From Actinomyces capricornis (GTDB lineage: Bacteria; Actinomycetota; Actinomycetes; Actinomycetales; Actinomycetaceae), in NCBI RefSeq assembly GCF_019974135.1, contig NZ_AP025017.1, positions 310,001-374,000 on the forward strand: a stretch of DNA of 64,000 bases. Reading direction: 5' to 3'. Numbering within the stretch: the first letter of the stretch is position 1; every line of letters starts with the position of its first letter. Shown one piece after another: positions 1 through 64,000 of the stretch. A program made the position numbers and the translations under genes. A model generated the notes under the pieces. It was not told where the DNA came from and searched no databases. It saw only the letters and a program-made list of their open reading frames with translations.

Positions 1-43
1 GGTCGGGGATCGGAGCCACGAGGGCTGAGGGATCACGCCGGCC

Positions 44-79
44 GGGGACGCGCGGGAGGGCGCCGGCCCGCGCGTCCCC
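44..79. terminator. GC-rich hairpin, terminator-like
   Basis: Perfect 13-bp arms at 44-56 and 67-79 around a 10-base loop. It lies about 90 bases beyond the stop codon of the minus-strand gene at 172-882. There is no T-run, as is usual for high-GC actinobacteria. Its role as a terminator is inferred from position and structure. Nothing else is visible in bases 1-171. Confidence 0.4.
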
Positions 80-171
80 TCGCGCCCGCAGCGCGCGGCC
101 CGCCCATCGGCGCACTCCTATCGGCGCCCCGAGCCCCGCTGCGCGGAGCCTCCGCGCCCGCCCGGGCGCGC

Positions 172-882
172 CTAGACCATGAGGTGGGCGGTGTCGCCCA
201 GGGCGCGCAGGACCCGGTCCTGCTCCCCGTCCTCCTCCAGCACGGTGATGCTGCCGTGCTGGGCGTGGAAGAGCATCTGGCAGCACGCCTCGATCGGGAT
301 CCTCAGCCAGGCCGCCACCACCGCGCTGAAGGCGCCCCCATGGGTGACGACGATCCGCTGGTCGACAGGGTCAGACTCGATCGTCGCCATGGCCCGGTAG
401 GCCTGCTCCACCCACTCGCGCCGGGAGGCCACGACCTCGGCAGGCGGACCCTCCTGGCGACACGCCCGATCACCGTGATGAGCCCGGCCCAGGCCGTCCT
501 GCCCGAGCTCCAGGGGAAGGCTTTCCGGCCGCGTCGCAGGGCCCACCGCCTCGACAGCATCTGACTCCAGAGCACCAGCGCCGCCCTGCGCCGCGATCCG
601 CGGGGGCAGGGGCCCCATGGCGCGCAGGTCGCTGAGATAGGTGGGGCAGGCGCCGAAAGCCTCGGCGATGAGGCCCATCGTCTGAGAGTCGCGGGAGCGG
701 TCCGAGGTGTAGAGGGCAGGGGTGACATCGAAGGGGATGAGCATCTGCAAGCGGTCGGCGACGAGCTGGGCGTCGCGGACCGCCTGGGGCGACAGGGAGG
801 AGTCCTCGTCCTCCACCGGGGCGCCGAGGGTCTGGACCTGCTGCACGTCCTGGGGAGGTGTCACAACAAACACACGTGCCAT
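172..882 (-). CDS. Histidine-phosphatase-superfamily protein lacking the catalytic RHG motif
   Basis: A 236-residue protein with the layout of a phosphoglycerate-mutase-like histidine phosphatase. It has an N-terminal beta strand (ARVFVV), a segment like the family's 'LTPxGxxQA' stretch (SSLSPQAVRDAQLVADRL, about residues 28-45), and a C-terminal VVTHGG motif followed by a helix (about residues 185-205). The family's nucleophile motif RHG should follow the first strand, but here that place reads TPPQD. The phosphorylated histidine and its arginine are therefore missing, while the second active-site histidine (THGG) is kept. It may be a non-catalytic or divergent member; no substrate can be named. 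The ATG at 882 has a weak GGAAG about 11 bases upstream. A strong GC hairpin lies beyond the stop codon. Confidence 0.75.
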   Translation of the reverse strand: MARVFVVTPPQDVQQVQTLGAPVEDEDSSLSPQAVRDAQLVADRLQMLIPFDVTPALYTSDRSRDSQTMGLIAEAFGACPTYLSDLRAMGPLPPRIAAQGGAGALESDAVEAVGPATRPESLPLELGQDGLGRAHHGDRACRQEGPPAEVVASRREWVEQAYRAMATIESDPVDQRIVVTHGGAFSAVVAAWLRIPIEACCQMLFHAQHGSITVLEEDGEQDRVLRALGDTAHLMV

Positions 883-1135
883 AGAGGCATTCTTCCAAGG
901 AGCGCGAGTACCGTCCTGGGCTGTCCGTCAGCGCCGCCAGCGCCGTCGAGTGGCTCCTATCCCCGTCATGCCGCCGATGACCGCCGCCTCAGGGCCTTGC
1001 CATCCCGGTGAAGGTGGACAATGCCATAGTCGGCGTCCGCCCCGGGTGAAGCCCTAAGTCCCAGATTCGGGCCCACCCGTCTCGGGTGCTAGGACCGCCC
1101 CAACCGCATTCCGGGAGGGTTGGGCCACCGGACGC

Positions 1136-1175
1136 CGTCGGGCCCCCGCACCGGAGGCGGTGCAGGGGCCCGACG
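1136..1175 (-). terminator. Hairpin downstream of trigger factor gene
   Basis: Arms at 1136-1152 and 1159-1175 pair at 16 of 17 positions around a 6-base loop. It starts 18 bases past the tig stop codon on the minus strand, so it is the likely tig terminator. The rest of the gap 883-1192 shows no convincing gene. It holds the upstream regions of the phosphatase-like gene at one end and the end of tig at the other. Confidence 0.6.
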
Positions 1176-1192
1176 GGATCGAGCGGCGGGAC

Positions 1193-2596
1193 TCAGCCGG
1201 CGGAGGCCGCGCTGGCGGCACTGGCCGAGGAGGCGGAGGATGCCGAGGATCCCGAGCCGGCGGCCTCGACGTCGGTGGGCGAGGCGACCTCGGAGACGAC
1301 CTCGGCGGCGTCGGCCTCATCGGAGCCGATGAAGGCGCTCAGGTCGACCTCCTTGCCCTCGGAGTCCTTGACGCTGACCCGGCGCAGGGCGATGGCCAGG
1401 GACTTGTTGCGGGCGATCTCGGAGACGAAGGCGGGAATCTGGCCGGCCTGCTGGGCGCCCTGGATGAACTGGGCGGGCTCGATGCCGTACTGCTGGGAGG
1501 TCTGGAACAGGAAGTCCCACAGCTCCTCCTGGCTCACGCCCACCTCGGTCTGCTCGGCCAGGACGTCGAGGATGATCTGCTCGCGCACACCATTGGCGAC
1601 ATCCTCACGGATCTCCTTGCCGTGCTCGTCGTCGCCCTCCTTGCCCTCGGCTTGGAGGTGCTGGGCGACCTCGTGCTCGACCACGGCCTCGGGGACCTCG
1701 AAGTCGATCTTCTCGCGCAGGCGCTCCAGGAGCGCGTCGCGGGCGGCCACGGCCTGCTCGCTGGTCTTGCGCTCGGTGATCTGGCGGCGCTGGTCCTCGC
1801 GCAGCTCCTCAACGGTGTCGAACTCCGAGGCCATCTCGGCGAACTCGTCGTCGACCTCGGGCAGCTCGCGCTGCTTGACGGCGGTGGCGGTGACCGTGAC
1901 CTCGGCCTGCTCCCCCGCGTGCTCGCCGCCGGCCAGCTCGGTGGTGAAGGTGGCGGACTCATCGGTCTTCAGGCCCCGCAGGGCGGTGTCCAGGCCCTTG
2001 AGCATGTTGCCCTTGCCGATCTCGTAGGAGACGCCGGAGACCGAGTCGACCTCCTCGCCGTCGATAACGGCCTTGAGGTCGATGGTGACGAAGTCGCCGG
2101 TCTTGGCCTTGCGGCCCACCGACTTCAGAGAGCCGAAACGGGCGCGCAGATTGTCCATCTCCTCGGTCAGCTCCTCGTCGCTGACCTCGATGGCGTCCAC
2201 GGACAGCTCGATGTCCTCCAGCGCGGGGATCTCGATCTCGGGGCGGACGGTGACCTCGGCGGTGAAGACCAGCTCACCGCCCGGGGCGCCCTCGACATTG
2301 GGCAGCTCGGTGATCTCGACCTCGGGCTGGAGCATAGGGATGCGCTCGGCCTCGGTGATCGCATCGCGGTAGAGGTCGGACAGCGAGTTGTTGACGGCCT
2401 CCTGGATAACGACGCCGCGGCCCACCCGCTGGTCGATGATCCGGGTGGGCACGTGCCCGGGGCGGAAGCCGGGGACCTGGATCTGGGAGCCGATCTCCTT
2501 GTAGGCGGCGTTGATGCTGGGCTGGAGCTCCTCGTAGGGGACCTCAACGGTCAGCTTGATACGGCTGGGATCGAGGTTCTCGACAGTGGTCTTCAC
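1193..2596 (-). CDS. tig: Trigger factor (ribosome-associated chaperone and PPIase)
   Basis: A 467-residue trigger factor that binds at the ribosome exit tunnel and folds nascent chains. The N-terminal ribosome-binding domain begins KTTVENLDPSRIKLTVEV and carries the signature-loop region GFRPGHVPTRII. An FKBP-type PPIase domain follows (TGDFVTIDLKAVIDGEEV to about residue 245), then a helical chaperone domain. The C-terminus ends in an acidic and Ser/Ala-rich low-complexity tail, common in actinobacterial trigger factors. The start is taken as the GTG at 2596 because GGGAG lies 8 bases upstream and family members begin at M-K-T-T. An ATG 15 bases further upstream (2611) is possible but has no better ribosome binding site. 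It is followed by a strong hairpin and appears monocistronic. Confidence 0.95.
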   Translation of the reverse strand: MKTTVENLDPSRIKLTVEVPYEELQPSINAAYKEIGSQIQVPGFRPGHVPTRIIDQRVGRGVVIQEAVNNSLSDLYRDAITEAERIPMLQPEVEITELPNVEGAPGGELVFTAEVTVRPEIEIPALEDIELSVDAIEVSDEELTEEMDNLRARFGSLKSVGRKAKTGDFVTIDLKAVIDGEEVDSVSGVSYEIGKGNMLKGLDTALRGLKTDESATFTTELAGGEHAGEQAEVTVTATAVKQRELPEVDDEFAEMASEFDTVEELREDQRRQITERKTSEQAVAARDALLERLREKIDFEVPEAVVEHEVAQHLQAEGKEGDDEHGKEIREDVANGVREQIILDVLAEQTEVGVSQEELWDFLFQTSQQYGIEPAQFIQGAQQAGQIPAFVSEIARNKSLAIALRRVSVKDSEGKEVDLSAFIGSDEADAAEVVSEVASPTDVEAAGSGSSASSASSASAASAASAG

Positions 2597-2909
2597 GGGG
2601 GCTGCTCCCATAGGTTCTGAGTCGGTGGAAACGCCGGGCACCGGCGGACGCCCGTTGCCGGCGTCGATCCGTGCCATCTTAGGGCACCAGCACCGTGACA
2701 GCGACAGCGCTTTCATGAGCCTAGACACAGGTTCCGCAGGCGGCCCCGCACTCATGGCCCGGCGCCCGGCCCGGGCGGATCGGGGAACTGAGCGGGCGAA
2801 CTGATCGGTGACAGCCCGAGGCCGGCCTGCGCCTCTGGTCCGCCGCTCCGGGGCGGGTCGGGCTCGCGGGCACGCAGCGGGGCGCCACCGCAGCGCCCCG
2901 GGCCCAGGG
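2597..2909. other. Gene-free stretch upstream of tig
   Basis: 313 bases between the tig start and the end of the next minus-strand gene. It presumably carries the tig promoter. I see no coding region with convincing codon bias and a start site, no RNA gene, and no repeat in it. Confidence 0.5.
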
Positions 2910-3209
2910 CTACGGGACGGTGGGCACCGGCACGCTGCGCCCGCCGCTGACCCGGGCCAGGACGGCCTGCGGGACGGTGGCGTCCTGGCGCACCGCGGCC
3001 AGGACGCGCTCGTGGACCTCGCGCGCCTCGGCATCATCGACGCCGGTGAAGCGGACGGTGACGCGCGGCCGCCCGGCCACGATGCCGACGTCGAAGGACT
3101 CCAGGACGGTGGTGGCCTTAACGGCACTGCGGGCCGCGGTCTCGACATCGCGCGGGTCGCGACCGGGGCGCAGGGCCGTCACGGTGAGGATCGAGCGGTA
3201 GGAGGGCAT
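2910..3209 (-). CDS. Conserved hypothetical small protein
   Basis: A 99-residue soluble protein of unknown function. It starts MPSYRSILTVTALRPG and has a compact alternating strand/helix pattern, with alanine-rich helices and a GRPRVTVRFTG strand. No Cys, signal peptide or membrane segment is visible. The G/C-rich third positions and the compact domain-like composition support a real gene. It lies on the same strand as tig and the MFS gene but is separated from both by gaps, so it is probably transcribed alone. I do not recognise the family. Confidence 0.6.
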   Translation of the reverse strand: MPSYRSILTVTALRPGRDPRDVETAARSAVKATTVLESFDVGIVAGRPRVTVRFTGVDDAEAREVHERVLAAVRQDATVPQAVLARVSGGRSVPVPTVP

Positions 3210-3396
3210 GCTTGCGAGGATAGCCTCGGGGGCGGTCGGCCATCCTCTCCCCCTGGTCCTGCCCTGGTCAGCGCAGGCCTTCCCGGCCGCAGCGCCGGTC
3301 CAGCCACCTCGGAGGCAGGGGCATCACATGGCGCAGCGGACCAGGCCTGGGAGGCGTGTCCATGCGCGACCCCATCAACGAGGCCTCCGCACGGCC

Positions 3397-4578
3397 TTAG
3401 GCATCGTGACACTGTGACCCCTGCGGGGCACCGACCGTGCGGTGGGCCAGCATGGTGGCAATCGCCGCAAGCGTGCCGATCGCGCCGGCGATGAGCACGG
3501 CGGGCCGCGCCCCTCCCCAGATCGCCGGGGTGCCCAGCACATTGCCGATCGCGGAGAAGGCGGAGAATCCGGCCCCCACCATCGCCCAGGCCTGCCCGAG
3601 GTGCCGCGCATCCACAGTGCTGTAGACCATGTCGCGCACACCGATGTTGTGAATCGCGTTGGCGAAGCCGCCGGCGAGGAAGACCACGGCGATGACCGCG
3701 GGCACGGCGACCGCCCCTTCGATGAGGATCGCCACCGAAACGCCCAGCCCTCCGTAGACCACGCAGGCGGCACGACTGGGCGTCAACTCATACCGCGCCC
3801 CCAGCGCGGCGCCCGCCAGCGTCCCCGCAGCCCAGCACACGAGCATGAGGGAATAGCCCACATACCCCTGGGCCACGTCCTGGAGGTAGTAGACCCCGGC
3901 GACGCCCTCGATGGAGGTCGCGGTGACCACGATGAGCACGAAGGGCAGCAGGCGCCGCACGGGGGCCGACCGCGCCACGGCCCCCAGTCCTGCCCGCACA
4001 TCCGGCAGGGTGCTCCTGTCCACCTCCAACCGGCCCATGCCCGGCCCGTGCCAGGCGATGGCCAGTGCCGCGATGAGGAAGGCGAGCGCCACGGCCCCGA
4101 AGGCGACTATCCGTCCACCTCCGAAGAGCAGTGCGGCCACCGGCGGGCCCACGATGGAGGCGACCGCCCCCATCCCGACAATCCAGGAGCTCGCCCGCGA
4201 CTGGGTCATGCCCTGGAGCCTGGGCAGGAAGGCGAAGGAGCCGGCGGCCACGACAACGGCGCACAGCGACTGCAGGGCGCCGCAGGCCACCACCAGCCAG
4301 GCACGGGTCGACACCGCCATCCCCAGCACGCACAGCGCGGAGGCCGCGATGGCCGAGATCCAGGCGGTTCTCCCCGTCGCGCGATCCACCAGTGAGCCGA
4401 GAATCGGGGCGAGCAGCACGGGCGGGAGCAGATTCGCCAGGACAACGCCCGTGACCCACCATGAGACGGCCAGGCGCGAGGCCGACAGCAGGAGCAGGAC
4501 GTAGACCACCGAATCGCCGATGACGCTCAAAGCGATGGCGGACAGCACGAAAGCGGAGCGGCGGCTCATCATGTCCAC
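3397..4578 (-). CDS. MFS transporter
   Basis: A 393-residue integral membrane protein with about 12 hydrophobic segments and the major-facilitator loop LGSLVDRATGRTAW between segments 2 and 3 (around residues 60-73). This is the typical position of the GxLaDrxGrkr motif. The overall pattern (short N-terminus, central loop GMGRLEVDRSTLPDVRAGL near residues 178-200, His/Asp-poor C-terminus) fits drug/metabolite exporters of the MFS_1 or MFS_3 type. The substrate cannot be inferred. The start is a GTG at 4578 (internal ATGs follow within three codons). The gene runs toward the 99-residue gene and is preceded on the same strand by two tRNA genes. Confidence 0.85.
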   Translation of the reverse strand: MDMMSRRSAFVLSAIALSVIGDSVVYVLLLLSASRLAVSWWVTGVVLANLLPPVLLAPILGSLVDRATGRTAWISAIAASALCVLGMAVSTRAWLVVACGALQSLCAVVVAAGSFAFLPRLQGMTQSRASSWIVGMGAVASIVGPPVAALLFGGGRIVAFGAVALAFLIAALAIAWHGPGMGRLEVDRSTLPDVRAGLGAVARSAPVRRLLPFVLIVVTATSIEGVAGVYYLQDVAQGYVGYSLMLVCWAAGTLAGAALGARYELTPSRAACVVYGGLGVSVAILIEGAVAVPAVIAVVFLAGGFANAIHNIGVRDMVYSTVDARHLGQAWAMVGAGFSAFSAIGNVLGTPAIWGGARPAVLIAGAIGTLAAIATMLAHRTVGAPQGSQCHDA

Positions 4579-4672
4579 ATATCCACGAAGCAGGTGTGGA
4601 GGCCAGGCACTCGTGACCGCGGCACACTGTCAACAGCGTCGTCACGTCGAGCCGGGGCCCGAAGGAGGTGGG

Positions 4673-4746
4673 TCGGGCTGGCGGGATTTGAACCCGCGGC
4701 CCCCTGCTCCCAAAGCAGGTGCGCTACCAAACTGCGCCACAGCCCG
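4673..4746 (-). tRNA. tRNA-Pro (TGG)
   Basis: Cloverleaf on the minus strand. The acceptor arms at 4740-4746 and 4674-4680 pair perfectly over 7 bp with discriminator A at 4673. The anticodon stem CCTGC/GCAGG encloses the loop TTTGGGA, giving anticodon TGG (Pro). The T-arm contains TTCAAAT flanked by paired bases. CCA is not encoded exactly. It sits just downstream of tRNA-Gly and rpmF on the same strand. Confidence 0.95.
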
Positions 4747-4794
4747 GAAGAGCCGTCGGGGCCGCCGTGATCGACGACCCCGAGTAACTCTCAG

Positions 4795-4865
4795 AGCGGG
4801 TGACGGGAATCGAACCCGCGCAATCTGCTTGGAAGGCAGAGGCTCTACCATTGAGCTACACCCGC
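4795..4865 (-). tRNA. tRNA-Gly (TCC)
   Basis: Cloverleaf on the minus strand. The acceptor arms 4859-4865 and 4796-4802 pair perfectly over 7 bp. The anticodon stem TCTGC/GCAGA encloses CTTCCAA, so the anticodon is TCC (Gly). The T-loop TTCGATT is present. The gene lies between rpmF and tRNA-Pro, all on the same strand, and may be co-transcribed with them. Confidence 0.95.
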
Positions 4866-4902
4866 AAGGAGTGGGGACTGGTTGCCAGCCCCACCACCGG
4901 CC

Positions 4903-5067
4903 TCAGTGCTCGATGAGACCGGCCTTGTAGGCCCGCACCAGACGGCGGGGCACAGTGATCTTGCGGCCACCGATACGAATGGTGTCGAGCGTGGTGAGCT
5001 CGGCCTTCCACTGCGAACGGCGGTTGCGGGTGTTGCTGCGGGACATCTTCCGCTTGGGCACTGCCAT
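4903..5067 (-). CDS. rpmF: 50S ribosomal protein L32, cysteine-free form
   Basis: A 54-residue protein starting [24 protein letters not shown], the hallmark N-terminus of bacterial L32. The C-terminal half ([22 protein letters not shown]) lacks the four zinc-binding cysteines of the C+ type, so this is the zinc-independent form, also known from mycobacteria. The start at 5067 is set by an AGAGGAG ribosome binding site upstream and by family length; a longer in-frame reading to 5181 is not needed. It is not in the usual rpmF-plsX/yceD operon. Instead tRNA-Gly and tRNA-Pro follow on the same strand. Confidence 0.95.
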
Positions 5068-5307
5068 GGAGCCGCTCCTCTCAAAGATTCTGGGGATCAT
5101 CCGATCCGGCGAAAACTGGACCGAGGGACACCATAACGACTCCGGGGCTGGGGCATCCAGCCCGAAACCACTGTCGACCATGTGACATCGGTCCCGTCAC
5201 CCGGCCCCGACGAGCCACCCACCGCTGGCCGCCTCCGACCCCCGCCTACCGGCCCGCCCGCCGCGACACCTCACCGGTCGGGCTCTCCCCCATGGGAGGA
5301 TGAGCGA

Positions 5308-6027
5308 ATGAGCCCGTCCCAGGCCAGCGAGCCGTTCTCCTCAGCCCGGGCACCCCTGGCCCCGGCGCGCACCGACCACCCGCAGGTCGACCTGGAGGTC
5401 AAGCGCTCCCACTTCCTGGGGCGCGCCGCCCGCGCGGACACCGAGGAGGAGGCCAGGGCCTTCATCTCCCGCATCCGCTCGACCTACCCCGACGCCCGCC
5501 ACCACTGCTCGGCCTTCCTCCTGGCCCCGCAGGGCGCCCAGCCCGTGGAGCGCTCCAGCGACGACGGTGAGCCCTCGGGCACCGCGGGCCAGCCCATGCT
5601 GGAGGTCCTGCGCGGCAGTGGGGCCGTCAACGCCGTCGTGGTGGTGACCAGGTACTTCGGCGGCACCCTGCTGGGCACGGGCGGCCTGGTGCGCGCCTAC
5701 TCCGAGGCCACCTCCCGAGCCCTGGCCGCGGCGTCGTGGGTAGCGCTGGGCAGTGTCCACCTGTGGGAGGTCCGGATTCCCATCGCGCAGGCCGGCCGGC
5801 TGGAGGCCGAGCTGCGGGCACTGCCCGCGCAGATGGGGATCGGCACGCAGGAGACCATCTGGGGGCCGACCCACGCCGTCCTGACCCTGACCACCACCTC
5901 CCCCGACGCCGTCACCCTGACCGAGGTCCTGGCCTCGCGCACCCAGGGGCAGGCGGTGCCCGAGCCCGCGGGCAGCCGCCTCATCGAGACCCCGACGGCG
6001 CCCCCGCCACCGTGGCCCCATAGCTGA
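5308..6027 (+). CDS. YigZ / IMPACT family protein
   Basis: A 239-residue protein of the UPF0029 (IMPACT) family. The N-terminal domain carries EVKRSHFLGRAAR (about residue 30), the conserved DARHHCSAF and SSDDGEPSGTAGQPML segments, and VVVTRYFGGTLLGTGGLVRAYS (about residues 110-135). A DUF1949-type C-terminal domain follows. Bacterial members are linked to translation regulation by homology with eukaryotic IMPACT, but the molecular function is not established. The ATG at 5308 is chosen because GGGAGGA lies 7 bases upstream; the frame is open further upstream but has no better signal. The gene is divergent from rpmF. Confidence 0.9.
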   Translation: MSPSQASEPFSSARAPLAPARTDHPQVDLEVKRSHFLGRAARADTEEEARAFISRIRSTYPDARHHCSAFLLAPQGAQPVERSSDDGEPSGTAGQPMLEVLRGSGAVNAVVVVTRYFGGTLLGTGGLVRAYSEATSRALAAASWVALGSVHLWEVRIPIAQAGRLEAELRALPAQMGIGTQETIWGPTHAVLTLTTTSPDAVTLTEVLASRTQGQAVPEPAGSRLIETPTAPPPPWPHS

Positions 6028-6352
6028 ACGCCTTCTGCTGGTTCACACGCATGCCGCCCGGTCAGAACGGACGAACCGGCCCAGCGTGATGCGAGTGACC
6101 CAGCAGAACATGCGGCGGCCGTCAAGCCGACGGCGAAACAGTGCCCACGATGCGATCCTGCAGGTCACCACACCCCAGGACGACGGTAGGGTGCCGCCAA
6201 GCGCCGTCACTCGAAGGCCGCCACGCCGGTGGCCGATGGGCGTCGTAGAGGGGCTCCATGCCCGAGCTGCACATACCGACCGAACCCCACGCCCCGTCCG
6301 GGCGGCCCTCCGGGCACCCGGAGCACGGGAGCCGGGACCGGGATGATTCGAA

Positions 6353-6409
6353 AGGAGGACATCATGAGGGCTGTTCCCGCCATGCCCGTCATGCGTCGCA
6401 TGTCCTCCT
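6353..6409 (+). promoter_or_regulatory. Helix sequestering the leader-peptide ribosome binding site
   Basis: AGGAGGACAT at 6353-6362, which includes the Shine-Dalgarno sequence of the leader ORF, is perfectly complementary over 10 bp to ATGTCCTCCT at 6400-6409 inside the same ORF. The 3' arm ends exactly where the first Cys codon (6409-6411) begins. A ribosome paused on the Cys codons would cover the 3' arm and keep the helix open. A ribosome that finishes the ORF would let it form. The pairing is seen directly; the regulatory role is inferred. Confidence 0.5.
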
Positions 6410-6426
6410 GCTGTCGGTGTCGGTAG
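6364..6426 (+). CDS. Cys-rich leader peptide upstream of cysK
   Basis: A 20-codon ORF with a very strong Shine-Dalgarno (AAAGGAGG ending 5 bases before the ATG) that ends in ...SSCCRCR. Cysteines are residues 16, 17 and 19, encoded by TGC, TGT and TGT at 6409-6414 and 6418-6420. Clustered codons for the end product just before the stop are the mark of an attenuator peptide. Cysteine-responsive attenuation by short polycysteine ORFs is known in mycobacteria. Here the downstream genes, cysK and cysE, make cysteine. The distance to cysK is 294 bases, enough for alternative RNA structures. The peptide itself probably has no function apart from translation sensing. The gene is too short to prove by composition alone, but signal and context agree. 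Confidence 0.65.
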   Translation: MRAVPAMPVMRRMSSCCRCR

Positions 6427-6448
6427 GGCGCCAGGCCACGATATCCAG

Positions 6449-6468
6449 TGCGCGCGTCGCTGCGCGCA
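6449..6468 (+). terminator. GC hairpin after Cys leader ORF, possible attenuator
   Basis: TGCGCGC at 6449-6455 pairs with GCGCGCA at 6462-6468 (7 bp, 6-base loop), starting 22 bases past the leader stop codon. No T-run follows. It could be an attenuator element or a pausing hairpin; this is inferred from position only. Confidence 0.3.
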
Positions 6469-6720
6469 TGCCCGGCGCTCCCCGTGCAGCCCCTATCCTG
6501 CTGCCACCCCATGCGGCCGCGAACCGCACCCGGGCCCGCCTCGAACAGGTCTGGTGCCGCCGGCGCTCTCACGCCGACTCCGGGACCCCGGAGCCCCGGT
6601 GGGCACAGCCACCGATCAGACCCCGATCGGCACTGCCCTCAGGCGCTGCAACCGGCCCCGCACCGGCCCAGGCCCTGCCAGCCCGCCCACGCACGCAGAA
6701 GCAGAAGTAAAGGAATCACC

Positions 6721-7650
6721 ATGGCCTACGCAAGCGACGTCACCGGCCTCGTCGGCAACACCCCCCTGGTCCGCATCAACCGCATCACCGACGGCGCTCC
6801 AGCCACCGTCCTGGCCAAGGTGGAGGCCTTCGAGCCGGCCTCCAGCGTCAAGGACCGCATCGCCCTGTCCATCGTGCGCGCCGCCGAGGCCTCCGGCGAG
6901 CTCAAGCCCGGGGGCACCATCATCGAGGCCACCTCCGGCAACACCGGCGTGGGCCTGGCCATGGTGGGGGCCGCCCTGGGTTACCGGGTGGTCATCACCA
7001 TGCCCGAGACCTTCTCCAAGGAGCGCCGCGCCATCATGCGCGCCTTCGGCGCCGAGCTGGTGCTGACCACCGAGGGCGGCGTGGCCGGAGCGGTCAAGCG
7101 CGCCGAGGAGATCCAGGCCGCCACCCCCAACTCGATCCTGGCCTCCCAGTTCACCAATCCCGCCAACCCTAAGGTCCACCGCGAGACCACGGCCCGGGAG
7201 ATCCTGGAGCAGACCGGCGGCGAGCTCGACGTCTTCGTGGCGGGCATCGGCACGGGCGGCACCCTCACCGGTGTGGGCCAGGTGCTGCGCCGGGAGAAGC
7301 CTGAGGTCAAGATCTACGGCGTCGAGCCCGCCGAGTCCCCGCTGCTGAGCGAGGGCTCCTGGTCCCCGCACAAGATCCAGGGCATGGGCCCCAACATCAT
7401 TCCCGAGGTCCTGGACCAGCAGGTCTGGGACGAGCTGCTCCACATCAGCTCGGAGCAGTCCATCGCCTACGCCCGCCGCGCCGCCGCCGAGGAGGGGCTG
7501 CTGGTGGGCATCTCCTCCGGCGCCGCACTGGCGGCGGCCGCCGAGCTGGCCAAGCGCCCCGAGTTCGAGGGCAAGACGATCGTCACGGTCCTGCCCGACA
7601 CCGGGGAGCGCTACCTGTCCACGGTGCTGTTCCAGGACCTGCTCAACTAA
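6721..7650 (+). CDS. cysK: Cysteine synthase (O-acetylserine sulfhydrylase)
   Basis: A 309-residue PLP enzyme that converts O-acetylserine and sulfide to cysteine. The PLP lysine is K44 in the ASSVKDR motif. The substrate/phosphate loop TSGNTG is at 71-76, and the [10 protein letters not shown] loop binding the PLP phosphate is near 175-185. Length and the [10 protein letters not shown]-terminus match CysK A-type enzymes rather than CBS or CysM. The ATG at 6721 has AAAGGAA 6 bases upstream; the long open frame upstream is just leader. It is followed by a perfect hairpin and then cysE, a typical cysK-cysE pair. The Cys-rich leader ORF suggests control by cysteine supply. Confidence 0.97.
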
Positions 7651-7658
7651 AGCCACGG

Positions 7659-7701
7659 GCCCGTGGTGCCCGCCCTCACGCTCAGGGCGGGCACCACGGG
7701 C
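7659..7701 (+). terminator. Perfect 18-bp hairpin between cysK and cysE
   Basis: Arms at 7659-7676 and 7684-7701 are exact reverse complements, with a 7-base loop (7677-7683). It begins 8 bases after the cysK stop and 43 bases before the cysE start. It could be a partial terminator that lowers cysE relative to cysK, or a processing or stabilising structure. The stem is seen directly; the role is inferred. Confidence 0.6.
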
Positions 7702-7744
7702 GTGCCGCACCGGTCGGCCTCGTCCCACCATCGAGGAGAACACC

Positions 7745-8338
7745 ATGCCCAAGCCGCCCAGACCGGCCACGCCGATACGCCGCCTGCTGGAGCAGGCCCG
7801 CGGCGACCTGGCCGCCGCACGCAGGCGCGACCCCGCGGCGCGCTCCAGCCTGGAGGTCGCCCTGCTCTACCCCGGGGTGCATGCCCTGTGGGCCTACCGC
7901 GCCGCCCACCAGCTGTGGAACCGCGGACACCACTTCTCGGCGCGCGCACTGGCCCAGATCGCCCGGGGCGCCACCGGTATCGAGATCCACCCGGCCGCCA
8001 GGATCGGCGAGCGCTTCTTCATCGACCACGGCATGGGCGTGGTCATCGGTGAGACCGCGGAGGTGGGCGACGACGTCCTCATGTTCCACGGCGTCACCCT
8101 GGGCGGAGTCTCGATGAACCCGGGCAAGCGCCACCCCACCATCGGCAATAACGTGCAGATCGGGGCCGGGGCCAAGGTCCTGGGGCCGGTGACGGTGGAG
8201 GACGGCGCCAAGATCGGTGCCAATGCCGTGCTGGTCAAGAACCTTCCCCAGGGGCATGTGGCCGTGGGCGTGCCCAGTCGGGCCCGCGATCCGCGCACGG
8301 ATCCCGAGCTCATGCTCGACCCCACCATCTACATCTGA
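7745..8338 (+). CDS. cysE: Serine O-acetyltransferase
   Basis: A 197-residue short-form (EpsC-like) serine acetyltransferase that makes O-acetylserine from serine and acetyl-CoA, the substrate of the neighbouring CysK. The N-terminal helical part contains [14 protein letters not shown] left-handed beta-helix of hexapeptide repeats follows from about residue 75, with the signatures [33 protein letters not shown] and [22 protein letters not shown]. The catalytic His of the family lies in IDHGMG. The ATG at 7745 has GAGGAGA 7 bases upstream. The C-terminus ends a few residues after the last coil (...DPTIYI) and is not the extended CysE tail that binds CysK in enterobacteria. Confidence 0.96.
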
Positions 8339-8369
8339 GCGTCTCTGATGAAGGAGGGCTCCGGGCGGC

Positions 8370-9671
8370 TCAGCGCAGGACCACGCCGGTGGCCAGGTCG
8401 CGCAGGCGGCGGAAGACCGCGCCGCCCGAGGCCCGCGATCCGTTGTGCTCGTACTCGCTGGTGATCCAGGTGCGCAGGCCCGGGATCAGGGAGGCGGTCT
8501 CCAGGGACAGCGCCATGGGCACGAAGACGTCCCGGGCGTAGACGGCGGCCGCGCTGGGAACCTGCGCGGCTCTCAGGGAGTCCTCCTCATAGAGGCGCGG
8601 CCACTCCTGCTCGGCCAGGAGGTCGGCGACCTCCAGCCAGGGGGCGAGCAGGGGGTCCTCGGCCAGATGGGGGTGGCTGAGGTGCTCGCCGGTGAGCAGG
8701 GTGGGGTCCTGGGCGAAGGCCGCCGGCAGGCCGCGCTCAGCGGCCCAGGCGGTCACCCCGCCATCGGCCCAGCAGGACTCGTGAACGACGGCGTAGAGCG
8801 GGTTGCGGGCGCCGAAGGGCAGCATCCCGGCCAGGTCGTGGCGGAAGCGCGCGGAGGCCGGGTCGGCCTCCAGGAGGTGGTGGAGGGCGTCGATGCCGCC
8901 GCTGGCGCCCAGGGCGATGCCGATGCCGCGCAGGCGGGCCGGGCCCACCGGGTGGCCCTCGGGGGTGAGGATCTCGCCGCGGGCGGCGGCCTCCATGAGG
9001 GCGGCCATCCGGTCGCGGTCGGCGGGGTGACGGGCGTAGTAGTCCTCACTGGCCGCCCGCATCGCCTCGAAGGTCAGGGCGTAGACCTCCTCGATGCCGT
9101 GGCCCACGGCGGGCAGGCCGCCGGTGAGGTAGGCGTGCTCCAGGCTGCCGGCATGGGCCGAGAGGTAGCGGGTGACGCAGAAGCCCCCGAAGGACTGGCC
9201 CGCCACGCTCCAGCGCTCCAGGCCCAGGCCGCGACGCAGGTCCTCGCAGTCCTCCACGATCTCATCGGCGCGCATATGGGTGAGCAGGCGGGCCGTGCCG
9301 GCGGCCTCCCCTCCGGCGTCGGGGCGGTCGATGGGGGTGGAGGCGCCGGTGCCGCGCTGGTCGACCAGGATGAGGCGGTGGTGCTCCAGGACGGCGCCCA
9401 GCCATCCCAGGCCGGCATCGGCGCTGGGGCGCGGTGCCTCGAATCCCGGTCCGCCCTGGAGGAAGACCAGTGGCGGTTTGGCGGTCGGGTCCTCGCCGGC
9501 CAGTGCGACCTCCCGGGCGTAGAGGGTCAGGGTCAGCCCGCCGTCGGGCATGCGGTCCCCCTGGCCGCTGCGGTCCAGGGGGACGGCCAGGCGGTGCTCG
9601 CGGGTGAGGAGCCCGGCGGTGGCCGTGGACCAGGCGGTGGAGTGCAGGAGCGAGGCGGGCGAGGTCGTCAT
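8370..9671 (-). CDS. Alpha/beta hydrolase, proline iminopeptidase-like (S33)
   Basis: A 433-residue alpha/beta hydrolase of peptidase family S33. It has the oxyanion region LVFLQGGPGFEAPRP (about residues 67-81), the DQRGTGAS motif (about 100-107) and the nucleophile elbow GQSFGG (about 155-160). The C-terminus holds the expected late histidine region (SEYEHNGSR). These features fit enzymes that release N-terminal proline from peptides in the cytoplasm. It runs convergent to cysE with only 31 bases between stops. The nei/fpg-like gene starts a short distance upstream on the same strand. Confidence 0.88.
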   Translation of the reverse strand: MTTSPASLLHSTAWSTATAGLLTREHRLAVPLDRSGQGDRMPDGGLTLTLYAREVALAGEDPTAKPPLVFLQGGPGFEAPRPSADAGLGWLGAVLEHHRLILVDQRGTGASTPIDRPDAGGEAAGTARLLTHMRADEIVEDCEDLRRGLGLERWSVAGQSFGGFCVTRYLSAHAGSLEHAYLTGGLPAVGHGIEEVYALTFEAMRAASEDYYARHPADRDRMAALMEAAARGEILTPEGHPVGPARLRGIGIALGASGGIDALHHLLEADPASARFRHDLAGMLPFGARNPLYAVVHESCWADGGVTAWAAERGLPAAFAQDPTLLTGEHLSHPHLAEDPLLAPWLEVADLLAEQEWPRLYEEDSLRAAQVPSAAAVYARDVFVPMALSLETASLIPGLRTWITSEYEHNGSRASGGAVFRRLRDLATGVVLR

Positions 9672-9695
9672 GGACGCACTCTAGGTCGACAGCGC

Positions 9696-10709
9696 TCAGC
9701 GGGCCTGGCAGCGCGGGCACCAGAAGAGACGGCGCCCGGCCACCTCCTTCTCGGCGATGGGCGTCCCGCAGCGCAGGCAGGGCCGGCCGGTGCGGTGGTA
9801 GACGTACCAGCGCCCGGCCTCCTGGTCGCCCGAGGGCAGAGGCTCGGGCACATCCTGCTCATCGACGGTGGTGATGAAGCCGGTGTCCACCCCGTACTCC
9901 ATGAGCGGCCTGAGGTCCTCCCAGATGGCGCGCAGGCGCTGCTCGCTGACCCGGTTGCCGGGGCGGAAGGGGCTGGTCCCGGTGCGGAAGAGCGTCTCGG
10001 CGCGGTAGATGTTGCCGGCTCCTGCCAGGACCGACTGGTCCATGAGCAGCTCGCCCACGGCCTTGCGCCGGCGCCGCGCCGCGGAGACGAAGGCCTGCGC
10101 ATCCCCGTCGGGGCGCAGCGGGTCGGGGCCCAGGCGTCGCCGCACGGCTGCCACCCCCTCGGCGTCGAGCAGCTCGCAGGCGGCGGGCCCGGTGAGGTCG
10201 GCGACGCCGTGCTCGCCCTGGAGCCGCAGGCGCACCGCCCCGCGCGGCTCGGGCGGCTGCCATGGCAGCGGCGCCGGGGCGGCAGGATCCCCCGGCACAG
10301 CGACGCCCTCAGGCCCGGCCTGGGGATCCTCGCCCCTGAGACCGGACAGGGCCGAGCCCCCACCGCGGGCCAGCGCGTACTCGCCCCGCTCCCCCACCCG
10401 CCGCCGGGGCGCGCCGATGGCGTGGGGCGCGGTGAACTGGCTGTCCCCGTCGAAGGTCCAGGAGCCGTAGAGGCCCAGGTGGATGCGCAGCCAGGTGACG
10501 GCCTCATCATCCACGGCGAGGTCGGCCTGCGGGCCGAAGGGGACGAAGAGGTGCTTGCCGTGGGCCTGGGCCCCGAGCATGACCTGCCCGTCGAGGCGCT
10601 CGGCGCCTGCGGCGAAGCGGCCCTGCGGGGAGGAGGCTCGCAGCGGCTGCCCGCCGTAGAGCTCGCTCAGGGCAGCGGCGAGGCGGTGGATGGTATGGCC
10701 CTCGGGCAT
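9696..10709 (-). CDS. nei: Fpg/Nei family DNA glycosylase (endonuclease VIII-like)
   Basis: A 337-residue bifunctional DNA glycosylase/AP lyase that removes oxidised bases. It starts MPEGHTIHR, with the catalytic P2 and E3 of the family. MPEGHTIHR (not MPELPEVE) points to the Nei/Nei2 branch. A helix-two-turn-helix is around QSVLAGAGNIYRAETLFRTG (about residues 205-225). A C-terminal zinc finger has four cysteines (PCLRCG ... WCPRC). A poorly conserved, Pro/Ala-rich insertion lies between about residues 108 and 145. It ends 24 bases from the hydrolase gene and begins 12 bases after the rpiB stop, so rpiB-nei-hydrolase may be one transcript. Confidence 0.9.
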   Translation of the reverse strand: MPEGHTIHRLAAALSELYGGQPLRASSPQGRFAAGAERLDGQVMLGAQAHGKHLFVPFGPQADLAVDDEAVTWLRIHLGLYGSWTFDGDSQFTAPHAIGAPRRRVGERGEYALARGGGSALSGLRGEDPQAGPEGVAVPGDPAAPAPLPWQPPEPRGAVRLRLQGEHGVADLTGPAACELLDAEGVAAVRRRLGPDPLRPDGDAQAFVSAARRRRKAVGELLMDQSVLAGAGNIYRAETLFRTGTSPFRPGNRVSEQRLRAIWEDLRPLMEYGVDTGFITTVDEQDVPEPLPSGDQEAGRWYVYHRTGRPCLRCGTPIAEKEVAGRRLFWCPRCQAR

Positions 10710-10721
10710 CGGCCGGGGCCC

Positions 10722-11240
10722 TCAGTCCTGGGAGTCGGCAGGGTCCTGCGGTGCGGCCGGCGCGGGGGCCTGGGCGGCCCCCAGCCCGTCATGGGCGCGC
10801 AGTTCGTAGTCGGCCAGCTGGGCGATGCGGCGCGTGTGCCGCTCATCACCGCTGAAGGGCTCGGCGATGAAGGCATCGATGATCTCCAGGCCGCGGTCCA
10901 GGGAGTGCATGCGCCCTCCCAGGGCCACCACATTGGCGTTGTTGTGCTGGCGGGCGAGCTGGGCGGTCTCCACCGACCACGCCAGGGCGGCGCGCACGCC
11001 GTCGACCTTGTTGGCGGCGATCTGCTCACCGTTGCCGCTGCCGCCCAGGACAACGCCCAAGCTCCCGGCGTCGGCCACCACGGCCTCGCCGCAGGCCAGG
11101 CAGAAGGCGGGGTAGTCGTCCTGGGGGTCGTAGACGAAGGCGCCGTGGTCGATGACCTCGTGCCCGCGCCCCGTCAGGTGCTCGCTGAGGGCGGCCTTGA
11201 ACTCGAAGCCCGCATGGTCGGAGGCGATGTGGATACGCAT
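10722..11240 (-). CDS. rpiB: Ribose-5-phosphate isomerase B
   Basis: A 172-residue RpiB/LacAB family sugar isomerase that interconverts ribose-5-phosphate and ribulose-5-phosphate in the pentose-phosphate pathway. The N-terminus RIHIASDHAGFEFK carries the family's SDHAG. The actinobacterial loop GGSGNGEQIAANKVDGVRAAL is at about residues 66-86, and HNNANVVALGGR follows. A disordered Ala/Pro/Asp-rich tail of about 20 residues follows the fold. The family Cys is replaced by Ser in GGSGNG, as in mycobacterial RpiB. It is the first gene of a possible three-gene unit with nei and the hydrolase. Confidence 0.95.
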   Translation of the reverse strand: MRIHIASDHAGFEFKAALSEHLTGRGHEVIDHGAFVYDPQDDYPAFCLACGEAVVADAGSLGVVLGGSGNGEQIAANKVDGVRAALAWSVETAQLARQHNNANVVALGGRMHSLDRGLEIIDAFIAEPFSGDERHTRRIAQLADYELRAHDGLGAAQAPAPAAPQDPADSQD

Positions 11241-11326
11241 GTCAGGGATTGTGCCTCACGCGAACACCTGCGCGCAGCAGCGGGGCCGTGAGGTCCGTCC
11301 TGCTCGCAGGGCGCTAGCGTGGCGCC

Positions 11327-13495
11327 ATGACTGACGCCCCCGCCTCCCCCGCCTCGTCCTCCTCCCACCGAACCGGCAACCCGACGGCGCCGGCCGGGGC
11401 CGCCGAGTCCTCAGGAGAGTCGCGGGCGATCGCCGGGGTGCTGGAGACCAGTGCCGTCGACGACGCCGTACGCCCCCAGGACGACCTGTACCGCTACGTC
11501 AACGGATCCTGGCTGGCCACGGCCGAGATCCCCGCCGACCGGCCCGGCACCGGCGCCTTCATCGCCCTGCGCGACGCCTCGGAGGAGGCCTGCCGCGAGA
11601 TCGTCGAGGAGGCGGCCCGCCAGGTGCAGGACTCCGGCGCGCAGGCTCCGGCCGCATCGAATAGCGAGCGGATCGGCGCCCTGTATGCCTCCTTCATGGA
11701 TGAGGAGCGCATCGAGTCCCTGGGCACCGCCCCCCTGGAGGCCGATCTCGCCCCGGTGCTGGAGGCCTCGACCAAGGAGGAGCTGGCCCGGGCCCTGGGG
11801 GCCATGATCGCCACCGGCTTCACCGGTGTCATCGACGCCGCCGTGGAGGTGGACCTCAACGACCCGCAGCGCTACACCACCTGGATCGGGCAGTCGGGGC
11901 TCGGCCTTCCCGACGAGTCCTACTACCGCGAGGAGGCCCAGGCCGAGCTGAGGCGGGCCTACACGGCGCATGTGGCCAGGATGCTGGGGCTGGCGGGCCT
12001 GCCCCAGCGCCTGGGCGCCCCGGCCGAGGATCTGGCCGGTCGGATCATGGCCCTGGAGACGGCGCTGGCCAAGGGGCACTGGGACCGGGTGGCCTGCCGT
12101 GACATCGAGAGGATGAACAACCCGATGTCCTGGCAGGAGGCGGCGGACTCGGCCCCGGGCCTTCCCTGGCGGGAGTGGCGCGCGGGGGTGGAGCAGGCAG
12201 CCGCCGCGGCCGGCGTGGAGCACACGCGCCTGCTCGATGAGGCCATCGTCACCCAGCCCGACTACCTGCCGCATGCCGCGGGCGTGTGGGAGTCCACCGA
12301 CCTGGAGGACCTCAGGGCCTGGGCGGCGTGGCACGTGGTCCACGGCCGGGCCTCCCTGCTGCCGGCGGCCTTCGTGGAGGAGAGCTTCGAGTTCTACGGG
12401 CGCACCCTCCAGGGCACCGATGAGCTGCGGCCGCGCTGGAAGCGGGGGGTGGGCCTGGTGGAGTCCTGCCTGGGCGAGGCCCTGGGGGAGCTGTACGTCG
12501 AGCGCCACTTCCCCGCCCCGCACAAGGAGGCCATGGAGGAGCTGGTGGCCCGCCTCATCGAGGCCTACCGCGAGTCCATCTCCTCCCTGGAGTGGATGAG
12601 CCGGACCACCCGCGAGCGGGCCCTGGAGAAGCTGGCCCTGTTCACCCCCAAGATCGGCTACCCGGTCAAGTGGCGGGACTACTCCGCCGTGGTGGTGACC
12701 CCGGGCGATGTCATGTCCTCGGTGCGCAGTGTGGAGGCCGCGGACCTGGCCCGGGCCCTGGACAAGCTCACCGGCCCGGTGGACCGCGATGAGTGGCATA
12801 TGACGCCCCAGACGGTCAACGCCTACTACAACCCGACGATGAATGAGATCGTCTTCCCCGCCGCGATCCTCCAGCCGCCCTTCTTCGACCCGCAGGCCGA
12901 CGACGCCGTCAACTACGCGGGCATCGGCGCGGTCATCGGCCACGAGATCGGGCACGGCTTCGATGACCAGGGCTCGACCTTCGATGGGACCGGGAAGGTC
13001 AGCGACTGGTGGACCCCCGAGGACCGGGAGGCCTTCACCGAGCGCACCCGGGCCCTCATCGCTCAGTACGACGCCTACCGCCCCGCCCAGCTGGTGGAGC
13101 GCGCCGAGGCCGCCGGTACCCCCGCCCAGGAGGTGCCCCATGTCAATGGCGCCCTGACCATCGGGGAGAACATCGGCGACCTGGGCGGCCTGGGCATCGC
13201 CCTGAAGGCCTACCGCCTGGCACTGGCCGCGAAGGGCATCGAGTCGGTGGACCAGGCCCCGGTCATCGAGGGGCTGACCGCCATGGAGCGCTTCTTCTAC
13301 TCCTGGGCGCGCATCTGGCGCTCGAAGAACCGCGAGGACTATGCCGAGCTGCTGCTGACCATCGACCCGCACTCCCCCGCGGAGTTCCGCTGCAACGGGA
13401 TCGTGCGCAATATGGACGCCTTCTACGAGGCCTTCGACCTGGGCCCCGACGACGCCCTGTGGCTGGACCCCGACAAGCGGGTCTCCATCTGGTGA
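11327..13495 (+). CDS. pepO: M13 family zinc metallopeptidase (PepO/neprilysin-like)
   Basis: A 722-residue peptidase of family M13. The zinc motif HEIGH is at 539-543, within VIGHEIGHGFDDQGS. The third ligand E614 is in GENIGDLGG. NAYYNPTMNEIVFPAAILQPPFF lies just before the active site, as in the family. No signal peptide or membrane segment precedes the N-terminal domain (DDLYRYVNGSWLATAEIPADRP), so it is probably cytoplasmic, like PepO oligopeptidases. It is divergent from rpiB (86 bases between starts). A perfect hairpin follows the stop. Confidence 0.95.
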   Translation: MTDAPASPASSSSHRTGNPTAPAGAAESSGESRAIAGVLETSAVDDAVRPQDDLYRYVNGSWLATAEIPADRPGTGAFIALRDASEEACREIVEEAARQVQDSGAQAPAASNSERIGALYASFMDEERIESLGTAPLEADLAPVLEASTKEELARALGAMIATGFTGVIDAAVEVDLNDPQRYTTWIGQSGLGLPDESYYREEAQAELRRAYTAHVARMLGLAGLPQRLGAPAEDLAGRIMALETALAKGHWDRVACRDIERMNNPMSWQEAADSAPGLPWREWRAGVEQAAAAAGVEHTRLLDEAIVTQPDYLPHAAGVWESTDLEDLRAWAAWHVVHGRASLLPAAFVEESFEFYGRTLQGTDELRPRWKRGVGLVESCLGEALGELYVERHFPAPHKEAMEELVARLIEAYRESISSLEWMSRTTRERALEKLALFTPKIGYPVKWRDYSAVVVTPGDVMSSVRSVEAADLARALDKLTGPVDRDEWHMTPQTVNAYYNPTMNEIVFPAAILQPPFFDPQADDAVNYAGIGAVIGHEIGHGFDDQGSTFDGTGKVSDWWTPEDREAFTERTRALIAQYDAYRPAQLVERAEAAGTPAQEVPHVNGALTIGENIGDLGGLGIALKAYRLALAAKGIESVDQAPVIEGLTAMERFFYSWARIWRSKNREDYAELLLTIDPHSPAEFRCNGIVRNMDAFYEAFDLGPDDALWLDPDKRVSIW

Positions 13496-13498
13496 GCC

Positions 13499-13523
13499 GG
13501 CCGGCCCGGTGAACGGGCCGGCC
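13499..13523 (+). terminator. Perfect 10-bp hairpin after pepO
   Basis: GGCCGGCCCG at 13499-13508 and its exact complement at 13514-13523 around GTGAA, starting 3 bases after the pepO stop codon. It is probably the terminator. The rest of the gap to 13871 holds no gene that I can support; it should contain the promoter of the surface-protein gene that follows. Confidence 0.6.
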
Positions 13524-13871
13524 CGCGACGCGCCCGGGAGGCACTCGGGCCGGTGCCGGCTCCCAGGGGGAGCCGCGTGTGCCGTCCCAGGGCCCGCGCA
13601 TGCCTCCACCGCACCCCGGAGGCAAGGCATTCATCCCCTGACCAGCGCCGTTCCCATTCGAAGGCGCTCCCGGCCGAGCCTTACCGGACCGCGCCACGAC
13701 GCCGCAAGCCGCAGGCATCCGAGGAAGATCACATTTTCATCACCGTCAAAGATGGCGCGCCCCGGGGGTTTCGCGCTAGCCTCGTCGTGATCACAGCAAC
13801 GTCACGATCCCGTTCGAGGCGTAGCCCGCACTAGAACCCAACAGAACCCAATCCCACCCTTGGAGGTCTCA

Positions 13872-14861
13872 ATGCGTCCCGGACGCCCCCTCATCGCCGT
13901 CAGCGTCGGCGCCACCATCCTCGGCGCCTCCCTTGTCGCTGCGCCGGCCCTGGCCGACGAGTCCACATCCACTGACAGCCAGTTCGACATCACGAGTGTC
14001 AACAATGTCCTCAACCCCGCGGACACCGCGCTGGCCGTCTCCGGCGTCGGCTGCACCGGGGAGAACGCCACCGTCGGCGTGGCCCTGCTGCCCCCTGGCA
14101 GCAATGACGTCTCCGGCGGCGTGACCGTGACGCCCGCCGCGGACGGCTCCTGGAGCACCACCCTGGACGTTGCCGCAGCCATCAAGGCCAGCGGCGGCGA
14201 CCCGAACCAGGACGGCTGGCACATCGCCGCCGCCTGCGGTACCTACAGCGGTCTGACCGGCACCGACGCCGAGGGCGTCGTCTTCGACACCACCGAGGTC
14301 ACCGGCAGCTACACCATCGAGGGCGAGGCCGGAGCCCAGACCATCAGCGTGAAGGTCGGCGGCTTCTCCAACGGCGAGACCGCCACCGTCACCCTCAACA
14401 CGGTTGAGGACGGCGCCGTCGTGGCCACCCTGGGCAGCATCACCATCGACGAGAACGGCGATGGCAGCGGCTCCTTCTCCGCCCCCACGGACGTGCCCGA
14501 CGGCACCTACCGCCTGGTCATCACCGGCAGCCGCTACGGCGAGTCGGCCAACTCGATCAAGCTCATCCAGGTCTCCGGTGGCACCTACAGCGCCGTGGAG
14601 GACGGCACCGGCACCGGCTCCCAGGGCAATGACGGCACCGTGGGCTCCACCGGTACCGCCGCCGCCCAGCAGCCCGCCTCCGCCCAGGGCAACGGCGCCA
14701 CCGTCTCGGTGACCGCCGGCGCCACCCAGGCCGCCGCCCCCGCCCGGGGCGACTCGGCCCTGGCCCGCACCGGTGCCAACGGCATGCTCTTCGGCGGCAT
14801 CGCCCTGGCCCTGGTGGCCATCGGTGGCGGCGTGCTCTACGTCCGTCGTCGCAAGGCCTGA
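13872..14861 (+). CDS. LAXTG-anchored cell-wall surface protein
   Basis: A 329-residue secreted protein. It has a signal peptide (MRPGRPLIAV to about residue 32, ending ALA) and a beta-rich extracellular part with two Ig-like stretches (about 35-140 and 145-240, the second with TATVTLNTVEDGAVVATLGSIT). A Gly/Thr/Ala/Gln linker follows. The C-terminal sorting signal is LARTG, then a hydrophobic span and RRRK. LAXTG is the preferred motif of actinobacterial class E sortases; no sortase is in this window. The ATG at 13872 has TTGGAGG 6 bases upstream. The ligand or function is unknown. The LCP gene follows 20 bases later and may be co-transcribed. Confidence 0.85.
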   Translation: MRPGRPLIAVSVGATILGASLVAAPALADESTSTDSQFDITSVNNVLNPADTALAVSGVGCTGENATVGVALLPPGSNDVSGGVTVTPAADGSWSTTLDVAAAIKASGGDPNQDGWHIAAACGTYSGLTGTDAEGVVFDTTEVTGSYTIEGEAGAQTISVKVGGFSNGETATVTLNTVEDGAVVATLGSITIDENGDGSGSFSAPTDVPDGTYRLVITGSRYGESANSIKLIQVSGGTYSAVEDGTGTGSQGNDGTVGSTGTAAAQQPASAQGNGATVSVTAGATQAAAPARGDSALARTGANGMLFGGIALALVAIGGGVLYVRRRKA

Positions 14862-14881
14862 GAAGCCTGCATGATGCTGGG

Positions 14882-15988
14882 ATGACCCAGACGTCCACTT
14901 CCTCCGCCGGGGAGGGCACGCCCACCGTGCCCTCCCCGGCGGAGTTCTCATCCCGTTCCTCCTCCCCCAGCGCACAGGGAACGCCCCGCCGCCACTGGTC
15001 GCCGCCCCCTGGCTGGTCCCGACGACGGCGCCTGGGGCTCATCGTCGTCGGCCTCGTCCTGGCCCTGGTGGTCGCGGTCTGCACCGACCTCGCGGTCCTC
15101 TCGCGCCGGCCCCAGCGGGTGGAGGTGGCCCTGCCCCGGCCCACCGCCCAGGCCTCCGCCTCCCCCCAGACCTGGCTCATCCTGGGCCTGGACTCCCGCG
15201 AGACAGTGCCCGCGGGCCCCAACCACTACGGCACCACCGCCGAGGTGGAGGGCTCCCGGGCCGATATCATCGCCCTGGTCCGGCCCGGCGAGCAGGGACT
15301 GTCCGTGCTCACCCTCCCCCGCGAGCTGACCGCCGGCGCCCCCGGCGGTCAGCTGGAGCGACTGGCCACCAGCTACCTGCACGGCCCCCAGTACACCGTC
15401 GACCTCCTGTGCAGCGCCCTGGGGGTGACCACCACCCACCTGGTGACCATCGACATGGCCCAGTTCGCCGCGATCATCGACTCCCTGGGCGGCGTGGAGG
15501 TCGAGATCCCCGAGCCCGTGCGGGACGGCTACTCCGGTCTGGACCTGCCCCAGGCGGGGCGCCAGCGACTGGACGGTATCCAGGCCCTGGCCCTGGTCCG
15601 CTCCCGCCACCCCGAGGTCCTGCGCGGAGGCTCCTGGACGCCCCTGGACGAGGCCGAGGGGAACCAGCGTCGCAGCGAGTCGACCTCCACCGTCATGACG
15701 GCGATGCTCAGCGCCCTGAGTGACGGCTCGGCCAACCCGTGGACGATGCGCACACGGATCCACCAGATCGCCTCCCACCTCTCCCTCGATGAGGGCACCG
15801 GCACCCTGGACCTGCTCTCCCTGGCTCGCTCGGCCTCCCGCGCCCACCGCGCCGGCACCCTCACGGTGGAGGGCCTGCCCCTGCCCATCCAGGCCGGCAG
15901 CGTGATGGCCTTCCCCGATGAGCGCAGCCACGAGGTCCTCGCCCAGCACGGCTACACCCGCGGGGCCTGCACCCCGGCCACGCCTTAG
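14882..15988 (+). CDS. LytR-CpsA-Psr (LCP) family cell-envelope protein
   Basis: A 368-residue type II membrane protein. It has a cytoplasmic Ser/Pro-rich N-terminus, a single transmembrane helix at about 49-72 after RRRRLG, then an extracytoplasmic LCP domain. Recognisable LCP elements are LILGLDSRE, the ADIIALVR strand, TLPRELTAG, the GGVEVEIPEPVRDG stretch and the RSRHPE segment, which correspond to the family's D, R and phosphate-binding positions. LCP enzymes attach glycopolymers to peptidoglycan. The usual DSRSDTMM-like motif is written GSRADIIAL here, so it is somewhat divergent. It follows the LAXTG protein by 20 bases. Confidence 0.85.
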   Translation: MTQTSTSSAGEGTPTVPSPAEFSSRSSSPSAQGTPRRHWSPPPGWSRRRRLGLIVVGLVLALVVAVCTDLAVLSRRPQRVEVALPRPTAQASASPQTWLILGLDSRETVPAGPNHYGTTAEVEGSRADIIALVRPGEQGLSVLTLPRELTAGAPGGQLERLATSYLHGPQYTVDLLCSALGVTTTHLVTIDMAQFAAIIDSLGGVEVEIPEPVRDGYSGLDLPQAGRQRLDGIQALALVRSRHPEVLRGGSWTPLDEAEGNQRRSESTSTVMTAMLSALSDGSANPWTMRTRIHQIASHLSLDEGTGTLDLLSLARSASRAHRAGTLTVEGLPLPIQAGSVMAFPDERSHEVLAQHGYTRGACTPATP

Positions 15989-16234
15989 CCGCGCTTGCCC
16001 GGGGGTTGTCAACGCGGTCGGCCGGTACTGGGCCGTCGAGACCGGTGAGGCCGGGCCCGCCGGGGCGGGACGGGCGCAGTGCGACGCGACGCCCCGGGGT
16101 GGCGGGCCGGGGCCGGCGGTGTTTCACCCCGGGCGGGAGCGGTGAGACAATCGGCGACGGCTCCGGCCCCGACTCCCGCGCCGGTGCGGCAGACCCGGCC
16201 GAGCCATCCCATCGACCCCTATCGAGGAGCACAC

Positions 16235-18811
16235 ATGCCCGGTCAGAACCTGACCCGCGACGAGGCCGTCGCACGCGCCGCCACCGTCACCACCACCAGC
16301 TACGACGTCGTCCTGGACCTCACGCGCGGCGAGCAGACCTTCAGCTCCACCACCACCGCGCGCTTCAGCGCCACCCCCGGCGGCTCCACCTTCATCGACC
16401 TCATCGCCGAGGAGGTCCACCGCATCGTCCTCAACGGCCGCGTCCTGGACCCCCAGGAGGTCTACGCCGACTCGCGCATCGCCCTGGAGGACTTGGCGCA
16501 GGACAACGTGCTCGTCGTGGAGGCCGACTGCTCCTACATGCACACCGGTGAGGGGCTCCACCGCTTCACCGACCCCGCCGACGGCCAGACCTACCTCTAC
16601 ACCCAGTTCGAGGTGCCCGACTCCCGCCGCGTCTACGCCGTCTTCGAGCAGCCCGACCTCAAAGCCTCCTTCACCTTCACCGTCACCGTCCCGCGCCCCT
16701 GGACCGTCCTGTCCAACTCCCCCACGCCCGAGCCCACCGACGCCGGGCCGGAGGCCCACACCTTCGCCTTCGCCCCCACCGAGCGCATGAGCTCCTACAT
16801 CACCGCGATCGTGGCCGGGCCGTACGAGGGGGTCAGGGACGAGTACGTGGCCGACGACGGCCGCGTCATCCCCCTGGGCGTCTACTGCCGCGCCAGCCTG
16901 ACCCAGCACATGGATTCGGCCGAGATCCTGGAGATCACCAAGAAGGGCTTCGCCTACTACGAGGAGCTGTTCGGCACCCCCTACGCCTTCACCAAGTACG
17001 ACCAGATCTTCGTGCCCGAGTTCAATGCCGGGGCCATGGAGAACGCCGGCTGCGTGACCCACCGCGATGACTACATCTTCCGCTCCCGGCCGGTTGAGGC
17101 CCGCGTGGAGCGGCGCGCCGTGACGATCCTCCACGAGCTGGCCCACATGTGGTTCGGCGACATGGTGACGATGAAGTGGTGGAACGACCTGTGGCTCAAC
17201 GAGTCCTTCGCCGAGTACACCTCCACCCTGGCCACCGCCGAGACCACGCGCTGGTCGGATGCCTGGACCACCTTCCAGACCATTGAGAAGGGCTGGGCCT
17301 ACAACCAGGACCAGCTCTCCTCCACCCACCCCGTGGCCGCCGAGATCAACGACCTGCACGACGTCGAGGTCAACTTCGACGGCATCACCTATGCCAAGGG
17401 CGCCTCGGTGCTGGCCGCCCTCGTGGGCTACGTGGGCCGGGAGAACTTCTTCACCGGGATCAAGAACTACCTGGCCGCCCACGCCTACGCCAACGCCGAG
17501 CTGACCGACCTGCTGGCCGAGCTCGAGGCCGTCTCGGGACGCGACCTGTCGGCCTGGACCCGGGTCTGGCTCCAGGAGGCGGGGGTGACCACGCTGCGCA
17601 CCGAGCTCGCGCTCACCGACGGGCTGGTCTCCCAGGCCGCCATCCGCCAGGAGATCCCCGAGGGCTCCCCGGCCTCGCTGCGCCCCCACCGCGTGGTCCT
17701 GGGCCTCTACAGCCTCACCGGCCAGGGCGAGCAGGCCCGCCTGGAGCGCACCGGGCGCGTGGAGCTCGACGTCGACGGCGAACTGACACCGGTGCCCCAG
17801 CTGGTCGGCTCGCCCCGCCCTGACGTCGTCGTCCTCAACGACGAGGACCTCACCTACGCCAAGGCCCGCCTCGATGAGGACTCCCTGCGCCTGGGCCTGG
17901 AGCACATCGAGGCCTTCACCGACTCCCTGCCGCGCTCGGTGGTGCTGGCCTCGGCCTGGGACATGGTCCGCGACGGCGAGCTGGCCTCCTCGCGGTTCAT
18001 CCAGGCGGCCCTGCGCGCCCTGGAGGTCGAGGAGCACTCCTCGGTGCTCCAGGGGCTGCTCAGCCGGATCGCCACCTGCCTGTCGGCCTACCTGCCCCCG
18101 CAGCGGCGCCGCGAGCTGGCCGCCCCCACCGCCCAGGGCCTGCTGGACCTGGCCCGTGCGGCCCGGCCCGGCAGCGACAAGCAGCTCCAGCTCGTGCGCG
18201 CCGTGGCCGCCCACGCCACGACCCCCGACCAGCTCGAGGCGGTGGCCGGCATCCTGGAGGGCACGGCGGTGCTGGAGGGCCTGGCCGTGGACCAGGACCT
18301 GCGCTGGGAGCTGCTCATCGGCCTGGTGGCCGCCGGGCGCTACGGCCAGGAGCAGATCGAGGCCGAGGCCGAGCGGGATGTGACCACCACGGGTCGCGAG
18401 CGCGCCGCCGAGGCCCGGGCCTCCATCCCCACCCCCCAGGCCAAGGAGGCCACGTGGCGCGAGCTGGTGGACAACGCCTCCATGCCCAATGAGACGCAGG
18501 TGCGCGTCCTGCGGGGCCTGACCAATGTGGGGCGCAGCCCCGAGCTGCTCGTCCCCTACATCGCCGAGTACGTGCGCGAGGCCGAGGGGATCTGGGAGTC
18601 GCGGACCTTCCACATGGCCGAGAACCTGCTCAGCGGTCTGTGGTCCTCGGCCACGGTGGGCCTGGAGGGGGCCGACCCCATCGGCGCGCTGCGCGCCTGG
18701 CTGTCCGAGCACGAGCAGGCGCCGGCCGCGCTGCGTCGCACCGTGCGCGAGAATCTGGATGCGGCTGAGCGCACGGCCAGGGCCCAGCAGGCGGAGACGG
18801 AGCTGCGGTGA
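16235..18811 (+). CDS. pepN: Aminopeptidase N (M1 family)
   Basis: An 858-residue M1 zinc aminopeptidase. The exopeptidase motif GAMEN is at 266-270. The zinc site HELAH is at 300-304, with the third ligand E near 323 in WLNESFAEY. The C-terminal ERAP1-like helical domain starts near residue 540. This domain order and length match the actinobacterial PepN that trims peptides in the cytoplasm. The ATG at 16235 is preceded by GAGGAG. Translation of the PTS gene that follows is coupled by a GTGA overlap at the stop codon. Confidence 0.96.
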   Translation: MPGQNLTRDEAVARAATVTTTSYDVVLDLTRGEQTFSSTTTARFSATPGGSTFIDLIAEEVHRIVLNGRVLDPQEVYADSRIALEDLAQDNVLVVEADCSYMHTGEGLHRFTDPADGQTYLYTQFEVPDSRRVYAVFEQPDLKASFTFTVTVPRPWTVLSNSPTPEPTDAGPEAHTFAFAPTERMSSYITAIVAGPYEGVRDEYVADDGRVIPLGVYCRASLTQHMDSAEILEITKKGFAYYEELFGTPYAFTKYDQIFVPEFNAGAMENAGCVTHRDDYIFRSRPVEARVERRAVTILHELAHMWFGDMVTMKWWNDLWLNESFAEYTSTLATAETTRWSDAWTTFQTIEKGWAYNQDQLSSTHPVAAEINDLHDVEVNFDGITYAKGASVLAALVGYVGRENFFTGIKNYLAAHAYANAELTDLLAELEAVSGRDLSAWTRVWLQEAGVTTLRTELALTDGLVSQAAIRQEIPEGSPASLRPHRVVLGLYSLTGQGEQARLERTGRVELDVDGELTPVPQLVGSPRPDVVVLNDEDLTYAKARLDEDSLRLGLEHIEAFTDSLPRSVVLASAWDMVRDGELASSRFIQAALRALEVEEHSSVLQGLLSRIATCLSAYLPPQRRRELAAPTAQGLLDLARAARPGSDKQLQLVRAVAAHATTPDQLEAVAGILEGTAVLEGLAVDQDLRWELLIGLVAAGRYGQEQIEAEAERDVTTTGRERAAEARASIPTPQAKEATWRELVDNASMPNETQVRVLRGLTNVGRSPELLVPYIAEYVREAEGIWESRTFHMAENLLSGLWSSATVGLEGADPIGALRAWLSEHEQAPAALRRTVRENLDAAERTARAQQAETELR

Positions 18812-19266
18812 GCCTGAGCATCCTGGCGCCCGTGAGCGGCGTGGTGGTGGGCATCGCCGAGGTCCCCGATCCGGTCTTCTCCGGCCGTCTCCTGGGACCG
18901 GGCCTGGCCATCGCGCCCGAGCGGGCGCCGGGATGCTCCCCGGCCCTGGCACCAGTGGGAGGCGCCGTCTCCTCCCTCCACCCCCATGCCTTCGTCATCA
19001 CCGCTCCCGATGGGCGCGAGGTCCTGGTCCACCTGGGCCTGGAGACGGTGGGGCTGGAGGGCCGGCACTTCGAGGTCCTGGCCCACCGCGGTCAGGAGGT
19101 CGAGGCGGGCCGACCGGTGGTCTCCTGGTCCCCGGCGGCGGTGGAGGCCGCGGGTCTTAACCCGATCGTGCCCCTGGTGGCCTTGGGTGGTCGGGAGCGC
19201 GACCTGAGCCTGCCCGGACCGGGAACGCGGGTCCGGGCGGGCCAGGCCCTGCTGCGCTGGGGCTAG
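18808..19266 (+). CDS. PTS glucose-type EIIA component
   Basis: A 152-residue soluble EIIA of the Glc (Crr) family. Active-site histidines are H60 (in HPHAF) and H75 (in EVLVHLGLETVGL); H75 is the expected phosphorylation site. The N-terminal APVSGVVVGIAEVPDPVFSGRLLGPGLAI is diagnostic. It receives phosphate from HPr and passes it to an EIIB. It starts with a GTG that overlaps the pepN stop by 4 bases. Separate EIIB and EI genes lie a few kilobases away (21719, 22198), so this region groups soluble PTS parts. No EIIC is in the window. Confidence 0.93.
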   Translation: MSLSILAPVSGVVVGIAEVPDPVFSGRLLGPGLAIAPERAPGCSPALAPVGGAVSSLHPHAFVITAPDGREVLVHLGLETVGLEGRHFEVLAHRGQEVEAGRPVVSWSPAAVEAAGLNPIVPLVALGGRERDLSLPGPGTRVRAGQALLRWG

Positions 19267-19283
19267 GAGCCGGGAGCCCGGCG

Positions 19284-21446
19284 CTAGGAGCGCAGGTCGA
19301 TCTCCTCGCGCACGGCGGCCAGCAGGCTGCCCAGGCGGACATTGCCGGGCAGGTCCTCGACCAGGACCACCTCGCCGGCACCGTCGGCCAGCGGGATCTT
19401 CCAGTTGGGGTACTCCTCATCGGTGCCGGGCTGGTTCTGGGTGCGGCGCTCGCCGACGCCGTCGACCAGGGCCACACCCACCAGGGCCGAGGGGGTGCGC
19501 ACCACGTAGCGGTGGAGGGCCTCGACGATCTCGCGCTCGGTGGGGCTCTCCCCCAGCAGGCCGTGCTCGCGCAGCCGCACGATCATGCGATCGCGCTCCA
19601 GGCGGGCCTCGGCGCGCACCTGGTCCACGGGCTCGCTCAACAGGCCCAGGCGCTCGCGCAGCTCGACGTGCTCGTCGGCCAGGTAACCGGCGGTGGGGGG
19701 CAGGTCGTGGGTGTTGACGGTGGACAGGGCCAGGTGGCGGTAGACCTCGGGCTGGAGGGGCCAGCCGTCGTGCTGCTTCTCGAACCACAGGACACTGGTG
19801 CCCAGCACCCCCCGGCTGGCCAGGTACTCCCGGGCCCACGGCTCAACGGTGCCCAGGTCCTCGCCGATGATGGTGGCGCCGGCCCGGTAGGCCTCCAGGA
19901 GCACGACGCCGACCATGGCCTCGTGGTCGTAGCGCACGTAGGCCCCGGCGTCGGCGCCCAGGCCCTCGGGGATCCACCACAGGCGGAACAGGCCGATGAT
20001 GTGGTCCACCCGCAGCGCCCCGGCGTGGCGCAGCACGTAGCGCACGACCTCGCGCAGGGGCGCATAGGCGGACTCGGCCAGGTGCTCGGGGCTCCACGGC
20101 GGCTGGGACCAGTTCTGCCCCTGCTGGTTGTACATGTCCGGCGGGGCGCCCACCGTGACTCCCGGGGCGAAGGCCTGCGGGTCGGACCACACGTCGGCCC
20201 CCCGCGGGTGGACGCCCACGGCCAGGTCCCCCATGATGCCCAGGGCCATCCCCGACTCCAGGGCGGTGGCCTGGGCGCGGGCGAGCTGCTCGTCGACGAT
20301 CCACTGCAGCCAGGCGTAGAAGTCGATGCGCTCGGCCAGGCTGTGGGCCTCATTGGCCACGTAGGCGGAGTCGGCGTCGTGCAGCGTGGAGGGCCACTCC
20401 TCCAGGGGGCCGTACTTCTCGGTCAGGGCACTCCACAGGGCGAAGCGCTCCAGGCCCTCGCCCTGCTCGGCCCTGAAGCGCTCGAAGTCGCGCTGGCGCG
20501 AGTAGGAGCGGCCCACGGCGAAGATGACCTCCAGGGCCTCCCGCTTGGCCTTCCACACCGCGTCGCGGTCGATGGGCTCGGTATCCAGGTTGGTCTCCTG
20601 GACCTCCTCGACCGCCCACTGCACCAGGGAGCGGCGCGGCCCGGACAGGCGCGAGACCTCCAGGATGTTCTCGGGGCGGATGTAGATGGGGTTGATGAAG
20701 CGGCGGGTGACCGGCAGGTAGGGCGAGGGGGTCATGGCCCCCGCCGGCTCGGCGGCGTGCAGGGGGTTGATGAGCAGGAAGTCGGCACCCTCATCGCCCA
20801 GGAAGCTGACCAGCTCGGTGAGGTCGTCGGCGTCGCCCACTCCCCAGGACTGGCGCGAGCGCACGGAGTAGAGCTGGGCCATGGCGCCCCAGCCGCGGCC
20901 GCCCAGGGACTCGGGCAGCTCCAGGCGCTCGGGGGTCACGGCCAGCGCGGCGGTGGCGGTGGTGGCGGCCTGGCCGCGGGCGGGGCCGACCTGGGCGACC
21001 AGCGTGTGCCAGCCCAGGGGCAGGTCGCCGGGGAGGTTGAAGGAGGCCCGGCCGCGCAGGACCCCATCGACCTGTCGGGGCACGGTGAAGTCCTCGGTCT
21101 GGAGCAGCGTTCTCTCGCCCCCGCCCTCCAGGCGCACGCGCAGGCTCACCGAGGCACCGTCGGGCAGGTGGACGACGACGCCGGAGGGCGTCCCGGCCCG
21201 CATGACCACCGTGGGGGGCAGGGTGCGCCGCCAGGGGGCGATGTCGTGCTCCTTGAGGGCCTCCTCGATCTCCTCCTCGTCGCGGGCCTTGACGCCCAGG
21301 GCGGCCAGGACTGCCACGAGGGTGGCGCGCCTGGGCGAGGCGAGCCTGCCGTGGTAGTCCCAGTACTCGGTGGAGACTCCGTGGACCTCCGCCAGGTGCT
21401 TGAGGCTTTCAGAAGCCGGGATGTGGTCGTCGTTGATCTCAGTCAT
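19284..21446 (-). CDS. malQ: 4-alpha-glucanotransferase (amylomaltase)
   Basis: A 720-residue GH77 enzyme that transfers alpha-1,4-glucan segments in maltose and glycogen metabolism. The N-terminal extension of about 160 residues is usual in actinobacterial MalQ. The catalytic barrel begins near QLYSVRSRQSWGVGDADDL. The nucleophile region is LRVDHIIGLFRLWW, the acid/base region is IIGEDLGTV, and NTHDLPPTAGY is the third acidic motif. The start is the ATG at 21446. Upstream, about 140 bases away, is a quasi-palindrome resembling LacI-family (MalR-like) operators. It is convergent with the EIIA gene (17 bases between stops). Confidence 0.95.
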   Translation of the reverse strand: MTEINDDHIPASESLKHLAEVHGVSTEYWDYHGRLASPRRATLVAVLAALGVKARDEEEIEEALKEHDIAPWRRTLPPTVVMRAGTPSGVVVHLPDGASVSLRVRLEGGGERTLLQTEDFTVPRQVDGVLRGRASFNLPGDLPLGWHTLVAQVGPARGQAATTATAALAVTPERLELPESLGGRGWGAMAQLYSVRSRQSWGVGDADDLTELVSFLGDEGADFLLINPLHAAEPAGAMTPSPYLPVTRRFINPIYIRPENILEVSRLSGPRRSLVQWAVEEVQETNLDTEPIDRDAVWKAKREALEVIFAVGRSYSRQRDFERFRAEQGEGLERFALWSALTEKYGPLEEWPSTLHDADSAYVANEAHSLAERIDFYAWLQWIVDEQLARAQATALESGMALGIMGDLAVGVHPRGADVWSDPQAFAPGVTVGAPPDMYNQQGQNWSQPPWSPEHLAESAYAPLREVVRYVLRHAGALRVDHIIGLFRLWWIPEGLGADAGAYVRYDHEAMVGVVLLEAYRAGATIIGEDLGTVEPWAREYLASRGVLGTSVLWFEKQHDGWPLQPEVYRHLALSTVNTHDLPPTAGYLADEHVELRERLGLLSEPVDQVRAEARLERDRMIVRLREHGLLGESPTEREIVEALHRYVVRTPSALVGVALVDGVGERRTQNQPGTDEEYPNWKIPLADGAGEVVLVEDLPGNVRLGSLLAAVREEIDLRS

Positions 21447-21583
21447 GTGCTTGGGCCAGCCTTGCCGTTTGCAGTTGTGCGCGGGAGGCCGGGGCCAGCC
21501 CGCAGGGATGGGGCGCGTGGTGCCGTGCCCACGTGTGCCTCGCCGTCCGGGGGCGACGCTGCCGAGCGCTGGGCGATCCATGC

Positions 21584-21605
21584 GTTGCAGCAAAGTTTGC
21601 ACAAC
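21584..21605. promoter_or_regulatory. Quasi-palindrome upstream of malQ, possible LacI/MalR-family operator
   Basis: A 22-base near-palindrome with arms GTTG..GCAAA and TTTGC..CAAC around a central G. The core GCAAA-N-TTTGC resembles operators of LacI-family sugar regulators such as MalR. It lies between malQ and EIIB, about 140 bases upstream of the malQ start. No regulator gene is adjacent. This is pattern recognition only. Confidence 0.35.
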
Positions 21606-21718
21606 GGGTGGGGTCCTGGTCCACTCCGCCGCGCCCCGGGGCGCCATCCGTGGTGGGCCCGGCCCGGAGCGCCTCAGGTCCGCGCCACACGGGCCCGCCC
21701 GGCGCCGGGCCCCTGGCC

Positions 21719-21946
21719 TCAGAGCTTGGCGATCTGCGAGGCCAGGTCATCGGCCGTCGGGCCGACGACGACCTGGACGACGCTGCCCGAGCGCACGACC
21801 CCGAAGGCGCCGGCGGCGCGCAGGGCCTCCTCCTCGACCTTGTCCTGGTCCGCCACCTCCACGCGCAGGCGGGTGATGCAGGGCTCCAGGTCGACGATGT
21901 TCTCCTGACCGCCCAGTCCGGCGATGATCTGTGCTGCCTTACTCAT
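21719..21946 (-). CDS. PTS glucose/sucrose-type EIIB component (stand-alone)
   Basis: A 75-residue soluble EIIB domain. The phospho-accepting cysteine is C23 in ENIVDLEPCITRLRVEV, the hallmark of the Glc-type EIIB. The protein is only the domain, without EIIC. In most PTS this domain is fused to EIIC, but a separate small IIB is common in Actinobacteria. It would take phosphate from the EIIA at 18808-19266. It is divergent from ptsI with a 251-base shared upstream region. Confidence 0.93.
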   Translation of the reverse strand: MSKAAQIIAGLGGQENIVDLEPCITRLRVEVADQDKVEEEALRAAGAFGVVRSGSVVQVVVGPTADDLASQIAKL

Positions 21947-22197
21947 GAAAACTCCTCGTGCTCATGTCCTCCGGCCGCCCTCCGGCGCCGGCGGTGCCGG
22001 GAGGCGGGAGCGGGGACGGTTCGGGACCAGTCGTGCTCGTCATCACTTTATCTCAGGTCCCGACCCGGGAGGCTTCGCTGTGAGTGCAGCGTCAACCACC
22101 GTGCAAGATTTATTCCCCTGGCGGAATGCCCTCGGATGGGGTGCAGGCAGGGCACAATGAGCGCTGATCCCGTATCGCCTCCGATGAGGAGCACGCA

Positions 22198-23895
22198 ATG
22201 AGCGCGTCAGACGTCACCCCTACCACCCTCGCAGGCATCGGCGTGAGCCCCGGCCTGGTCGCCGGGCCTGTCGCCCGCATGGCGCCGTCGATTCCCGAGC
22301 CCGAGATCGCGACTCTGCCCTCCGATACCGACCTGGAGAAGGAGTGCGAGCGCATCGCCGAGGCGGCGCAGCGGGTCAAGAAGGGCCTGGAGCTGTCCGC
22401 GGCCGAGGCCAAGGCCGAGGCCCGCACCCTGCTGGAGACCACCGCTCAGATGGCCGCCGACCCCACGTTGACCTCCTCGGCCCAGGCGATGGTGCGCGAG
22501 CGCCGCCTGGTCCCGGCGCGCGCCGTGTGGGAGGCGGCCGGCACCCTGGCCTCCATGCTGGAGTCCCTGGGCGGCTACATGGCCGAGCGCACCCGCGACG
22601 TCGCCGATGTGCGCGACCGCATCGTGGCGGTGCTCACCGACTCCCCCATGCCGGGCATCCCCCGCCTGCCCGAGCCCTTCGTGCTGGTGGCCGAGGACCT
22701 GGCGCCCGCCGACACCGCCCTGCTGGATCCCGAGAAGGTCGTGGCCTTCATCACCTCCGAGGGCGGGCCCACCTCCCACACCGCGATCCTCGCCCGCGCC
22801 CTGGGCATGCCCGCGATCGTGGGCACCGGTGAGGAGGTCACCGACGCCCTGTCCGACGGCGACATCGTCCTGGTGGACGGCACCAAGGGAACCATCACCC
22901 TCAACCCCTCCGAGGACGCCCTGCGCCGTGCCAAGGAGCTGGCGGCCCGGGTGCGCGTGTTCAACGGCGACGGCGCCACCAAGGACGGCCGCGAGGTCCA
23001 GCTGCTGGCCAATGTCGGGGACGCCGCCGGTGCGCGCAGCGCCGCCGAGGCCGGCGCCATGGGCATCGGCCTGTTCCGCACCGAGTTCTGCTTCCTGGAC
23101 CAGCCCGAGGAGCCCACGGTCGAGGCGCAGGTGGAGGCCTACACCGGGGTACTGGCCGCCTTCCCGGGCAAGAAGGTCGTGGTGCGGACCCTGGACGCCG
23201 GGGCCGACAAGCCCCTGCCCTTCCTCACTGACGCCACGGAGGCCAACCCGGCCCTGGGCGTGCGCGCCTACCGCACTACCCGCCGTGACCCCGATGTGCT
23301 GGACCACCAGCTCGAGGCCCTGGCCAAGGCCGAGGCCGCCACGGAGGCCAAGGTGTGGGTGATGGCCCCCATGATCTCCACCACCGAGGAGGCCCGGGCC
23401 TTCACCGAGAAGGCCCGCTCCTACGGCCTGCAGACCGCCGGCATGATGATCGAGGTGCCCTCGGCCGCGCTCATGGCCGACAAGCTCTTCGAGCACGCCG
23501 ACTTCGCCTCCATCGGCACCAATGACCTCACCCAGTACGTCATGGCCGCCGACCGCCTGCTGTCCTCCCTGGCCGACCTGTCCACGGCCTGGCAGCCCGC
23601 CGTGCTGCGGCTCATCGCCGCCGCCTGTGAGGGCTCGACGCACCGCAGCCGCCCGGTGGGCGTGTGCGGTGAGGCCGCCGCCGATCCTGCCCTGGCCACG
23701 GTGCTCGTGGGCCTGGGCGTGGCCTCCCTGTCGATGACGGCGCGCGCCCTGCCCGATGTCGACGCCGTGCTGAAGTCGGTGACCTTCGCCGAGTGCCAGG
23801 AGCTGGCGCGCCTCGCCGTGGACTCCCCCACCGCCGAGGACGCCCGCGAGGCCGTCCGCTCCAGGCTGGCGATCCTGGAGGAGCTCGGCCTGTGA
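22198..23895 (+). CDS. ptsI: PTS enzyme I (PEP-protein phosphotransferase)
   Basis: A 565-residue EI that starts the PTS chain by taking phosphate from PEP and passing it to HPr. The phosphorylated His is H194 in GGPTSHTAILARALGMPA. The PEP-binding C-terminal barrel has GIGLFRTEFCFL, the signature Arg-rich RTLDAGADKPLPF, and MIEVPSAALMADKLFEHADFASIGTNDLTQY. A Cys in VGVCGEAAADP is the expected proton donor. Start ATG with GAGGAG upstream. The thioesterase gene overlaps its stop by 4 bases (GTGA). HPr is not in the window. Confidence 0.96.
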   Translation: MSASDVTPTTLAGIGVSPGLVAGPVARMAPSIPEPEIATLPSDTDLEKECERIAEAAQRVKKGLELSAAEAKAEARTLLETTAQMAADPTLTSSAQAMVRERRLVPARAVWEAAGTLASMLESLGGYMAERTRDVADVRDRIVAVLTDSPMPGIPRLPEPFVLVAEDLAPADTALLDPEKVVAFITSEGGPTSHTAILARALGMPAIVGTGEEVTDALSDGDIVLVDGTKGTITLNPSEDALRRAKELAARVRVFNGDGATKDGREVQLLANVGDAAGARSAAEAGAMGIGLFRTEFCFLDQPEEPTVEAQVEAYTGVLAAFPGKKVVVRTLDAGADKPLPFLTDATEANPALGVRAYRTTRRDPDVLDHQLEALAKAEAATEAKVWVMAPMISTTEEARAFTEKARSYGLQTAGMMIEVPSAALMADKLFEHADFASIGTNDLTQYVMAADRLLSSLADLSTAWQPAVLRLIAAACEGSTHRSRPVGVCGEAAADPALATVLVGLGVASLSMTARALPDVDAVLKSVTFAECQELARLAVDSPTAEDAREAVRSRLAILEELGL

Positions 23896-24857
23896 CGATT
23901 CCCTATCCCGTCCCCAGCATCGCTCAGGAGCCACTCGGCTCAGTCGCCAGGATCCTGAACCTCGATGCCGGGGGCGGGAGGGATGAGTTCACCGCCTCCT
24001 CCCTGCCCCAGCTCTCAGGCCGCGTCTACGGCGGGCAGGTGGTGGCCCAGGGCCTGCTGGCGGCCGCTGCCACGGTGCCCGACGACGGTGACGGCGAGCG
24101 CCTGCCGCACTCGGTGCACGCCTACTTCATGCGGGGCGGGCGCCTGGAGGAGCCCATCACCTTCCGGGTCGAGCGCCTGCACGATGGGCGCTCCTTCTCC
24201 CAGCGCCGCACCACGGCCTCCCAGGCGGGGGTGGAGATCCTGAGCATGATCTCCTCCTACCAGGAGGAGCAGGAGGGCAGCGATGTACAGCTGGAGGCGC
24301 CCGAGGTGCCGGGTCCCGAGGAGCTGACCAGCGCCCTGGAGATCTTCCGGACCATCGATCACCCGGTGGCCAAGTTCCTGGGGCGCACCGCGGCCTTCGA
24401 CATCAAGCATGTGGAGGGCAACCTCTACCTGCGGCCCGCTCCTGAGCCCTCCAGTACCCAGCACCTGTGGATGCGTGCCCGCGGCCCCGTGCCCGCGGAG
24501 GCCTCCCAGACGGTGCACCGGGCCCTGCTGACCTACGTGTGCGACCAGGTGATGCTGGAGCCGGTGCTGCGCAGCCAGGGGCTGTGCTGGCGCAGCCAGG
24601 GCCTGAGCCTGGCCAGCCTGGATCACGCCCAGTGGTTCCACCGGGATGTCAATGTGGGCGAGTGGCTGCTCTTCGCCCAGGACTCCCCCAGCTCCCAGGG
24701 CGGGCGCGGGCTGGGCCGGGCCCGGGTCTACGACGCCCAGGGCCGCCTGGTGTGCACCATCGCCCAGGAGGGCATGGTGCGCATGCCCCGGGACGATGGC
24801 GGCGCGGACCACGGCTCGGGCCGCTGGCAGGTGCGCCTCGACGGCGAGGCCGGCTGA
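23892..24857 (+). CDS. tesB: Acyl-CoA thioesterase II (TesB-type)
   Basis: A 321-residue protein with two tandem hot-dog domains. The first has VYGGQVVAQGLLAAAATVP and HSVHAYFMRGG. The second has SLDHAQWFHRD (catalytic Asp region) and DSPSSQGGRGLGRARVYDAQGRLV, the usual Ser/Thr and Gln positions of TesB. It hydrolyses acyl-CoA to fatty acid and CoA. It starts with a GTG at 23892 overlapping the ptsI stop, so it is translationally coupled to ptsI, although no metabolic link is obvious. The frame is open further upstream, but inside ptsI. Confidence 0.93.
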   Translation: MTIPYPVPSIAQEPLGSVARILNLDAGGGRDEFTASSLPQLSGRVYGGQVVAQGLLAAAATVPDDGDGERLPHSVHAYFMRGGRLEEPITFRVERLHDGRSFSQRRTTASQAGVEILSMISSYQEEQEGSDVQLEAPEVPGPEELTSALEIFRTIDHPVAKFLGRTAAFDIKHVEGNLYLRPAPEPSSTQHLWMRARGPVPAEASQTVHRALLTYVCDQVMLEPVLRSQGLCWRSQGLSLASLDHAQWFHRDVNVGEWLLFAQDSPSSQGGRGLGRARVYDAQGRLVCTIAQEGMVRMPRDDGGADHGSGRWQVRLDGEAG

Positions 24858-24944
24858 GAGCACGCTCCTCTGCACCGGGCCCGGACCGGTCGATGGCGGG
24901 CGGGGAGGCGGAAGGCAGTCCCCCACCGGTACTCCGACCTCAGG

Positions 24945-25337
24945 TCACCACAGGGTTCTGAGCCCTGGAAGCGCATCAAAGGCCGAATCGGCTGTGATGA
25001 GGACCAGTGACTCCCTGATCGCCTGTGCTGCCAGCATCCGGTCGAACGGGTCGCGGTGGTCCCACTCGAGCTGGCAGCCGAGACGGGCATCGCCCCAGCC
25101 GATCGGCAGCACCTGTGCTCCGAGCCGGGCCACGTGGTCCTCAAGAGCATCGAGCCACGGCCCCGCACCGGGCAGCTTGCCTATACGGTGCTTCGTGAAC
25201 AGCTCCCAAGCGCTCGCCGTGGAGACCACCAGGAGGCTCTCCCGCTCCCGCAGCACCTCAAAGGCGCGCTCACCGAGGCGAGAGGGCTCATGGATGGCCC
25301 ATAGGAGGGCGTGGGTATCGAGCAGGTAGCCGCTCAC
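24945..25337 (-). CDS. PIN-domain toxin (VapC-like)
   Basis: A 130-residue PIN ribonuclease of the Phd-associated type. It begins YLLDTHALLWAIHEPSRLG, with the first acidic residue at D7. The family's E is in STASAWELFTKHRIGKL, and the later acidic residues are in RDPFDRMLAAQAI and TADSAF. These form the usual quartet of acidic metal-binding residues. Its start overlaps the antitoxin stop by 4 bases. The pair is encoded as an antitoxin-toxin operon on the minus strand. Target RNA is unknown. Confidence 0.92.
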   Translation of the reverse strand: MSGYLLDTHALLWAIHEPSRLGERAFEVLRERESLLVVSTASAWELFTKHRIGKLPGAGPWLDALEDHVARLGAQVLPIGWGDARLGCQLEWDHRDPFDRMLAAQAIRESLVLITADSAFDALPGLRTLW

Positions 25338-25558
25338 TCCCCCTCCCAGGCGCTGAGCTCCTCCGGGGGCAGTTCATCGAAGAACGAGTCGGGCAATCGG
25401 TAGCCGCCGAAGCCGAGCTCCCGCTCGCCAGTGCGAGCGGGAACGAGTCGCGCAATGGTCTGCGGCCCTCGGGCAATACTGATCGTGGCGCCGCGCTCGA
25501 CCTCCGCCAGCAGCGAGGACAGGTGGGTCTTGGCCTCCTGCACCTTCACCGTTCTCAT
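25334..25558 (-). CDS. Phd/YefM-family antitoxin
   Basis: A 74-residue antitoxin that starts MRTVKVQEAKTHLSSLLAEVERGATISIARGPQTIARLVP, the classic Phd/YefM DNA-binding fold. The C-terminus (GYRLPDSFFDELPPEELSAWEGE) is acidic and should bind the toxin. It is the first gene of the pair and probably autoregulates through sites upstream of 25558. The operon stands alone, next to a perfect inverted repeat and the 77-bp repeats, in the accessory-looking section 25-30 kb. Confidence 0.92.
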   Translation of the reverse strand: MRTVKVQEAKTHLSSLLAEVERGATISIARGPQTIARLVPARTGERELGFGGYRLPDSFFDELPPEELSAWEGE

Positions 25559-25644
25559 GAAGCCATTCTCCCCACCTGGCTACCCTTGGTCAACCAGCCT
25601 GACCAGCATCAGGCCCGCAGGGCCTCCGCGGAGGGCTCGTAGCG

Positions 25645-25710
25645 CCGAGCCCGGCACTCCTGACCGAGGCGGGCGGTGGCGCCGTCTGTCGGTAGGAGTG
25701 CCGGGCTCGG
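25645..25710. repeat. Perfect 17-bp inverted repeat forming a long hairpin
   Basis: Arms at 25645-25661 and 25694-25710 are exact complements (17 bp). Pairing continues inward with one bulged G for about 5 more bp (ACCGA with TCGGT). It lies between the antitoxin gene start and the tandem-repeat array. No T-run follows. It may be a terminator for transcripts entering from ettA, or the remnant or short form of a mobile repeat; the sequence alone does not decide. Confidence 0.55.
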
Positions 25711-25722
25711 CAAAGGGTGCGG

Positions 25723-25969
25723 GGCTCAGTCGCGTGTGCTCCCCTGCGGGTCCGACACACTCCATCGCCTCGCAAACTCGAGCAAGCTCGGCTTGACTCG
25801 GCTCAGTCGCGTGTGCTCCCCTGCGGGTCCGACACACTCCATCGCCTCGCAAACTCGAGCAAGCTCGGCTTGACTCGGCTCAGTCGCGTGTGCTCCCCTG
25901 CGGGTCCGACACACTCCATCGCCTCGCAAGCTCGAGCAAGCTCGGCTTGACTCGGCTCAGTCGCGTGTG
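25723..25969. repeat. 77-bp tandem repeat array, 3.2 copies
   Basis: Three complete units start at 25723, 25800 and 25877. A fourth partial unit (16 bases, 25954-25969) overlaps the stop codon and last codons of ettA. The units are almost identical (for example CAAACTCGAG versus CAAGCTCGAG in the third). Each contains short self-complementary stretches such as CAAGC-TCG-GCTTG. Because the partial unit is ettA coding sequence, the array probably arose by duplication from the ettA 3' end or by insertion exactly there. Apparent small ORFs within the units are artefacts. Confidence 0.9.
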
Positions 25970-27639
25970 AGCTTCCTGTAGGTGACGCGGTGGGGGCGGG
26001 CGGCCTCGGGGCCGAGGCGCTCGACCTTGTTCTCCTCGTAGGAGGCGAAGTTCCCCTCGAACCAGTACCAGTGGGCGGGGTCCTCATCGGTGCCCTCCCA
26101 GGCCAGGATGTGAGTGGCCACGCGGTCGAGGAACCAGCGGTCGTGGGTGATGACCACGGCGCAGCCGGGGAACTCCAGCAGGGCGTTCTCCAGGGAGGAC
26201 AGGGTCTCCACGTCCAGGTCGTTGGTGGGCTCGTCGAGCAGGATGAGGTTGCCGCCCTGCTTGAGGGTCAGGGCCAGGTTGAGGCGGTTGCGCTCACCGC
26301 CGGAGAGCACGCCGGCGGGCTTCTGCTGGTCGGCGCCCTTGAAGCCGAAGGAGGCCACATAGGCGCGCGAGGGCATCTCGACGTTGCCGACCTTGATGTA
26401 GTCCAGGCCGTCGGAGACGACCTCCCACAGGGTCTTCTTGGGGTCGATGCCGGCGCGGGACTGGTCCACGTAGGACAACTTGACCGTCTGGCCGATCTTG
26501 AGGTCCCCGCCGTCGAGGGGCTCCAGGCCCACGATGGTCTTGAACAGGGTGGACTTGCCCACGCCGTTGGGGCCCACGACGCCGACGATGCCGTTGCGCG
26601 GCAGGGTGAAGGACAGCCCGTCGATGAGGGTGCGCCCGTCGAAGCCCTTGTTGAGGTCGGTGGCCTCCAGGACCTGGTTACCCAGGCGGGGGCCCGGCGG
26701 GATCTGGATCTCCTCGAAGTCGAGCTTGCGGGTGCGCTCGGCCTCGGCGGCCATCTCCTCGTAGCGGGCCAGGCGGGCCTTGGACTTGGCCTGGCGGCCC
26801 TTGGCCGAGGAGCGCACCCACTCCAGCTCCTCCTTGAGGCGCTTGGCGAGCTTGGCGTCCTTCTTGCCCTGGACCTCCAGGCGCTTCTCCTTGGTCTCCA
26901 GGTACGTGGAGTAGTTGCCCTCGTAGGGGTAGAGGTGGCCGCGGTCGACCTCGGCGATCCACTGGGCCACGTGGTCCAGGAAGTAGCGGTCGTGGGTGAC
27001 GGCGATGACGGCGCCCTTGTAGGCGGCCAGGTGCTGCTCCAGCCACAGGACGGACTCGGCGTCGAGGTGGTTGGTGGGCTCATCGAGCAGGAGCAGGTCG
27101 GGGGCCTCCAGGAGGAGTTTGCACAGCGCGACGCGGCGGCGCTCACCACCGGAGAGGTGCTTGACCTCGGCGTCGGGCGGCGGGCAGCGCAGTGCGTCCA
27201 TGGCCTGCTCCAGCTGGGAGTCCAGGTCCCAGGCGTTGGCAGCGTCCAGGGCGTCCTGGAGGGTGCCCATCTCGGCCAGGAGGGCGTCGTAGTCGGCGTC
27301 GGGGTCGGCCATGAGGGCGCTGATCTCGTTGAAGCGGTCCAGCTTGGCCTTGATGCCGGCCACGCCCTCCTCGACATTGCCCAGGACGGTCTTGTCCTCG
27401 TTGAGCGGGGGCTCCTGGAGCAGGATGCCCACGGAGTAGCCGGGGGTCAGGCGGGCCTCGCCGTTGGAGGGCTGGTCGATGCCGGCCATGATCTTGAGGA
27501 TGGAGGACTTGCCCGCCCCGTTGGGGCCGACCATGCCGATCTTGGCCCCGGGGAAGAAGGCCATGGTGACGTCGTCGAGGATGACCTTGTCGCCGTGGGC
27601 CTTGCGCGCCTTGATCATCTGGTAGATGTACTCAGCCAC
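25957..27639 (-). CDS. ettA: Energy-dependent translational throttle protein EttA (ABC-F)
   Basis: A 560-residue ABC-F ATPase with two ATP-binding cassettes and no membrane segment. The first Walker A is GPNGAGKS at 38-45 and the second is GPNGVGKST; the signatures are LSGGERRRVALCKLLL and LSGGERNRLNLALTL. The first cassette includes the arm/linker region with the basic coiled segment (KEKRLEVQGKKDAKLAKRLKEELEW). EttA binds the ribosomal E site and couples translation to ATP levels. The GTG at 27639 gives the family N-terminus AEYIYQMIKARK; a longer open frame upstream is not conserved in pattern. The stop codon lies inside the last copy of the 77-bp repeat. Confidence 0.95.
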   Translation of the reverse strand: MAEYIYQMIKARKAHGDKVILDDVTMAFFPGAKIGMVGPNGAGKSSILKIMAGIDQPSNGEARLTPGYSVGILLQEPPLNEDKTVLGNVEEGVAGIKAKLDRFNEISALMADPDADYDALLAEMGTLQDALDAANAWDLDSQLEQAMDALRCPPPDAEVKHLSGGERRRVALCKLLLEAPDLLLLDEPTNHLDAESVLWLEQHLAAYKGAVIAVTHDRYFLDHVAQWIAEVDRGHLYPYEGNYSTYLETKEKRLEVQGKKDAKLAKRLKEELEWVRSSAKGRQAKSKARLARYEEMAAEAERTRKLDFEEIQIPPGPRLGNQVLEATDLNKGFDGRTLIDGLSFTLPRNGIVGVVGPNGVGKSTLFKTIVGLEPLDGGDLKIGQTVKLSYVDQSRAGIDPKKTLWEVVSDGLDYIKVGNVEMPSRAYVASFGFKGADQQKPAGVLSGGERNRLNLALTLKQGGNLILLDEPTNDLDVETLSSLENALLEFPGCAVVITHDRWFLDRVATHILAWEGTDEDPAHWYWFEGNFASYEENKVERLGPEAARPHRVTYRKLTRD

Positions 27640-28365
27640 TGCTTCGCTGCGCCTTTCGTCAGGGTGTGAGTGGTGATCGCCTGCGCGCCGCGGCCCGAGG
27701 GCGTCCCGGGGCCGTGCGCGCACCGCGCCCCAGCCTACGGGAGCCCCGTGGCCCTGGCGACGGCGCAGCGCCGTGAGGCAGTGCACGCGCCGGGCTCCCC
27801 GTCCACCTGATCCTCACCGGGCACGACGACGGCGGCCCGCACGTCCGCTCTCACCTGGAAGTGCGGAGGCGGATCGTCCCGACAGTCGCGAACTGGCGGG
27901 GACCACGGCACGAAACGGCGTCGCGCTGGCCGGGGAGCTCAGGCTGCTGTGCTTGTGCTGGAACTGCACATCTTCAGCGCTTACCAGGCGCGGCCGACCT
28001 CCGGGATCCTCATGATTCCAAGGTTCGGGTAGGCGCCAGCAGTTTGAAGATGTGCAACGCGGACGGCTCTGCACATCTTCAGTTCCCCGGTGTAGATATG
28101 AGCCGCACGATCATGCCGATAGTCATTTCGTGCACCCGGCCGCCAAGGGCCGAAGATGTGCAACAGATTGGGACCGGGAGCCCCCAAGCCCGCCCCAGCC
28201 CCCACCTTCGCAGCAGCACCTCGCGGCTCAGTGGTGGTACTGTACCGCGTCATCAGCACGCGCGGCCCTGCGGGAGCACCGCAGGTGGACGACGCCGATG
28301 CCCACCTCCACCACCAGCCACAGAGCCCGGCACGGCATCGTCCCAGCCTGGCACACCTACTGCGC
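27640..28365. other. Long gene-free region with palindromic motif copies
   Basis: 726 bases between ettA and the 560-residue gene. Its first part is the ettA upstream region. Its middle holds the TGCACATCTTCA repeats (separate entry). Several short frames are open on both strands, but none combines a ribosome binding site, good codon bias and recognisable sequence, so I call no gene here. Confidence 0.5.
27964..28163. repeat. Four alternating copies of the TGCACATCTTCA motif
   Basis: The 12-base motif occurs at 27965-27976 (forward), 28045-28056 (reverse complement), 28070-28081 (forward) and, minus one base, 28152-28162 (reverse complement). Copies 2 and 3 form a perfect 12-bp stem with a 13-base loop. 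Copies 1-2 and 3-4 each bracket about 95 bases with starts 80 and 82 bases apart, so the array looks like two units with inverted ends. The bracketed sequences are not alike. This may be a set of protein-binding sites, a non-autonomous repeat, or structured RNA. Confidence 0.75.
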
Positions 28366-30048
28366 CTACTGTGCCGCCTCGATCTCCCGAAGCTCCCGAC
28401 GTGCCTCGACCATATAAGGCTCCTCCTTCATCTCGTCCTCAGGGACATGCATAACGGTCGCCAGGAGGTCAGCGATGTGTTCCGCGGCCTTACTATAGCC
28501 GCCACTGAATGACAGGTGGAGATCATTGTCACGGCCCACGGTAAGAATGTCGACCTTCGAGACGACGCCTTCGGTCACGAACCGCACGTAGCGCACATCA
28601 TCGAGCGGGATCCGGCGTTCAAGAACACCTTTGTTCTCCAGGTCACGTCGCCGCCCCCAGCGAACGCATTCAGAAGTCACCGTCACAATAAAAGGACTCT
28701 CCGTGACTGCGGTACGGGCATTCTTATCTGTACCTGACTTAACCCACTCAGCCGCCTTCTTCCCTTTATCTCCGAGCTTCTCCCGCACCCTTCTTCCCAC
28801 ATCCGCACCACAACCCGCAACGAGCTCCTTGACCAAGGATACCTCAAACGGCCTCTCGCCCCGCTCCAGAACCCACCGCACCGCCTTGAGGGTGCCGTCT
28901 CCCGCCTTTTCGACCCTGTCCTTGACATCATAGTCAGGGAAGTCCGGAAATCCTACGCCGACCCTGCCGGCCATCTCGGCAACCTCCCCTAACAGCCCCT
29001 TAAGGCGGTCGCCGTCACCGCCGTCTTCCTTGCCGTCAGAAGCGTTCTTGGCCGACAGGTCAGTCATGAGGCCAATCCGGCAGCCCAGCCCCCACAGGAG
29101 GTTCTGCACACCTTCCAGCGCCCGGCCGTTCTCCTCTTCCGCGTTCCTGATTCTCACCGCAAGGCGCTTCCTGTCACCCTCGGTCTCCCCTTCCCTCCTC
29201 AGATGCATGCAGCACAAAGCGTCGGCCATGTACTTCGCCTCCCGCATGGCAACCATAAGACAGATGTCCTCGCACACCACGTCCCATTCCTCGCCTGCAG
29301 AATCCTTGGGTGACCCCAGCCCCCCTGCCCGCACCTTCTCCCAGTGACCATTAACCGCCTGGATGCACGAGTCCAGGCCGACTCTAAGGCCCTCCAGCAT
29401 CCCGTCGACTTTGGAGTACATATCACGGTTAACGAAACCTAGAGCGATCGCCTCGTCAACGGTGTTGAGGACCTCCTGGTACTTGCTGAGCAGGCCCGTG
29501 CGGCGATTCTTACGATTCTCCTCCTTCAACTCCTCGATCCCGTTGGCGAGCCCCTTCACCCGCCTTGAGAGCGACATGAGCTGGCACTGCGCCGCCACCA
29601 GTGCCAACGCAGGAGCAACGGATGACAGCGCCAGCACCGCCTGAGTGCCTGCCGCGGGCAGCCAACGCACCTGGGCAGCTATGCTCCCGTTGACGGAGAG
29701 CGACCCGAGGTTCCATCCGCCCGACGTGAGGGGAACCATACCGCTCTTCATGCTGGCCAATGTCTCCGGCGCGAGCTTGACCAACCCCTGCACATCGACG
29801 GCGGCTGCCGCTGCCTGAGCGGCCACGTTCGCACCACCCGTGGCGGCCGCGAGCGCGTCCCCCAACCCGGGCCACCTGTCCAGGTCCTTCTCCTCCACGG
29901 GACAGATCCAGGGGAAAGCAAGGTCCACCGTCGGATACCTGCTCAGGAGAACCGCGTAGCCTGAGCCTGGTTCTATCTCAACCAGCTCCACCGACATCTC
30001 CTCGCCCTCTGGCAGTCCGTCAACGTCCTTGTCCTGGGTCTCTGACAC
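28366..30048 (-). CDS. Uncharacterised protein with hydrophobic segment, coiled coil and PH-like C-terminus
   Basis: A 560-residue protein I do not recognise. An acidic N-terminus leads to a strand-rich part (about 18-50), then an Ala/Gly-rich stretch (65-125). A hydrophobic segment (about 130-160, PAAGTQAVLALSSVAPALALVA) is followed at once by basic residues. A coiled coil (162-190, IEELKEENRKNRR) comes next, then a long helical middle. The last part (about 452-535: FIVTVTSECVRWGRRR...IPLDDVRYVRFV...DLHLSFSGG...AAEHIADLLATVM) has the strand-turn-helix order of bacterial PH-like domains. It starts with a GTG at 30048 behind GGGAGG. Codon use has visibly more A/T at third positions than neighbours, suggesting acquisition. 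It sits alone between ettA and prfB; function unknown. Confidence 0.75.
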   Translation of the reverse strand: MSETQDKDVDGLPEGEEMSVELVEIEPGSGYAVLLSRYPTVDLAFPWICPVEEKDLDRWPGLGDALAAATGGANVAAQAAAAAVDVQGLVKLAPETLASMKSGMVPLTSGGWNLGSLSVNGSIAAQVRWLPAAGTQAVLALSSVAPALALVAAQCQLMSLSRRVKGLANGIEELKEENRKNRRTGLLSKYQEVLNTVDEAIALGFVNRDMYSKVDGMLEGLRVGLDSCIQAVNGHWEKVRAGGLGSPKDSAGEEWDVVCEDICLMVAMREAKYMADALCCMHLRREGETEGDRKRLAVRIRNAEEENGRALEGVQNLLWGLGCRIGLMTDLSAKNASDGKEDGGDGDRLKGLLGEVAEMAGRVGVGFPDFPDYDVKDRVEKAGDGTLKAVRWVLERGERPFEVSLVKELVAGCGADVGRRVREKLGDKGKKAAEWVKSGTDKNARTAVTESPFIVTVTSECVRWGRRRDLENKGVLERRIPLDDVRYVRFVTEGVVSKVDILTVGRDNDLHLSFSGGYSKAAEHIADLLATVMHVPEDEMKEEPYMVEARRELREIEAAQ

Positions 30049-30186
30049 CGGACCTCCCTGAGTATTAACCGGCCACCCGACACCCCGACGTCAGGTGGGC
30101 CTACGGTGGCCCACCCATATTACTCCGCCGGCCCCCTACGCATCCCCTGATCCCGCCGTCGGAGCCAGCGTCCTGGCGCCCCATGA

Positions 30187-30210
30187 CAGGGGTCCGCAGA
30201 CGGACCCCCT
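30187..30210 (-). terminator. Hairpin downstream of prfB
   Basis: GGGGTCCG at 30189-30196 pairs with CGGACCCC at 30201-30208 around a 4-base loop; CAG/CTG extend the stem with one bulged C. It starts 15 bases beyond the prfB stop codon on the minus strand, so it is the probable terminator. AT-rich patches between it and 30048 (TAATAT and TTAATA on the minus strand) may hold the promoter of the 560-residue gene. Confidence 0.6.
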
Positions 30211-30224
30211 GCTTGGTCCCCTCC

Positions 30225-31346
30225 TCAGCCCTCGGCGCCGTCCTGCTGCTTGCGCCAGCGGATGCCGGCGTCGATGAAGCCGTCGATATCGCCGTCGAAG
30301 ACCGAGTCGGGGTTGCCGACCTCGTGGCCGGTGCGCAGGTCCTTGACCATCTGGTAGGGGTTGAGCACGTAGGAGCGCATCTGATCCCCCCAGGAGGCCT
30401 TGACGTCCCCGGCCAGCTCCTTCTTCTTGGCATCCTCCTCCTGCTGCTTGAGCAGCAGGAGGCGGGACTGGAGCACGCGCATGGCCGCGGCGCGGTTCTG
30501 GATCTGGGACTTCTCATCCTGCATGGAGACCACCAGGCCGGTGGGCAGGTGGGTGATGCGCACCGCCGAGTCGGTGGTGTTGACACTCTGGCCGCCGGGG
30601 CCCGAGGAGCGGAAGACATCGATGCGGATGTCGGACTCGGGGATGTCGATGTGGTCGGTGGACTCGATGAGCGGGATGACCTCGACGGCGGCGAAGGAGG
30701 TCTGGCGCCGGCCCTGGTTGTCGAAGGGGCTGATGCGCACCAGGCGGTGGGTGCCGCCCTCCACGCTCAGCGTCCCGTAGGCGTAGGGGGCGTGGACCTC
30801 GAAGGTCACCGACTTCAGGCCCGCCTCCTCGGCGTAGGAGGTGTTGAGGACCTTGACGGGGTAGTCGTGGCGCTCGGCCCAGCGGGTATACATGCGCAGC
30901 AGCATCTCGGCGAAGTCGGCGGCGTCCACGCCCCCGGCCCCGGAGCGGATGGTCACCACCGCGTCGCGCTGGTCGTACTCCCCCGACAGCAGCGTGCGGA
31001 TCTCCAGGTCGGCCAGGTCCCGCCCGATGGCCACCAGATCGGCGTCGGCCTCGGCCAGCAGCTCGGCGGCGTCCTCGCCGGACTCCTCGCCGGCCATCTC
31101 CACCATGGCCTCCAGGTCGTCGATGCGCTCGGCCAGGGACTCGACGCGCTTGAGGTCGGCCTGGGCGTGGGACAGGGCGGAGGTGACCACCTGGGCGGCC
31201 TCCGGGTCGTCCCAGAGGTTGGGGGCCGAGGCCTGCTCGGAGAGCTCGGCGATACGCCCGCGCAGGACCTCGGGGTCGGTCACCGCGGCGATGGAGGCGT
31301 AGGTGTGTCGGAGTCGTTCGATCTCGGCGGGGAAGTCAGTGGCCAC
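30225..31346 (-). CDS. prfB: Peptide chain release factor 2
   Basis: A 373-residue class I release factor that reads UAA and UGA. The SPF recognition tripeptide is at 206-208 and the peptidyl-hydrolysis motif GGQ is at 251-253 ([16 protein letters not shown]). The frame is continuous from the first codon: there is no in-frame TGA near codon 26, so the programmed +1 frameshift of many bacteria is absent. In many actinobacteria prfB is followed by ftsE-ftsX-smpB. Here the next gene on the strand is the unknown 560-residue gene, so that arrangement is not seen. Confidence 0.97.
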
Positions 31347-31382
31347 GGACCCGAGTCTACGGCAGCCCCGGCCCGCGCATCC

Positions 31383-32294
31383 TCAGCCCAGCTCCAGGCT
31401 CTGGGCCTGGGTGAGCAGCGCCTCGAGAACCGCGCGCGTGGCCGGGCCCGGCTCGGTGCGCGTGGCGCGGTGCCGGACCACCAGCTGCCGGGTTCCCAGG
31501 CCCGGCAGGCGCACCACCCCCACCCCCTCGGGCACCCCTCCGGAGTAGACGGCCAGCTCGGGCAGGAGCGCGCAGCCCAGGCCCTGGTTGACCATGGCCA
31601 GGACGACGTCGTAGTCGTCGGCCACGTGCCGGGTGGTCAGGGGCGTGCCGAGCTGGCGCTCCAGGCGATCCAGGGCGAAGGCGCCGGCGGTGGAGGGGGC
31701 CAGGTCGATCCAGGTGGCGCGCACCAGGTCGGCCAGGGTGGCGGGCAGGGCCTGCCCCGGGGAGACGACGACCAGCCAGGACTCATCGAGCAGGGGCACG
31801 TCCGCCATGCCTCGCGGCGCGCTGGGCAGGGTGTGCTCATCGCGCTCGATGAGCACCATGTCCAACTCCCCGCGGCGCAGACGGGCCAGGCCGCCGCGCT
31901 CCTCGACCTCCTCGATGATGAGCTCCAGGCCGGGCTGGACCTGCTCCAGGGTGGAGAGCACGGGCAGGAGCACGGCGCGCACCGCCGAGGCGAAGGTGCC
32001 CACGCGCACCACCCCGGAGGGCACCGAGTCGTCCAGTCCCGCCAGTTCGCGGCGGGCAGTGACCAGCTCCTCCTCGATGCGCTCGGCGGTCTCGGCCAGG
32101 ATACGGCCGGCCTCGGTCAGGGTGGCGCCGGTGGGCATGCGGTGGAGCAGGCGGCTGCCGCACTCCCGCTCCAGCTGGCGCACCTGCTGGGAGACGGCCG
32201 AGGGGCTGATGTGCAGGGTATCGGCGGCTGCCACCACTCCCCCGGCGCGGTGGACCGCCAAGAGGACGGCGAGGCGGTTGGTGGAGATCTCCAT
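31383..32294 (-). CDS. LysR-family transcriptional regulator
   Basis: A 303-residue LysR regulator. The N-terminal winged helix-turn-helix spans about residues 4-60 (LAVLLAVHRAGGVVAAADTLHISPSAVSQQVRQLERE). The C-terminal effector-binding domain of the periplasmic-binding-protein fold starts at about 90. The order of elements resembles ArgP/IciA-type regulators, but the ligand is unknown. No Shine-Dalgarno precedes the ATG at 32294. TAGTTT lies 6 bases upstream, which fits a leaderless transcript with a TANNNT -10 box. It is divergent from a small membrane protein gene 30 bases away, which it probably controls. Confidence 0.9.
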   Translation of the reverse strand: MEISTNRLAVLLAVHRAGGVVAAADTLHISPSAVSQQVRQLERECGSRLLHRMPTGATLTEAGRILAETAERIEEELVTARRELAGLDDSVPSGVVRVGTFASAVRAVLLPVLSTLEQVQPGLELIIEEVEERGGLARLRRGELDMVLIERDEHTLPSAPRGMADVPLLDESWLVVVSPGQALPATLADLVRATWIDLAPSTAGAFALDRLERQLGTPLTTRHVADDYDVVLAMVNQGLGCALLPELAVYSGGVPEGVGVVRLPGLGTRQLVVRHRATRTEPGPATRAVLEALLTQAQSLELG

Positions 32295-32324
32295 GAAGAA
32301 AAACTACATGCCCCATGCAGATAG

Positions 32325-32720
32325 ATGCGATTGACCTTCACCGCTCGAGGCAGCACGATCGTCGTCGTGAACGACCTCCTCCCCCTTCTCATCGCCGCCG
32401 GCGCCTGGATCGGCGCCGCCGAGCTCCTCATCGCCTACGTCCTGGTCTCCAAGGGCTCCATGGCCGGCGATTCCCTGAGGTACCAGGCGCTCAACATCTC
32501 CGGCTCCCTGCTGCTGATGACCAACTGCGCCTACACGGGGGCCTGGCCCAGCGTCATCGCCAACTTCTTCTACCTGGTGGTGGGCATCAACATCCTGCTG
32601 ACGGTCAAGCGCGCCTACATCGCCCAGCTCTCGCGCCGCCAGGGCGCCGAGCTCATGGCCCGTCTGCGCCGCTCCTCCACCTCCCTGCCGAGCATGGCGG
32701 CGCCCCTGGAGCGCGCCTGA
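32325..32720 (+). CDS. Small membrane protein, CBU_0592-like
   Basis: A protein of up to 131 residues with three to four transmembrane helices (about 17-42, 53-72, 75-95). It carries the family-like pattern SLRYQALNISGSLLLMTNCAYTGAWPSVIANFFYLVVGI, as in CBU_0592-type membrane proteins of unknown role. The ATG at 32325 has no clear ribosome binding site. A GTG at 32367 (VNDLLPLLIAAGAW) is an equally good start and would place the first helix at the N-terminus. It is divergent from the LysR gene, hinting that it is its target. Confidence 0.7.
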   Translation: MRLTFTARGSTIVVVNDLLPLLIAAGAWIGAAELLIAYVLVSKGSMAGDSLRYQALNISGSLLLMTNCAYTGAWPSVIANFFYLVVGINILLTVKRAYIAQLSRRQGAELMARLRRSSTSLPSMAAPLERA

Positions 32721-32786
32721 ACCCGACGAGGCCGCGCCCGCCCGCCGGGCCGCGCTGATCCGATCCGGGATCAAGGGCCCCGGTGC

Positions 32787-33392
32787 TCAGGGCACCGTGG
32801 TGATCGCAGCAGTGCCCGTGGCCGTGAGGGTGAAGCCCTGGGCCGGGATGATCCCCCAGGGCAGGAAGGGCGGCTGGCAGTGAGCACGCAGGGTGACCAC
32901 GGCGGTGTTCCCCTCCTGCGCCTGGGCACTGACGAGCTCGACGCCGCTCAGCCCCACGCCGTCGACGACCCCGGCCTGGGCGGCGAGGTCCTCCAGGGCC
33001 GCGGCGCGCACCGCCTGCGAGGTCAATGCCCCTGAGGCGGCATCCGGCACCCCGCCGCCGTAATAGGGCTGCCCGCCCACCCCTGCCGCTCCGGCGGCGG
33101 CCGCCGAATCGGCCATCGAGGTCAGGGCCTTGAGGTCCAGGTAGACGGCGGTAGCCGAGGCCGTCACCAGGAGCAGGGCCAGGATCAGGGTGACCATCCC
33201 GATGCCCAGCAGCAGGATCTGGCCCTCCTCGCCACCGCGCAGCCGCCGCATCAGGCGCGGCCACGCCCGCCGTCGCCGCCGCATCGCGAGCCGCGGCACC
33301 GCACTCCCGAGGGCCTCAGGCCGGGGGCGCGGTGGCCGCTGCGCGCGGTTCGACTGCTTGCCCGGGCGGGTGCTGCCTGTGCTTCTTCTCAC
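32787..33392 (-). CDS. TadG-like pilus-assembly / secretion-neighbourhood protein
   Basis: A 201-residue protein, last gene of the Tad cluster. A basic N-terminus leads to EEGQILLLGIGMVTLILALLLVTASATAVYLDLKALTSMADSAAAAGAAG (about residues 50-100). This is the Flp/TadG-type hydrophobic N-terminus used by pilin-like proteins, followed by a small extracytoplasmic domain with a single Cys (AHCQPP). Similar to the actinobacterial 'helicase/secretion neighborhood TadE-like' proteins. The GTG at 33392 overlaps the preceding stop by 4 bases and has AAGGAGG just upstream. An ATG at 33284 gives a shorter alternative. Confidence 0.75.
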   Translation of the reverse strand: MRRSTGSTRPGKQSNRAQRPPRPRPEALGSAVPRLAMRRRRRAWPRLMRRLRGGEEGQILLLGIGMVTLILALLLVTASATAVYLDLKALTSMADSAAAAGAAGVGGQPYYGGGVPDAASGALTSQAVRAAALEDLAAQAGVVDGVGLSGVELVSAQAQEGNTAVVTLRAHCQPPFLPWGIIPAQGFTLTATGTAAITTVP

Positions 33393-33970
33393 GACTCCTC
33401 CTTGGCGGACAGATCGACGGCGCGCTGGGCCTCCAGGACGACGACGTCGCGGCCCAGCCCGATCGCCGCCAGTCCCGGCAGGTCCACGGCGGCCTCGACC
33501 CGCAGCACCACCGTCCCTGTGCACCGACCCTCGCAGGACACCGAGACCGCCGTGGCGGGATCGGCCTCCACCCCCTGATCCGACAGGGCCAGGCCGGCGG
33601 CGGTGCGCGCATGGGACAGCGCCTGCGGGGAGTGGTCCACCTCCAGGATGCGGCTGGCGATATCGGCCGCCGAGGCCACGGCGAAGGACGCCGCCTGGAT
33701 CTGGGACAGGGTGACCAGCAGGTAGAGGGTGGGGATGAGGAGGATGACGCTCCAGCCGATGAACTCCACCGAGGCGTTGCCCCGCTCCTGGTCCACCGCG
33801 CGGCCCGGCCGCCTCAGTGACTCCAGGGCTCTCGTCCACGCCGGAGACCTCCAGGGGTCGGGCGGCCATGCCCGTCTCGCGCGCGGTCTGCCGGCCCCGG
33901 CGCCACGGGGCGCGGCGGGGGCCTCACCGCCCTGCCCCGTGCTCGCCCGCACCGTCGTCGGGATTCTCAT
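33389..33970 (-). CDS. TadE-like pilus-assembly protein
   Basis: A 193-residue pilin-like protein. About 60 residues of Pro/Arg-rich cytoplasmic sequence lead to DQERGNASVEFIGWSVILLIPTLYLLVTLSQIQAASFAVASAADIASR (about 61-108). The GNASVEF then hydrophobic helix is the TadE signature. The extracytoplasmic part holds two cysteines (SCEGRC) that may form a disulfide. The annotated ATG overlaps the previous gene by 47 bases; a shorter start within the Pro/Arg-rich leader is possible. It belongs to the Tad operon. Confidence 0.8.
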   Translation of the reverse strand: MRIPTTVRASTGQGGEAPAAPRGAGAGRPRARRAWPPDPWRSPAWTRALESLRRPGRAVDQERGNASVEFIGWSVILLIPTLYLLVTLSQIQAASFAVASAADIASRILEVDHSPQALSHARTAAGLALSDQGVEADPATAVSVSCEGRCTGTVVLRVEAAVDLPGLAAIGLGRDVVVLEAQRAVDLSAKEES

Positions 33971-34709
33971 CGGCCTCTACCTCCTCATCGCCGTCGGGTG
34001 CGGCCGCCGGAGGGCCTGCGTCCGGCGGCTCCACGGCCGGCGGCCCCACTGCCCGGGCCGCCTCCTCCAGATCGGCGGGCCCGGCGGGTTCGGGCCGGCC
34101 GGCGCGATCCCCGCCATTGCCGGCAATACCCGGCGGTGCGGCGTCCTGGCCGGCCTCCAGCAGCGCCATCTCGTCGACCGCACGGCCCTGGACCCGCAGG
34201 GCGCCTCCGGGGCCCAGGAGCCCCAGCACCGGCAGGGGCGCGGTCACGGTGACCACCACGACGCTGAGCCCATCAATGCGGGCACGGGAGACCTCCACGC
34301 TCTGGACGTAGCCGTCAGCCAGGGCGGCGTCGCTCAGGGCGCGCACGCGCGCCTGGGCCTCAGCGGGGGTGCCACCGGCCAGGGCCGCGCGCCGCGCCCC
34401 CTCCCCGGCGGCGTCGATGAGCACATTGCGCACGTGCAGCCCCAGCGCCAGCTGGAGCAGGGCCACCACCGCGGCCAGGACCAGCATGCTCACCAGCACG
34501 AAGTCGACGACAGCCGATCCCTCCTGCCCCCGCGACCGGCCCGGCAGGAGGGACGGCCTCAGCAGTCGGCCGGCCAGGCCCCGCAAGCGGGCAGACAACC
34601 GTGGGGCCCAGTACCCCCACGCCCGACGGCGCAGCGGCGGCACAGACCAGCGGCGCGGCGGGCGCCGCGGTGAGGGCGGGCAGCCGGCCGGCTGCCGCTC
34701 AGATCGCAC
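33924..34709 (-). CDS. TadE-family pilus-assembly protein
   Basis: A 261-residue protein with the TadE hydrophobic signature RGQEGSAVVDFVLVSMLVLAAVVALLQLALGLHVRNVLIDAAGEGARRAALAGG (about 60-112), an extracytoplasmic domain to about 180, and a long acidic, Pro/Ala-rich C-terminal tail (PPAVEPPDAGPPAAAPDGDEE) without predicted structure. The GTG at 34709 overlaps the pilin gene stop by 11 bases. TadE-type minor pilins are processed by prepilin peptidase; none is in the window. Confidence 0.8.
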   Translation of the reverse strand: MRSERQPAGCPPSPRRPPRRWSVPPLRRRAWGYWAPRLSARLRGLAGRLLRPSLLPGRSRGQEGSAVVDFVLVSMLVLAAVVALLQLALGLHVRNVLIDAAGEGARRAALAGGTPAEAQARVRALSDAALADGYVQSVEVSRARIDGLSVVVVTVTAPLPVLGLLGPGGALRVQGRAVDEMALLEAGQDAAPPGIAGNGGDRAGRPEPAGPADLEEAARAVGPPAVEPPDAGPPAAAPDGDEEVEADENPDDGAGEHGAGR

Positions 34710-34965
34710 CGGTGACCTTGGCGATGGCGTCGAGGAACACCTGGGTGAGCGTGCTTCCGGCCACGGTCCACAGGGCCACGACGAGCCCCGCCGTCATGAG
34801 GGTCACCAGGACCCAGCCGGGAACATCCCCGCGCTCATCACCTCGCAGGCCGCGCCACCAGCGGTGGGCAAGCCCCCGGCAGCGCGGGCGGCGCTGGACC
34901 AGGTGTCGATGGCGGGGCAGCGGGCGGGCAGCGGTGCGGTGCGACCGGCGGAGCATGGGCTTCAT
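34699..34965 (-). CDS. DUF4244 Flp pilin-like protein
   Basis: An 88-residue protein, a small Flp-type pilin candidate. A very basic N-terminus (many Arg/His to about residue 47) is followed by DERGDVPGWVLVTLMTAGLVVALWTVAGSTLTQVFLDAIAKVTGAI, which has the E-then-hydrophobic-helix organisation of pilins. The length and actinobacterial Tad context match DUF4244. The start at 34965 (ATG) has AAGGAG 8 bases upstream. Reading frames that continue upstream are artefacts. It lies between tadC and the TadE genes, where the main pilin is expected. Confidence 0.82.
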   Translation of the reverse strand: MKPMLRRSHRTAARPLPRHRHLVQRRPRCRGLAHRWWRGLRGDERGDVPGWVLVTLMTAGLVVALWTVAGSTLTQVFLDAIAKVTGAI

Positions 34966-35120
34966 CTGCTTTCTCCTTGCTGGCTGGGCTCTATCTGGGC
35001 CCTGGATCGGCTCTGTGTGGGCTCTCTGGTGCCGCTCAGCGACGGGGATCCGGCGGGGATCGGTGGGGACTGGGATCTGGCGGGCCCTCAGGGACCGGGC
35101 CGGTGCGGGACGCATGCGCC

Positions 35121-36047
35121 TCACAGCCCCAGTCGCAGGACGAACAGCCCCGGGAAGAGGGCGAAGACCACGGTGATGGGAAGGACGATGAAGACCACGG
35201 GCACCATCTGGGCGATCTCCCTGCGGCCTCCCTCCTCCATGAGGTCGCGGCGCGCCGCCTCGCGCACGTCGGCGGCCTGGGAGCGCAGCACCTCGGCCAG
35301 GGGCGTGCCGCGCTCCAGCGCCACGGAGATCGCCTCGCACAGTCGGGTCACGTGCAGGGAGCCCACCCGGGACTCCAGGTGGTCCAGGGCCGTGGTCAGG
35401 ACCGTGCCCGAGCGGATATCGGTCAGGGTGGCGGCCAGCTCGGCCACCAGCTCGCCGCGGCCCAGCGCCACCACCCGCTCCATGGCCGCCACGGGCCCCT
35501 GCCCGGCGCCCACCGCCAGGGCCAGCAGCTCGACGACGTCGGGCAGCTGGGCCTCGATCCGCTCGCGCCGGGCACGCACGGCCTGGGACAGGCGCCAATC
35601 GCGCAGTGCCGCCCCGCACACCGAGGCCACCAGGGCCAGGAGGAGGAAGGCGGGCACGCGGGTCGAGCCTGTCAGCGCCGCCAGGGCTCCCAGACCCACG
35701 GCGACCAGGAAGCCGGCGGCCGCCCACTCCAGCTGCTGGAGGCGGAACTGCTCCAGGGTCAGGGGCGACCCGCTGCGGGCCAGGCGCGTGCGCACCGAGG
35801 AGGCCGAGGATCCCAAGGACTCCAGCAGCCCGCCCAGGCCGGTGACGGTGGCCAGGAGCAGGTCGGTCATGCTGCGCCCCTCGGCGTCGGCGGCGGCCAG
35901 GAGGCCCGAGCCGGGCGGGCGCTGGTGGACGTAGGGCGATAGGCGGGCCATGAGGGTGGGGCGGCGCCGGTGGAGCGCGGAGACGATGAGCAGCAGGCCC
36001 GAGGCGCCCAGGAGCCCGGACAGGCCGCCGATGAGGGTGGGGTTCAT
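35121..36047 (-). CDS. tadC: Tad/type II secretion F-family membrane protein (TadC-like)
   Basis: A 308-residue inner-membrane platform protein. It has N-terminal transmembrane helices (about 5-25, and 110-145 as a pair), a central cytoplasmic T2SSF domain (RERIEAQLPDVVELLALAVGAGQGPVAAMERV, about 160-260), and a C-terminal helix (QMVPVVFIVLPITVVFALFPGLFVL). Together with TadB it forms the base on which the ATPase TadA works. Its start overlaps the tadB stop by 4 bases (ATGA). About 155 bases separate it from the pilin gene. Confidence 0.88.
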   Translation of the reverse strand: MNPTLIGGLSGLLGASGLLLIVSALHRRRPTLMARLSPYVHQRPPGSGLLAAADAEGRSMTDLLLATVTGLGGLLESLGSSASSVRTRLARSGSPLTLEQFRLQQLEWAAAGFLVAVGLGALAALTGSTRVPAFLLLALVASVCGAALRDWRLSQAVRARRERIEAQLPDVVELLALAVGAGQGPVAAMERVVALGRGELVAELAATLTDIRSGTVLTTALDHLESRVGSLHVTRLCEAISVALERGTPLAEVLRSQAADVREAARRDLMEEGGRREIAQMVPVVFIVLPITVVFALFPGLFVLRLGL

Positions 36048-36895
36048 CGCAGGGTCCTGCCCTCCTCGGGAAGACGGCCCAGGCGCAGCATGAGCCGGTA
36101 GGCCAGGATCGAGGCCAGGCCCCCGACGGCCAGCACGGCGGCGCCCGCGGAGGTGGCGTAGGCCGAGGCCGCCTGGGGGCGGGTGGACAGCAGAGCCAGG
36201 ACCAGCCAGGGGGCCGCCACCGCGACCTTGGCGCCGTTGACGGTCCAGGACTGGCGGGCCTCCAACTCACCGCGGGTGCGCATGTCCTCGCGCAGCATGC
36301 GCGACAGGGAGCGCAGCAGGTTGCCCAGGTCGGTGCCTCCCACCTCATGGGCCAGGCGCAGCGCCTCGACGATGCGGTCCGCCACGGGATCGGCGAAGCG
36401 GGCCTTGAGCCGGTCCAGGCAGTGCTCGAAGCGGGCGGTGGCGGCGTAGTCCACGGCGAAGGCCCGGAATTGGGGGCGCACCGCCTCGGGCCCGCGCTCA
36501 GCCAGGTTGGACAGCGCCTCGGGCAGGCTCATGCCCGCCCGCACCCCGGACAGGAGCGTGTCGACCGCCTCGGGCCACACCTCGCGCAGGCGGGAGCGGC
36601 GTGCCCGGGCGCGAGAGGAGACCAGGAGGAAGGGCGCGCCCGAGGCGATGACGGCGAAGGCCACGGCAATGGGCCAGGCCCCGGAGAGTCCCAGGAAGAC
36701 CAGACCGGTGACCAGCCCCAGGGCGGCGCTGCCCGCCACGAAGACCGCGGGGCTGGTGCGCCCCGCCCCGGCCTGGATGAGCAGGTCGGCCAGGCGCCGT
36801 GAGCGCTCGGAGTGCCAGCGGGGCGGCTCACTGGTGCAGGCCATCCACAGCGACAGCAGGCCCAGGCCCGCCAGCAGCCCGGCGATGGCGCCCAT
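36044..36895 (-). CDS. tadB: Tad/type II secretion F-family membrane protein (TadB-like)
   Basis: A 283-residue platform protein with N-terminal helices (about 1-20 and 50-90), the T2SSF domain around EVWPEAVDTLLSGVRAGMSLPEALSNLAERGP (about 110-140), and C-terminal helices. The ATG at 36895 overlaps the tadA stop (TGATG) with GGGGGAG 9 bases upstream. A GTG at 36904 is less likely because the ribosome binding site would be too close. Order tadA-tadB-tadC is typical. Confidence 0.88.
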   Translation of the reverse strand: MGAIAGLLAGLGLLSLWMACTSEPPRWHSERSRRLADLLIQAGAGRTSPAVFVAGSAALGLVTGLVFLGLSGAWPIAVAFAVIASGAPFLLVSSRARARRSRLREVWPEAVDTLLSGVRAGMSLPEALSNLAERGPEAVRPQFRAFAVDYAATARFEHCLDRLKARFADPVADRIVEALRLAHEVGGTDLGNLLRSLSRMLREDMRTRGELEARQSWTVNGAKVAVAAPWLVLALLSTRPQAASAYATSAGAAVLAVGGLASILAYRLMLRLGRLPEEGRTLR

Positions 36896-38157
36896 CAGTG
36901 CCACTCCCCCGGTCCCGGCCCGCGGGGCAGGTCGGGGTCGGCCAGGAGGGCGGCCAGGTCGTGCCCGACGCGGGTGTAGCGCTCCGAGCCGTAGGGGAAT
37001 CCGGGGCCGCGCACGAGGGCGCCGGAGATGTCGCGGTGGTAGATGTCGGCCAGCTCGATGATCCCGTTCTCCACCCTGCCGGACAGGGCGGAGATCTCCC
37101 GGACGGTGCGCCGTCCGCGGACGTCGATGTCGAGGTGGATGACCAGGTCGATCGCGGAGGCCACCGTGGGGACCACGAAATCGCTGGAGACGTTCTCACC
37201 CGCCAGCAGGGGCAGGGTGCAGATCTTGACGATCGCCTCGCGGGCGGAGTTGGCGTGGATGGTGCACATCGAGGGCAGCCCCGAGTTCATGGCGATGAGC
37301 AGGTCGAGGGCCTCGGCCTCGCGGACCTCGCCGATGATGAGCCGGTCGGGGCGCATGCGCAGCGCCTCCTTGACCAGGCGGCGCAGGGTGATCTCGCCGA
37401 CGCCCTCGAGGTTGGCGGGCCGGGTCTGCATGGCCACGCAGTCGCGGTTGCGCAGGGCGAGCTCGAAGACCTCCTCGCAGCTGATGACCCGCTGGGCGGC
37501 GGGGATGGCCCCGGCCAGCGCGCGCACCAGAGTGGTCTTGCCGGCCTGGGTGGCCCCGGAGACCAGGATGTTGAGGCCGGCCTGGACCGAGGCGTCCAGG
37601 AAGGCGGCGGCACCGGCGGGCAGGGAGCCCATGCGCACCAGGTCGGCGGTGCGCGAGGCCCGCGAGGAGTGCTTGCGGATGTTGACCGCCCAGTTCTGGG
37701 AGGTGATGGGCGGGATGACGACGTGGAGGCGCTCCCCACCGGGGAGCTGGGAGTCCACGAAGGGGCTGGACAGATCCAGCCGGCGCCCCGAGACGCGCAG
37801 CATCCGCTCGACCAGGACCCGCAGGTCCTCGGCCTCCAGGATGGTGGTGGTCAGCTCGGGGCGCCCTGAGCGGGCCACGAAGACCCGGCCGGGGGCGTTG
37901 ATCCAGATCTCCTCGATGCCCTCGTCGTCGAGGTAGGCCTGGAGGGGGCCCAGGCCGGCCAGGGAGTCCAGGGCCCGGGCCCGGGCGGCGTCGGGGTCGA
38001 CCAGGGCAGGCACGAGTCCGGCGTCGGCCCGCTGGAGGTAGTCGGCACTGGCCTCGGCCACGAGGCCCTCCAGGGTGGAGGTGTCCTTGAGCGGGTCGAT
38101 GCCGCGGTCGCGGACGAGTTGTTGGATCTCGGTCAGCAGGATGTCGGCGGCGTCCAT
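36895..38157 (-). CDS. tadA: Tad pilus secretion ATPase (TadA/CpaF)
   Basis: A 420-residue type II/IV secretion ATPase that powers Tad pilus assembly. The N-terminal domain ends near residue 130. The Walker A loop SGATQAGKTT is at 200-209 (Ala replaces the first Gly of the common GGTGSGKTT). Walker B and the Asp box are around LRMRPDRLIIGEVREAEALDLLIAMNSG. A His-containing motif follows in SMCTIHANSAREA. It starts the cluster; no TadZ/CpaE gene lies upstream, and a divergent phosphotransferase gene starts 293 bases away. Confidence 0.94.
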   Translation of the reverse strand: MDAADILLTEIQQLVRDRGIDPLKDTSTLEGLVAEASADYLQRADAGLVPALVDPDAARARALDSLAGLGPLQAYLDDEGIEEIWINAPGRVFVARSGRPELTTTILEAEDLRVLVERMLRVSGRRLDLSSPFVDSQLPGGERLHVVIPPITSQNWAVNIRKHSSRASRTADLVRMGSLPAGAAAFLDASVQAGLNILVSGATQAGKTTLVRALAGAIPAAQRVISCEEVFELALRNRDCVAMQTRPANLEGVGEITLRRLVKEALRMRPDRLIIGEVREAEALDLLIAMNSGLPSMCTIHANSAREAIVKICTLPLLAGENVSSDFVVPTVASAIDLVIHLDIDVRGRRTVREISALSGRVENGIIELADIYHRDISGALVRGPGFPYGSERYTRVGHDLAALLADPDLPRGPGPGEWH

Positions 38158-38303
38158 GGGCTTCCAGGGTGGTGGGACGGAGCGCGGATGCGCGAGAGTC
38201 TGGGCAGATCAACGCTGATCTGGGACGGCGACCGGTTCGTGAGCGCCGTCACCGCCGACTGTAGGTCACGGATGGGTCACAGCGCCACTGGAGGAGCCCG
38301 GCC

Positions 38304-38312
38304 TGTGGATAA
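38304..38312. other. Isolated DnaA-box consensus in the tadA upstream region
   Basis: TGTGGATAA, the reverse complement of the DnaA-box consensus TTATCCACA. A second match on the other strand lies at 60348-60356. With single boxes and no AT-rich unwinding region, neither marks an origin. One or so chance match is expected in a window of this size. Confidence 0.2.
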
Positions 38313-38450
38313 CTCCTGTTCTCAGCCCCCGGGCGCACCGTTCGACGGCGGGGTTCACCGCGGGCCCCGCGGCGGTGGTGCGGGGGCTCTGCCCTGAGCG
38401 GACTGGCGCGGCAGGCTGTGCGCGGGCTCCGCGTCACCTACGGTTGGATC

Positions 38451-39725
38451 ATGTCACAGCCGCCGCAGTCCCCGGACGCCCCCGACGCCGCCGAGCACCC
38501 CGCTCCGTCCGCCGATCCTGCGGGGCCGGCTGAGCCGGCAGGGTCGGCCGCCTCGGCGGGCTCCGCCGCACCGGCGCCTTCCCCCGGCTCCCCCGACTCG
38601 GCGTCGCCGCCATCCGCGGTCGTCGGTGACTCGGCAGGGGCAGGGGGCGCGGCGGACGGGGCGGGCGCCTCGATGGGGCGCCGCGGCCACCGCTCGGCCC
38701 TGGCGCTGGCGGCCATGGCCACGGTGGCGGTCCCGGGGCTCAATCCCGCCCGGCTGGCCCTGCCCCAGTCCCGCACCGAGGAGCTGCACGTCGTCGGCGT
38801 CGTCGACACCCAGGGCCGCCACTGGGAGGTCTTCGAGGCCTCCACAGATGCGACGGGAGCCAGCCTGGAGGCCGAGGCCGAGGTTCTGCGCCGCGTGGGG
38901 CGCGTGGCCGATGCGGGACGGATCTCCTTCGACGTCTCGCGCGCGGGCGGGTCGCTGCGCAGCCAGGGGGCCCACATCCAGGTGCGCAGCCATATCGAGG
39001 GCCGGCCCATCGCGGTGGACTCCCTGCGCCCGGGCCCGGGGCTGTCGGCCGGGCTGGGCAAGGTGCTGGGAGAGATCCATGAGATGCCCACCGCCGTCAT
39101 CTCCGAGTCCGGGATGCCGGTCTATACCGCTGAGGAGGTGCGCCAGCGGTGGCTGAGCCTGCTCGACGACGCCGCGGCCACTGGCAAGGTGCCCCCGGTC
39201 CTGCTGAACCGGTGGGAGGAGGCCCTGGAGGACACGGCGCTGTGGCGCTTCAGGCCCGTGGTGGTCCATGGGGACCTGGCTGAGGACAATGTGCTGACCG
39301 CGGGCGGGGCGGTGGTCTCGGTGCGGGGCTGGACCCAGGCGCATGTGGGCGACCCGGCCGAGGACATGGCCTGGATCTACTCCTCGGTGCCGGTGGACTG
39401 CCTGGACTCCATCGAGGACGCCTATGACGTGGCCCGCGCCGAGGGCGTGGACAAGCACCTGCGGGACCGCGCCGAGCTCGTCAGCGAGCTGAGCCTGGCG
39501 CGCTGGCTGCTGCACGGGGTCCGCAGCGGTGAGCAGGCGGTGGTCTCCGACGCCGTGTCCATGCTGGAGGACCTGGCCGCCCAGGTGGGTGAGACCCCGC
39601 TGGTGGCGCCTGCCACTCCCCGTCTGGCGCCGGTGCCCGGGGAGCGGGTCCCCGCCGACCAGGACGCCTCGACCAGCCCGGTGGCCATGGTCAGCGTGGA
39701 GCCGGAGGACCCTGACGGGGCCTGA
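38451..39725 (+). CDS. APH-fold phosphotransferase
   Basis: A 424-residue protein with a long Pro/Ala/Ser-rich disordered N-terminus (about 1-70) and an aminoglycoside/macrolide-phosphotransferase-like kinase fold. The catalytic loop is VVVHGDLAEDNVLT (about 277-290), with the conserved H-G-D. The following metal-binding segment reads VRGWTQAHVGDPAEDMAWIY, where most APH members have 'IDWEWA..GDP..DLA'; the first Asp is replaced (RGW). The substrate is not known. Similar genes often flank actinobacterial helicase loci, and here adnAB lies a few kilobases away. Confidence 0.8.
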   Translation: MSQPPQSPDAPDAAEHPAPSADPAGPAEPAGSAASAGSAAPAPSPGSPDSASPPSAVVGDSAGAGGAADGAGASMGRRGHRSALALAAMATVAVPGLNPARLALPQSRTEELHVVGVVDTQGRHWEVFEASTDATGASLEAEAEVLRRVGRVADAGRISFDVSRAGGSLRSQGAHIQVRSHIEGRPIAVDSLRPGPGLSAGLGKVLGEIHEMPTAVISESGMPVYTAEEVRQRWLSLLDDAAATGKVPPVLLNRWEEALEDTALWRFRPVVVHGDLAEDNVLTAGGAVVSVRGWTQAHVGDPAEDMAWIYSSVPVDCLDSIEDAYDVARAEGVDKHLRDRAELVSELSLARWLLHGVRSGEQAVVSDAVSMLEDLAAQVGETPLVAPATPRLAPVPGERVPADQDASTSPVAMVSVEPEDPDGA

Positions 39726-39774
39726 GGCCGCCCGTGGGCCCGGGCGGCCTCGGCGATCCCCGGGCCTGGTCGGC

Positions 39775-40467
39775 TCAGCCGAGGGGCGCGCGGGCGCCCA
39801 GGAGCAGCAGGGCGATGGCCCACACGAGGTTGAGGATGTTGAACAGTGCCCCGTCCAGCAGGGGCTTGCCCGGGTAGGGCAGGCGGGTGAGCAGGATCCA
39901 GGGGCCGGCCTGTAGCAGCGGGGTCAGCAGCACCGCCCACTGCGGCAGGGGCGTGTGGCCCAGGAGGATGGCCAGGCCCACGAGGAGCCAGCCCATGGCG
40001 GTGATGGCGATGGCGGGGACCCAGGCGGCGATGAGGAAGCGGCGCAGCCGGCGGGCGTGCCTGAGCACCTCCCGATCGGGCTCGCCGGTGAGGTAGGCGG
40101 CATAGGCCCGCTCCGAGGCCAGGGCCAGGGGGTAGAAGGAGGCGTGGGCCAGGGGCGCCAAGGAGAAGCCGATGCCCAGGAGGACGACCGCTACCACCCC
40201 GATGGTGCTGTGGTGCAGCAGCGCCCAGTGGGCGTAGAGGCCCGCGAGCATGAGGGGCGCCGAGTAGTTGGCCACCAGCGCGCCCCAGCGCAGGCGCGGC
40301 TCGTTGACGCGGGCGTAGAAGGCGTAGGCGTCATCGCCCATGAGCTCGATGAACTCGCCGTACCGGCGCCGGTCGGGCTTGTGGAAGCCGACGATGAGGG
40401 CGTCGCCCAGGATCCACGCGAGCGCGCTGAGGAGGAAGGCGAGTGCGGACCAGGTCAGGGATGTCAT
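39775..40467 (-). CDS. Six-helix membrane protein of unknown function
   Basis: A 230-residue membrane protein with about six hydrophobic segments (about 4-22, 62-80, 83-103, 138-160, 165-185, 205-225). A conserved-looking loop FHKPDRRRYGEFIELMGDDAYAFYARVNEPRLRWG lies between segments 1 and 2. The pattern resembles the DUF6796 group of uncharacterised integral membrane proteins. The ATG at 40467 has GAGGAGG 12 bases upstream; the frame stays open to 40506. It is divergent from the thioredoxin-like gene and convergent with the phosphotransferase. Confidence 0.75.
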   Translation of the reverse strand: MTSLTWSALAFLLSALAWILGDALIVGFHKPDRRRYGEFIELMGDDAYAFYARVNEPRLRWGALVANYSAPLMLAGLYAHWALLHHSTIGVVAVVLLGIGFSLAPLAHASFYPLALASERAYAAYLTGEPDREVLRHARRLRRFLIAAWVPAIAITAMGWLLVGLAILLGHTPLPQWAVLLTPLLQAGPWILLTRLPYPGKPLLDGALFNILNLVWAIALLLLGARAPLG

Positions 40468-40574
40468 CGGTGCGGGATACCTCCTCGGCCGAGGCGCCAG
40501 GATCAAGGGCGCTTCGCTTAGGCTACCCTCATCAACCCGGCTCAGTGGCGGGCGGGCAGCCGCGAGGTGCCCTC

Positions 40575-41078
40575 ATGCGCCGCCGGGGCACTGGGTTTGA
40601 CGCGGTGGAGGCGCAGCTGAACGAGGCAATGAGGGAGCTGATGGCGATGACGGGGGCACCAGAAGTGCCGAGCAGGCCCGTGGCGGTGTTCGTCTACGAC
40701 GATGGGTGCGGGCCATGCTCACGCTTCGTGACCTTCATGCGGTCTCGTATCGACGGCGATCGGGTGCGCTTCATGGGTGGTCGCGCCTACCGGGGGCCCG
40801 GCGCGGAGCTGACCGATCGCACGGCGCTGCTCGTGACCGACCAGGGGGTGAGGATCGAGCAGGACGCCATTGGCGGCCTGCTCAGGCGTGCCCGGTGGCC
40901 CTGGTGCTGGCTGGGCCGCATCATCGTGTGGCGGCCGCTGCGCACTCCGGCCCGCAAGGTCTACCGGTGGGTGGCCGGGGCGCGCCATCGCCTGCCCGTG
41001 AGCGCCTGCGCCCTCGACCTGCCCGAGGCCCCCTCCCCCGCACCACAGGCGGACCAGCCCCCGAGCAGGCACGGCTAA
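40575..41078 (+). CDS. DCC-family (DUF393) thioredoxin-like protein
   Basis: A 167-residue protein of the DUF393 thiol-disulfide oxidoreductase family. The DxxCxxC motif is in VFVYDDGCGPCSRFVTFMRSR (about residues 40-58), and the typical LLVTDQGVRIEQDAIGGLLRRARWPW with hydrophobic C-terminal helices follows. The start at 40575 is preferred because G/C-rich third positions begin there. An ATG at 40641 has a stronger GAGGGAG signal and would give 145 residues. The role of DCC proteins is uncertain; electron transfer or thiol exchange is suggested. A short gap separates it from the end of adnB. Confidence 0.8.
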   Translation: MRRRGTGFDAVEAQLNEAMRELMAMTGAPEVPSRPVAVFVYDDGCGPCSRFVTFMRSRIDGDRVRFMGGRAYRGPGAELTDRTALLVTDQGVRIEQDAIGGLLRRARWPWCWLGRIIVWRPLRTPARKVYRWVAGARHRLPVSACALDLPEAPSPAPQADQPPSRHG

Positions 41079-41211
41079 GGCACACGGGATCGTGCGCGGC
41101 GGTGCTGCTCTGCGGCTTCGCCCTTGACAGCACGGATCAGCCCCTCATCACGGGGCGCATCCGCGTCTTGATGGTCGATTCCGCATCCGTCCCACACCTG
41201 TTCGCAGCCGT

Positions 41212-44200
41212 TCAGAGGCGACTCAGTGGATCGTCAGTGCCAGCCCACTGGCCTTTGGGCTCCTGTAGCTCGGCGGCGATCTGCTCCAGGGGCAGCAGGT
41301 CGGCCTGCCCCAGCTGCTCGACGGCGCCACCGGGCTCATTGACGTAGATGTAGGCGGCGCTCACCCGCCCCGCCTCCACCCCCTGGGAGGCGGCCCAGGC
41401 GTGGACGTAGACGCTGAGCTGGTCCACCGGTACCCGGCGTCCCCCGGTCTTCCAGTCCACGATGAGCCACCGCCCGCCCCGGGCGTGCTCGAAGACGGCG
41501 TCCATGCGACAGCGCAGCGTCGTTCCGCCCACGCTCAGCTCGCGCTCCACCTCGGTGTCCACCAGGACGTAGTCGGCCAGGAGCGGGATGCTCTGGGCGG
41601 TCTCCAGCCAGCGCTCGATCCTGCTCCGATCCGGCTCGCTGAGGGTCTCGGGGATGCCCGCCTCCAGGAGGCTGAGCAGGGTCCCGCGGGCAGAGAGACG
41701 CTGGGCGATGGCCTCGTGGAAGACGGTGCCGAGCCTGCCTGCGGCGCGGGGCTGCGGTGGCAGTGGGCGGCGCAGGTCCAGGGCGAAGGCGGCGGGATCC
41801 TGGCGCAGGTCGTCCAGGCGGGTGGCGGCCAGGTGGGAGGGGATGCGCACGGTGCACGGCCGACTGGCGACCTGCTCGCGCTCGGCCAGGAGGAGGGCCG
41901 CCTCGCAGCGCCAGCGCGCCACCAGGGGGTCCTCCTCGGCCTCCCCCGACCGCCCCGGATCCCGCTCCCCCGCATCGGCCTGCCCCGCATCGCGGGCGCC
42001 GCCGGCCGGGAGCGCTCCCGCCTCCCCGGCGGGGGCGGATGCTGCAGGGGCGGCCGCAGTGGGAGAAGGCGCCGGGCCGGGCGGGCGGGACGCGCCGCCC
42101 TCCAGGCCCGGGAGCCCGGAGCGACCGGCCTGCGCCGCCTCCTCCATGGCGGCGCGCACGGACCGGGCCGCGGTGATCCTGGCCTGGGAGAGCCGGCGCT
42201 CCGGCCCCAGCAGTCGCTCCGGCTCCGGGGCCGCGCCCGGCCCCGGCTCTGGCAGTGGCGCCGTGCGCTTGGAGTCGGCGCCCGATGCGCCCGACCCCGC
42301 ATCCGCTCCTGCGCCTGGCTCTCCAGCGGGCCCCGGGACGGGCCACCACCCGGTGCGCACCTCGTTGGCCAGGGGGTTGGTGGCCTGGGGGTCGGGCTCG
42401 AGCCACCCGGGCCCGTAGGCGGTGAGCATGCCGCGCCGGCGCAGCTCGTCGAGGAATCGGGAGGGCGGCTTGGGACTCTGGGAGGTCTTGGCCAGGTGGG
42501 AGCCGGTGAGCAGCACGTGGTGGCGGGCGCGGGTGATGGCCACGTAGGCCAGGCGCCGCTCCTCGGCGATGGTGTGGCGGCCCAGGGCCCGGGTGTACTG
42601 CCCCCACAGGTCCTTGACGGTGTCCTTGTCGGTGGCACCGGGCTCGAGGGCCCCCAGCTCGAAGGGGGGCAGGGTCTGGGCGTCGGCGCGCAGCGGGTGG
42701 GGGAAGCTCTCCTGGGAGGTCATCCACCCGCTCTCGGTCAGGACGAGGTCCTTGGGCGGGGTCCTGCGGTAGGAGGGGAAGCCGCCCTCGGTCATGCCGG
42801 CCACCACCACGGTGTCCCACTCCAGTCCCTTGGCGGCGTGGATGGTCAGCAGTTGGACGGCCCCGGGCTCGGGCTCGACCTGCGGGGCCTCCATGCCGTT
42901 CTCCCGCTCCTCGGCGGTCTCCAGCCAGGTGAGGAATCCTGCGAGGGTGGGGGCCTCGATGTCGGCGGCGTACTGCTGGGCGGTGGCGTGGAAGGCGTCC
43001 AGGGCGCGACGCCCCATGGGGTCGCCGAGGCGCGCCGCCAGCTCGATGTCCAGGCCCAGGGCCTGCTCGGCCAGGGCGAGCAGGTCGGGCAGGGGCAGGT
43101 GGAGCCCGGAGCGCACAGCGCGCAGCTGGCGCCCCAGTCGCAGGGCGATACTCCTGCCGGTGGGGCTCAGGCCCGGCACCGGTGCGGCCTCCTCCCCCTC
43201 ACGCACGATCACCTCGAGGGCCTCGGAGAGCAGCGGGGCCTCGGCGGAGTGCTCCCCCGGGGCGGCGCGCGGGCCGGTGAGGAGCCCCCGCGCCAGGTGG
43301 TGGAGCGCAGCCAGATCAGCAGCCCCGATCCCGGCGCCGGTGAGCAGGCGCATGAGGCGGTCGCCGCGCTCGGGGTCGGCGGCCACGCCCAGCAGCGCGC
43401 GCAGGTCGGCGACCTCGGGGACGGCGAGCATGCCGCCCAGGCCCACGATGCTCACCGGCAGGCCCGCCTCCTGGAGGGCCTGGGCGATGGGTGGGAAGAG
43501 GCTGCGGGCGCGGCACAGCACCGCCATCTGCGCCTGGGGGCTCCAGCGCTCGTGGAGGAAGTCGGCGATGGTGCGGGCCTCCTGACGAGGGTCCTGGAGG
43601 TAGGCGGCGGCCATGAGCCCGGCCTGCGGAGCCTCGGCCCCTGCCTGCCCGGTTCCCGGCGCACCGGCCCCCGCGGCGTGCCCTGCCGCCTGGCTCCGTG
43701 CCGGCTCACTCCTCTCTGCCCGACTCTGCGCTGCCTGGCTTGTGACTGCTCCTGTGGCGCCCTCGTCCTGAGGACGGGGGCGCAGGGGCTCGACGGGGAT
43801 GTGGGCGATAGGGCTGTCGCCCGGCTCGGGGGTGTGGTGGCGCAGGGGCGAGGACACGGCGTTGGCCGCCTGGAGGATCGCGGGGTCATTGCGCCAGGCG
43901 GTGGACAGGGGCAGGACCGGCGTCGTGCCACTGGTGGCGCCGGGGGCGCTGGCCGCGGGGTTGAAGCGGGCGTGGAAGGTGTCCAGGGCCCCGGCGCTGG
44001 CACCGCGCCACCCGTAGATGGCCTGGTGCGGGTCGCCGACGGCGGTGACCCCCGAGCCGGCGAAGAGCGCAGAGAGCAGGCGCAGCTGGGCCACAGAGGT
44101 GTCCTGGAACTCATCGAGCAGAACGGCCGGGTACTGGGCGCGCAGCTGGGCGCGGACCTCCTGGCTGCTCTCGGCGATGCGGCAGGCCAGGGAGATCTGG

Positions 44201-44964
44201 TCGCCGAAGTCGAGCAGGCCGTGGGAGCGCTTGTAGTCCCGATAGTCGATGGCGGCCTCCAGGGTGCCGTGCCACTGGCGCATGGTCTCAGGGGCCCTGC
44301 CCACCAGGGACTTGCATCCCCGGATGGCGGCGAGGCCCTCGAAGAGCCCGGCCAGGTCCTCCAGGTCGCGGGCGGCCTCCCCGGGCTCCAGGAGGTTCTC
44401 CGACAGTGCCGCGTCCAGTCGCAGGACGGCCTGGGTGGCGGCGCCCAGGGTCTCCAGGGGCAGTGGCTCGGTGCGGGCCTCGATGAGGGAGGAGGCGATC
44501 TGCCAGGCGCGGGCCTCGGTGATGAGGGTGGCGTCGGGATCGACGCCGATGCGCAGGCCGTGCTCGCGCACGATGGTCCCCGCGAAGGAGTTGTAGGTGG
44601 CGATGGTGGGCATCGCCGCCTCATCGGCCTGCGCGGGGGCGGCCATGAGGCCGGACTCGGCGAGCTGGGCCAGGCGGGTGGCCACGCGCTGGGCGAGCTC
44701 GGCGGTGGCCTTGCGGGTGAAGGTCAGGCCCAGCACCTGGTCGGGCCGCACGGCGCCGGTGGCCACGAGGTGGACGACGCGCTGGCTCATGGTGGCGGTC
44801 TTGCCCGATCCCGCGCCGGCGACGACGAGCAGGGGGGTCAGGGGGTGGGCGATGACGCGGGACTGCTCGGGGGTGGGGGACGGCAGGCCCAGGGCCGCAG
44901 CGATCCCCTCGGGACTCAGGGCGCCGTGGGACGCGGTGGCGGGCGCGGCGGACTCGGGGCTCAT
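41212..44964 (-). CDS. adnB: AdnB-type helicase-nuclease subunit (UvrD/Rep-like)
   Basis: A 1250-residue subunit of the AdnAB DNA end-resection machine of actinobacteria. The N-terminal UvrD-like motor has Walker A AGAGSGKT at about 49-56, TFTRKATAELAQRV (motif Ia), LLDEFQDTSVAQLRLL (motif II) and GDPHQAIYGWRGA (motif III), with later motifs HAAKGLEWDTVVVAGMTEG and EERRLAYVAITRARHHVLLTG. A long Pro/Gly/Ala-rich linker follows. The C-terminal RecB-like nuclease contains VDWKTGG, the metal-binding D and K. The start overlaps the adnA stop by 4 bases (ATGA), so the two are coupled as a heterodimer operon. Confidence 0.93.
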   Translation of the reverse strand: MSPESAAPATASHGALSPEGIAAALGLPSPTPEQSRVIAHPLTPLLVVAGAGSGKTATMSQRVVHLVATGAVRPDQVLGLTFTRKATAELAQRVATRLAQLAESGLMAAPAQADEAAMPTIATYNSFAGTIVREHGLRIGVDPDATLITEARAWQIASSLIEARTEPLPLETLGAATQAVLRLDAALSENLLEPGEAARDLEDLAGLFEGLAAIRGCKSLVGRAPETMRQWHGTLEAAIDYRDYKRSHGLLDFGDQISLACRIAESSQEVRAQLRAQYPAVLLDEFQDTSVAQLRLLSALFAGSGVTAVGDPHQAIYGWRGASAGALDTFHARFNPAASAPGATSGTTPVLPLSTAWRNDPAILQAANAVSSPLRHHTPEPGDSPIAHIPVEPLRPRPQDEGATGAVTSQAAQSRAERSEPARSQAAGHAAGAGAPGTGQAGAEAPQAGLMAAAYLQDPRQEARTIADFLHERWSPQAQMAVLCRARSLFPPIAQALQEAGLPVSIVGLGGMLAVPEVADLRALLGVAADPERGDRLMRLLTGAGIGAADLAALHHLARGLLTGPRAAPGEHSAEAPLLSEALEVIVREGEEAAPVPGLSPTGRSIALRLGRQLRAVRSGLHLPLPDLLALAEQALGLDIELAARLGDPMGRRALDAFHATAQQYAADIEAPTLAGFLTWLETAEERENGMEAPQVEPEPGAVQLLTIHAAKGLEWDTVVVAGMTEGGFPSYRRTPPKDLVLTESGWMTSQESFPHPLRADAQTLPPFELGALEPGATDKDTVKDLWGQYTRALGRHTIAEERRLAYVAITRARHHVLLTGSHLAKTSQSPKPPSRFLDELRRRGMLTAYGPGWLEPDPQATNPLANEVRTGWWPVPGPAGEPGAGADAGSGASGADSKRTAPLPEPGPGAAPEPERLLGPERRLSQARITAARSVRAAMEEAAQAGRSGLPGLEGGASRPPGPAPSPTAAAPAASAPAGEAGALPAGGARDAGQADAGERDPGRSGEAEEDPLVARWRCEAALLLAEREQVASRPCTVRIPSHLAATRLDDLRQDPAAFALDLRRPLPPQPRAAGRLGTVFHEAIAQRLSARGTLLSLLEAGIPETLSEPDRSRIERWLETAQSIPLLADYVLVDTEVERELSVGGTTLRCRMDAVFEHARGGRWLIVDWKTGGRRVPVDQLSVYVHAWAASQGVEAGRVSAAYIYVNEPGGAVEQLGQADLLPLEQIAAELQEPKGQWAGTDDPLSRL

Positions 44965-47900
44965 GCGACCACCCGCCTCCCCTCGGGCTGGAGCGGGCAG
45001 GAGTCCTTGAGGCGGCAGGTGCGGCAGTGGGGCCCGGTGCGGGCCTGCAGGAGGGGGCCGACGGCGTCCAGGGCGGCGCGCCCCACCAGGTCGCGCGCCC
45101 AGTCCTGACCGGAGTCCGGGTCGGGGCTGGGCGCCAGGGCGGCGCCCGGTGGGCTGATGACGGTCAGCCCATCGCGCTTGCCCGGCTCCTTGCCCAGCAG
45201 GACCAGGGCCCCTCCGACGACCTCGTAGCCGTGGGCCTCCAGGGCGAGGCGGTAGGTGGCCAGCTGGGGGTGGTGCGCGGCGTCGGGATGGGGCCTCTGA
45301 CCGGTCTTGATATCGACCACGCGCACCGCTGCGGGGCGGCGCCCCTCATCGTCGACGGGGTCACGGGCGTCGAGGGCACCGCCGGGAGAGCCCTCGCCGA
45401 CACCGTTGACGCCACCGTGCCGCGGCACGCCCATCGCGCTCTGAAGGCGCGTGGGGTCCTCGTTCTCGGCGCCCGTGCCCGCTGCGGCCTCCAGCCGGTC
45501 GATGCGGCCGGTGATGGTGACCGGGACCGTGGGCCCGGTGGCCTGCCACTGCCCGATCCCCCCAGCACCTCCCGGACCCGCAGGGCTCTGGGGGCCCTGG
45601 GAGCCCTCAGGCAGGGCGGCGCCCCGGGGCTCCTCGGGGCTGGACGCGCTGCCTGCGGGTATGGGCAGGTCCAGCTCGGCCCGGATGGGCACCTCGACCT
45701 CGGCGCCCCCGGGCACGCCCTGGAGGTAGGCCTCCAGGCGCTCGACCATGGCGCGGGCCCGCTGCGCGGCCTGGTCCCCCAGCCAGGTGCTGGGGTAGCC
45801 CAGGGTGGGCAGCTGGGCCTCGAAGGCCGCCATGAGGTCGGGGCCGCGCAGGTGCTCGCGCTCGGCGCGCTCGGCCAGCTGGTGGATGAGGCTGCCCAGG
45901 GCCTGGGCGCCGGTGGCGGGGCTGGAGCCGCCGTGGCGCTGGAGGAACCACCGCAGGGGGCAGTCGGTGATGGCCTCCACATCCGAGGGACTGATGCGGA
46001 TCCTCTGGCCGGGGGCCACCAGGGGCTCCCGGCTGGAGGCACTGATGGCCCCGGCCCAGGTGTCGGGCGCGGCCCCGGGCGCCCCCCGCGCGGCCAGCGC
46101 GGCCAGCAGTCGGCCGGCCTCCTGGCCGCGGTGGCGCTCCTGGGCGCTGGCCCCGGGCAGGCTCGCCTGCACGGCGGCGCGCCGCAGCTCGCCGACCAGG
46201 CCGCGCAGGGTCAGGTCCCCCACGTCCTGGGCGGGCAGGATGGCGCCGTCCTCATCGAGGCCGAGGGTGCCGGTGGCCTGGGCGATCTGGGTGTGGAAGG
46301 AGGAGGGGACGTGGTCGGCGTCGGAGGTGGCGGTGACCAGGAGCCTCCGAGTGGCGCGGGTCAGGGAGGCCAGGAGCATGCGGCGCTCATCGGCGCGCAC
46401 CTGGGCGCGGGCCAGGGCCGGATCGACCTGGCCCGCGCCGTCATGGGGCAGGCGCCCGGTGACGGCGTCGACGAGCAGGCCGGCGCGGGTCATGGAGTCG
46501 CGCAGCCGCAGGTCGGGCCAGGACTCGGCGTTGAGCCCCATGACGGCTACGACCTGCCACTGGCGGCCTGCGGCGGCGGCCGGGGTCATGACGCTCACGC
46601 CCACGGATCGGATGCCCTGAGGTGCGACGGAGTCGGAGGGCAGGATCTCGGCGGCCATCTCGGTGAGGAACCGAGAGGCGGGCGCACCGGGGTGGCGCTC
46701 GGCCCAGACCTCGGCGCGCTTGAACAGGGCGGTGACGACGTCGAGGTCGTGCTCGGCTGCCTCGGCCAGGGCGGGGGCGGCGACGTCGTCATCGGCGTGC
46801 AGGGCCAGGGCCCGCCAGGCCTCGGCCCGCCCGGAGGCCTCCCAGGCGGCCCACAGGAGCGATTCGATGTCGGCCTCGCCCCCGACCGCCTGTCTCAGGG
46901 CTGCCACGACGCGGGAGGCGCGCAGGACCAGGCCGGCCTGGAGCGCGATCGGCTCGCCGGCAACGGCCTCGCAGAAGGACTGGGCTCGGCGCGGGTCGGC
47001 CACCAGCCCCAGGAGCAGCTCCTCGGCGCCCGGCTCGCGGGCGGGCTCGCAGGTGTGCGGGCTGTGCTGGCCGGCGCGCAGGCGCCTGCGCAGGCGGCGC
47101 AGGTCCAGGGTGCTCAGGCCGATGAGGGGGCTGGTGAGCAGGTCCATGACCGGGCCGCGGTCGGGCAGCGGGCCGCCCTGGTCATCGAGCAGCACCGGCG
47201 AGCCGTGAACCGGCGCCCGGGCCGGCTCGGGCGGATCCGGCTGCGGCTCCGCCTGCGACTCGCCCGGGGGCACTGGCGGGGGCGCGATCGGACCAGCCGG
47301 CGGTTCGACCTGCCCGAGGCGGCCCGACAGCCCCGCCCCGACGACGTCGAGCAGGGCGGCCGCCGCGGGCTCGGCGCGCAGCAGCACCGCGGGGGTGTCC
47401 AGGGTGACCGGCACGCCGCGGCGTCGCAGCTCGCGGGCCACGGCGCCGGCCTGGGCCGCCGAGCGCACGATGACGGCCATCTGGCTCCAGGGCGTGGTGT
47501 GGTGGATGTGCTCCTCGCGCAGCATCCGGGCCACGTGCGCCACCTCCTGGGACGGGGAGCCGGCGACGACGGCACCCGCCCCCGAGGGCAGTGGGGGGCG
47601 ATCCGGTCCCGCCCCGATGCCCTCGCCCAACGGCGCCGCACCGGCCGCGGCGCTGGAGGCGGGGGTAGTGGACCCGGCGGAGTCCGCGGATCCACTGGGG
47701 GTGGGCAGCGGGGCGTCGAGGGCGGCGTCGAGCTCGGGACGGCGGTGGGAGCCGGTCCCGGTGATCGGAAGCCGGGAGCTCTGGTCCTCCCAGAGGCGGG
47801 CCAGGGCCGGGTTGCCCCGGTGGCGGGTGGCCAGCACCAGGCGCTCGGCGTCCAGGCCCGAGCGGTCCTCGGCCTCGATGAGCAGGCTGGGCGTACCGCC

Positions 47901-48782
47901 GCGGAAGGTCTCGACCGCCACGTCGGGGTCGCCCAGCACCACCACCTGGGCGCGGTGCCCATCGGCGTCGGGGCGCGTGAGGGCCGCCAGGAGTCGCGCG
48001 GTGGCGGCCGTGCAGTCCTGGTAGTCATCGGCGATGACCAGGTCGGGGACCGGGCGCGGTGCCTCGACGGCGTCGACCTCCCAGGTGCCCAGGGCCTCGG
48101 CGGCCCGGTCCTGGAGGCGGGCGGTGTCCACCTTGCGCACCTGGGAGCGCCGATCGGCGGTGGGGCGCCCCTGGGCGTCCCAGCTGCGCAGGAGCTGGGA
48201 GGCGGGACCCCAGATGGGGACCTGGAGCCGGTCTCCCAGCTCGGCCAGCTCCTGGGCCCCCACCCCCAGCTCTCCGGCGCGGGCCAGCAGGTTGCGCAGC
48301 TCGGAGCGGAAGGCCCGCGAGGCCACCGTCTCGGGCGCCAGCCCCGGCCATGCCATGGGGTCGAGCACGGCGGCCAGGGCGGCGTCCTCCTCCGCGCCGG
48401 CCAGCAGCACCGGGGCGGGCAGGGGATCGGGGCGCCGGGTCAGGGAGGTGGTGAGGATGGTCAGGGCCAGGGCCGCGGGGGTGCGCACCCGCACGGTACC
48501 GTCCCCGTGGCCCTGTCCCAGCAGGTGGGCGGCCTGGGCGCGCAAGTGGTCGGCGCGCAGCCGGGTGGGGGCCAGCAGAACGGCATCACGGCCCGCGGCC
48601 ACCGCCCGGGACAGCAGGCGCAGGGCCAGGGTGGTCTTACCCGTGCCCGAGGCCCCCAGGACCACGACATTGCCGTGCCCGGCCACCCGGTCCATGACGG
48701 CGCGGGCCCAGTGGTCCGGCGCGGGCAGGGCGGGCGGCGCCTGCGGTGCCAGGAGGCGGATCGGGGTGGTGTCCTGCGGCAT
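44961..48782 (-). CDS. adnA: AdnA-type helicase-nuclease subunit
   Basis: A 1273-residue partner of AdnB. The N-terminal ATPase has Walker A GASGTGKTT at 43-51 and a UvrD-like core with the motif-II-like LVIADDYQDCTAATARLL. The C-terminal RecB-type nuclease starts with CPLRWFLQRHGGSSPA, carries VRVVDIKTGQ (catalytic D and K), and ends with CRTCRLKDSCPLQ. The early and late Cys residues give the four-cysteine iron-sulfur staple of AddB/AdnA nucleases. The Pro/Ala-rich inserts are typical of high-GC members. Upstream of its ATG (48782) no strong ribosome binding site is visible. Confidence 0.92.
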   Translation of the reverse strand: MPQDTTPIRLLAPQAPPALPAPDHWARAVMDRVAGHGNVVVLGASGTGKTTLALRLLSRAVAAGRDAVLLAPTRLRADHLRAQAAHLLGQGHGDGTVRVRTPAALALTILTTSLTRRPDPLPAPVLLAGAEEDAALAAVLDPMAWPGLAPETVASRAFRSELRNLLARAGELGVGAQELAELGDRLQVPIWGPASQLLRSWDAQGRPTADRRSQVRKVDTARLQDRAAEALGTWEVDAVEAPRPVPDLVIADDYQDCTAATARLLAALTRPDADGHRAQVVVLGDPDVAVETFRGGTPSLLIEAEDRSGLDAERLVLATRHRGNPALARLWEDQSSRLPITGTGSHRRPELDAALDAPLPTPSGSADSAGSTTPASSAAAGAAPLGEGIGAGPDRPPLPSGAGAVVAGSPSQEVAHVARMLREEHIHHTTPWSQMAVIVRSAAQAGAVARELRRRGVPVTLDTPAVLLRAEPAAAALLDVVGAGLSGRLGQVEPPAGPIAPPPVPPGESQAEPQPDPPEPARAPVHGSPVLLDDQGGPLPDRGPVMDLLTSPLIGLSTLDLRRLRRRLRAGQHSPHTCEPAREPGAEELLLGLVADPRRAQSFCEAVAGEPIALQAGLVLRASRVVAALRQAVGGEADIESLLWAAWEASGRAEAWRALALHADDDVAAPALAEAAEHDLDVVTALFKRAEVWAERHPGAPASRFLTEMAAEILPSDSVAPQGIRSVGVSVMTPAAAAGRQWQVVAVMGLNAESWPDLRLRDSMTRAGLLVDAVTGRLPHDGAGQVDPALARAQVRADERRMLLASLTRATRRLLVTATSDADHVPSSFHTQIAQATGTLGLDEDGAILPAQDVGDLTLRGLVGELRRAAVQASLPGASAQERHRGQEAGRLLAALAARGAPGAAPDTWAGAISASSREPLVAPGQRIRISPSDVEAITDCPLRWFLQRHGGSSPATGAQALGSLIHQLAERAEREHLRGPDLMAAFEAQLPTLGYPSTWLGDQAAQRARAMVERLEAYLQGVPGGAEVEVPIRAELDLPIPAGSASSPEEPRGAALPEGSQGPQSPAGPGGAGGIGQWQATGPTVPVTITGRIDRLEAAAGTGAENEDPTRLQSAMGVPRHGGVNGVGEGSPGGALDARDPVDDEGRRPAAVRVVDIKTGQRPHPDAAHHPQLATYRLALEAHGYEVVGGALVLLGKEPGKRDGLTVISPPGAALAPSPDPDSGQDWARDLVGRAALDAVGPLLQARTGPHCRTCRLKDSCPLQPEGRRVVA

Positions 48783-49013
48783 GGGACCATCTCACCACGG
48801 CCCTGAGACATGAATGCGGCGCTGTTAGCGGATCGTCACCGGGCAGGGCCGGCTCAGCACCGGCTCAGCACCGCCGGCCCCGCAGGTGTCCGCGTGAGGC
48901 GAAAAGACCCGGCTGCGGCCCCCGCCCTCGGCCCCGGGCACCCGGGCCGGCCCTAGGATGTGGCCCAGCAGCAGTCGGCGGGCCCGTCCCCAGGCCCATG
49001 ATGAAGGAGCACC

Positions 49014-49229
49014 ATGCAGGTCACCATCGGAATCAAGCACTCCGCCCGTGAGCTCACCGTGGAGACCTCCTCCTCCCAGCAGGAGGTGCTGGAGGCGGTG
49101 AGGAACGCCGCCACCGAGTCGGTCGTCCTGGAGGATGACAAGGGCCGCAAGGTCTTCGTCCCCGCCGGCGCCTTGGCCTACATCGAGCTCGGCCAGGCCG
49201 AGCCGCGCCGCGTCGGCTTCGGCATCTGA
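49014..49229 (+). CDS. DUF3107 family protein
   Basis: A 71-residue conserved actinobacterial protein starting MQVTIGIKHSARELTVETSSSQQEVLEAV and ending VPAGALAYIELGQAEPRRVGFGI. It has a small alpha/beta pattern and no Cys. Members lie near RNA-helicase and repair genes in mycobacteria; function is not known. GAAGGAG lies 6 bases before the ATG. Immediately after its stop the sequence turns into a truncated nhaA fragment. Confidence 0.88.
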   Translation: MQVTIGIKHSARELTVETSSSQQEVLEAVRNAATESVVLEDDKGRKVFVPAGALAYIELGQAEPRRVGFGI

Positions 49230-50601
49230 GTTCCAGCGCGCTGTCCGCCACGACCTGACGCTGGGGGAGCTGCGCCTGCCGGGCCGCGCGCTCCTTCCCG
49301 CCGGCGCCGCCATCGGCGGACTCGTCGTCCCCGTGTGCCTCTTCCTGCTGGTGGCCGGTGGCGGTCCGAGCGCGCACGCATGGGGCACGGTCATCTCCAC
49401 CGATACGGCCTTCGCCATCGGGATGCTCGCCCTCATCGGCCCCAAGGAGGCCCCGCGCCTCAAGCTCTTCCTCCTGGCCTTCGCCGTCATCGACGATATC
49501 AGCGCCCTGGTGGTCATCGCCGTGTTCTACGCCGAGTCGCTCAACCTGGTCGCCCTGGCCGTGGCGGGCCTGGGCCTCCTGGGCGTGTGGTACCTGCAGC
49601 GGGCCGGGGTCTGGCGGGTGCTGCCCTACCTGCTCCTGGGCATCGCGACCTGGTACGCCGTCTACCGCTCCGGGGTGCACGCCACCATCGCCGGGGTGCT
49701 CATCGCCCTGCTCATGCCCATCCATACGGTGCGCAGCCGCGACCTGGAGCGCACCAACGAGATCTTCCGGCTCTTCCGCCAGACCCCAGCCCCCGGGACC
49801 GCCATGGTGGCCCGGGAGGCGCTGGCCTTCTCCATCCCCCTCAACCGGCGCCCTGTCCGGCATGGGCTTCACCATCTCCCTGCTGGTGGCCGGTCTCGCC
49901 CTGGACGACGAAGCCCTGGCCGACCAGGCCCGGATCGGCGTCCTGTGCGCCTCCCTCATGGCCCTCGTCCTGGCCGCCGCGATCTTCCGCCTGGGCGACC
50001 GCTTCTGGCCCCTGCCCCGCCCGAGGGCGAGACGCTGCGGCGCCCCATCGACAGCCACTGCGACCACATCGTCGGCGATATCCACGCCCCGGTCACCCTC
50101 ATCAACTACGCGGACATGACCTACGAGGGCCGCTGGCGGCTCATGGAGGCCCTCAAGGGGATGGCGCCCCTGGTGGAGAAGGGCAAGGTGCGCCTCGTGC
50201 TGCGCCATATGGCCTACACCCCCGAGGCCATCAACGCGGCCCTGGCCCTGGAGGCCGCCAACGAGCAGGGCAGGATCTGGCCGATGCACGACGCCCTGGC
50301 CGAGCTGCGCTGCGACGTCGACGACCACACCATCAGCCAGGCCGCCGCCAAGGCGGGGCTCGACGTCGACGAGCTGTGGTCGCGCATCACCAGCGAGACC
50401 GACGGGGCCAAGGTGACCGACGACGGCCTGGATGTCGAGGGGCTCCAGGAGGACGGCAGCCCCGTCGTCTACGTCAACGGCAGGCGCCTCCACGGGCTGC
50501 TCAACCGGTGGACCCTGACCGAGGCCGCCAACGAGGCCCTCGCCGAGGTGGACAGGACGACGGCCGACGGCGGCCCGCCCGCACCGCAGGCGGTCCACTG
50601 A
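49230..50601 (+). pseudogene. Decayed NhaA Na+/H+ antiporter - thioredoxin-domain fusion
   Basis: Remnants of an actinobacterial NhaA-DsbA-type fusion in at least two frames. First segment (to about 49846, frame of 49135): LTLGELRLPGRALLPAGAAIGGLVVP, STDTAFAIGMLALIG and AVIDDISALVVIAVFY are NhaA helices, but the first ~75-80 residues are missing. Then about 110 residues are deleted: SIPLN joins, out of frame, GALSGMGFTISLLVAGLALDD (about 49847-50030). A further one-base loss near 50030 returns to the first frame and the C-terminal thioredoxin domain (DHIVGDIHAPVTLINYADMTYEGRWR...). The domain has lost both active-site cysteines (TYEG in place of CPYC). A hairpin lies beyond it (50738-50774). 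Confidence 0.85.
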
Positions 50602-50737
50602 TCCGGCGAGCCGACGGCCAGGCGCCCCCTGCCCTGGCCCAGGAGCACAGACGGAGGGACGCTCACGGAGGGCCGTGACGCAGGTCTGTGAAAAGGTCTG
50701 TGAAGAAGTGGCATGGCAGACCCGACCCGGAGACGAA

Positions 50738-50774
50738 GCGGCCCGCTGAGCAGATCCACTGCTCGGCGGGCCGC
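50738..50774. terminator. 16-bp hairpin between the nhaA remnant and the RCC1 gene
   Basis: Arms at 50738-50753 and 50759-50774 pair at 15 of 16 bp plus one T-G wobble, around the loop ATCCA. It lies between two convergent genes, 137 bases past the plus-strand remnant and 20 bases past the minus-strand RCC1 stop, so it could terminate both. Confidence 0.6.
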
Positions 50775-50793
50775 CGCTGTGGGGAGCGAGCGC

Positions 50794-51717
50794 CTACTTC
50801 TCCGTGATGAGGACCGGGCCCAGCACGCTCTCCTGGGCGGCGGGATCTGCCTGGCCCCAGGAGTTGTTGCCCCACACCCAGGTGCCCTCGGCGGTCAGGG
50901 CCCACGTGTCATAGCCCGACGTGCCCAGTTCGATGGCGCCCTGGACCTCGGAGACCTGGGTGAGGCCGGAGGGCTCCTCGGCGACCGAGCCGGTGACCTG
51001 GCCGTAGCGGTTCGAGCCGAAGCAGAACACCGAGGAGTCCACCAGGGCGCAGGTGTGCTCATTGCCGGAGACGACCTGGTCGGGGGCAGCGGGCAGGCGC
51101 CCCACCTCAGTCGCCTCGGTCACGGCGTCACCGGGAGTGGTACCGAGCTGGCCGAGGTCATTGGCGCCCCAGCTGTACACGACTCCCCCCTCATCGACGG
51201 CGACGGCGAAGCCCCGCCCCACGCTCAGGGCCGAGACCTTGACCGTCTCCAGTCCGGCGACGGCGGCGGGGGCCACCGTCTTGCCCTCCAGGTCGGCGCC
51301 CCAGCAGGTCACGCCCACCCCGGGCGAGGAGCACACGTAGGAGCCGTCACCCGAGCGCAGGCCTGCGCTCGACGCGGGCTCGGAGATCGCCTCGGCCTCG
51401 GGGCTGGAGGTGGCGGGCTGCACGCCGGGGGCGAAGACCCGGCCGAGGATCACTCCCCCACCCACGAGCGCGCACACGGCCGCCACGGAGAGCAGGACCC
51501 GCCCCATCACCCGCCTGCGCGGCGGCTGGGGACTCCACAGGAAGTCTCCCGAGCCACCCGGACTCGCGGGGGCCGCGAATCCGGCACCGCCGCCCCCGGC
51601 GGGGGCGTGCGGAGCCGAGGCGGGGCCTGCCGCAGGCGCGGATGGCCAGCCCTGCGGTGCGCCCCCACCAGGGGGATGGTTGCCCACCGTCATACCGGTG
51701 CCGTCGTTACTGTCCAT
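50794..51717 (-). CDS. Membrane-anchored RCC1-repeat (beta-propeller) protein
   Basis: A 307-residue protein. A Gly/Pro/Ala-rich cytoplasmic N-terminus leads to a transmembrane helix (about 74-94, VLLSVAAVCALVGGGVILGRVFA). The extracytoplasmic part contains RCC1-type repeats: VVYSWGANDLGQLGTT, SSVFCFGSNRYGQVTG and GTWVWGNNSWGQADP. RCC1 repeats are blades of a beta-propeller used for protein-protein binding; there are only about four here, fewer than the seven of a full propeller. Cysteines in SYVCSSPGVGVTCWG may pair. The ligand is unknown. It precedes, on the same strand, a LAXTG protein that is transcribed toward it. Confidence 0.8.
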   Translation of the reverse strand: MDSNDGTGMTVGNHPPGGGAPQGWPSAPAAGPASAPHAPAGGGGAGFAAPASPGGSGDFLWSPQPPRRRVMGRVLLSVAAVCALVGGGVILGRVFAPGVQPATSSPEAEAISEPASSAGLRSGDGSYVCSSPGVGVTCWGADLEGKTVAPAAVAGLETVKVSALSVGRGFAVAVDEGGVVYSWGANDLGQLGTTPGDAVTEATEVGRLPAAPDQVVSGNEHTCALVDSSVFCFGSNRYGQVTGSVAEEPSGLTQVSEVQGAIELGTSGYDTWALTAEGTWVWGNNSWGQADPAAQESVLGPVLITEK

Positions 51718-51760
51718 CGATGACGTGACTTCTTCTCGGCGCGCTGCGCGGATCCGCGAG

Positions 51761-52759
51761 TCAGCCCTTGCGGCGGCGCGTCATGAGCACGGCGCCTCCG
51801 AAGCCGACCAGGCTCATGGCCGCCACGGCCGCTCCGGTCGTCGCGGGACCGGTCTCCGCCAGCGCCGTGGTACGCCCCTGCGAGGCAGCCTGCTGCGATC
51901 CTGCGGCCTGCTGGCCACCGGGAGCACCGGCCTCCGACTGCTGGGAGGGCGCGGAACCCATCTGGCTCCGGGAGCCACTGACGGCAGCGGAGTCCGGGTT
52001 CTCAGGCAGCTGCTGGGCGGACTGCCCGGCGCTCCCACCGGCACTGCTACGACCGGCGCCCTCGGAGGCGGGGCCGGGCTCAGCCGGTGCGGGGGACTCG
52101 GGCTGCCCCCCTGCCTGCCCGCCGTCGGCGGGGTGCTGGTTCTGGTCGCCACCGTCAGCGGGGGGCTGGTTCTGGTCGCCACCGTCAGCGGGGGGCTGGT
52201 TCTGGTCACCGCCGTCAGCGGGGGGCTGGTTCTGGTCACCGCCGTCAGCGGGGGGCTGGTTCTGGTCACCGCCGTCAGCGGGGGGCTGGTTCTGGTCACC
52301 GCCGTCGGCCGGGGGCTGGTTCTGGTCACCGCCGTCGGCCGGGGGCTGGTTCTGGTCACCGCCGTCAGCGGGGGGCTGGTTCTGGTCACCGCCGTCGGCC
52401 GGGGGCTGGTTCTGGTCACCGCCGTCAGCGGGGGGCTGGTTCTGGTCACCGCCGTCGGCCGGGGGCTGCTGGCCAGGGTCGGGCTGGCCGGGATCGGGCT
52501 GGGCGGGATCGGGCTGGGCGGGGCCCGGAGCGGGCTTATTGTCCCCAGGCGCGGGCTCCTTGGGCGCGGGCTCGGCAGGGGCCGGCTCGGCAGGAGCGGG
52601 CTCAGCTGCCGGCTGCACAGCGGCGTCGGCGGCGACAACGGGCGGCTGGTCGTCCGCCGGTGCGCCGGCCTCGTCAGCCATGGACACGGCGGCAGGCGCC
52701 ACCGTGAGCGCCACCGCCGCGGACGCGGTCATCCACAAGCGTCGCTTCATGGGCCTCAT
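51761..52759 (-). CDS. LAXTG surface protein with decapeptide repeats
   Basis: A 332-residue secreted protein. The signal peptide (MRPMKRRLWMTASAAVALTVAPAAVSMA) is followed by Ala/Pro/Glu-rich spacer (PAEPAPAEPAPKEP), then eleven copies of PPADGGDQNQ, a Gly/Ser/Ala-rich stretch, and the sorting signal LAETG, hydrophobic span and RRRKG. The LAETG motif is a class E sortase-type signal. The hydrophilic repeats would form an extended wall-spanning stalk, but there is no globular domain to present. Start ATG 52759 with GAGGAAG 6 bases upstream; a second ATG three codons later is possible. Confidence 0.85.
   Translation of the reverse strand: MRPMKRRLWMTASAAVALTVAPAAVSMADEAGAPADDQPPVVAADAAVQPAAEPAPAEPAPAEPAPKEPAPGDNKPAPGPAQPDPAQPDPGQPDPGQQPPADGGDQNQPPADGGDQNQPPADGGDQNQPPADGGDQNQPPADGGDQNQPPADGGDQNQPPADGGDQNQPPADGGDQNQPPADGGDQNQPPADGGDQNQPPADGGDQNQHPADGGQAGGQPESPAPAEPGPASEGAGRSSAGGSAGQSAQQLPENPDSAAVSGSRSQMGSAPSQQSEAGAPGGQQAAGSQQAASQGRTTALAETGPATTGAAVAAMSLVGFGGAVLMTRRRKG
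52136..52465 (-). repeat. Eleven near-identical 30-bp units within the LAXTG gene
   Basis: Tandem 30-bp units from 52136 to 52465, each encoding PPADGGDQNQ. Units differ only at a few positions (for example GCC/ACC and AGCG/GGCC variants). Such near-identity makes the number of copies likely to vary between strains. Confidence 0.95.
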
Positions 52760-53001
52760 AGTCTTCCTCTCAGAGGGGTGGGGACGGAGACTCATCGCTC
52801 TCCGCGGCAGGACGGGAAGCCCGCCGCCGTCACAATACCGATACCCGGGCCGCCAGGGCCACCATTCGGGGATGTGTCCCCGCCTCAGGCCCCGATGTGC
52901 GCCACGCCTCATGAGGCTATGACCATCTCACGTCGGAGGCACCACCGCCGGCCCCGGCCCGCCGCTCGGCCCACTGCCGCAGCCATGCGAGCGATCATGC
53001 A
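52760..53001. other. Region upstream of the decapeptide-repeat gene
   Basis: About 240 bases between the LAXTG gene and the terminator of the initiator tRNA. It should hold the LAXTG gene promoter. I see no other gene or structure in it. Beyond the tRNA, 53119-53333 likewise shows nothing supportable. Confidence 0.4.
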
Positions 53002-53036
53002 AGAGGACCCGATCCCTCATGGGGATCGGGTCCTCT
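53002..53036 (-). terminator. Perfect 15-bp hairpin downstream of tRNA-fMet
   Basis: Arms at 53002-53016 and 53022-53036 are exact complements around a 5-base loop. It starts 9 bases past the 3' end of the tRNA on the minus strand and is followed by TTG, so it is very probably the tRNA terminator. Confidence 0.75.
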
Positions 53037-53044
53037 CACTCTCG

Positions 53045-53118
53045 TAGCGGGGACAGGATTCGAACCTGCGACCTCCGGGTTATGAGCCCGGCGAGCTACC
53101 GAACTGCTCCACCCCGCG
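53045..53118 (-). tRNA. Initiator tRNA-fMet (CAT)
   Basis: A cloverleaf of 74 bases on the minus strand with anticodon CAT in loop CTCATAA. The anticodon stem CCGGG/CCCGG has the three consecutive G-C pairs of initiator tRNA. The D-stem GAGC/GCTC has purine 11-pyrimidine 24. The first acceptor pair is a mismatch (C1 opposite T72) rather than a Watson-Crick pair, also an initiator feature; in many bacteria it is C1-A72. The discriminator base is A and CCA is not encoded. A perfect hairpin follows. Confidence 0.9.
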
Positions 53119-53333
53119 TCGGCCTGAGCAACACTACTCCCCGTCCGCCCGCAGAGCAAACGGCCGGGACGTGCCCTTGCTCACCTGCTGCTCTGCCGTC
53201 CCCTACCGCCGCCCATCGAGCATCCCCGGACCAGTGCCGAGGACGACGCGGGGCGCCGCAGCGCTCCACGCGCCCCGGCGCCCCGCGCCAGCCGGATCCC
53301 CTCAGGGGCATCACCCCCGAGGAGCCTGCCCGC

Positions 53334-56300
53334 TCAGCCCTGGCCGTCGAGCCTCTTCTTGGCCTCGACCGCGCGCGAGACCGCATCACTGAGCCGGTTC
53401 TGAGCCTCGCCGTAGGCGGCCCAGTCCCCCTTGTCCAGCGCCGCATCGGCGTCGGTCATCGCCGTCTGGGCATCGCTGAGCGCTTGATCCAGCTCGGCCT
53501 GCGGATCGCCGGTGGCCGGGGCCTGCGGGCTCGGCGAGGCGCTGGGGGCCTGCGTGGCCGGGGCACTGGGAGTGGCCGACGGCGCCGCCTCCTGCCCGCC
53601 GCCGGCGGTCGGATCGGATCCGTCAGTGGCCTCATTGGTGTCATTGGCCGCAGCCGCATCACCATCGACCGCCTCCTCACCGGTGGTCGCCCCGGAGTCG
53701 CCCCCGAAGACCTGGTCCAGCGCCCCCGACAGGGTGTCGGCGAAGCCGACCTTGTCACCGAAGGACACCAGGACCTTGCGCAGCAGCGGGTACTGCGTGC
53801 CCGCGGAGGACTGGACGTAGACGGGCTGGACGTAGAGCAGCCCCCCGCCCACGGGGAGGGTGAGCAGATTGCCCTTGATCACCTCCGAGCCCTGCTGGGA
53901 GAGCAGGTTGAGGGTCTGGGAGACCTCCGGGTCGGAGTCGAAGATGTTCTGCACCTGCCCGGGTCCCGAGACGTTGGAGGAGCGCGGCAGCTCCAGGAGC
54001 CTGAGCTTCCCGTAGCCGGGATTGCGCTCGCCCGGCTTGCCCGTGGCCGTCTCGGAGTCCACCGCGAGGAACCCGGTGAGCACGTTGCGGTCCGTGTTGC
54101 CCCCGATGATGTAGACGCTGGACAGGGAGAAGCTCGCCTGGTCCTGCCCCGGCATCTTCAGGGTCAGGTAGTAGGGCGCCTGCTGATCCGCCTCCTGGGT
54201 GGTCGGGTCGTCGGGCACCTTCCAGAAGTCGCCTCCGGAGTAGAACTCAGCGGCGTCGTTGACGTGGTAGCTGGCCATGATGGTGCGCTGGACCTTGAAC
54301 AGGTCCTCCGGGTAGCGCATGTGGGCCATGAGATCGGCGCTCATCTGGGTCATCGGGGTGACCGACCCGGGGAACACCGAGCTCCAGGCCTTGAGGATCG
54401 GGTCCTTGTCGTCCCACTCGTAGAGCTTGACCGACCCGTCGTAGGCGTCCACGACGGCCTTGACCGAGTTGCGCACGTAGTTGGACTCCTCGGGCGCGCT
54501 GAGCAGGGAGGAGTCCGAGCCGGCGGCCGCGGTGGTCTCCTCCAGCGACTCGTGCTGGGAGTAGGGGTAGTTGTTGGTGGTGGTGTACCCGTCCAGGATC
54601 CACACCACGCGCTTGGGGGTGGAGGGATCGTCGTCGTCGTCGACGACGGCCGGGTAGGGGCTGCCGTCCAGGGTCAGCCAGGGCGCCACCTTGGCCACGC
54701 GCTGGGCGGGGTCGCGGTCGTAGAGGATCTGGGAGCCCTCGCGCACCTCCTGGGAGAACAGGATGTTGGCCTCCTGGAACTTCACCGCGTACAGGAGGCG
54801 GTTGAAGGGGTTGGAGACGCTGGGCCCGCCACTGCCCGAGAAGGTGGTGTTGACCTGGCCGGTGGAGGACTCGTCATCGGGGTAGTCCAGCTCGCGGGGC
54901 TTGCCGCCGTCGTCACCGCCCACGATGGAGTAGGAGGGCGAGGCCTGGCCGAAGTAGATCCTCGGCTCGTAGTCGCCCAGGTCGCCGCTGGAGGGGATCC
55001 CTCCCTCCCAGAAGGAGGGGTAGCCGCCGCTGGCCACGGTGTTGCCGTAGGCGGTGACCACGCCGTAGCCGTGGGTGTAGACGGTGTGCTCGTTGACCCA
55101 GGTGCGCTGCCCCTGGCCCAGCCCATTGACGTTGAGCTCGCGCACGGCGATGACCGTGTCGCGGCTGGCGGAGTCCACCGTGTAGCGGTCGACATTGAGG
55201 GACTCGGGGAAGGAGTAGTACTGCTTGTTCTGCTGGAGCTGCTGGAAGGTCGGGGAGACCAGTCCCGGGTCCAGCAGGCGGATGGAGGCCGTGGACTCCG
55301 CGTCGGACTGGAGCTGGCCGGCCTCGGCGGTGGTGGCGGCGTCGTAGGCGGTGGTCTCGATGCCGTCCAGCCCGTAGGCGGCCAGGGTGGCGTCGATATT
55401 GCGCTGGATGTACTGGGCCTCCTCGCGCTGGGCATTGGGGTCGACGACGAACTTCTGGATGACCGCCGGGTAGGCGGTGCCCACCAGCAGGGCCGAGACC
55501 ACCATGACGGCCACGCCGGTGACCGGCAGGCGCCAGGAGGTCGAGCGCACCGAGGCCACGAAGAGCACCGCCACCGCCACGGTGATGGCCGCCAGGATCG
55601 CATTGGCGGGGATGGATGCGTTGACGTCGGTGTAGCCGGCCCCGTCGAACTTGGAGTTGGAGGCGTGCAGGGCGGTATAGCGCTCCAGCCAATAGCGCAC
55701 GGCCCGCAGCAGCGCGTAGAGGGTGAGGAAGACCGTCAGGTGGATGCGGGCGGCCCGGGTGAAATGCGGTGTGCGGGTCACCGAGATGCCCCCATAGAGG
55801 TAGTGGACCGCCACGGAGACCAGCCCGGAGAAGACCACCACATTGGACAGGTAGCTCAGCGCGATGGTCAGGGCGGGCAGGATGAAGACGTAGAAGGACA
55901 CGTCGATGCCGAACTGCGGGTCCTTGACCCCGAAGGGCTCGGAGTTGAGCGCCAGCACCATCTGCTGCCAGTTGGGCGCCAACTCCCAGGCGGCGCTGGT
56001 CAGGCCCAGCACCGCGGGCAGTCCCCAGGTCAGGGGGCGGCGCAGCGGCTCGATCGCCGTGCGGTAGGCCTCCAGGTTCCGGGAGGCCTCATCGCCGGGC
56101 ACGTGGATCTCCCGGGCCTGGTAGGCCCGCGAGATCGCGGTGAACACCGCGCCGAACATGAGCGCGAAGCCCACGACGAACAGCACGCCGGCCGCGATCC
56201 ACCGCGTCCACACGATGCGCGCGAAGCCCAGCTGGCCGTACCACAGCACCTCCGTCCAGGTCTGGGAGGCGAACAGGGCCAGGCCTCCCAGCACGGCCAG

Positions 56301-56543
56301 GATGAGGACCGTCAGGGCCAGCGGGCTGGGACGGCGGCCCTCGCCGGCCCCGGGCCGGCCGGCCCCGCGGGGTCGGCGCGGGGGTCGTCCTCCCCCACGG
56401 CCGCCGGGCCCGCCGCGACCGGCCGTGGCGCCCGGTACCCGCATCCCGAAGCTCCTCCTGCCCTGCCTCGCCCCGGAGGAGGCCTTCTCCGCGGAGGCGT
56501 CCTCGGGCTTGTCTGTGGACTCGTCGTCGGGCCGGTTGCTCAC
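53334..56543 (-). CDS. UPF0182 family membrane protein
   Basis: A protein of about 1069 residues, large and conserved in actinobacteria. It has a Pro/Gly/Arg-rich cytoplasmic leader of about 75 residues and seven or so transmembrane helices between about 77 and 370 (for example LALTVLILAVLGGLALFASQTW and WIAAGVLFVVGFALMFGAVFTAI). A large extracytoplasmic domain carries YGxxVTAYGNTVASGGYPSFWEGGIP-type segments, and a Pro/Ala/Thr-rich acidic region follows (about 960-1035). The function is unknown. A GTG at 56543 has GGAG 7 bases upstream and is preferred to the GTG at 56549. It runs divergent from the PPA1309 gene. Confidence 0.9.
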   Translation of the reverse strand: MSNRPDDESTDKPEDASAEKASSGARQGRRSFGMRVPGATAGRGGPGGRGGGRPPRRPRGAGRPGAGEGRRPSPLALTVLILAVLGGLALFASQTWTEVLWYGQLGFARIVWTRWIAAGVLFVVGFALMFGAVFTAISRAYQAREIHVPGDEASRNLEAYRTAIEPLRRPLTWGLPAVLGLTSAAWELAPNWQQMVLALNSEPFGVKDPQFGIDVSFYVFILPALTIALSYLSNVVVFSGLVSVAVHYLYGGISVTRTPHFTRAARIHLTVFLTLYALLRAVRYWLERYTALHASNSKFDGAGYTDVNASIPANAILAAITVAVAVLFVASVRSTSWRLPVTGVAVMVVSALLVGTAYPAVIQKFVVDPNAQREEAQYIQRNIDATLAAYGLDGIETTAYDAATTAEAGQLQSDAESTASIRLLDPGLVSPTFQQLQQNKQYYSFPESLNVDRYTVDSASRDTVIAVRELNVNGLGQGQRTWVNEHTVYTHGYGVVTAYGNTVASGGYPSFWEGGIPSSGDLGDYEPRIYFGQASPSYSIVGGDDGGKPRELDYPDDESSTGQVNTTFSGSGGPSVSNPFNRLLYAVKFQEANILFSQEVREGSQILYDRDPAQRVAKVAPWLTLDGSPYPAVVDDDDDPSTPKRVVWILDGYTTTNNYPYSQHESLEETTAAAGSDSSLLSAPEESNYVRNSVKAVVDAYDGSVKLYEWDDKDPILKAWSSVFPGSVTPMTQMSADLMAHMRYPEDLFKVQRTIMASYHVNDAAEFYSGGDFWKVPDDPTTQEADQQAPYYLTLKMPGQDQASFSLSSVYIIGGNTDRNVLTGFLAVDSETATGKPGERNPGYGKLRLLELPRSSNVSGPGQVQNIFDSDPEVSQTLNLLSQQGSEVIKGNLLTLPVGGGLLYVQPVYVQSSAGTQYPLLRKVLVSFGDKVGFADTLSGALDQVFGGDSGATTGEEAVDGDAAAANDTNEATDGSDPTAGGGQEAAPSATPSAPATQAPSASPSPQAPATGDPQAELDQALSDAQTAMTDADAALDKGDWAAYGEAQNRLSDAVSRAVEAKKRLDGQG

Positions 56544-56784
56544 GATCACGCTCCGTCGCTGGCTGGGTCATGACTCATACCGGCCCGGGAGGCCGGTCGG
56601 GCCCATCGTCCCACAGTCACCCACCGCACTGGCAATCCTCGCACGACCCCACCCGTCCGACGGCGAGGCCCCGCCCCGCAGGCGCCCCGCGCCGGCTCGG
56701 CCGGGCCGTACGGCCATACGGCCCGGCCACGCCCGGCCGGGCTGCGCTCTTGGCCCACGGCGGCGGACTTGGGACGATGGGGGC

Positions 56785-57393
56785 ATGAGCGATGACATCG
56801 ATCAGCAGCAGGTGGCGGACGCGCAGGCGGGCGGCCCGACGGCGGTGCCCCTCCCCCCTCGGGCCCAGGCCCTCATCCGGGCGGTGGTGGAGACCGAGGC
56901 TCATGTGGCCCTTGAGGGCTGGGACGCCCCGGCCAGGGTCTTCGCCCTGGTGCGCACTGCGGCGGCGCTGGCCATCGATCCGGACCTGGCCGAGCTGCTC
57001 GACCAGGAGACCCTGGACCTGGCGCGCACCGACCCCGAGCTGCTGACGGTGGTGGAGCAGGAGGACCTTCCCGCGGCCGGCGACCTGGAGGAGCTGCTGG
57101 ACCAGATCGCCTGGCCCGACAGCGTCGACGGCGCCGTCATCAGTGCCGAGCGCGTCATGCTGCCCCCGCAGGCCCAGCAGGAGGCCGAGGCCATCGACGA
57201 CCCCCACGAGCTCCAGGCGTTCCTGGCCTCCCGCAGCGACCGGGAGGACATCCGCATCGTGGTGGGGGTGCTGCGCAGTGGGGAGTCCTGGTGCGCCCTG
57301 CGCTCGCGCAGCCATGACTCCCCCGGCGAGGTCTACCAGGGCACCCTGCTGGTTCCCGGCCTCGTCGAGGCCCTCGGCGCGACCTTCCTCTAG
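56785..57393 (+). CDS. PPA1309 family protein
   Basis: A 202-residue conserved actinobacterial protein of unknown function. It is helical and acidic (RAQALIRAVVETEAHVALEGWDAPARVFALVRTA, about 25-60), with a C-terminal alpha/beta part ending SRSHDSPGEVYQGTLLVPGLVEALGATFL. It lies in the same neighbourhood as UPF0182, the PDZ-S16 protein and the metalloprotease, as in mycobacteria. A short hairpin follows the stop. Confidence 0.85.
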   Translation: MSDDIDQQQVADAQAGGPTAVPLPPRAQALIRAVVETEAHVALEGWDAPARVFALVRTAAALAIDPDLAELLDQETLDLARTDPELLTVVEQEDLPAAGDLEELLDQIAWPDSVDGAVISAERVMLPPQAQQEAEAIDDPHELQAFLASRSDREDIRIVVGVLRSGESWCALRSRSHDSPGEVYQGTLLVPGLVEALGATFL

Positions 57394-57396
57394 AGG

Positions 57397-57413
57397 CACC
57401 TCCCGGGGAGGTG
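57397..57413. terminator. 7-bp hairpin between convergent genes
   Basis: CACCTCC (57397-57403) pairs with GGAGGTG (57407-57413) around CGG. It sits 3 bases after the PPA1309 stop and about 30 bases from the metalloprotease stop on the other strand, so it could serve both. Confidence 0.35.
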
Positions 57414-57443
57414 GTGATGCCGAGCCGCCGGCGCAACCGCGGT

Positions 57444-58955
57444 TCAGCGGTGGGGCGCCTCGGGTGAGCCGGTGCCGCTGTCCTCGCCGCCGCCCTCATC
57501 ACCGCCGCCGTCACGGCCCTCACCGCCGTCCTGCTCCCCCTCGGCGGACGGGCCGCCGGCACTGCGGGCGCCCTCGGTGTACCCCAGGGTCCCGTCCAGC
57601 AGGGAGGCCAGGTCGGCGTCCATCTCGGCGTCCATGTCCTGGGCCATGCGGCGCATGGTCAGGAAGTCCTCGGGGTTGACCAGCTCGGCGGGGCTGGGCA
57701 TGACGTCGGGGTGCTGCCACAGGGCGTCGCGCTCGGCGATGCCGGCGCTGGCGCCCAGGTGGGTCCACAGCTGGGCCGCCTCCCGCGCCCGGCGCGGCCG
57801 GAAGGTCAGGCCGATGAGGCGGGCGAAGACCTGCTCGGCGGGCCCCCCGTGGGCGCGGCGCCGTCGGATCATCTCGGCCAGGGCCATGGCGTGGGGCAGG
57901 TGGGGGGCGACGGCCTGGGCGGTGACCACCTCGACCCAGCCCTCCACCAGGGCGAGAAGGGTCTCCAGCCGCTCCAGGGCCTCACGCTGCTGGCGGGTCT
58001 CCTGAGGGGCGAACATGCCGCCCTCCAGGGCTGCGCGCAGTGCCTCGGGGTCGTGCGGGTCGACCTGGGCGACGGCGGATTCCAGGGCCTCGGTGTCGAT
58101 GCGGATCTCCCGGGCGTAGGCCTCCACCGCCCCCATCACCTGGCCGCGCAGCCAGGGGACGTGGGCGTAGAGGCGCGCGGTGGCGGCCTCGCGCACCGCC
58201 AGGAACATGCGGATCTCGGAGGCCTCGATCTCCAGGCCCTCGGCGAAGGCGGTGACATTGGCCGGAAGCAGGGCGGTGCCCGGCTCGCGCGTCAGGGGCA
58301 GCCCGGTGTCGGTGGCGCCCAGGGCCTCGGTGGCCAGGGTGCCCACCGCCTGGCCCACCTGGAGCCCGAAGGCGGTGCCCGACATGGTGCGCATGATCGA
58401 GCCCAGGGCGCCCATCTGCTGGGCCGCCTGCCCCATCTCCTCGGGCAGCTCGCGGATCTGCTTCTCCAGGGTGGCGGACAGGGCCGCGGTGACCGCCTCG
58501 GCCACGGGGGCGCAGACCTCCTTCCACACCGGCAGGGTCCGCTCCACCCAGCCGCTGCGCGTCCAGGCCTCGCGCGCCCCGGGGGCGGGCATGAGCTCGG
58601 TGGCGGTGTCCAGCCACAGGTCGGCGACCTGGAGTGCCTGGCGGAAGGCCTCGGCCTGCGAGGCGCTGACCACCGGGTCGCCGTCCCGGCGCGCCTGCTG
58701 GAGGGCCAGGTCCTGGCCCATGCCCCAGTTGATCGGCTCAGCCGGGGAGGCGTGGAACATCTGCTGGAACTGGGCGCGGATGGCGAGCAGCTGGCCGGGG
58801 CTGAGCTGGGAGACATCGGCCATCCCCGGCATCTGGGCCAGGGACTCGGCATCGACGCCGGAGGAGCGCAGGGCCGCCACGGCGTCGGCCGCCATCTGCT
58901 CGCCGAACAGGGAGGAGAGCATCTGCTCCAGCTCATCGAAGGGGTCGGCGCTCAT
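57444..58955 (-). CDS. Zinc-dependent metalloprotease-like protein (DUF2342 family)
   Basis: A 503-residue protein of the actinobacterial group annotated as zinc-dependent metalloprotease or F420-biosynthesis-associated hydrolase. Conserved parts are AEPINWGMGQDLALQQAR (about 73-90), GTALLPANVTAFAEGLEIEASEIRMFLAVREAATARLYAHVPWLRGQVMGAVE (about 225-280), and AEQVFARLIGLTFRPRRAREAAQLWTHLG (about 390-420). No HExxH is visible. The helix before AHVPWL, where metal ligands are expected, reads REAATARLY. The last ~50 residues are Gly/Glu/Asp-rich and disordered. It is convergent with PPA1309 and divergent from the PDZ-S16 gene. Confidence 0.85.
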   Translation of the reverse strand: MSADPFDELEQMLSSLFGEQMAADAVAALRSSGVDAESLAQMPGMADVSQLSPGQLLAIRAQFQQMFHASPAEPINWGMGQDLALQQARRDGDPVVSASQAEAFRQALQVADLWLDTATELMPAPGAREAWTRSGWVERTLPVWKEVCAPVAEAVTAALSATLEKQIRELPEEMGQAAQQMGALGSIMRTMSGTAFGLQVGQAVGTLATEALGATDTGLPLTREPGTALLPANVTAFAEGLEIEASEIRMFLAVREAATARLYAHVPWLRGQVMGAVEAYAREIRIDTEALESAVAQVDPHDPEALRAALEGGMFAPQETRQQREALERLETLLALVEGWVEVVTAQAVAPHLPHAMALAEMIRRRRAHGGPAEQVFARLIGLTFRPRRAREAAQLWTHLGASAGIAERDALWQHPDVMPSPAELVNPEDFLTMRRMAQDMDAEMDADLASLLDGTLGYTEGARSAGGPSAEGEQDGGEGRDGGGDEGGGEDSGTGSPEAPHR

Positions 58956-59101
58956 GGATCTCCTCTTGTCATCCTCTGGATCATCCTCTCAGCTGCCTGC
59001 AACACCGGTATCGTCCCACACATTCCTGGGCCGCCCCGGTGAGCTCCGTGAGGAGCCCCAGTGCGCCACGCCTCGCGCAGCGCCGCGCATCTCCCAGGAA
59101 G

Positions 59102-60337
59102 ATGCACCATGATGTGGCTGTGACCCAGCCGGATCAGCCACCCTCGCACCAGTCCCCCGCCCAGGAGCAGGCCGGGGCGCCGCCGCACCCCGGGGGTGCG
59201 GGGCGCCCACCCGTGGCCCGGATACGGCGCCGCGCCCTCCAGGCCACGACCCTGGTCGTGATCCTGGGGCTCATCATCGCGGCCTTCACCGTTCCGGTGG
59301 ACAAGGTCATCGAGGCCCCCGGCCCCACCTGGAACGTCCTGGCCGCCGGCTCCTCGGACTCCGCCGGCGCCGCCGGCGCCACCGGCGCCTCCCAGGAGGA
59401 CCTGCTGACCGTCCAGGGCGTGCCGACCTACCCCACCGAGGGCGAGCTGCGGATGACCACGATCTCGCTCAACGGCTGCCCCGGCTACCCGGTGACCACG
59501 GTCGATGTCCTGGTGGCCCTGCTGTCCCGCGACCGTGCGGTGCTGGACCGCGACGAGATCTGTCCCAAGGAGGTCACTGAGGAGGAGATCCGCGCCACCA
59601 ACCAGGCGGCCATGACCAGCTCGCAGGACTCCGCCGTGGTCGCCGCCCTCAACGAGGTCGGGATGGCCGACCACCTGAGCCTGCAGGTCGGTGGTATCGC
59701 GCCGGAGCAGACCTCCTCCGATCTCCAGCAGGGCGACACCCTCAGGGCCCTGACCCCCCAGGGCGGGCAGCGCACGGCGATCACCTCCTACAACCAGCTG
59801 CGCGAGCTCATGACCACGATCCCCACCGGCACCGCGGTCACCCTGGAGATCGAGCGCGACGGGCAGGAGACCACCGCGGCCCTGACCACCATCGAGAGCC
59901 CCGAGGGCAAGGGCTCGCTGCTGGGCGTCATGATCCACTTCGAGGTCAGCCCCCAAGTCGATGTGTCCTTCGCGCTGTCCGATGTGGGAGGGCCCAGCGC
60001 CGGCCTCATGTTCGCCCTGGGGATCGTCGATGAGATCACCCCCGGATCGCTCACCGGCGGCCGGAGCATCGCCGGGACCGGCACGATCGCCCTGGACGGA
60101 ACGGTGGGGCCCATCGGCGGCATCCGGCAGAAGATGGCCGGCGCCTCCCAGGCCGGCTCCGACTACTTCCTGGCGCCGATGGACAACTGCGGCGAGGTGG
60201 TGGGCCACGAGCCCGAGGGCATGACGGTCTATGCCGTGGGCTCCCTCCACGAGGGCGTCGAGGTGGTCCAGGCCATTGCCGCAGGGAATGCCTCCGGCCT
60301 GGCCACCTGCCAGAACCCGAACCCGGCCGGACAGTAG
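59102..60337 (+). CDS. PDZ-domain S16 (Lon-like) protease, YlbL-type
   Basis: A protein of about 411 residues with a signal-anchor helix (about 44-66), a degenerate PDZ domain in the middle (SLQVGGIAPEQTSSDLQQGDTLRALTPQGG, about 195-260), and a C-terminal Lon-type S16 protease domain. The catalytic Ser is S299 in GGPSAGLMFALGIVDE and the Lys is K344 in GGIRQKMAGA. It acts outside the membrane; substrates are unknown. The start at 59102 (ATG) has AGGAAG next to it; a GTG at 59114 or 59120 is also possible. Same neighbourhood as Rv3194c-like genes. Confidence 0.9.
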   Translation: MHHDVAVTQPDQPPSHQSPAQEQAGAPPHPGGAGRPPVARIRRRALQATTLVVILGLIIAAFTVPVDKVIEAPGPTWNVLAAGSSDSAGAAGATGASQEDLLTVQGVPTYPTEGELRMTTISLNGCPGYPVTTVDVLVALLSRDRAVLDRDEICPKEVTEEEIRATNQAAMTSSQDSAVVAALNEVGMADHLSLQVGGIAPEQTSSDLQQGDTLRALTPQGGQRTAITSYNQLRELMTTIPTGTAVTLEIERDGQETTAALTTIESPEGKGSLLGVMIHFEVSPQVDVSFALSDVGGPSAGLMFALGIVDEITPGSLTGGRSIAGTGTIALDGTVGPIGGIRQKMAGASQAGSDYFLAPMDNCGEVVGHEPEGMTVYAVGSLHEGVEVVQAIAAGNASGLATCQNPNPAGQ

Positions 60338-60551
60338 GCGACCCCGGTTATCCACAGCTTTTACCACAGGGTGAGCGCCGCCTGATCATCGCGGTGGCAG
60401 CCCGACGGCGCGCATGCCACGGTGATGCGCAGGCGCCCGCAGGACCGCGGGTGCCGGGGCCCGCCGTCGTGCCGGCCCCTGGGGGCGCGCACCAGGAGCG
60501 TGGTCGCGCCGGCGAGGCCTGGGAGGGCGCGGGCATGAGGAGGCAGCGGCC

Positions 60552-61520
60552 ATGAGGATCCGTGGATACAGGGCCGTGCTGTGGCGTGAGCCGGGAGTCA
60601 GCCAGGTGGGCACCGAGACGGCGCACGCCACCATCGTCAGGGGGCTGAGCACCGCCGAGCAGCACTTCCTCGACCAGTTCCCCACCGCGATGAGCAGGGG
60701 CAGCGTCTACCACCTGGCACGGCGCACCCAGGTGCCGGTCTCTCGCGCCCGGCGCATCGTGGAGGACCTGGAGGCCCACGGCGCCGTGGAGCGCCGGCCC
60801 GGGGCCGAGCCGAGCACGCCCGACGAGGTCTACTGGGACCGCCTCGGAGGTGACGCCCGGGGCCGCGGCCGTGTCCTGGACTCGGCCACCGTGGCCCTCT
60901 ACGGCTCGGGCGCCCTGCCCCAGGAGATCGCGCTGCTGCTGGCCGAGGCCGGAGTGGGCACGATCCTGTCCCCCACCGCGGAGGAGGACGGCCTGGAGGC
61001 GCTCCTGGCCCACCACGCCCCCACCGTGCGCACCCGCGCCGGCCTGGGCGCGCACCCCGATCTGGTGATCACCGTCGAGCCCCATGTCATCGACCCGCTG
61101 CGGGCCCGCCGCCTGGCCCAGGAGGGGCTGGCCCACCTGCCGGTGCTCGTGCGCGAGGTCAGCGTGCGGGTGGGGCCGGTCCTGGGCGAGGAGGTGTGCG
61201 CCACCTGCCTGGACCTGTGGGAGCGGGACGCCGACCCCTGCTGGCCCGCCCTGGCCACCCAGATGCGCACCCTGGCGGAGCCTGAGGTCGAGCGGCTCCT
61301 GGCCCATCAGGCCGCGGCCCTGGCGGCCCGGGCAGCCATCGACGCGCTGATGGACTCTGCCAGCCCCTCCCCCGGTGCCGGGGCCGCGGCGCCCCAGGAC
61401 CGGTCGGGCGAGCACCTGCCCTGGGGCCGCCACAGTATCGAGCTGAGCGGCACCGACCCGCTGGGCCTGCGGCGCCGCTGGCCGCCCCACCCCGAGTGCC
61501 TGTGCGCCGCCCTGCCGTAA
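60552..61520 (+). CDS. Cyclodehydratase-like (TOMM leader-binding / E1-like) orphan protein
   Basis: A 322-residue protein. The N-terminal part (to about 90) has winged-helix character (GSVYHLARRTQVPVSRARRIVEDLEAHGAVERRP), reminiscent of the peptide-binding clamp of RiPP enzymes. The middle is a Rossmann-like stretch (VALYGSGALPQEIALLLAEAGVG). It is followed by the CATCLDLWERDADPCWPALATQM signature (about 216-240), matching the 'CxxC-L-D-x..DxxWPxLxxQ' pattern of TOMM precursor leader-binding proteins, and a final CLC (ECLCA) that may complete a zinc site. No precursor peptide, YcaO or dehydrogenase gene is nearby. Start ATG 60552; a distinct DnaA-like 9-mer (60348-60356) lies upstream. Confidence 0.7.
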   Translation: MRIRGYRAVLWREPGVSQVGTETAHATIVRGLSTAEQHFLDQFPTAMSRGSVYHLARRTQVPVSRARRIVEDLEAHGAVERRPGAEPSTPDEVYWDRLGGDARGRGRVLDSATVALYGSGALPQEIALLLAEAGVGTILSPTAEEDGLEALLAHHAPTVRTRAGLGAHPDLVITVEPHVIDPLRARRLAQEGLAHLPVLVREVSVRVGPVLGEEVCATCLDLWERDADPCWPALATQMRTLAEPEVERLLAHQAAALAARAAIDALMDSASPSPGAGAAAPQDRSGEHLPWGRHSIELSGTDPLGLRRRWPPHPECLCAALP

Positions 61521-61606
61521 GACCCGCGCCCCACGGGCCCGTGCCTGCGCCCCAGTGCAGAGCCTCCCGGGGCGCGGTCCTGCGCCGGCGCGAGGGGCGC
61601 CGGTGC

Positions 61607-63733
61607 TCAGAGCTCGGCGCCGGTGCCTGAGCGCACCACGGCCAGCACATCGGCGCCGTAGTCCTGGAGCTTGGTGGCCCCCACGCCGCGGATGAGGGAG
61701 AGCTGGGGCAGGGTGGTGGGCTTGACCTCGGCGATATCGCGCAGGGTGGCATCGGCGAAGACCGTGTAGGCGGGCCGCGAGCGCTCCTTGGCCGCCGTGG
61801 CCCTCCAGGCCCGCAGCATCTCGAACAGGGCCAGGGTCTGCTCATCAGCGGTGGCCTCGAAGTCGGCGGCGGCCTGCTTGGCACGGGCCCGGTGGGAGGC
61901 GGCCGACTCGCCGCGCCCGGCGGGGCGGCGCCCGGCGGGGCGCTCCTGGGGCCAGATGCCCTCCAGGAAGCGGGAGGGCTTGCGCGAGGCCCGGCCCCCG
62001 GCGCTGCGGACCCGCGCGTAGGAGATGACCAGGTGCTCGCGGGCGCGGGTGACCCCCACGTAGAGCAGGCGCCGCTCCTCCTCGATCGCGGCCTGCCCCT
62101 CGGCCAGGGAGATGGGCAGCAGGCCCTCGCAGGCGCCCACCAGCAGGACCGCATCCCACTCCAGGCCCTTGGCGGCGTGCAGGGAGGACAGGGTGACGCC
62201 GTCGACCACGGGGGCGTTCTGGGCCTCGGCGCGCTCGCGCAGCTCGGCATGGAGGGCATCGAGGTCGGCGCCGCGGGCCGAGGCCAGCTCGTCGGCCAGG
62301 ACCACCAGGGCGTTGAGGGAGTCCCAGCGCTCGCGCACGGCCCCGCGGGCGGCGGGGGGCTCGGCGCTCCACCCCTCGCGGGCCAGGACCATGCGCACGT
62401 CCTGGCCCAGGTCCCCGGTGAGGGAGGCCTTCTCGGTGCGGGCGGCCCCCAGGATGACGGCCATGGCCCGCTTGACCTCCTCGCGCTCGAAGAAGCGCTC
62501 CCCACCGCGCACCAGGTAGCCGATCTGGGCTTCGGCCAGGGCCTGCTCGATGACCTCGGACTGGGAGTTGGTGCGGTAGAGCACGGCGATCTGGCTCAGG
62601 GGCACGCCCTCGGATCGCAGTCGCTGGACCTGGGCGACCACGCCCTGGGCCTCGCGGACGTCGTCGTCGTGGATCTCGTAGCGCACGGCGGGGCCCGAGG
62701 GGCGCTGGGCGACCAGCTCGACGGCGCCGGTGGGCAGGCGCAGGTGCCCGCCGGAGCGCCGGGTGCCGGCCAGGACCCGGTTGGCCAGGGAGACGACCTG
62801 GGGGGTGGAGCGGTAGTCGCGGCTGAGCCGCACGGTGCGGGCGCCCTCGTAGCGCTGGGCGAAGCCGGTGAGGAAGGCGGGGGTGGCGCCGGTGAAGGAG
62901 TAGATGGTCTGGGAGACGTCCCCCACGACGCACAGCTGGCGGCGCCGCCCCAGCCACAGGTCGAGCAGGCGCTGCTGGAGGGGTGAGACGTCCTGGTACT
63001 CGTCGACGACGAAGTGCTTGTACTGGCTGCGCACCTGGGAGGCGATGTCGTCGCGGTCCAGCAGGATGCCGATCTGCAGGAGCAGGACGTCCTCGAAGTC
63101 GATGACGCCGCGCTCGGTCTTGGCCTCCTCGTAGAGGCGCAGGACCTGGGCGATGGTCTCCGGCTCCATGCCGCCGGCCGCGTCGGTGCGCCCGGCGGCG
63201 GTGGCCTTGATGGCGTAGTCCTCGGGCAGGGTCATGGTGACCTTGGCCCATTCGACCTCGGCGGCCAGGTCGCGCACGGTGGCGCGGTCGGTGGGCAGGC
63301 CCAGGCGCCGGGCGGCGGCCCCCACGAGGGGGGCCTTGTAGGACTGGATCTCGGGTCGGCGCCCGCCGATGGCGGTGGGCCAGAAGTAGGTGAGCTGGCG
63401 CAGGGCCGCGGAGTGGAAGGTGCGGGCCTGGACCCCGGGGATGCCCAGGTCGGCCAGGCGCGAGCGCATCTCCCCCGCGGCGCGGGCGGTGAAGGTCACG
63501 GCCAGGACCTGGGTGGGCTGGTAGGCGCCGGTGGCCACGCCGTGGGCGATGCGGTAGGTGATGGCGCGGGTCTTGCCGGTGCCCGCGCCGGCCAGGACGC
63601 ACAGGGGCCCCTCGAGGTGCTCGGCGACCTCGCGCTGGTCGGGGTCCAGGGCGTCCAGGAGGCTGGAGGCCTGCGCGGGCCCGGGCGGTGGGGTGGAGGT
63701 GCGCGGCGCGGGGCGGGGGGCGGAGGGGGTCAT
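61607..63733 (-). CDS. uvrD2: UvrD2-type DNA helicase with HRDC domain
   Basis: A 708-residue superfamily 1 helicase. Motifs are: Walker A AGAGTGKT at about 48-55; TFTARAAGEMRSRL; VVDEYQDVSPLQQRLLDLW; GDVSQTIYSFTGA; YRSTPQVV; LHAAKGLEWDAVLLVG; and EERRLLYVGVTRAREHLVISYARVR. The C-terminal HRDC domain (about 630-705, FADATLRDIAEVKPTTLPQLSLIRGVGATKLQDYGADVLAVV) is the UvrD2 hallmark. It lacks the four-Cys motif seen in mycobacterial UvrD2. The ATG at 63733 is set by family length; the open frame continues upstream into AT-rich sequence. No strong ribosome binding site is visible. Convergent with the TOMM-like gene. Confidence 0.93.
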   Translation of the reverse strand: MTPSAPRPAPRTSTPPPGPAQASSLLDALDPDQREVAEHLEGPLCVLAGAGTGKTRAITYRIAHGVATGAYQPTQVLAVTFTARAAGEMRSRLADLGIPGVQARTFHSAALRQLTYFWPTAIGGRRPEIQSYKAPLVGAAARRLGLPTDRATVRDLAAEVEWAKVTMTLPEDYAIKATAAGRTDAAGGMEPETIAQVLRLYEEAKTERGVIDFEDVLLLQIGILLDRDDIASQVRSQYKHFVVDEYQDVSPLQQRLLDLWLGRRRQLCVVGDVSQTIYSFTGATPAFLTGFAQRYEGARTVRLSRDYRSTPQVVSLANRVLAGTRRSGGHLRLPTGAVELVAQRPSGPAVRYEIHDDDVREAQGVVAQVQRLRSEGVPLSQIAVLYRTNSQSEVIEQALAEAQIGYLVRGGERFFEREEVKRAMAVILGAARTEKASLTGDLGQDVRMVLAREGWSAEPPAARGAVRERWDSLNALVVLADELASARGADLDALHAELRERAEAQNAPVVDGVTLSSLHAAKGLEWDAVLLVGACEGLLPISLAEGQAAIEEERRLLYVGVTRAREHLVISYARVRSAGGRASRKPSRFLEGIWPQERPAGRRPAGRGESAASHRARAKQAAADFEATADEQTLALFEMLRAWRATAAKERSRPAYTVFADATLRDIAEVKPTTLPQLSLIRGVGATKLQDYGADVLAVVRSGTGAEL

Positions 63734-63811
63734 CGGGCACAGCCTGCCACAGCGTGAAAACTCCATGCACACAGACGACCAACTTCTCAACCACCTCAAC
63801 AATACAGGATT

Positions 63812-64000
63812 TCATTTATCTTTCGATAATGCATCCAAATCCAAAATCGCCCTCCTGATCGCCCTGAGATCTTGCATTGGAACATCAATCTCCGCCTCTA
63901 GATCACCCTCATCACCGCCAGGCAAAAAAGATCGTGGTTCATTCTGAGTTCTTATTAAATCTACATAAGCTCCGTAATCAATTGTCCAGACATCAAACCT
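63812..64000 (-). CDS. C-terminal part of an unknown protein, AT-rich (runs off the window)
   Basis: A frame open without stop from the window end (64000) to a TGA at 63812-63814 gives 62 residues, acidic and Leu/Asp-rich. Recognisable runs are DYGAYVDLIRTQNEPRSFLPGGD, EGDLEAEIDVPMQDLRAI and ILDLDALSKDK (C-terminus). A/T at third positions contrasts sharply with the G/C-rich genes next door, so it is probably horizontally acquired. It begins where uvrD2 upstream sequence ends. The start of the gene is outside the window; I do not recognise the family. Confidence 0.6.
   Translation of the reverse strand, partial: RFDVWTIDYGAYVDLIRTQNEPRSFLPGGDEGDLEAEIDVPMQDLRAIRRAILDLDALSKDK

Follow-up and report, generated by a model that had tools for sequence, protein, structure and literature searches.

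Classical trp-type attenuators place the control codons of a leader peptide just 5' of a stem that is reached by the terminating ribosome, and leaderless short ORFs encoding polycysteine, described by Canestrari et al. in 2020, reportedly act in mycobacteria as attenuators in which the ribosome site of the next gene is masked. Cysteine leader peptides were predicted earlier in Mycobacterium and Propionibacterium acnes (cys operons) and in Bifidobacterium longum (cbs) by Seliverstov et al. 2005 (PMC1262725); the accessible parts of that study report no conserved hairpin able to act as a terminator in the Mycobacterium regions, suggest Rho instead and call the other attenuator elements of the Cys leaders missing. 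Further reference points, each as given in the available portions of the source, are putative uORFs with regulatory Cys codons marked in M. tuberculosis (PMC13236596), the ilvB uORF attenuator of Corynebacterium (PMC10272879) and the uORFC-8-2 motif, a cysS attenuator candidate of the alpha-proteobacterial Rhodobacterales (PMC8632094).

The locus analysed here, upstream of the cysteine synthase gene cysK of Actinomyces capricornis, shares with the leaders of PMC1262725 a short ORF whose Cys codons are close to the end, a position upstream of actinobacterial cysteine genes, the absence of an obvious terminator and a suspected involvement of Rho, whereas a covarying stem rooted in the stop codon (P1), a last Cys codon that is UGU and a fixed spacing set it apart from those leaders as far as the accessible text describes them. 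Like the LEU element of actinobacterial leuA, it joins a leader ORF to a conserved RNA structure without classical attenuation, but the LEU element is presented in the same accessible text as a pseudoknot whose base stem pairs Leu codons with the leuA Shine-Dalgarno (SD) sequence, a pairing that is absent here (PMC1262725). The uORFC-8-2 motif also has uORF Cys codons beside conserved stems and a proposed ribosome-mediated attenuation; it belongs, however, to another phylum and another gene, and in the available description the first stem contains its Cys codons, with an intrinsic-terminator-like U-run following (PMC8632094).

The literature searched, which most subscription papers lay outside, showed no description of the element. 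A known RNA family was likewise rejected: Rfam 15 returned one chance-level lncRNA match in 6300-6730 (6326-6369, E 4.1), away from P1, and among 12 diverse loci scanned at E up to 0.5 it gave tRNAs and a single weak plastid match that overlaps a tRNA, with nothing at the element. The mycobacterial polycysteine attenuators reportedly also use an ORF with a run of Cys codons as sensor and a stalled ribosome that prevents an RNA structure, but they are reportedly leaderless whereas the leader here has a strong SD, and pairing of the cysK SD with P1 or the leader does not go beyond chance here. As in trp-type attenuators, the control codons adjoin a stem to which the terminating ribosome extends; unlike in those, this stem has neither a conserved alternative stem that excludes it nor a U-tract. 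For one large group of actinobacterial Cys leaders, a conserved covarying partner structure is thereby described, and the covariance model now enables annotation of the element.

We propose, with a probability of about one in two, that the locus is a cis-regulatory, ribosome-gated attenuator of cysK-cysE in which a starved ribosome at the last UGU would hold P1 open. Its leader, stem, spacing and gene association are directly observed; a response to cysteine, a role for Rho and the polarity of the switch are inferred. More tentatively, the element may represent an order-level RNA class in which one stop-codon-nested stem and one invariant UGU 8 bases upstream would form the whole switch, a single-hairpin class with no competing helix, no U-tract and no masking of the gene's ribosome site.

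The window, that is, the whole 64,000-nucleotide stretch of DNA that was analysed, comes from a genome of 3.17 Mb whose closest named cysK matches are Actinomyces, at 82-88% identity. Its relevant features are as follows.

6353-6359, plus strand: SD sequence of the leader, AGGAGGA, read from the sequence
6353-6409, plus strand: start-codon hairpin, from the minimum free energy (MFE) fold and accessibility tests, a genus-level feature only; its helices are 6353-6362/6400-6409, 6363-6367/6389-6393 (CATGA/TCATG) and 6368-6371/6384-6387
6364-6426, plus strand: leader ORF of 20 codons, MRAVPAMPVMRRMSSCCRCR, with ATG at 6364 and the stop TAG at 6424-6426
6409, 6412 and 6418, plus strand: leader Cys codons TGC, TGT and TGT
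6418-6420, plus strand: last leader Cys codon, UGU, the proposed sensing codon, 8 bases 5' of P1
6426-6436, plus strand: 5' arm of P1, from the third base of the UAG stop, pairing with 6470-6480, from covariation
6448-6469, plus strand: P2 hairpin (6448-6455/6462-6469) inside P1, 8 bp in all 10 sequences of alignment A2
6470-6480, plus strand: 3' arm of P1, GCCCGGCGCTC, from covariation
6481-6720, plus strand: spacer from P1 to cysK, C-rich and G-poor, with a Rho-utilisation-like composition
6721-7650, plus strand: cysK, cysteine synthase A (TIGR01139, E 8.6e-127)
7745-8338, plus strand: cysE/epsC, serine O-acetyltransferase, the downstream gene (TIGR01172, E 2.2e-69)

The leader peptide ends in SSCCRCR and 294 bases separate its stop from the cysK ATG (6721); the 20-codon Cys leader with a strong SD 294 bases before cysK, noted in a preliminary description of the locus, is therefore borne out by the sequence. 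An NCBIfam search with the 20-residue peptide gave no match at E up to 1. The leader ORF goes far beyond chance: the same organization recurs in the relatives, as an SD-led, Cys-rich ORF ending in Cys-x is found at the same place in all nine named Actinomyces cysK loci (L006-L014). A GGAGGA motif lies 5' of the leader in 10 of the 10 Actinomyces sequences compared, window included, and in all ten the leader start is preceded by an SD rather than leaderless. Farther upstream, two tRNA genes (4673-4746 and 4795-4865; Rfam) and a gene for an L32-like protein (4903-5181) lie on the minus strand, and the gene directly preceding the leader (5182-6027) encodes a UPF0029-family protein. By eye, promoter-like TTGACA/TTGACG motifs stand 17-18 bases before TAGGGT or similar in relatives L010-L013, very roughly 45-70 bases 5' of the leader SD, and in the promoter region of the window only TAGGGT at 6187-6192 is evident.

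The preliminary description had centred on the leader and its SD and had overlooked a larger feature, namely the covarying stem whose first base belongs to the stop codon. P1 consists of 10 pairs and one mismatch (6433/6473). A nearly identical stretch directly 3' of the leader stop is shared by the window and the nine other named Actinomyces loci, and the sequence identity of P1 and P2 is very high in the 10 Actinomyces sequences of A2. In the family alignment A4, a sequence-only alignment of 64 chosen representatives, 97.3% of P1/P2 cells pair and compensatory changes occur in 11 of 15 pairs, including 8 of the 10 P1 pairs; the outer 5 pairs of P2 form in 96.9% of the cells. Doubly changed cells number 39 against 7.0 in shuffles, and none of 500 column shuffles matches any P1+P2 measure. 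When substitutions were kept per column and placed randomly on the tree, 0 of 500 such simulations equalled the P1 pairing or its number of compensated pairs and 42 reached its count of doubly changed cells, while for P2 the pairing exceeds all 500 and the change counts were reached by 68 and 63. Order-wide, all 10 P1 pairs are compensated, with 99 doubly changed cells as compared to 24.3 after shuffling. An R-scape-like pairwise test, whose null was made by shuffling substitutions, singled out no pair as significant (best P1 pair E about 11), and we used such structure-level counts instead. Covariation extends to the stop codon itself, whose third base forms a G-C pair in the case of UAG and an A-U pair in the case of UGA (L197, L244) or UAA (L275, L280).

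Three covariance models were used in the genome searches: R1 from the 10 Actinomyces sequences, R2 from 64 family members and R3, order-wide. Within the genus, R1 matches at E up to 1 occur in 48 of 49 genomes, 47 of them at E 2.3e-4 or better and all before cysK, and the element thus lies before cysK in 47 of the 48 genus genomes that have the gene. The exception, G047 (best R1 E 0.29, counted as a miss), has cysK and no upstream element by R2 or by the rule described below; in G037 R1 matched nothing, and a search for cysK was likewise negative. Among the 213 family genomes, 206 of which have cysK, R1 matched in 90 (E up to 0.1) and R2 in 115 (E up to 0.01), with a few of the latter false (e.g. 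G160) and many family genomes left without a model match. Upstream of cysK lie 86 of the 90 fetched R1 matches, a set that leaves aside a few weak second matches and G134, as do three of three further family matches (L197-L199) and then nine of nine more. In a 396-genome order sample R2 matched 60 genomes, 38 of them outside the window's family, and in 32 of these 38 the best match is upstream of cysK. R3 matched 77 of 297 order genomes; for this tally, as for the R2 family tally, part of the matches were checked for cysK. A class-wide R3 search (394 genomes) gave 18 genomes with a match and none before cysK outside the order, and tblastn of cysK on the 17 matches other than the window yielded only G219, of the same order. 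Weak R3 matches precede cysK in Schaalia canis (L019) and in an Actinomycetaceae MAG (L015), and at E up to 1 none is listed for L016-L018, L020, L024 and L041. In the window's own genome neither R1 (E up to 1) nor R2 (E up to 0.01) detected further copies, and DNA matches elsewhere in it are short and weak. In sum, almost every Actinomyces genome searched has the element upstream of cysK, as does a portion of the order.

Since covariance models favour paired sequences, we also ran a rule-based scan of cysK upstream regions for a Cys codon, one codon, a stop and an inverted repeat from the third base of the stop, in 40 family genomes that had no R2 match at cysK (among them G160, with a weak R2 match elsewhere). 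It gave 10 hits, 9 of them plausible (9/40 genomes), compared to 0.44 expected from shuffles and 2 hits on the reverse strand; the tenth, L300, with the peptide MCR, was judged spurious. The P1 sequences of the plausible elements differ yet pair, two of them use UAA with an A-U closing pair, and TGT is the last Cys codon in all nine. L282, among the 40 genomes scanned, has by eye a bulged version of P1.

The anatomy of the leader was counted over 130 loci, which are interdependent and come mostly from covariance models favouring P1 and TGT. Left out were 11 fetched matches without cysK, namely 4 of the 90 R1 matches (L180-L183) and 7 of 40 later ones (L213, L221, L225, L226, L235, L236 and L246, of which L221 ends at a contig edge); in several cases a named locus comes from one of the numbered genomes (e.g. 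L019/L267 and L015/L301). All 130 loci have a start codon in frame with the last Cys codon, and an SD-like motif of at least 4 bases precedes the leader in 126/130. Cys stands two codons before the stop in 122 loci (UAG in 120, UGA in 2), a count in which L173 is scored as such although UGA directly follows its UGU, and directly before the stop in 2. The usual stop is missing in the remaining 6, which retain the UGU and P1 with unchanged spacing and use the next in-frame stop. In these stop-less elements (L127, L152, L155, L198, L199 and L245) that stop comes 15 bases later, where the P1 5' arm ends, and a second in-frame stop is seen at this point in some normal members too (e.g. L141, L143 and L161). 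Two to five Cys occur among the last 8 leader codons in 118 of 122 loci and a single one in 4. The last Cys codon is UGU in 129/129 anchored loci, L245 having failed the anchor used for the UGU and spacer counts, while the remaining leader Cys codons are TGC 263 times and TGT 82 times, and the C that follows the last UGU is also conserved beyond coding need. So strict a UGU suggests a constraint at the RNA level beyond what a model with closed P1 as the OFF state explains, and in GC-rich genomes it raises the question of codon choice at sensing codons.

P1 is followed by at least 5 T in 7 bases in only 1 of 122 elements (0.54 expected by composition; L223, L224 and L229, with no P1 by rule, lie outside the count), and it is therefore not a usual intrinsic terminator. 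The one counted, L239 (G050), has TTTTTT directly after P1, and L304 (G083), as seen by eye, has TTTTTCT; in these two lower-GC lineages P1 resembles an intrinsic terminator. As a general feature an intrinsic terminator was rejected, the U-tract being confined to G050 and G083, and a terminator consensus scan of the window region found none. Two further candidate designs were discarded over 115 loci: a classical antiterminator/terminator switch, as pairing of the P1 arms with leader or spacer did not exceed that in shuffles, and masking of the cysK ribosome site, as the cysK SD pairs with the P1 3' arm or the leader no better than shuffles. The spacers have more C than G in 125/129 cases as compared to 74/129 upstream control stretches, with C minus G at 0.154 versus 0.017. 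They are thus C-rich and G-poor, as Rho sites are, a composition from which a role of Rho might be deduced.

The conserved Cys leader peptide very probably makes expression of cysK-cysE dependent on the supply of Cys-tRNA. Given the fixed distance between the Cys codon and P1 and a stem that starts in the stop, a ribosome at the UGU or at the stop should interfere with P1, whose formation would, from geometry, depend on ribosome position. In the attenuator that we propose, a ribosome supplied with ample Cys-tRNA would pass the UGU, terminate at the stop and depart, upon which P1 would close and the untranslated C-rich spacer behind it would let transcription end before cysK, by Rho in most lineages and perhaps by an intrinsic terminator where U follows P1. 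Under Cys-tRNA shortage the ribosome would pause with the UGU in the A site. The leading edge of a ribosome lies about +15 from the P site, and as that of the paused ribosome would cover the first approximately four bases of P1, the stem would stay open and cysK would be transcribed. The exact geometry (UGU, 8 bases, stop overlapping P1) makes the question of cysteine sensing in these bacteria accessible to direct tests.

What counts against closed P1 as the OFF form is that ribosomes short of Cys-tRNA would be expected to halt first at Cys codons before the last one, with P1 free to close, and for this reason the reverse polarity, although we consider it unlikely, is a serious rival. P1 would then be the ON form, antiterminating or Rho-excluding, of the same element: when cysteine is plentiful, a ribosome at the P1-overlapping stop would block P1 and transcription would stop, whereas at low cysteine a stall further 5' (in the window at Cys codons 6409 and 6412, 14-17 bases before P1) would allow P1 to form. 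First stalling at earlier codons fits this polarity at least as well. Also in its favour are the 2-5 Cys near the end of most leaders (118/122), the overlap of stop and P1, a layout shared with classical attenuators, whose antiterminator is masked by a ribosome standing at the stop, and the six stop-less loci, in which the next in-frame stop still sets the ribosome on the P1 5' arm. Such a switch would be harder to reconcile with the finding of no conserved terminator competing with P1, with loci where the last UGU is the only near-end Cys codon (L015/L301; 4/122) and with a last UGU too near P1 to leave the stem wholly free.

It is improbable that P1/P2 is instead a protein-binding or RNA-processing site beside the leader ORF, with control exerted through a factor or through mRNA stability. 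The near-identity of P1 and P2 in the 10 sequences of A2, the conservation of the UGU and its following C beyond coding need and the lack of a detected competing structure would all suit such a site, but the P1 sequence changes compensatorily across family and order, and a fixed distance from Cys codon to P1 is expected only with the ribosome as sensor.

The preliminary description had located its control element at the leader SD. There, AGGAGGACAT (6353-6362) and ATGTCCTCCT (6400-6409) are reverse complements without a mismatch, pairing the SD with codons 13-16 over 10 bases up to 6409, where the first Cys codon (TGC) starts, so the reported exact 10-bp complement is confirmed. The MFE fold of 6340-6440 (-39.4 kcal/mol) contains this helix, and its stability is ordinary (z -0.62; equalled or exceeded by 55 of 200 shuffles). 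Among 300 synonymous recodings of the window leader (L108), in which the peptide was kept while codons were drawn anew according to usage, 32% have an SD-region complement of at least 10 bases, and for its sibling L121 a complement of the same length arises in 29%. The exact 10-base complement is present in 2 of 45 genus leaders, these same two, and 9 bases in two more, and over the 45 the length of perfect SD complementarity does not exceed what synonymous recoding gives (mean P 0.50). Of the rows in that test, which L140 and L125 (no start) stand outside, 43 are sound and two, L098 and L134, are read from starts 219 and 363 bases upstream.

Accessibility behaves differently from exact complementarity: in the 45 genus leaders the unpaired fraction is 0.20 versus 0.31 in recodings for the SD and 0.07 versus 0.28 for the start codon. 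In a length-capped test, with codon usage taken per locus from its own cysK and similar leaders clustered as a crude handling of kinship, the genus start codon is unpaired at 0.03 versus 0.22 recoded and lower in 11/11 clusters (p 0.001), with the SD less accessible in 10/11 (p 0.054). Beyond the genus there is no burial effect (start codon lower in 26/45 clusters, SD in 25/45), and ordinary gene starts, a control of only 19, show no start-burial bias. According to these folding predictions, the genus Actinomyces has a start-codon hairpin, of which the 10-bp helix is one version, and there the hairpin probably also restricts ribosome loading.

The comparison with relatives that had been suggested as a check therefore gave a divided answer. 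The Cys leader is kept in 9/9 named Actinomyces loci, and the notion of Cys-tRNA coupling finds support; the SD-sequestering helix is not supported as the conserved core, and the idea that the SD is closed survives as burial of the start codon within the genus only. The corresponding model, in which ribosome pausing at the Cys codons keeps the leader-SD helix open and this loop regulates, is most improbable, since the exact window helix and the burial of SD and start codon within the genus are outweighed by the 2/45 count without enrichment, by retention of P1 and the UGU outside the genus where the start codon is not sequestered, and by longer leaders (e.g. L097, by eye) in which a long distance separates the Cys run from the codons facing the SD, so that a ribosome stalled on it would not keep the helix open.

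Two smaller features lie 3' of P1. A GCCCCG tail (CGCTCGCCCCG) follows the stem and is identical in 15 rows of A5 (60 chosen representatives), from families of the order other than that of the window (L200-L237). In the spacer of the window a small hairpin at 6512-6528 has TGCGG/CCGCA enclosing CCGCGAA, and in relatives its counterpart reads, by eye, GACGG/CCGTC with a similar loop, which suggests a second conserved stem in some Actinomyces.
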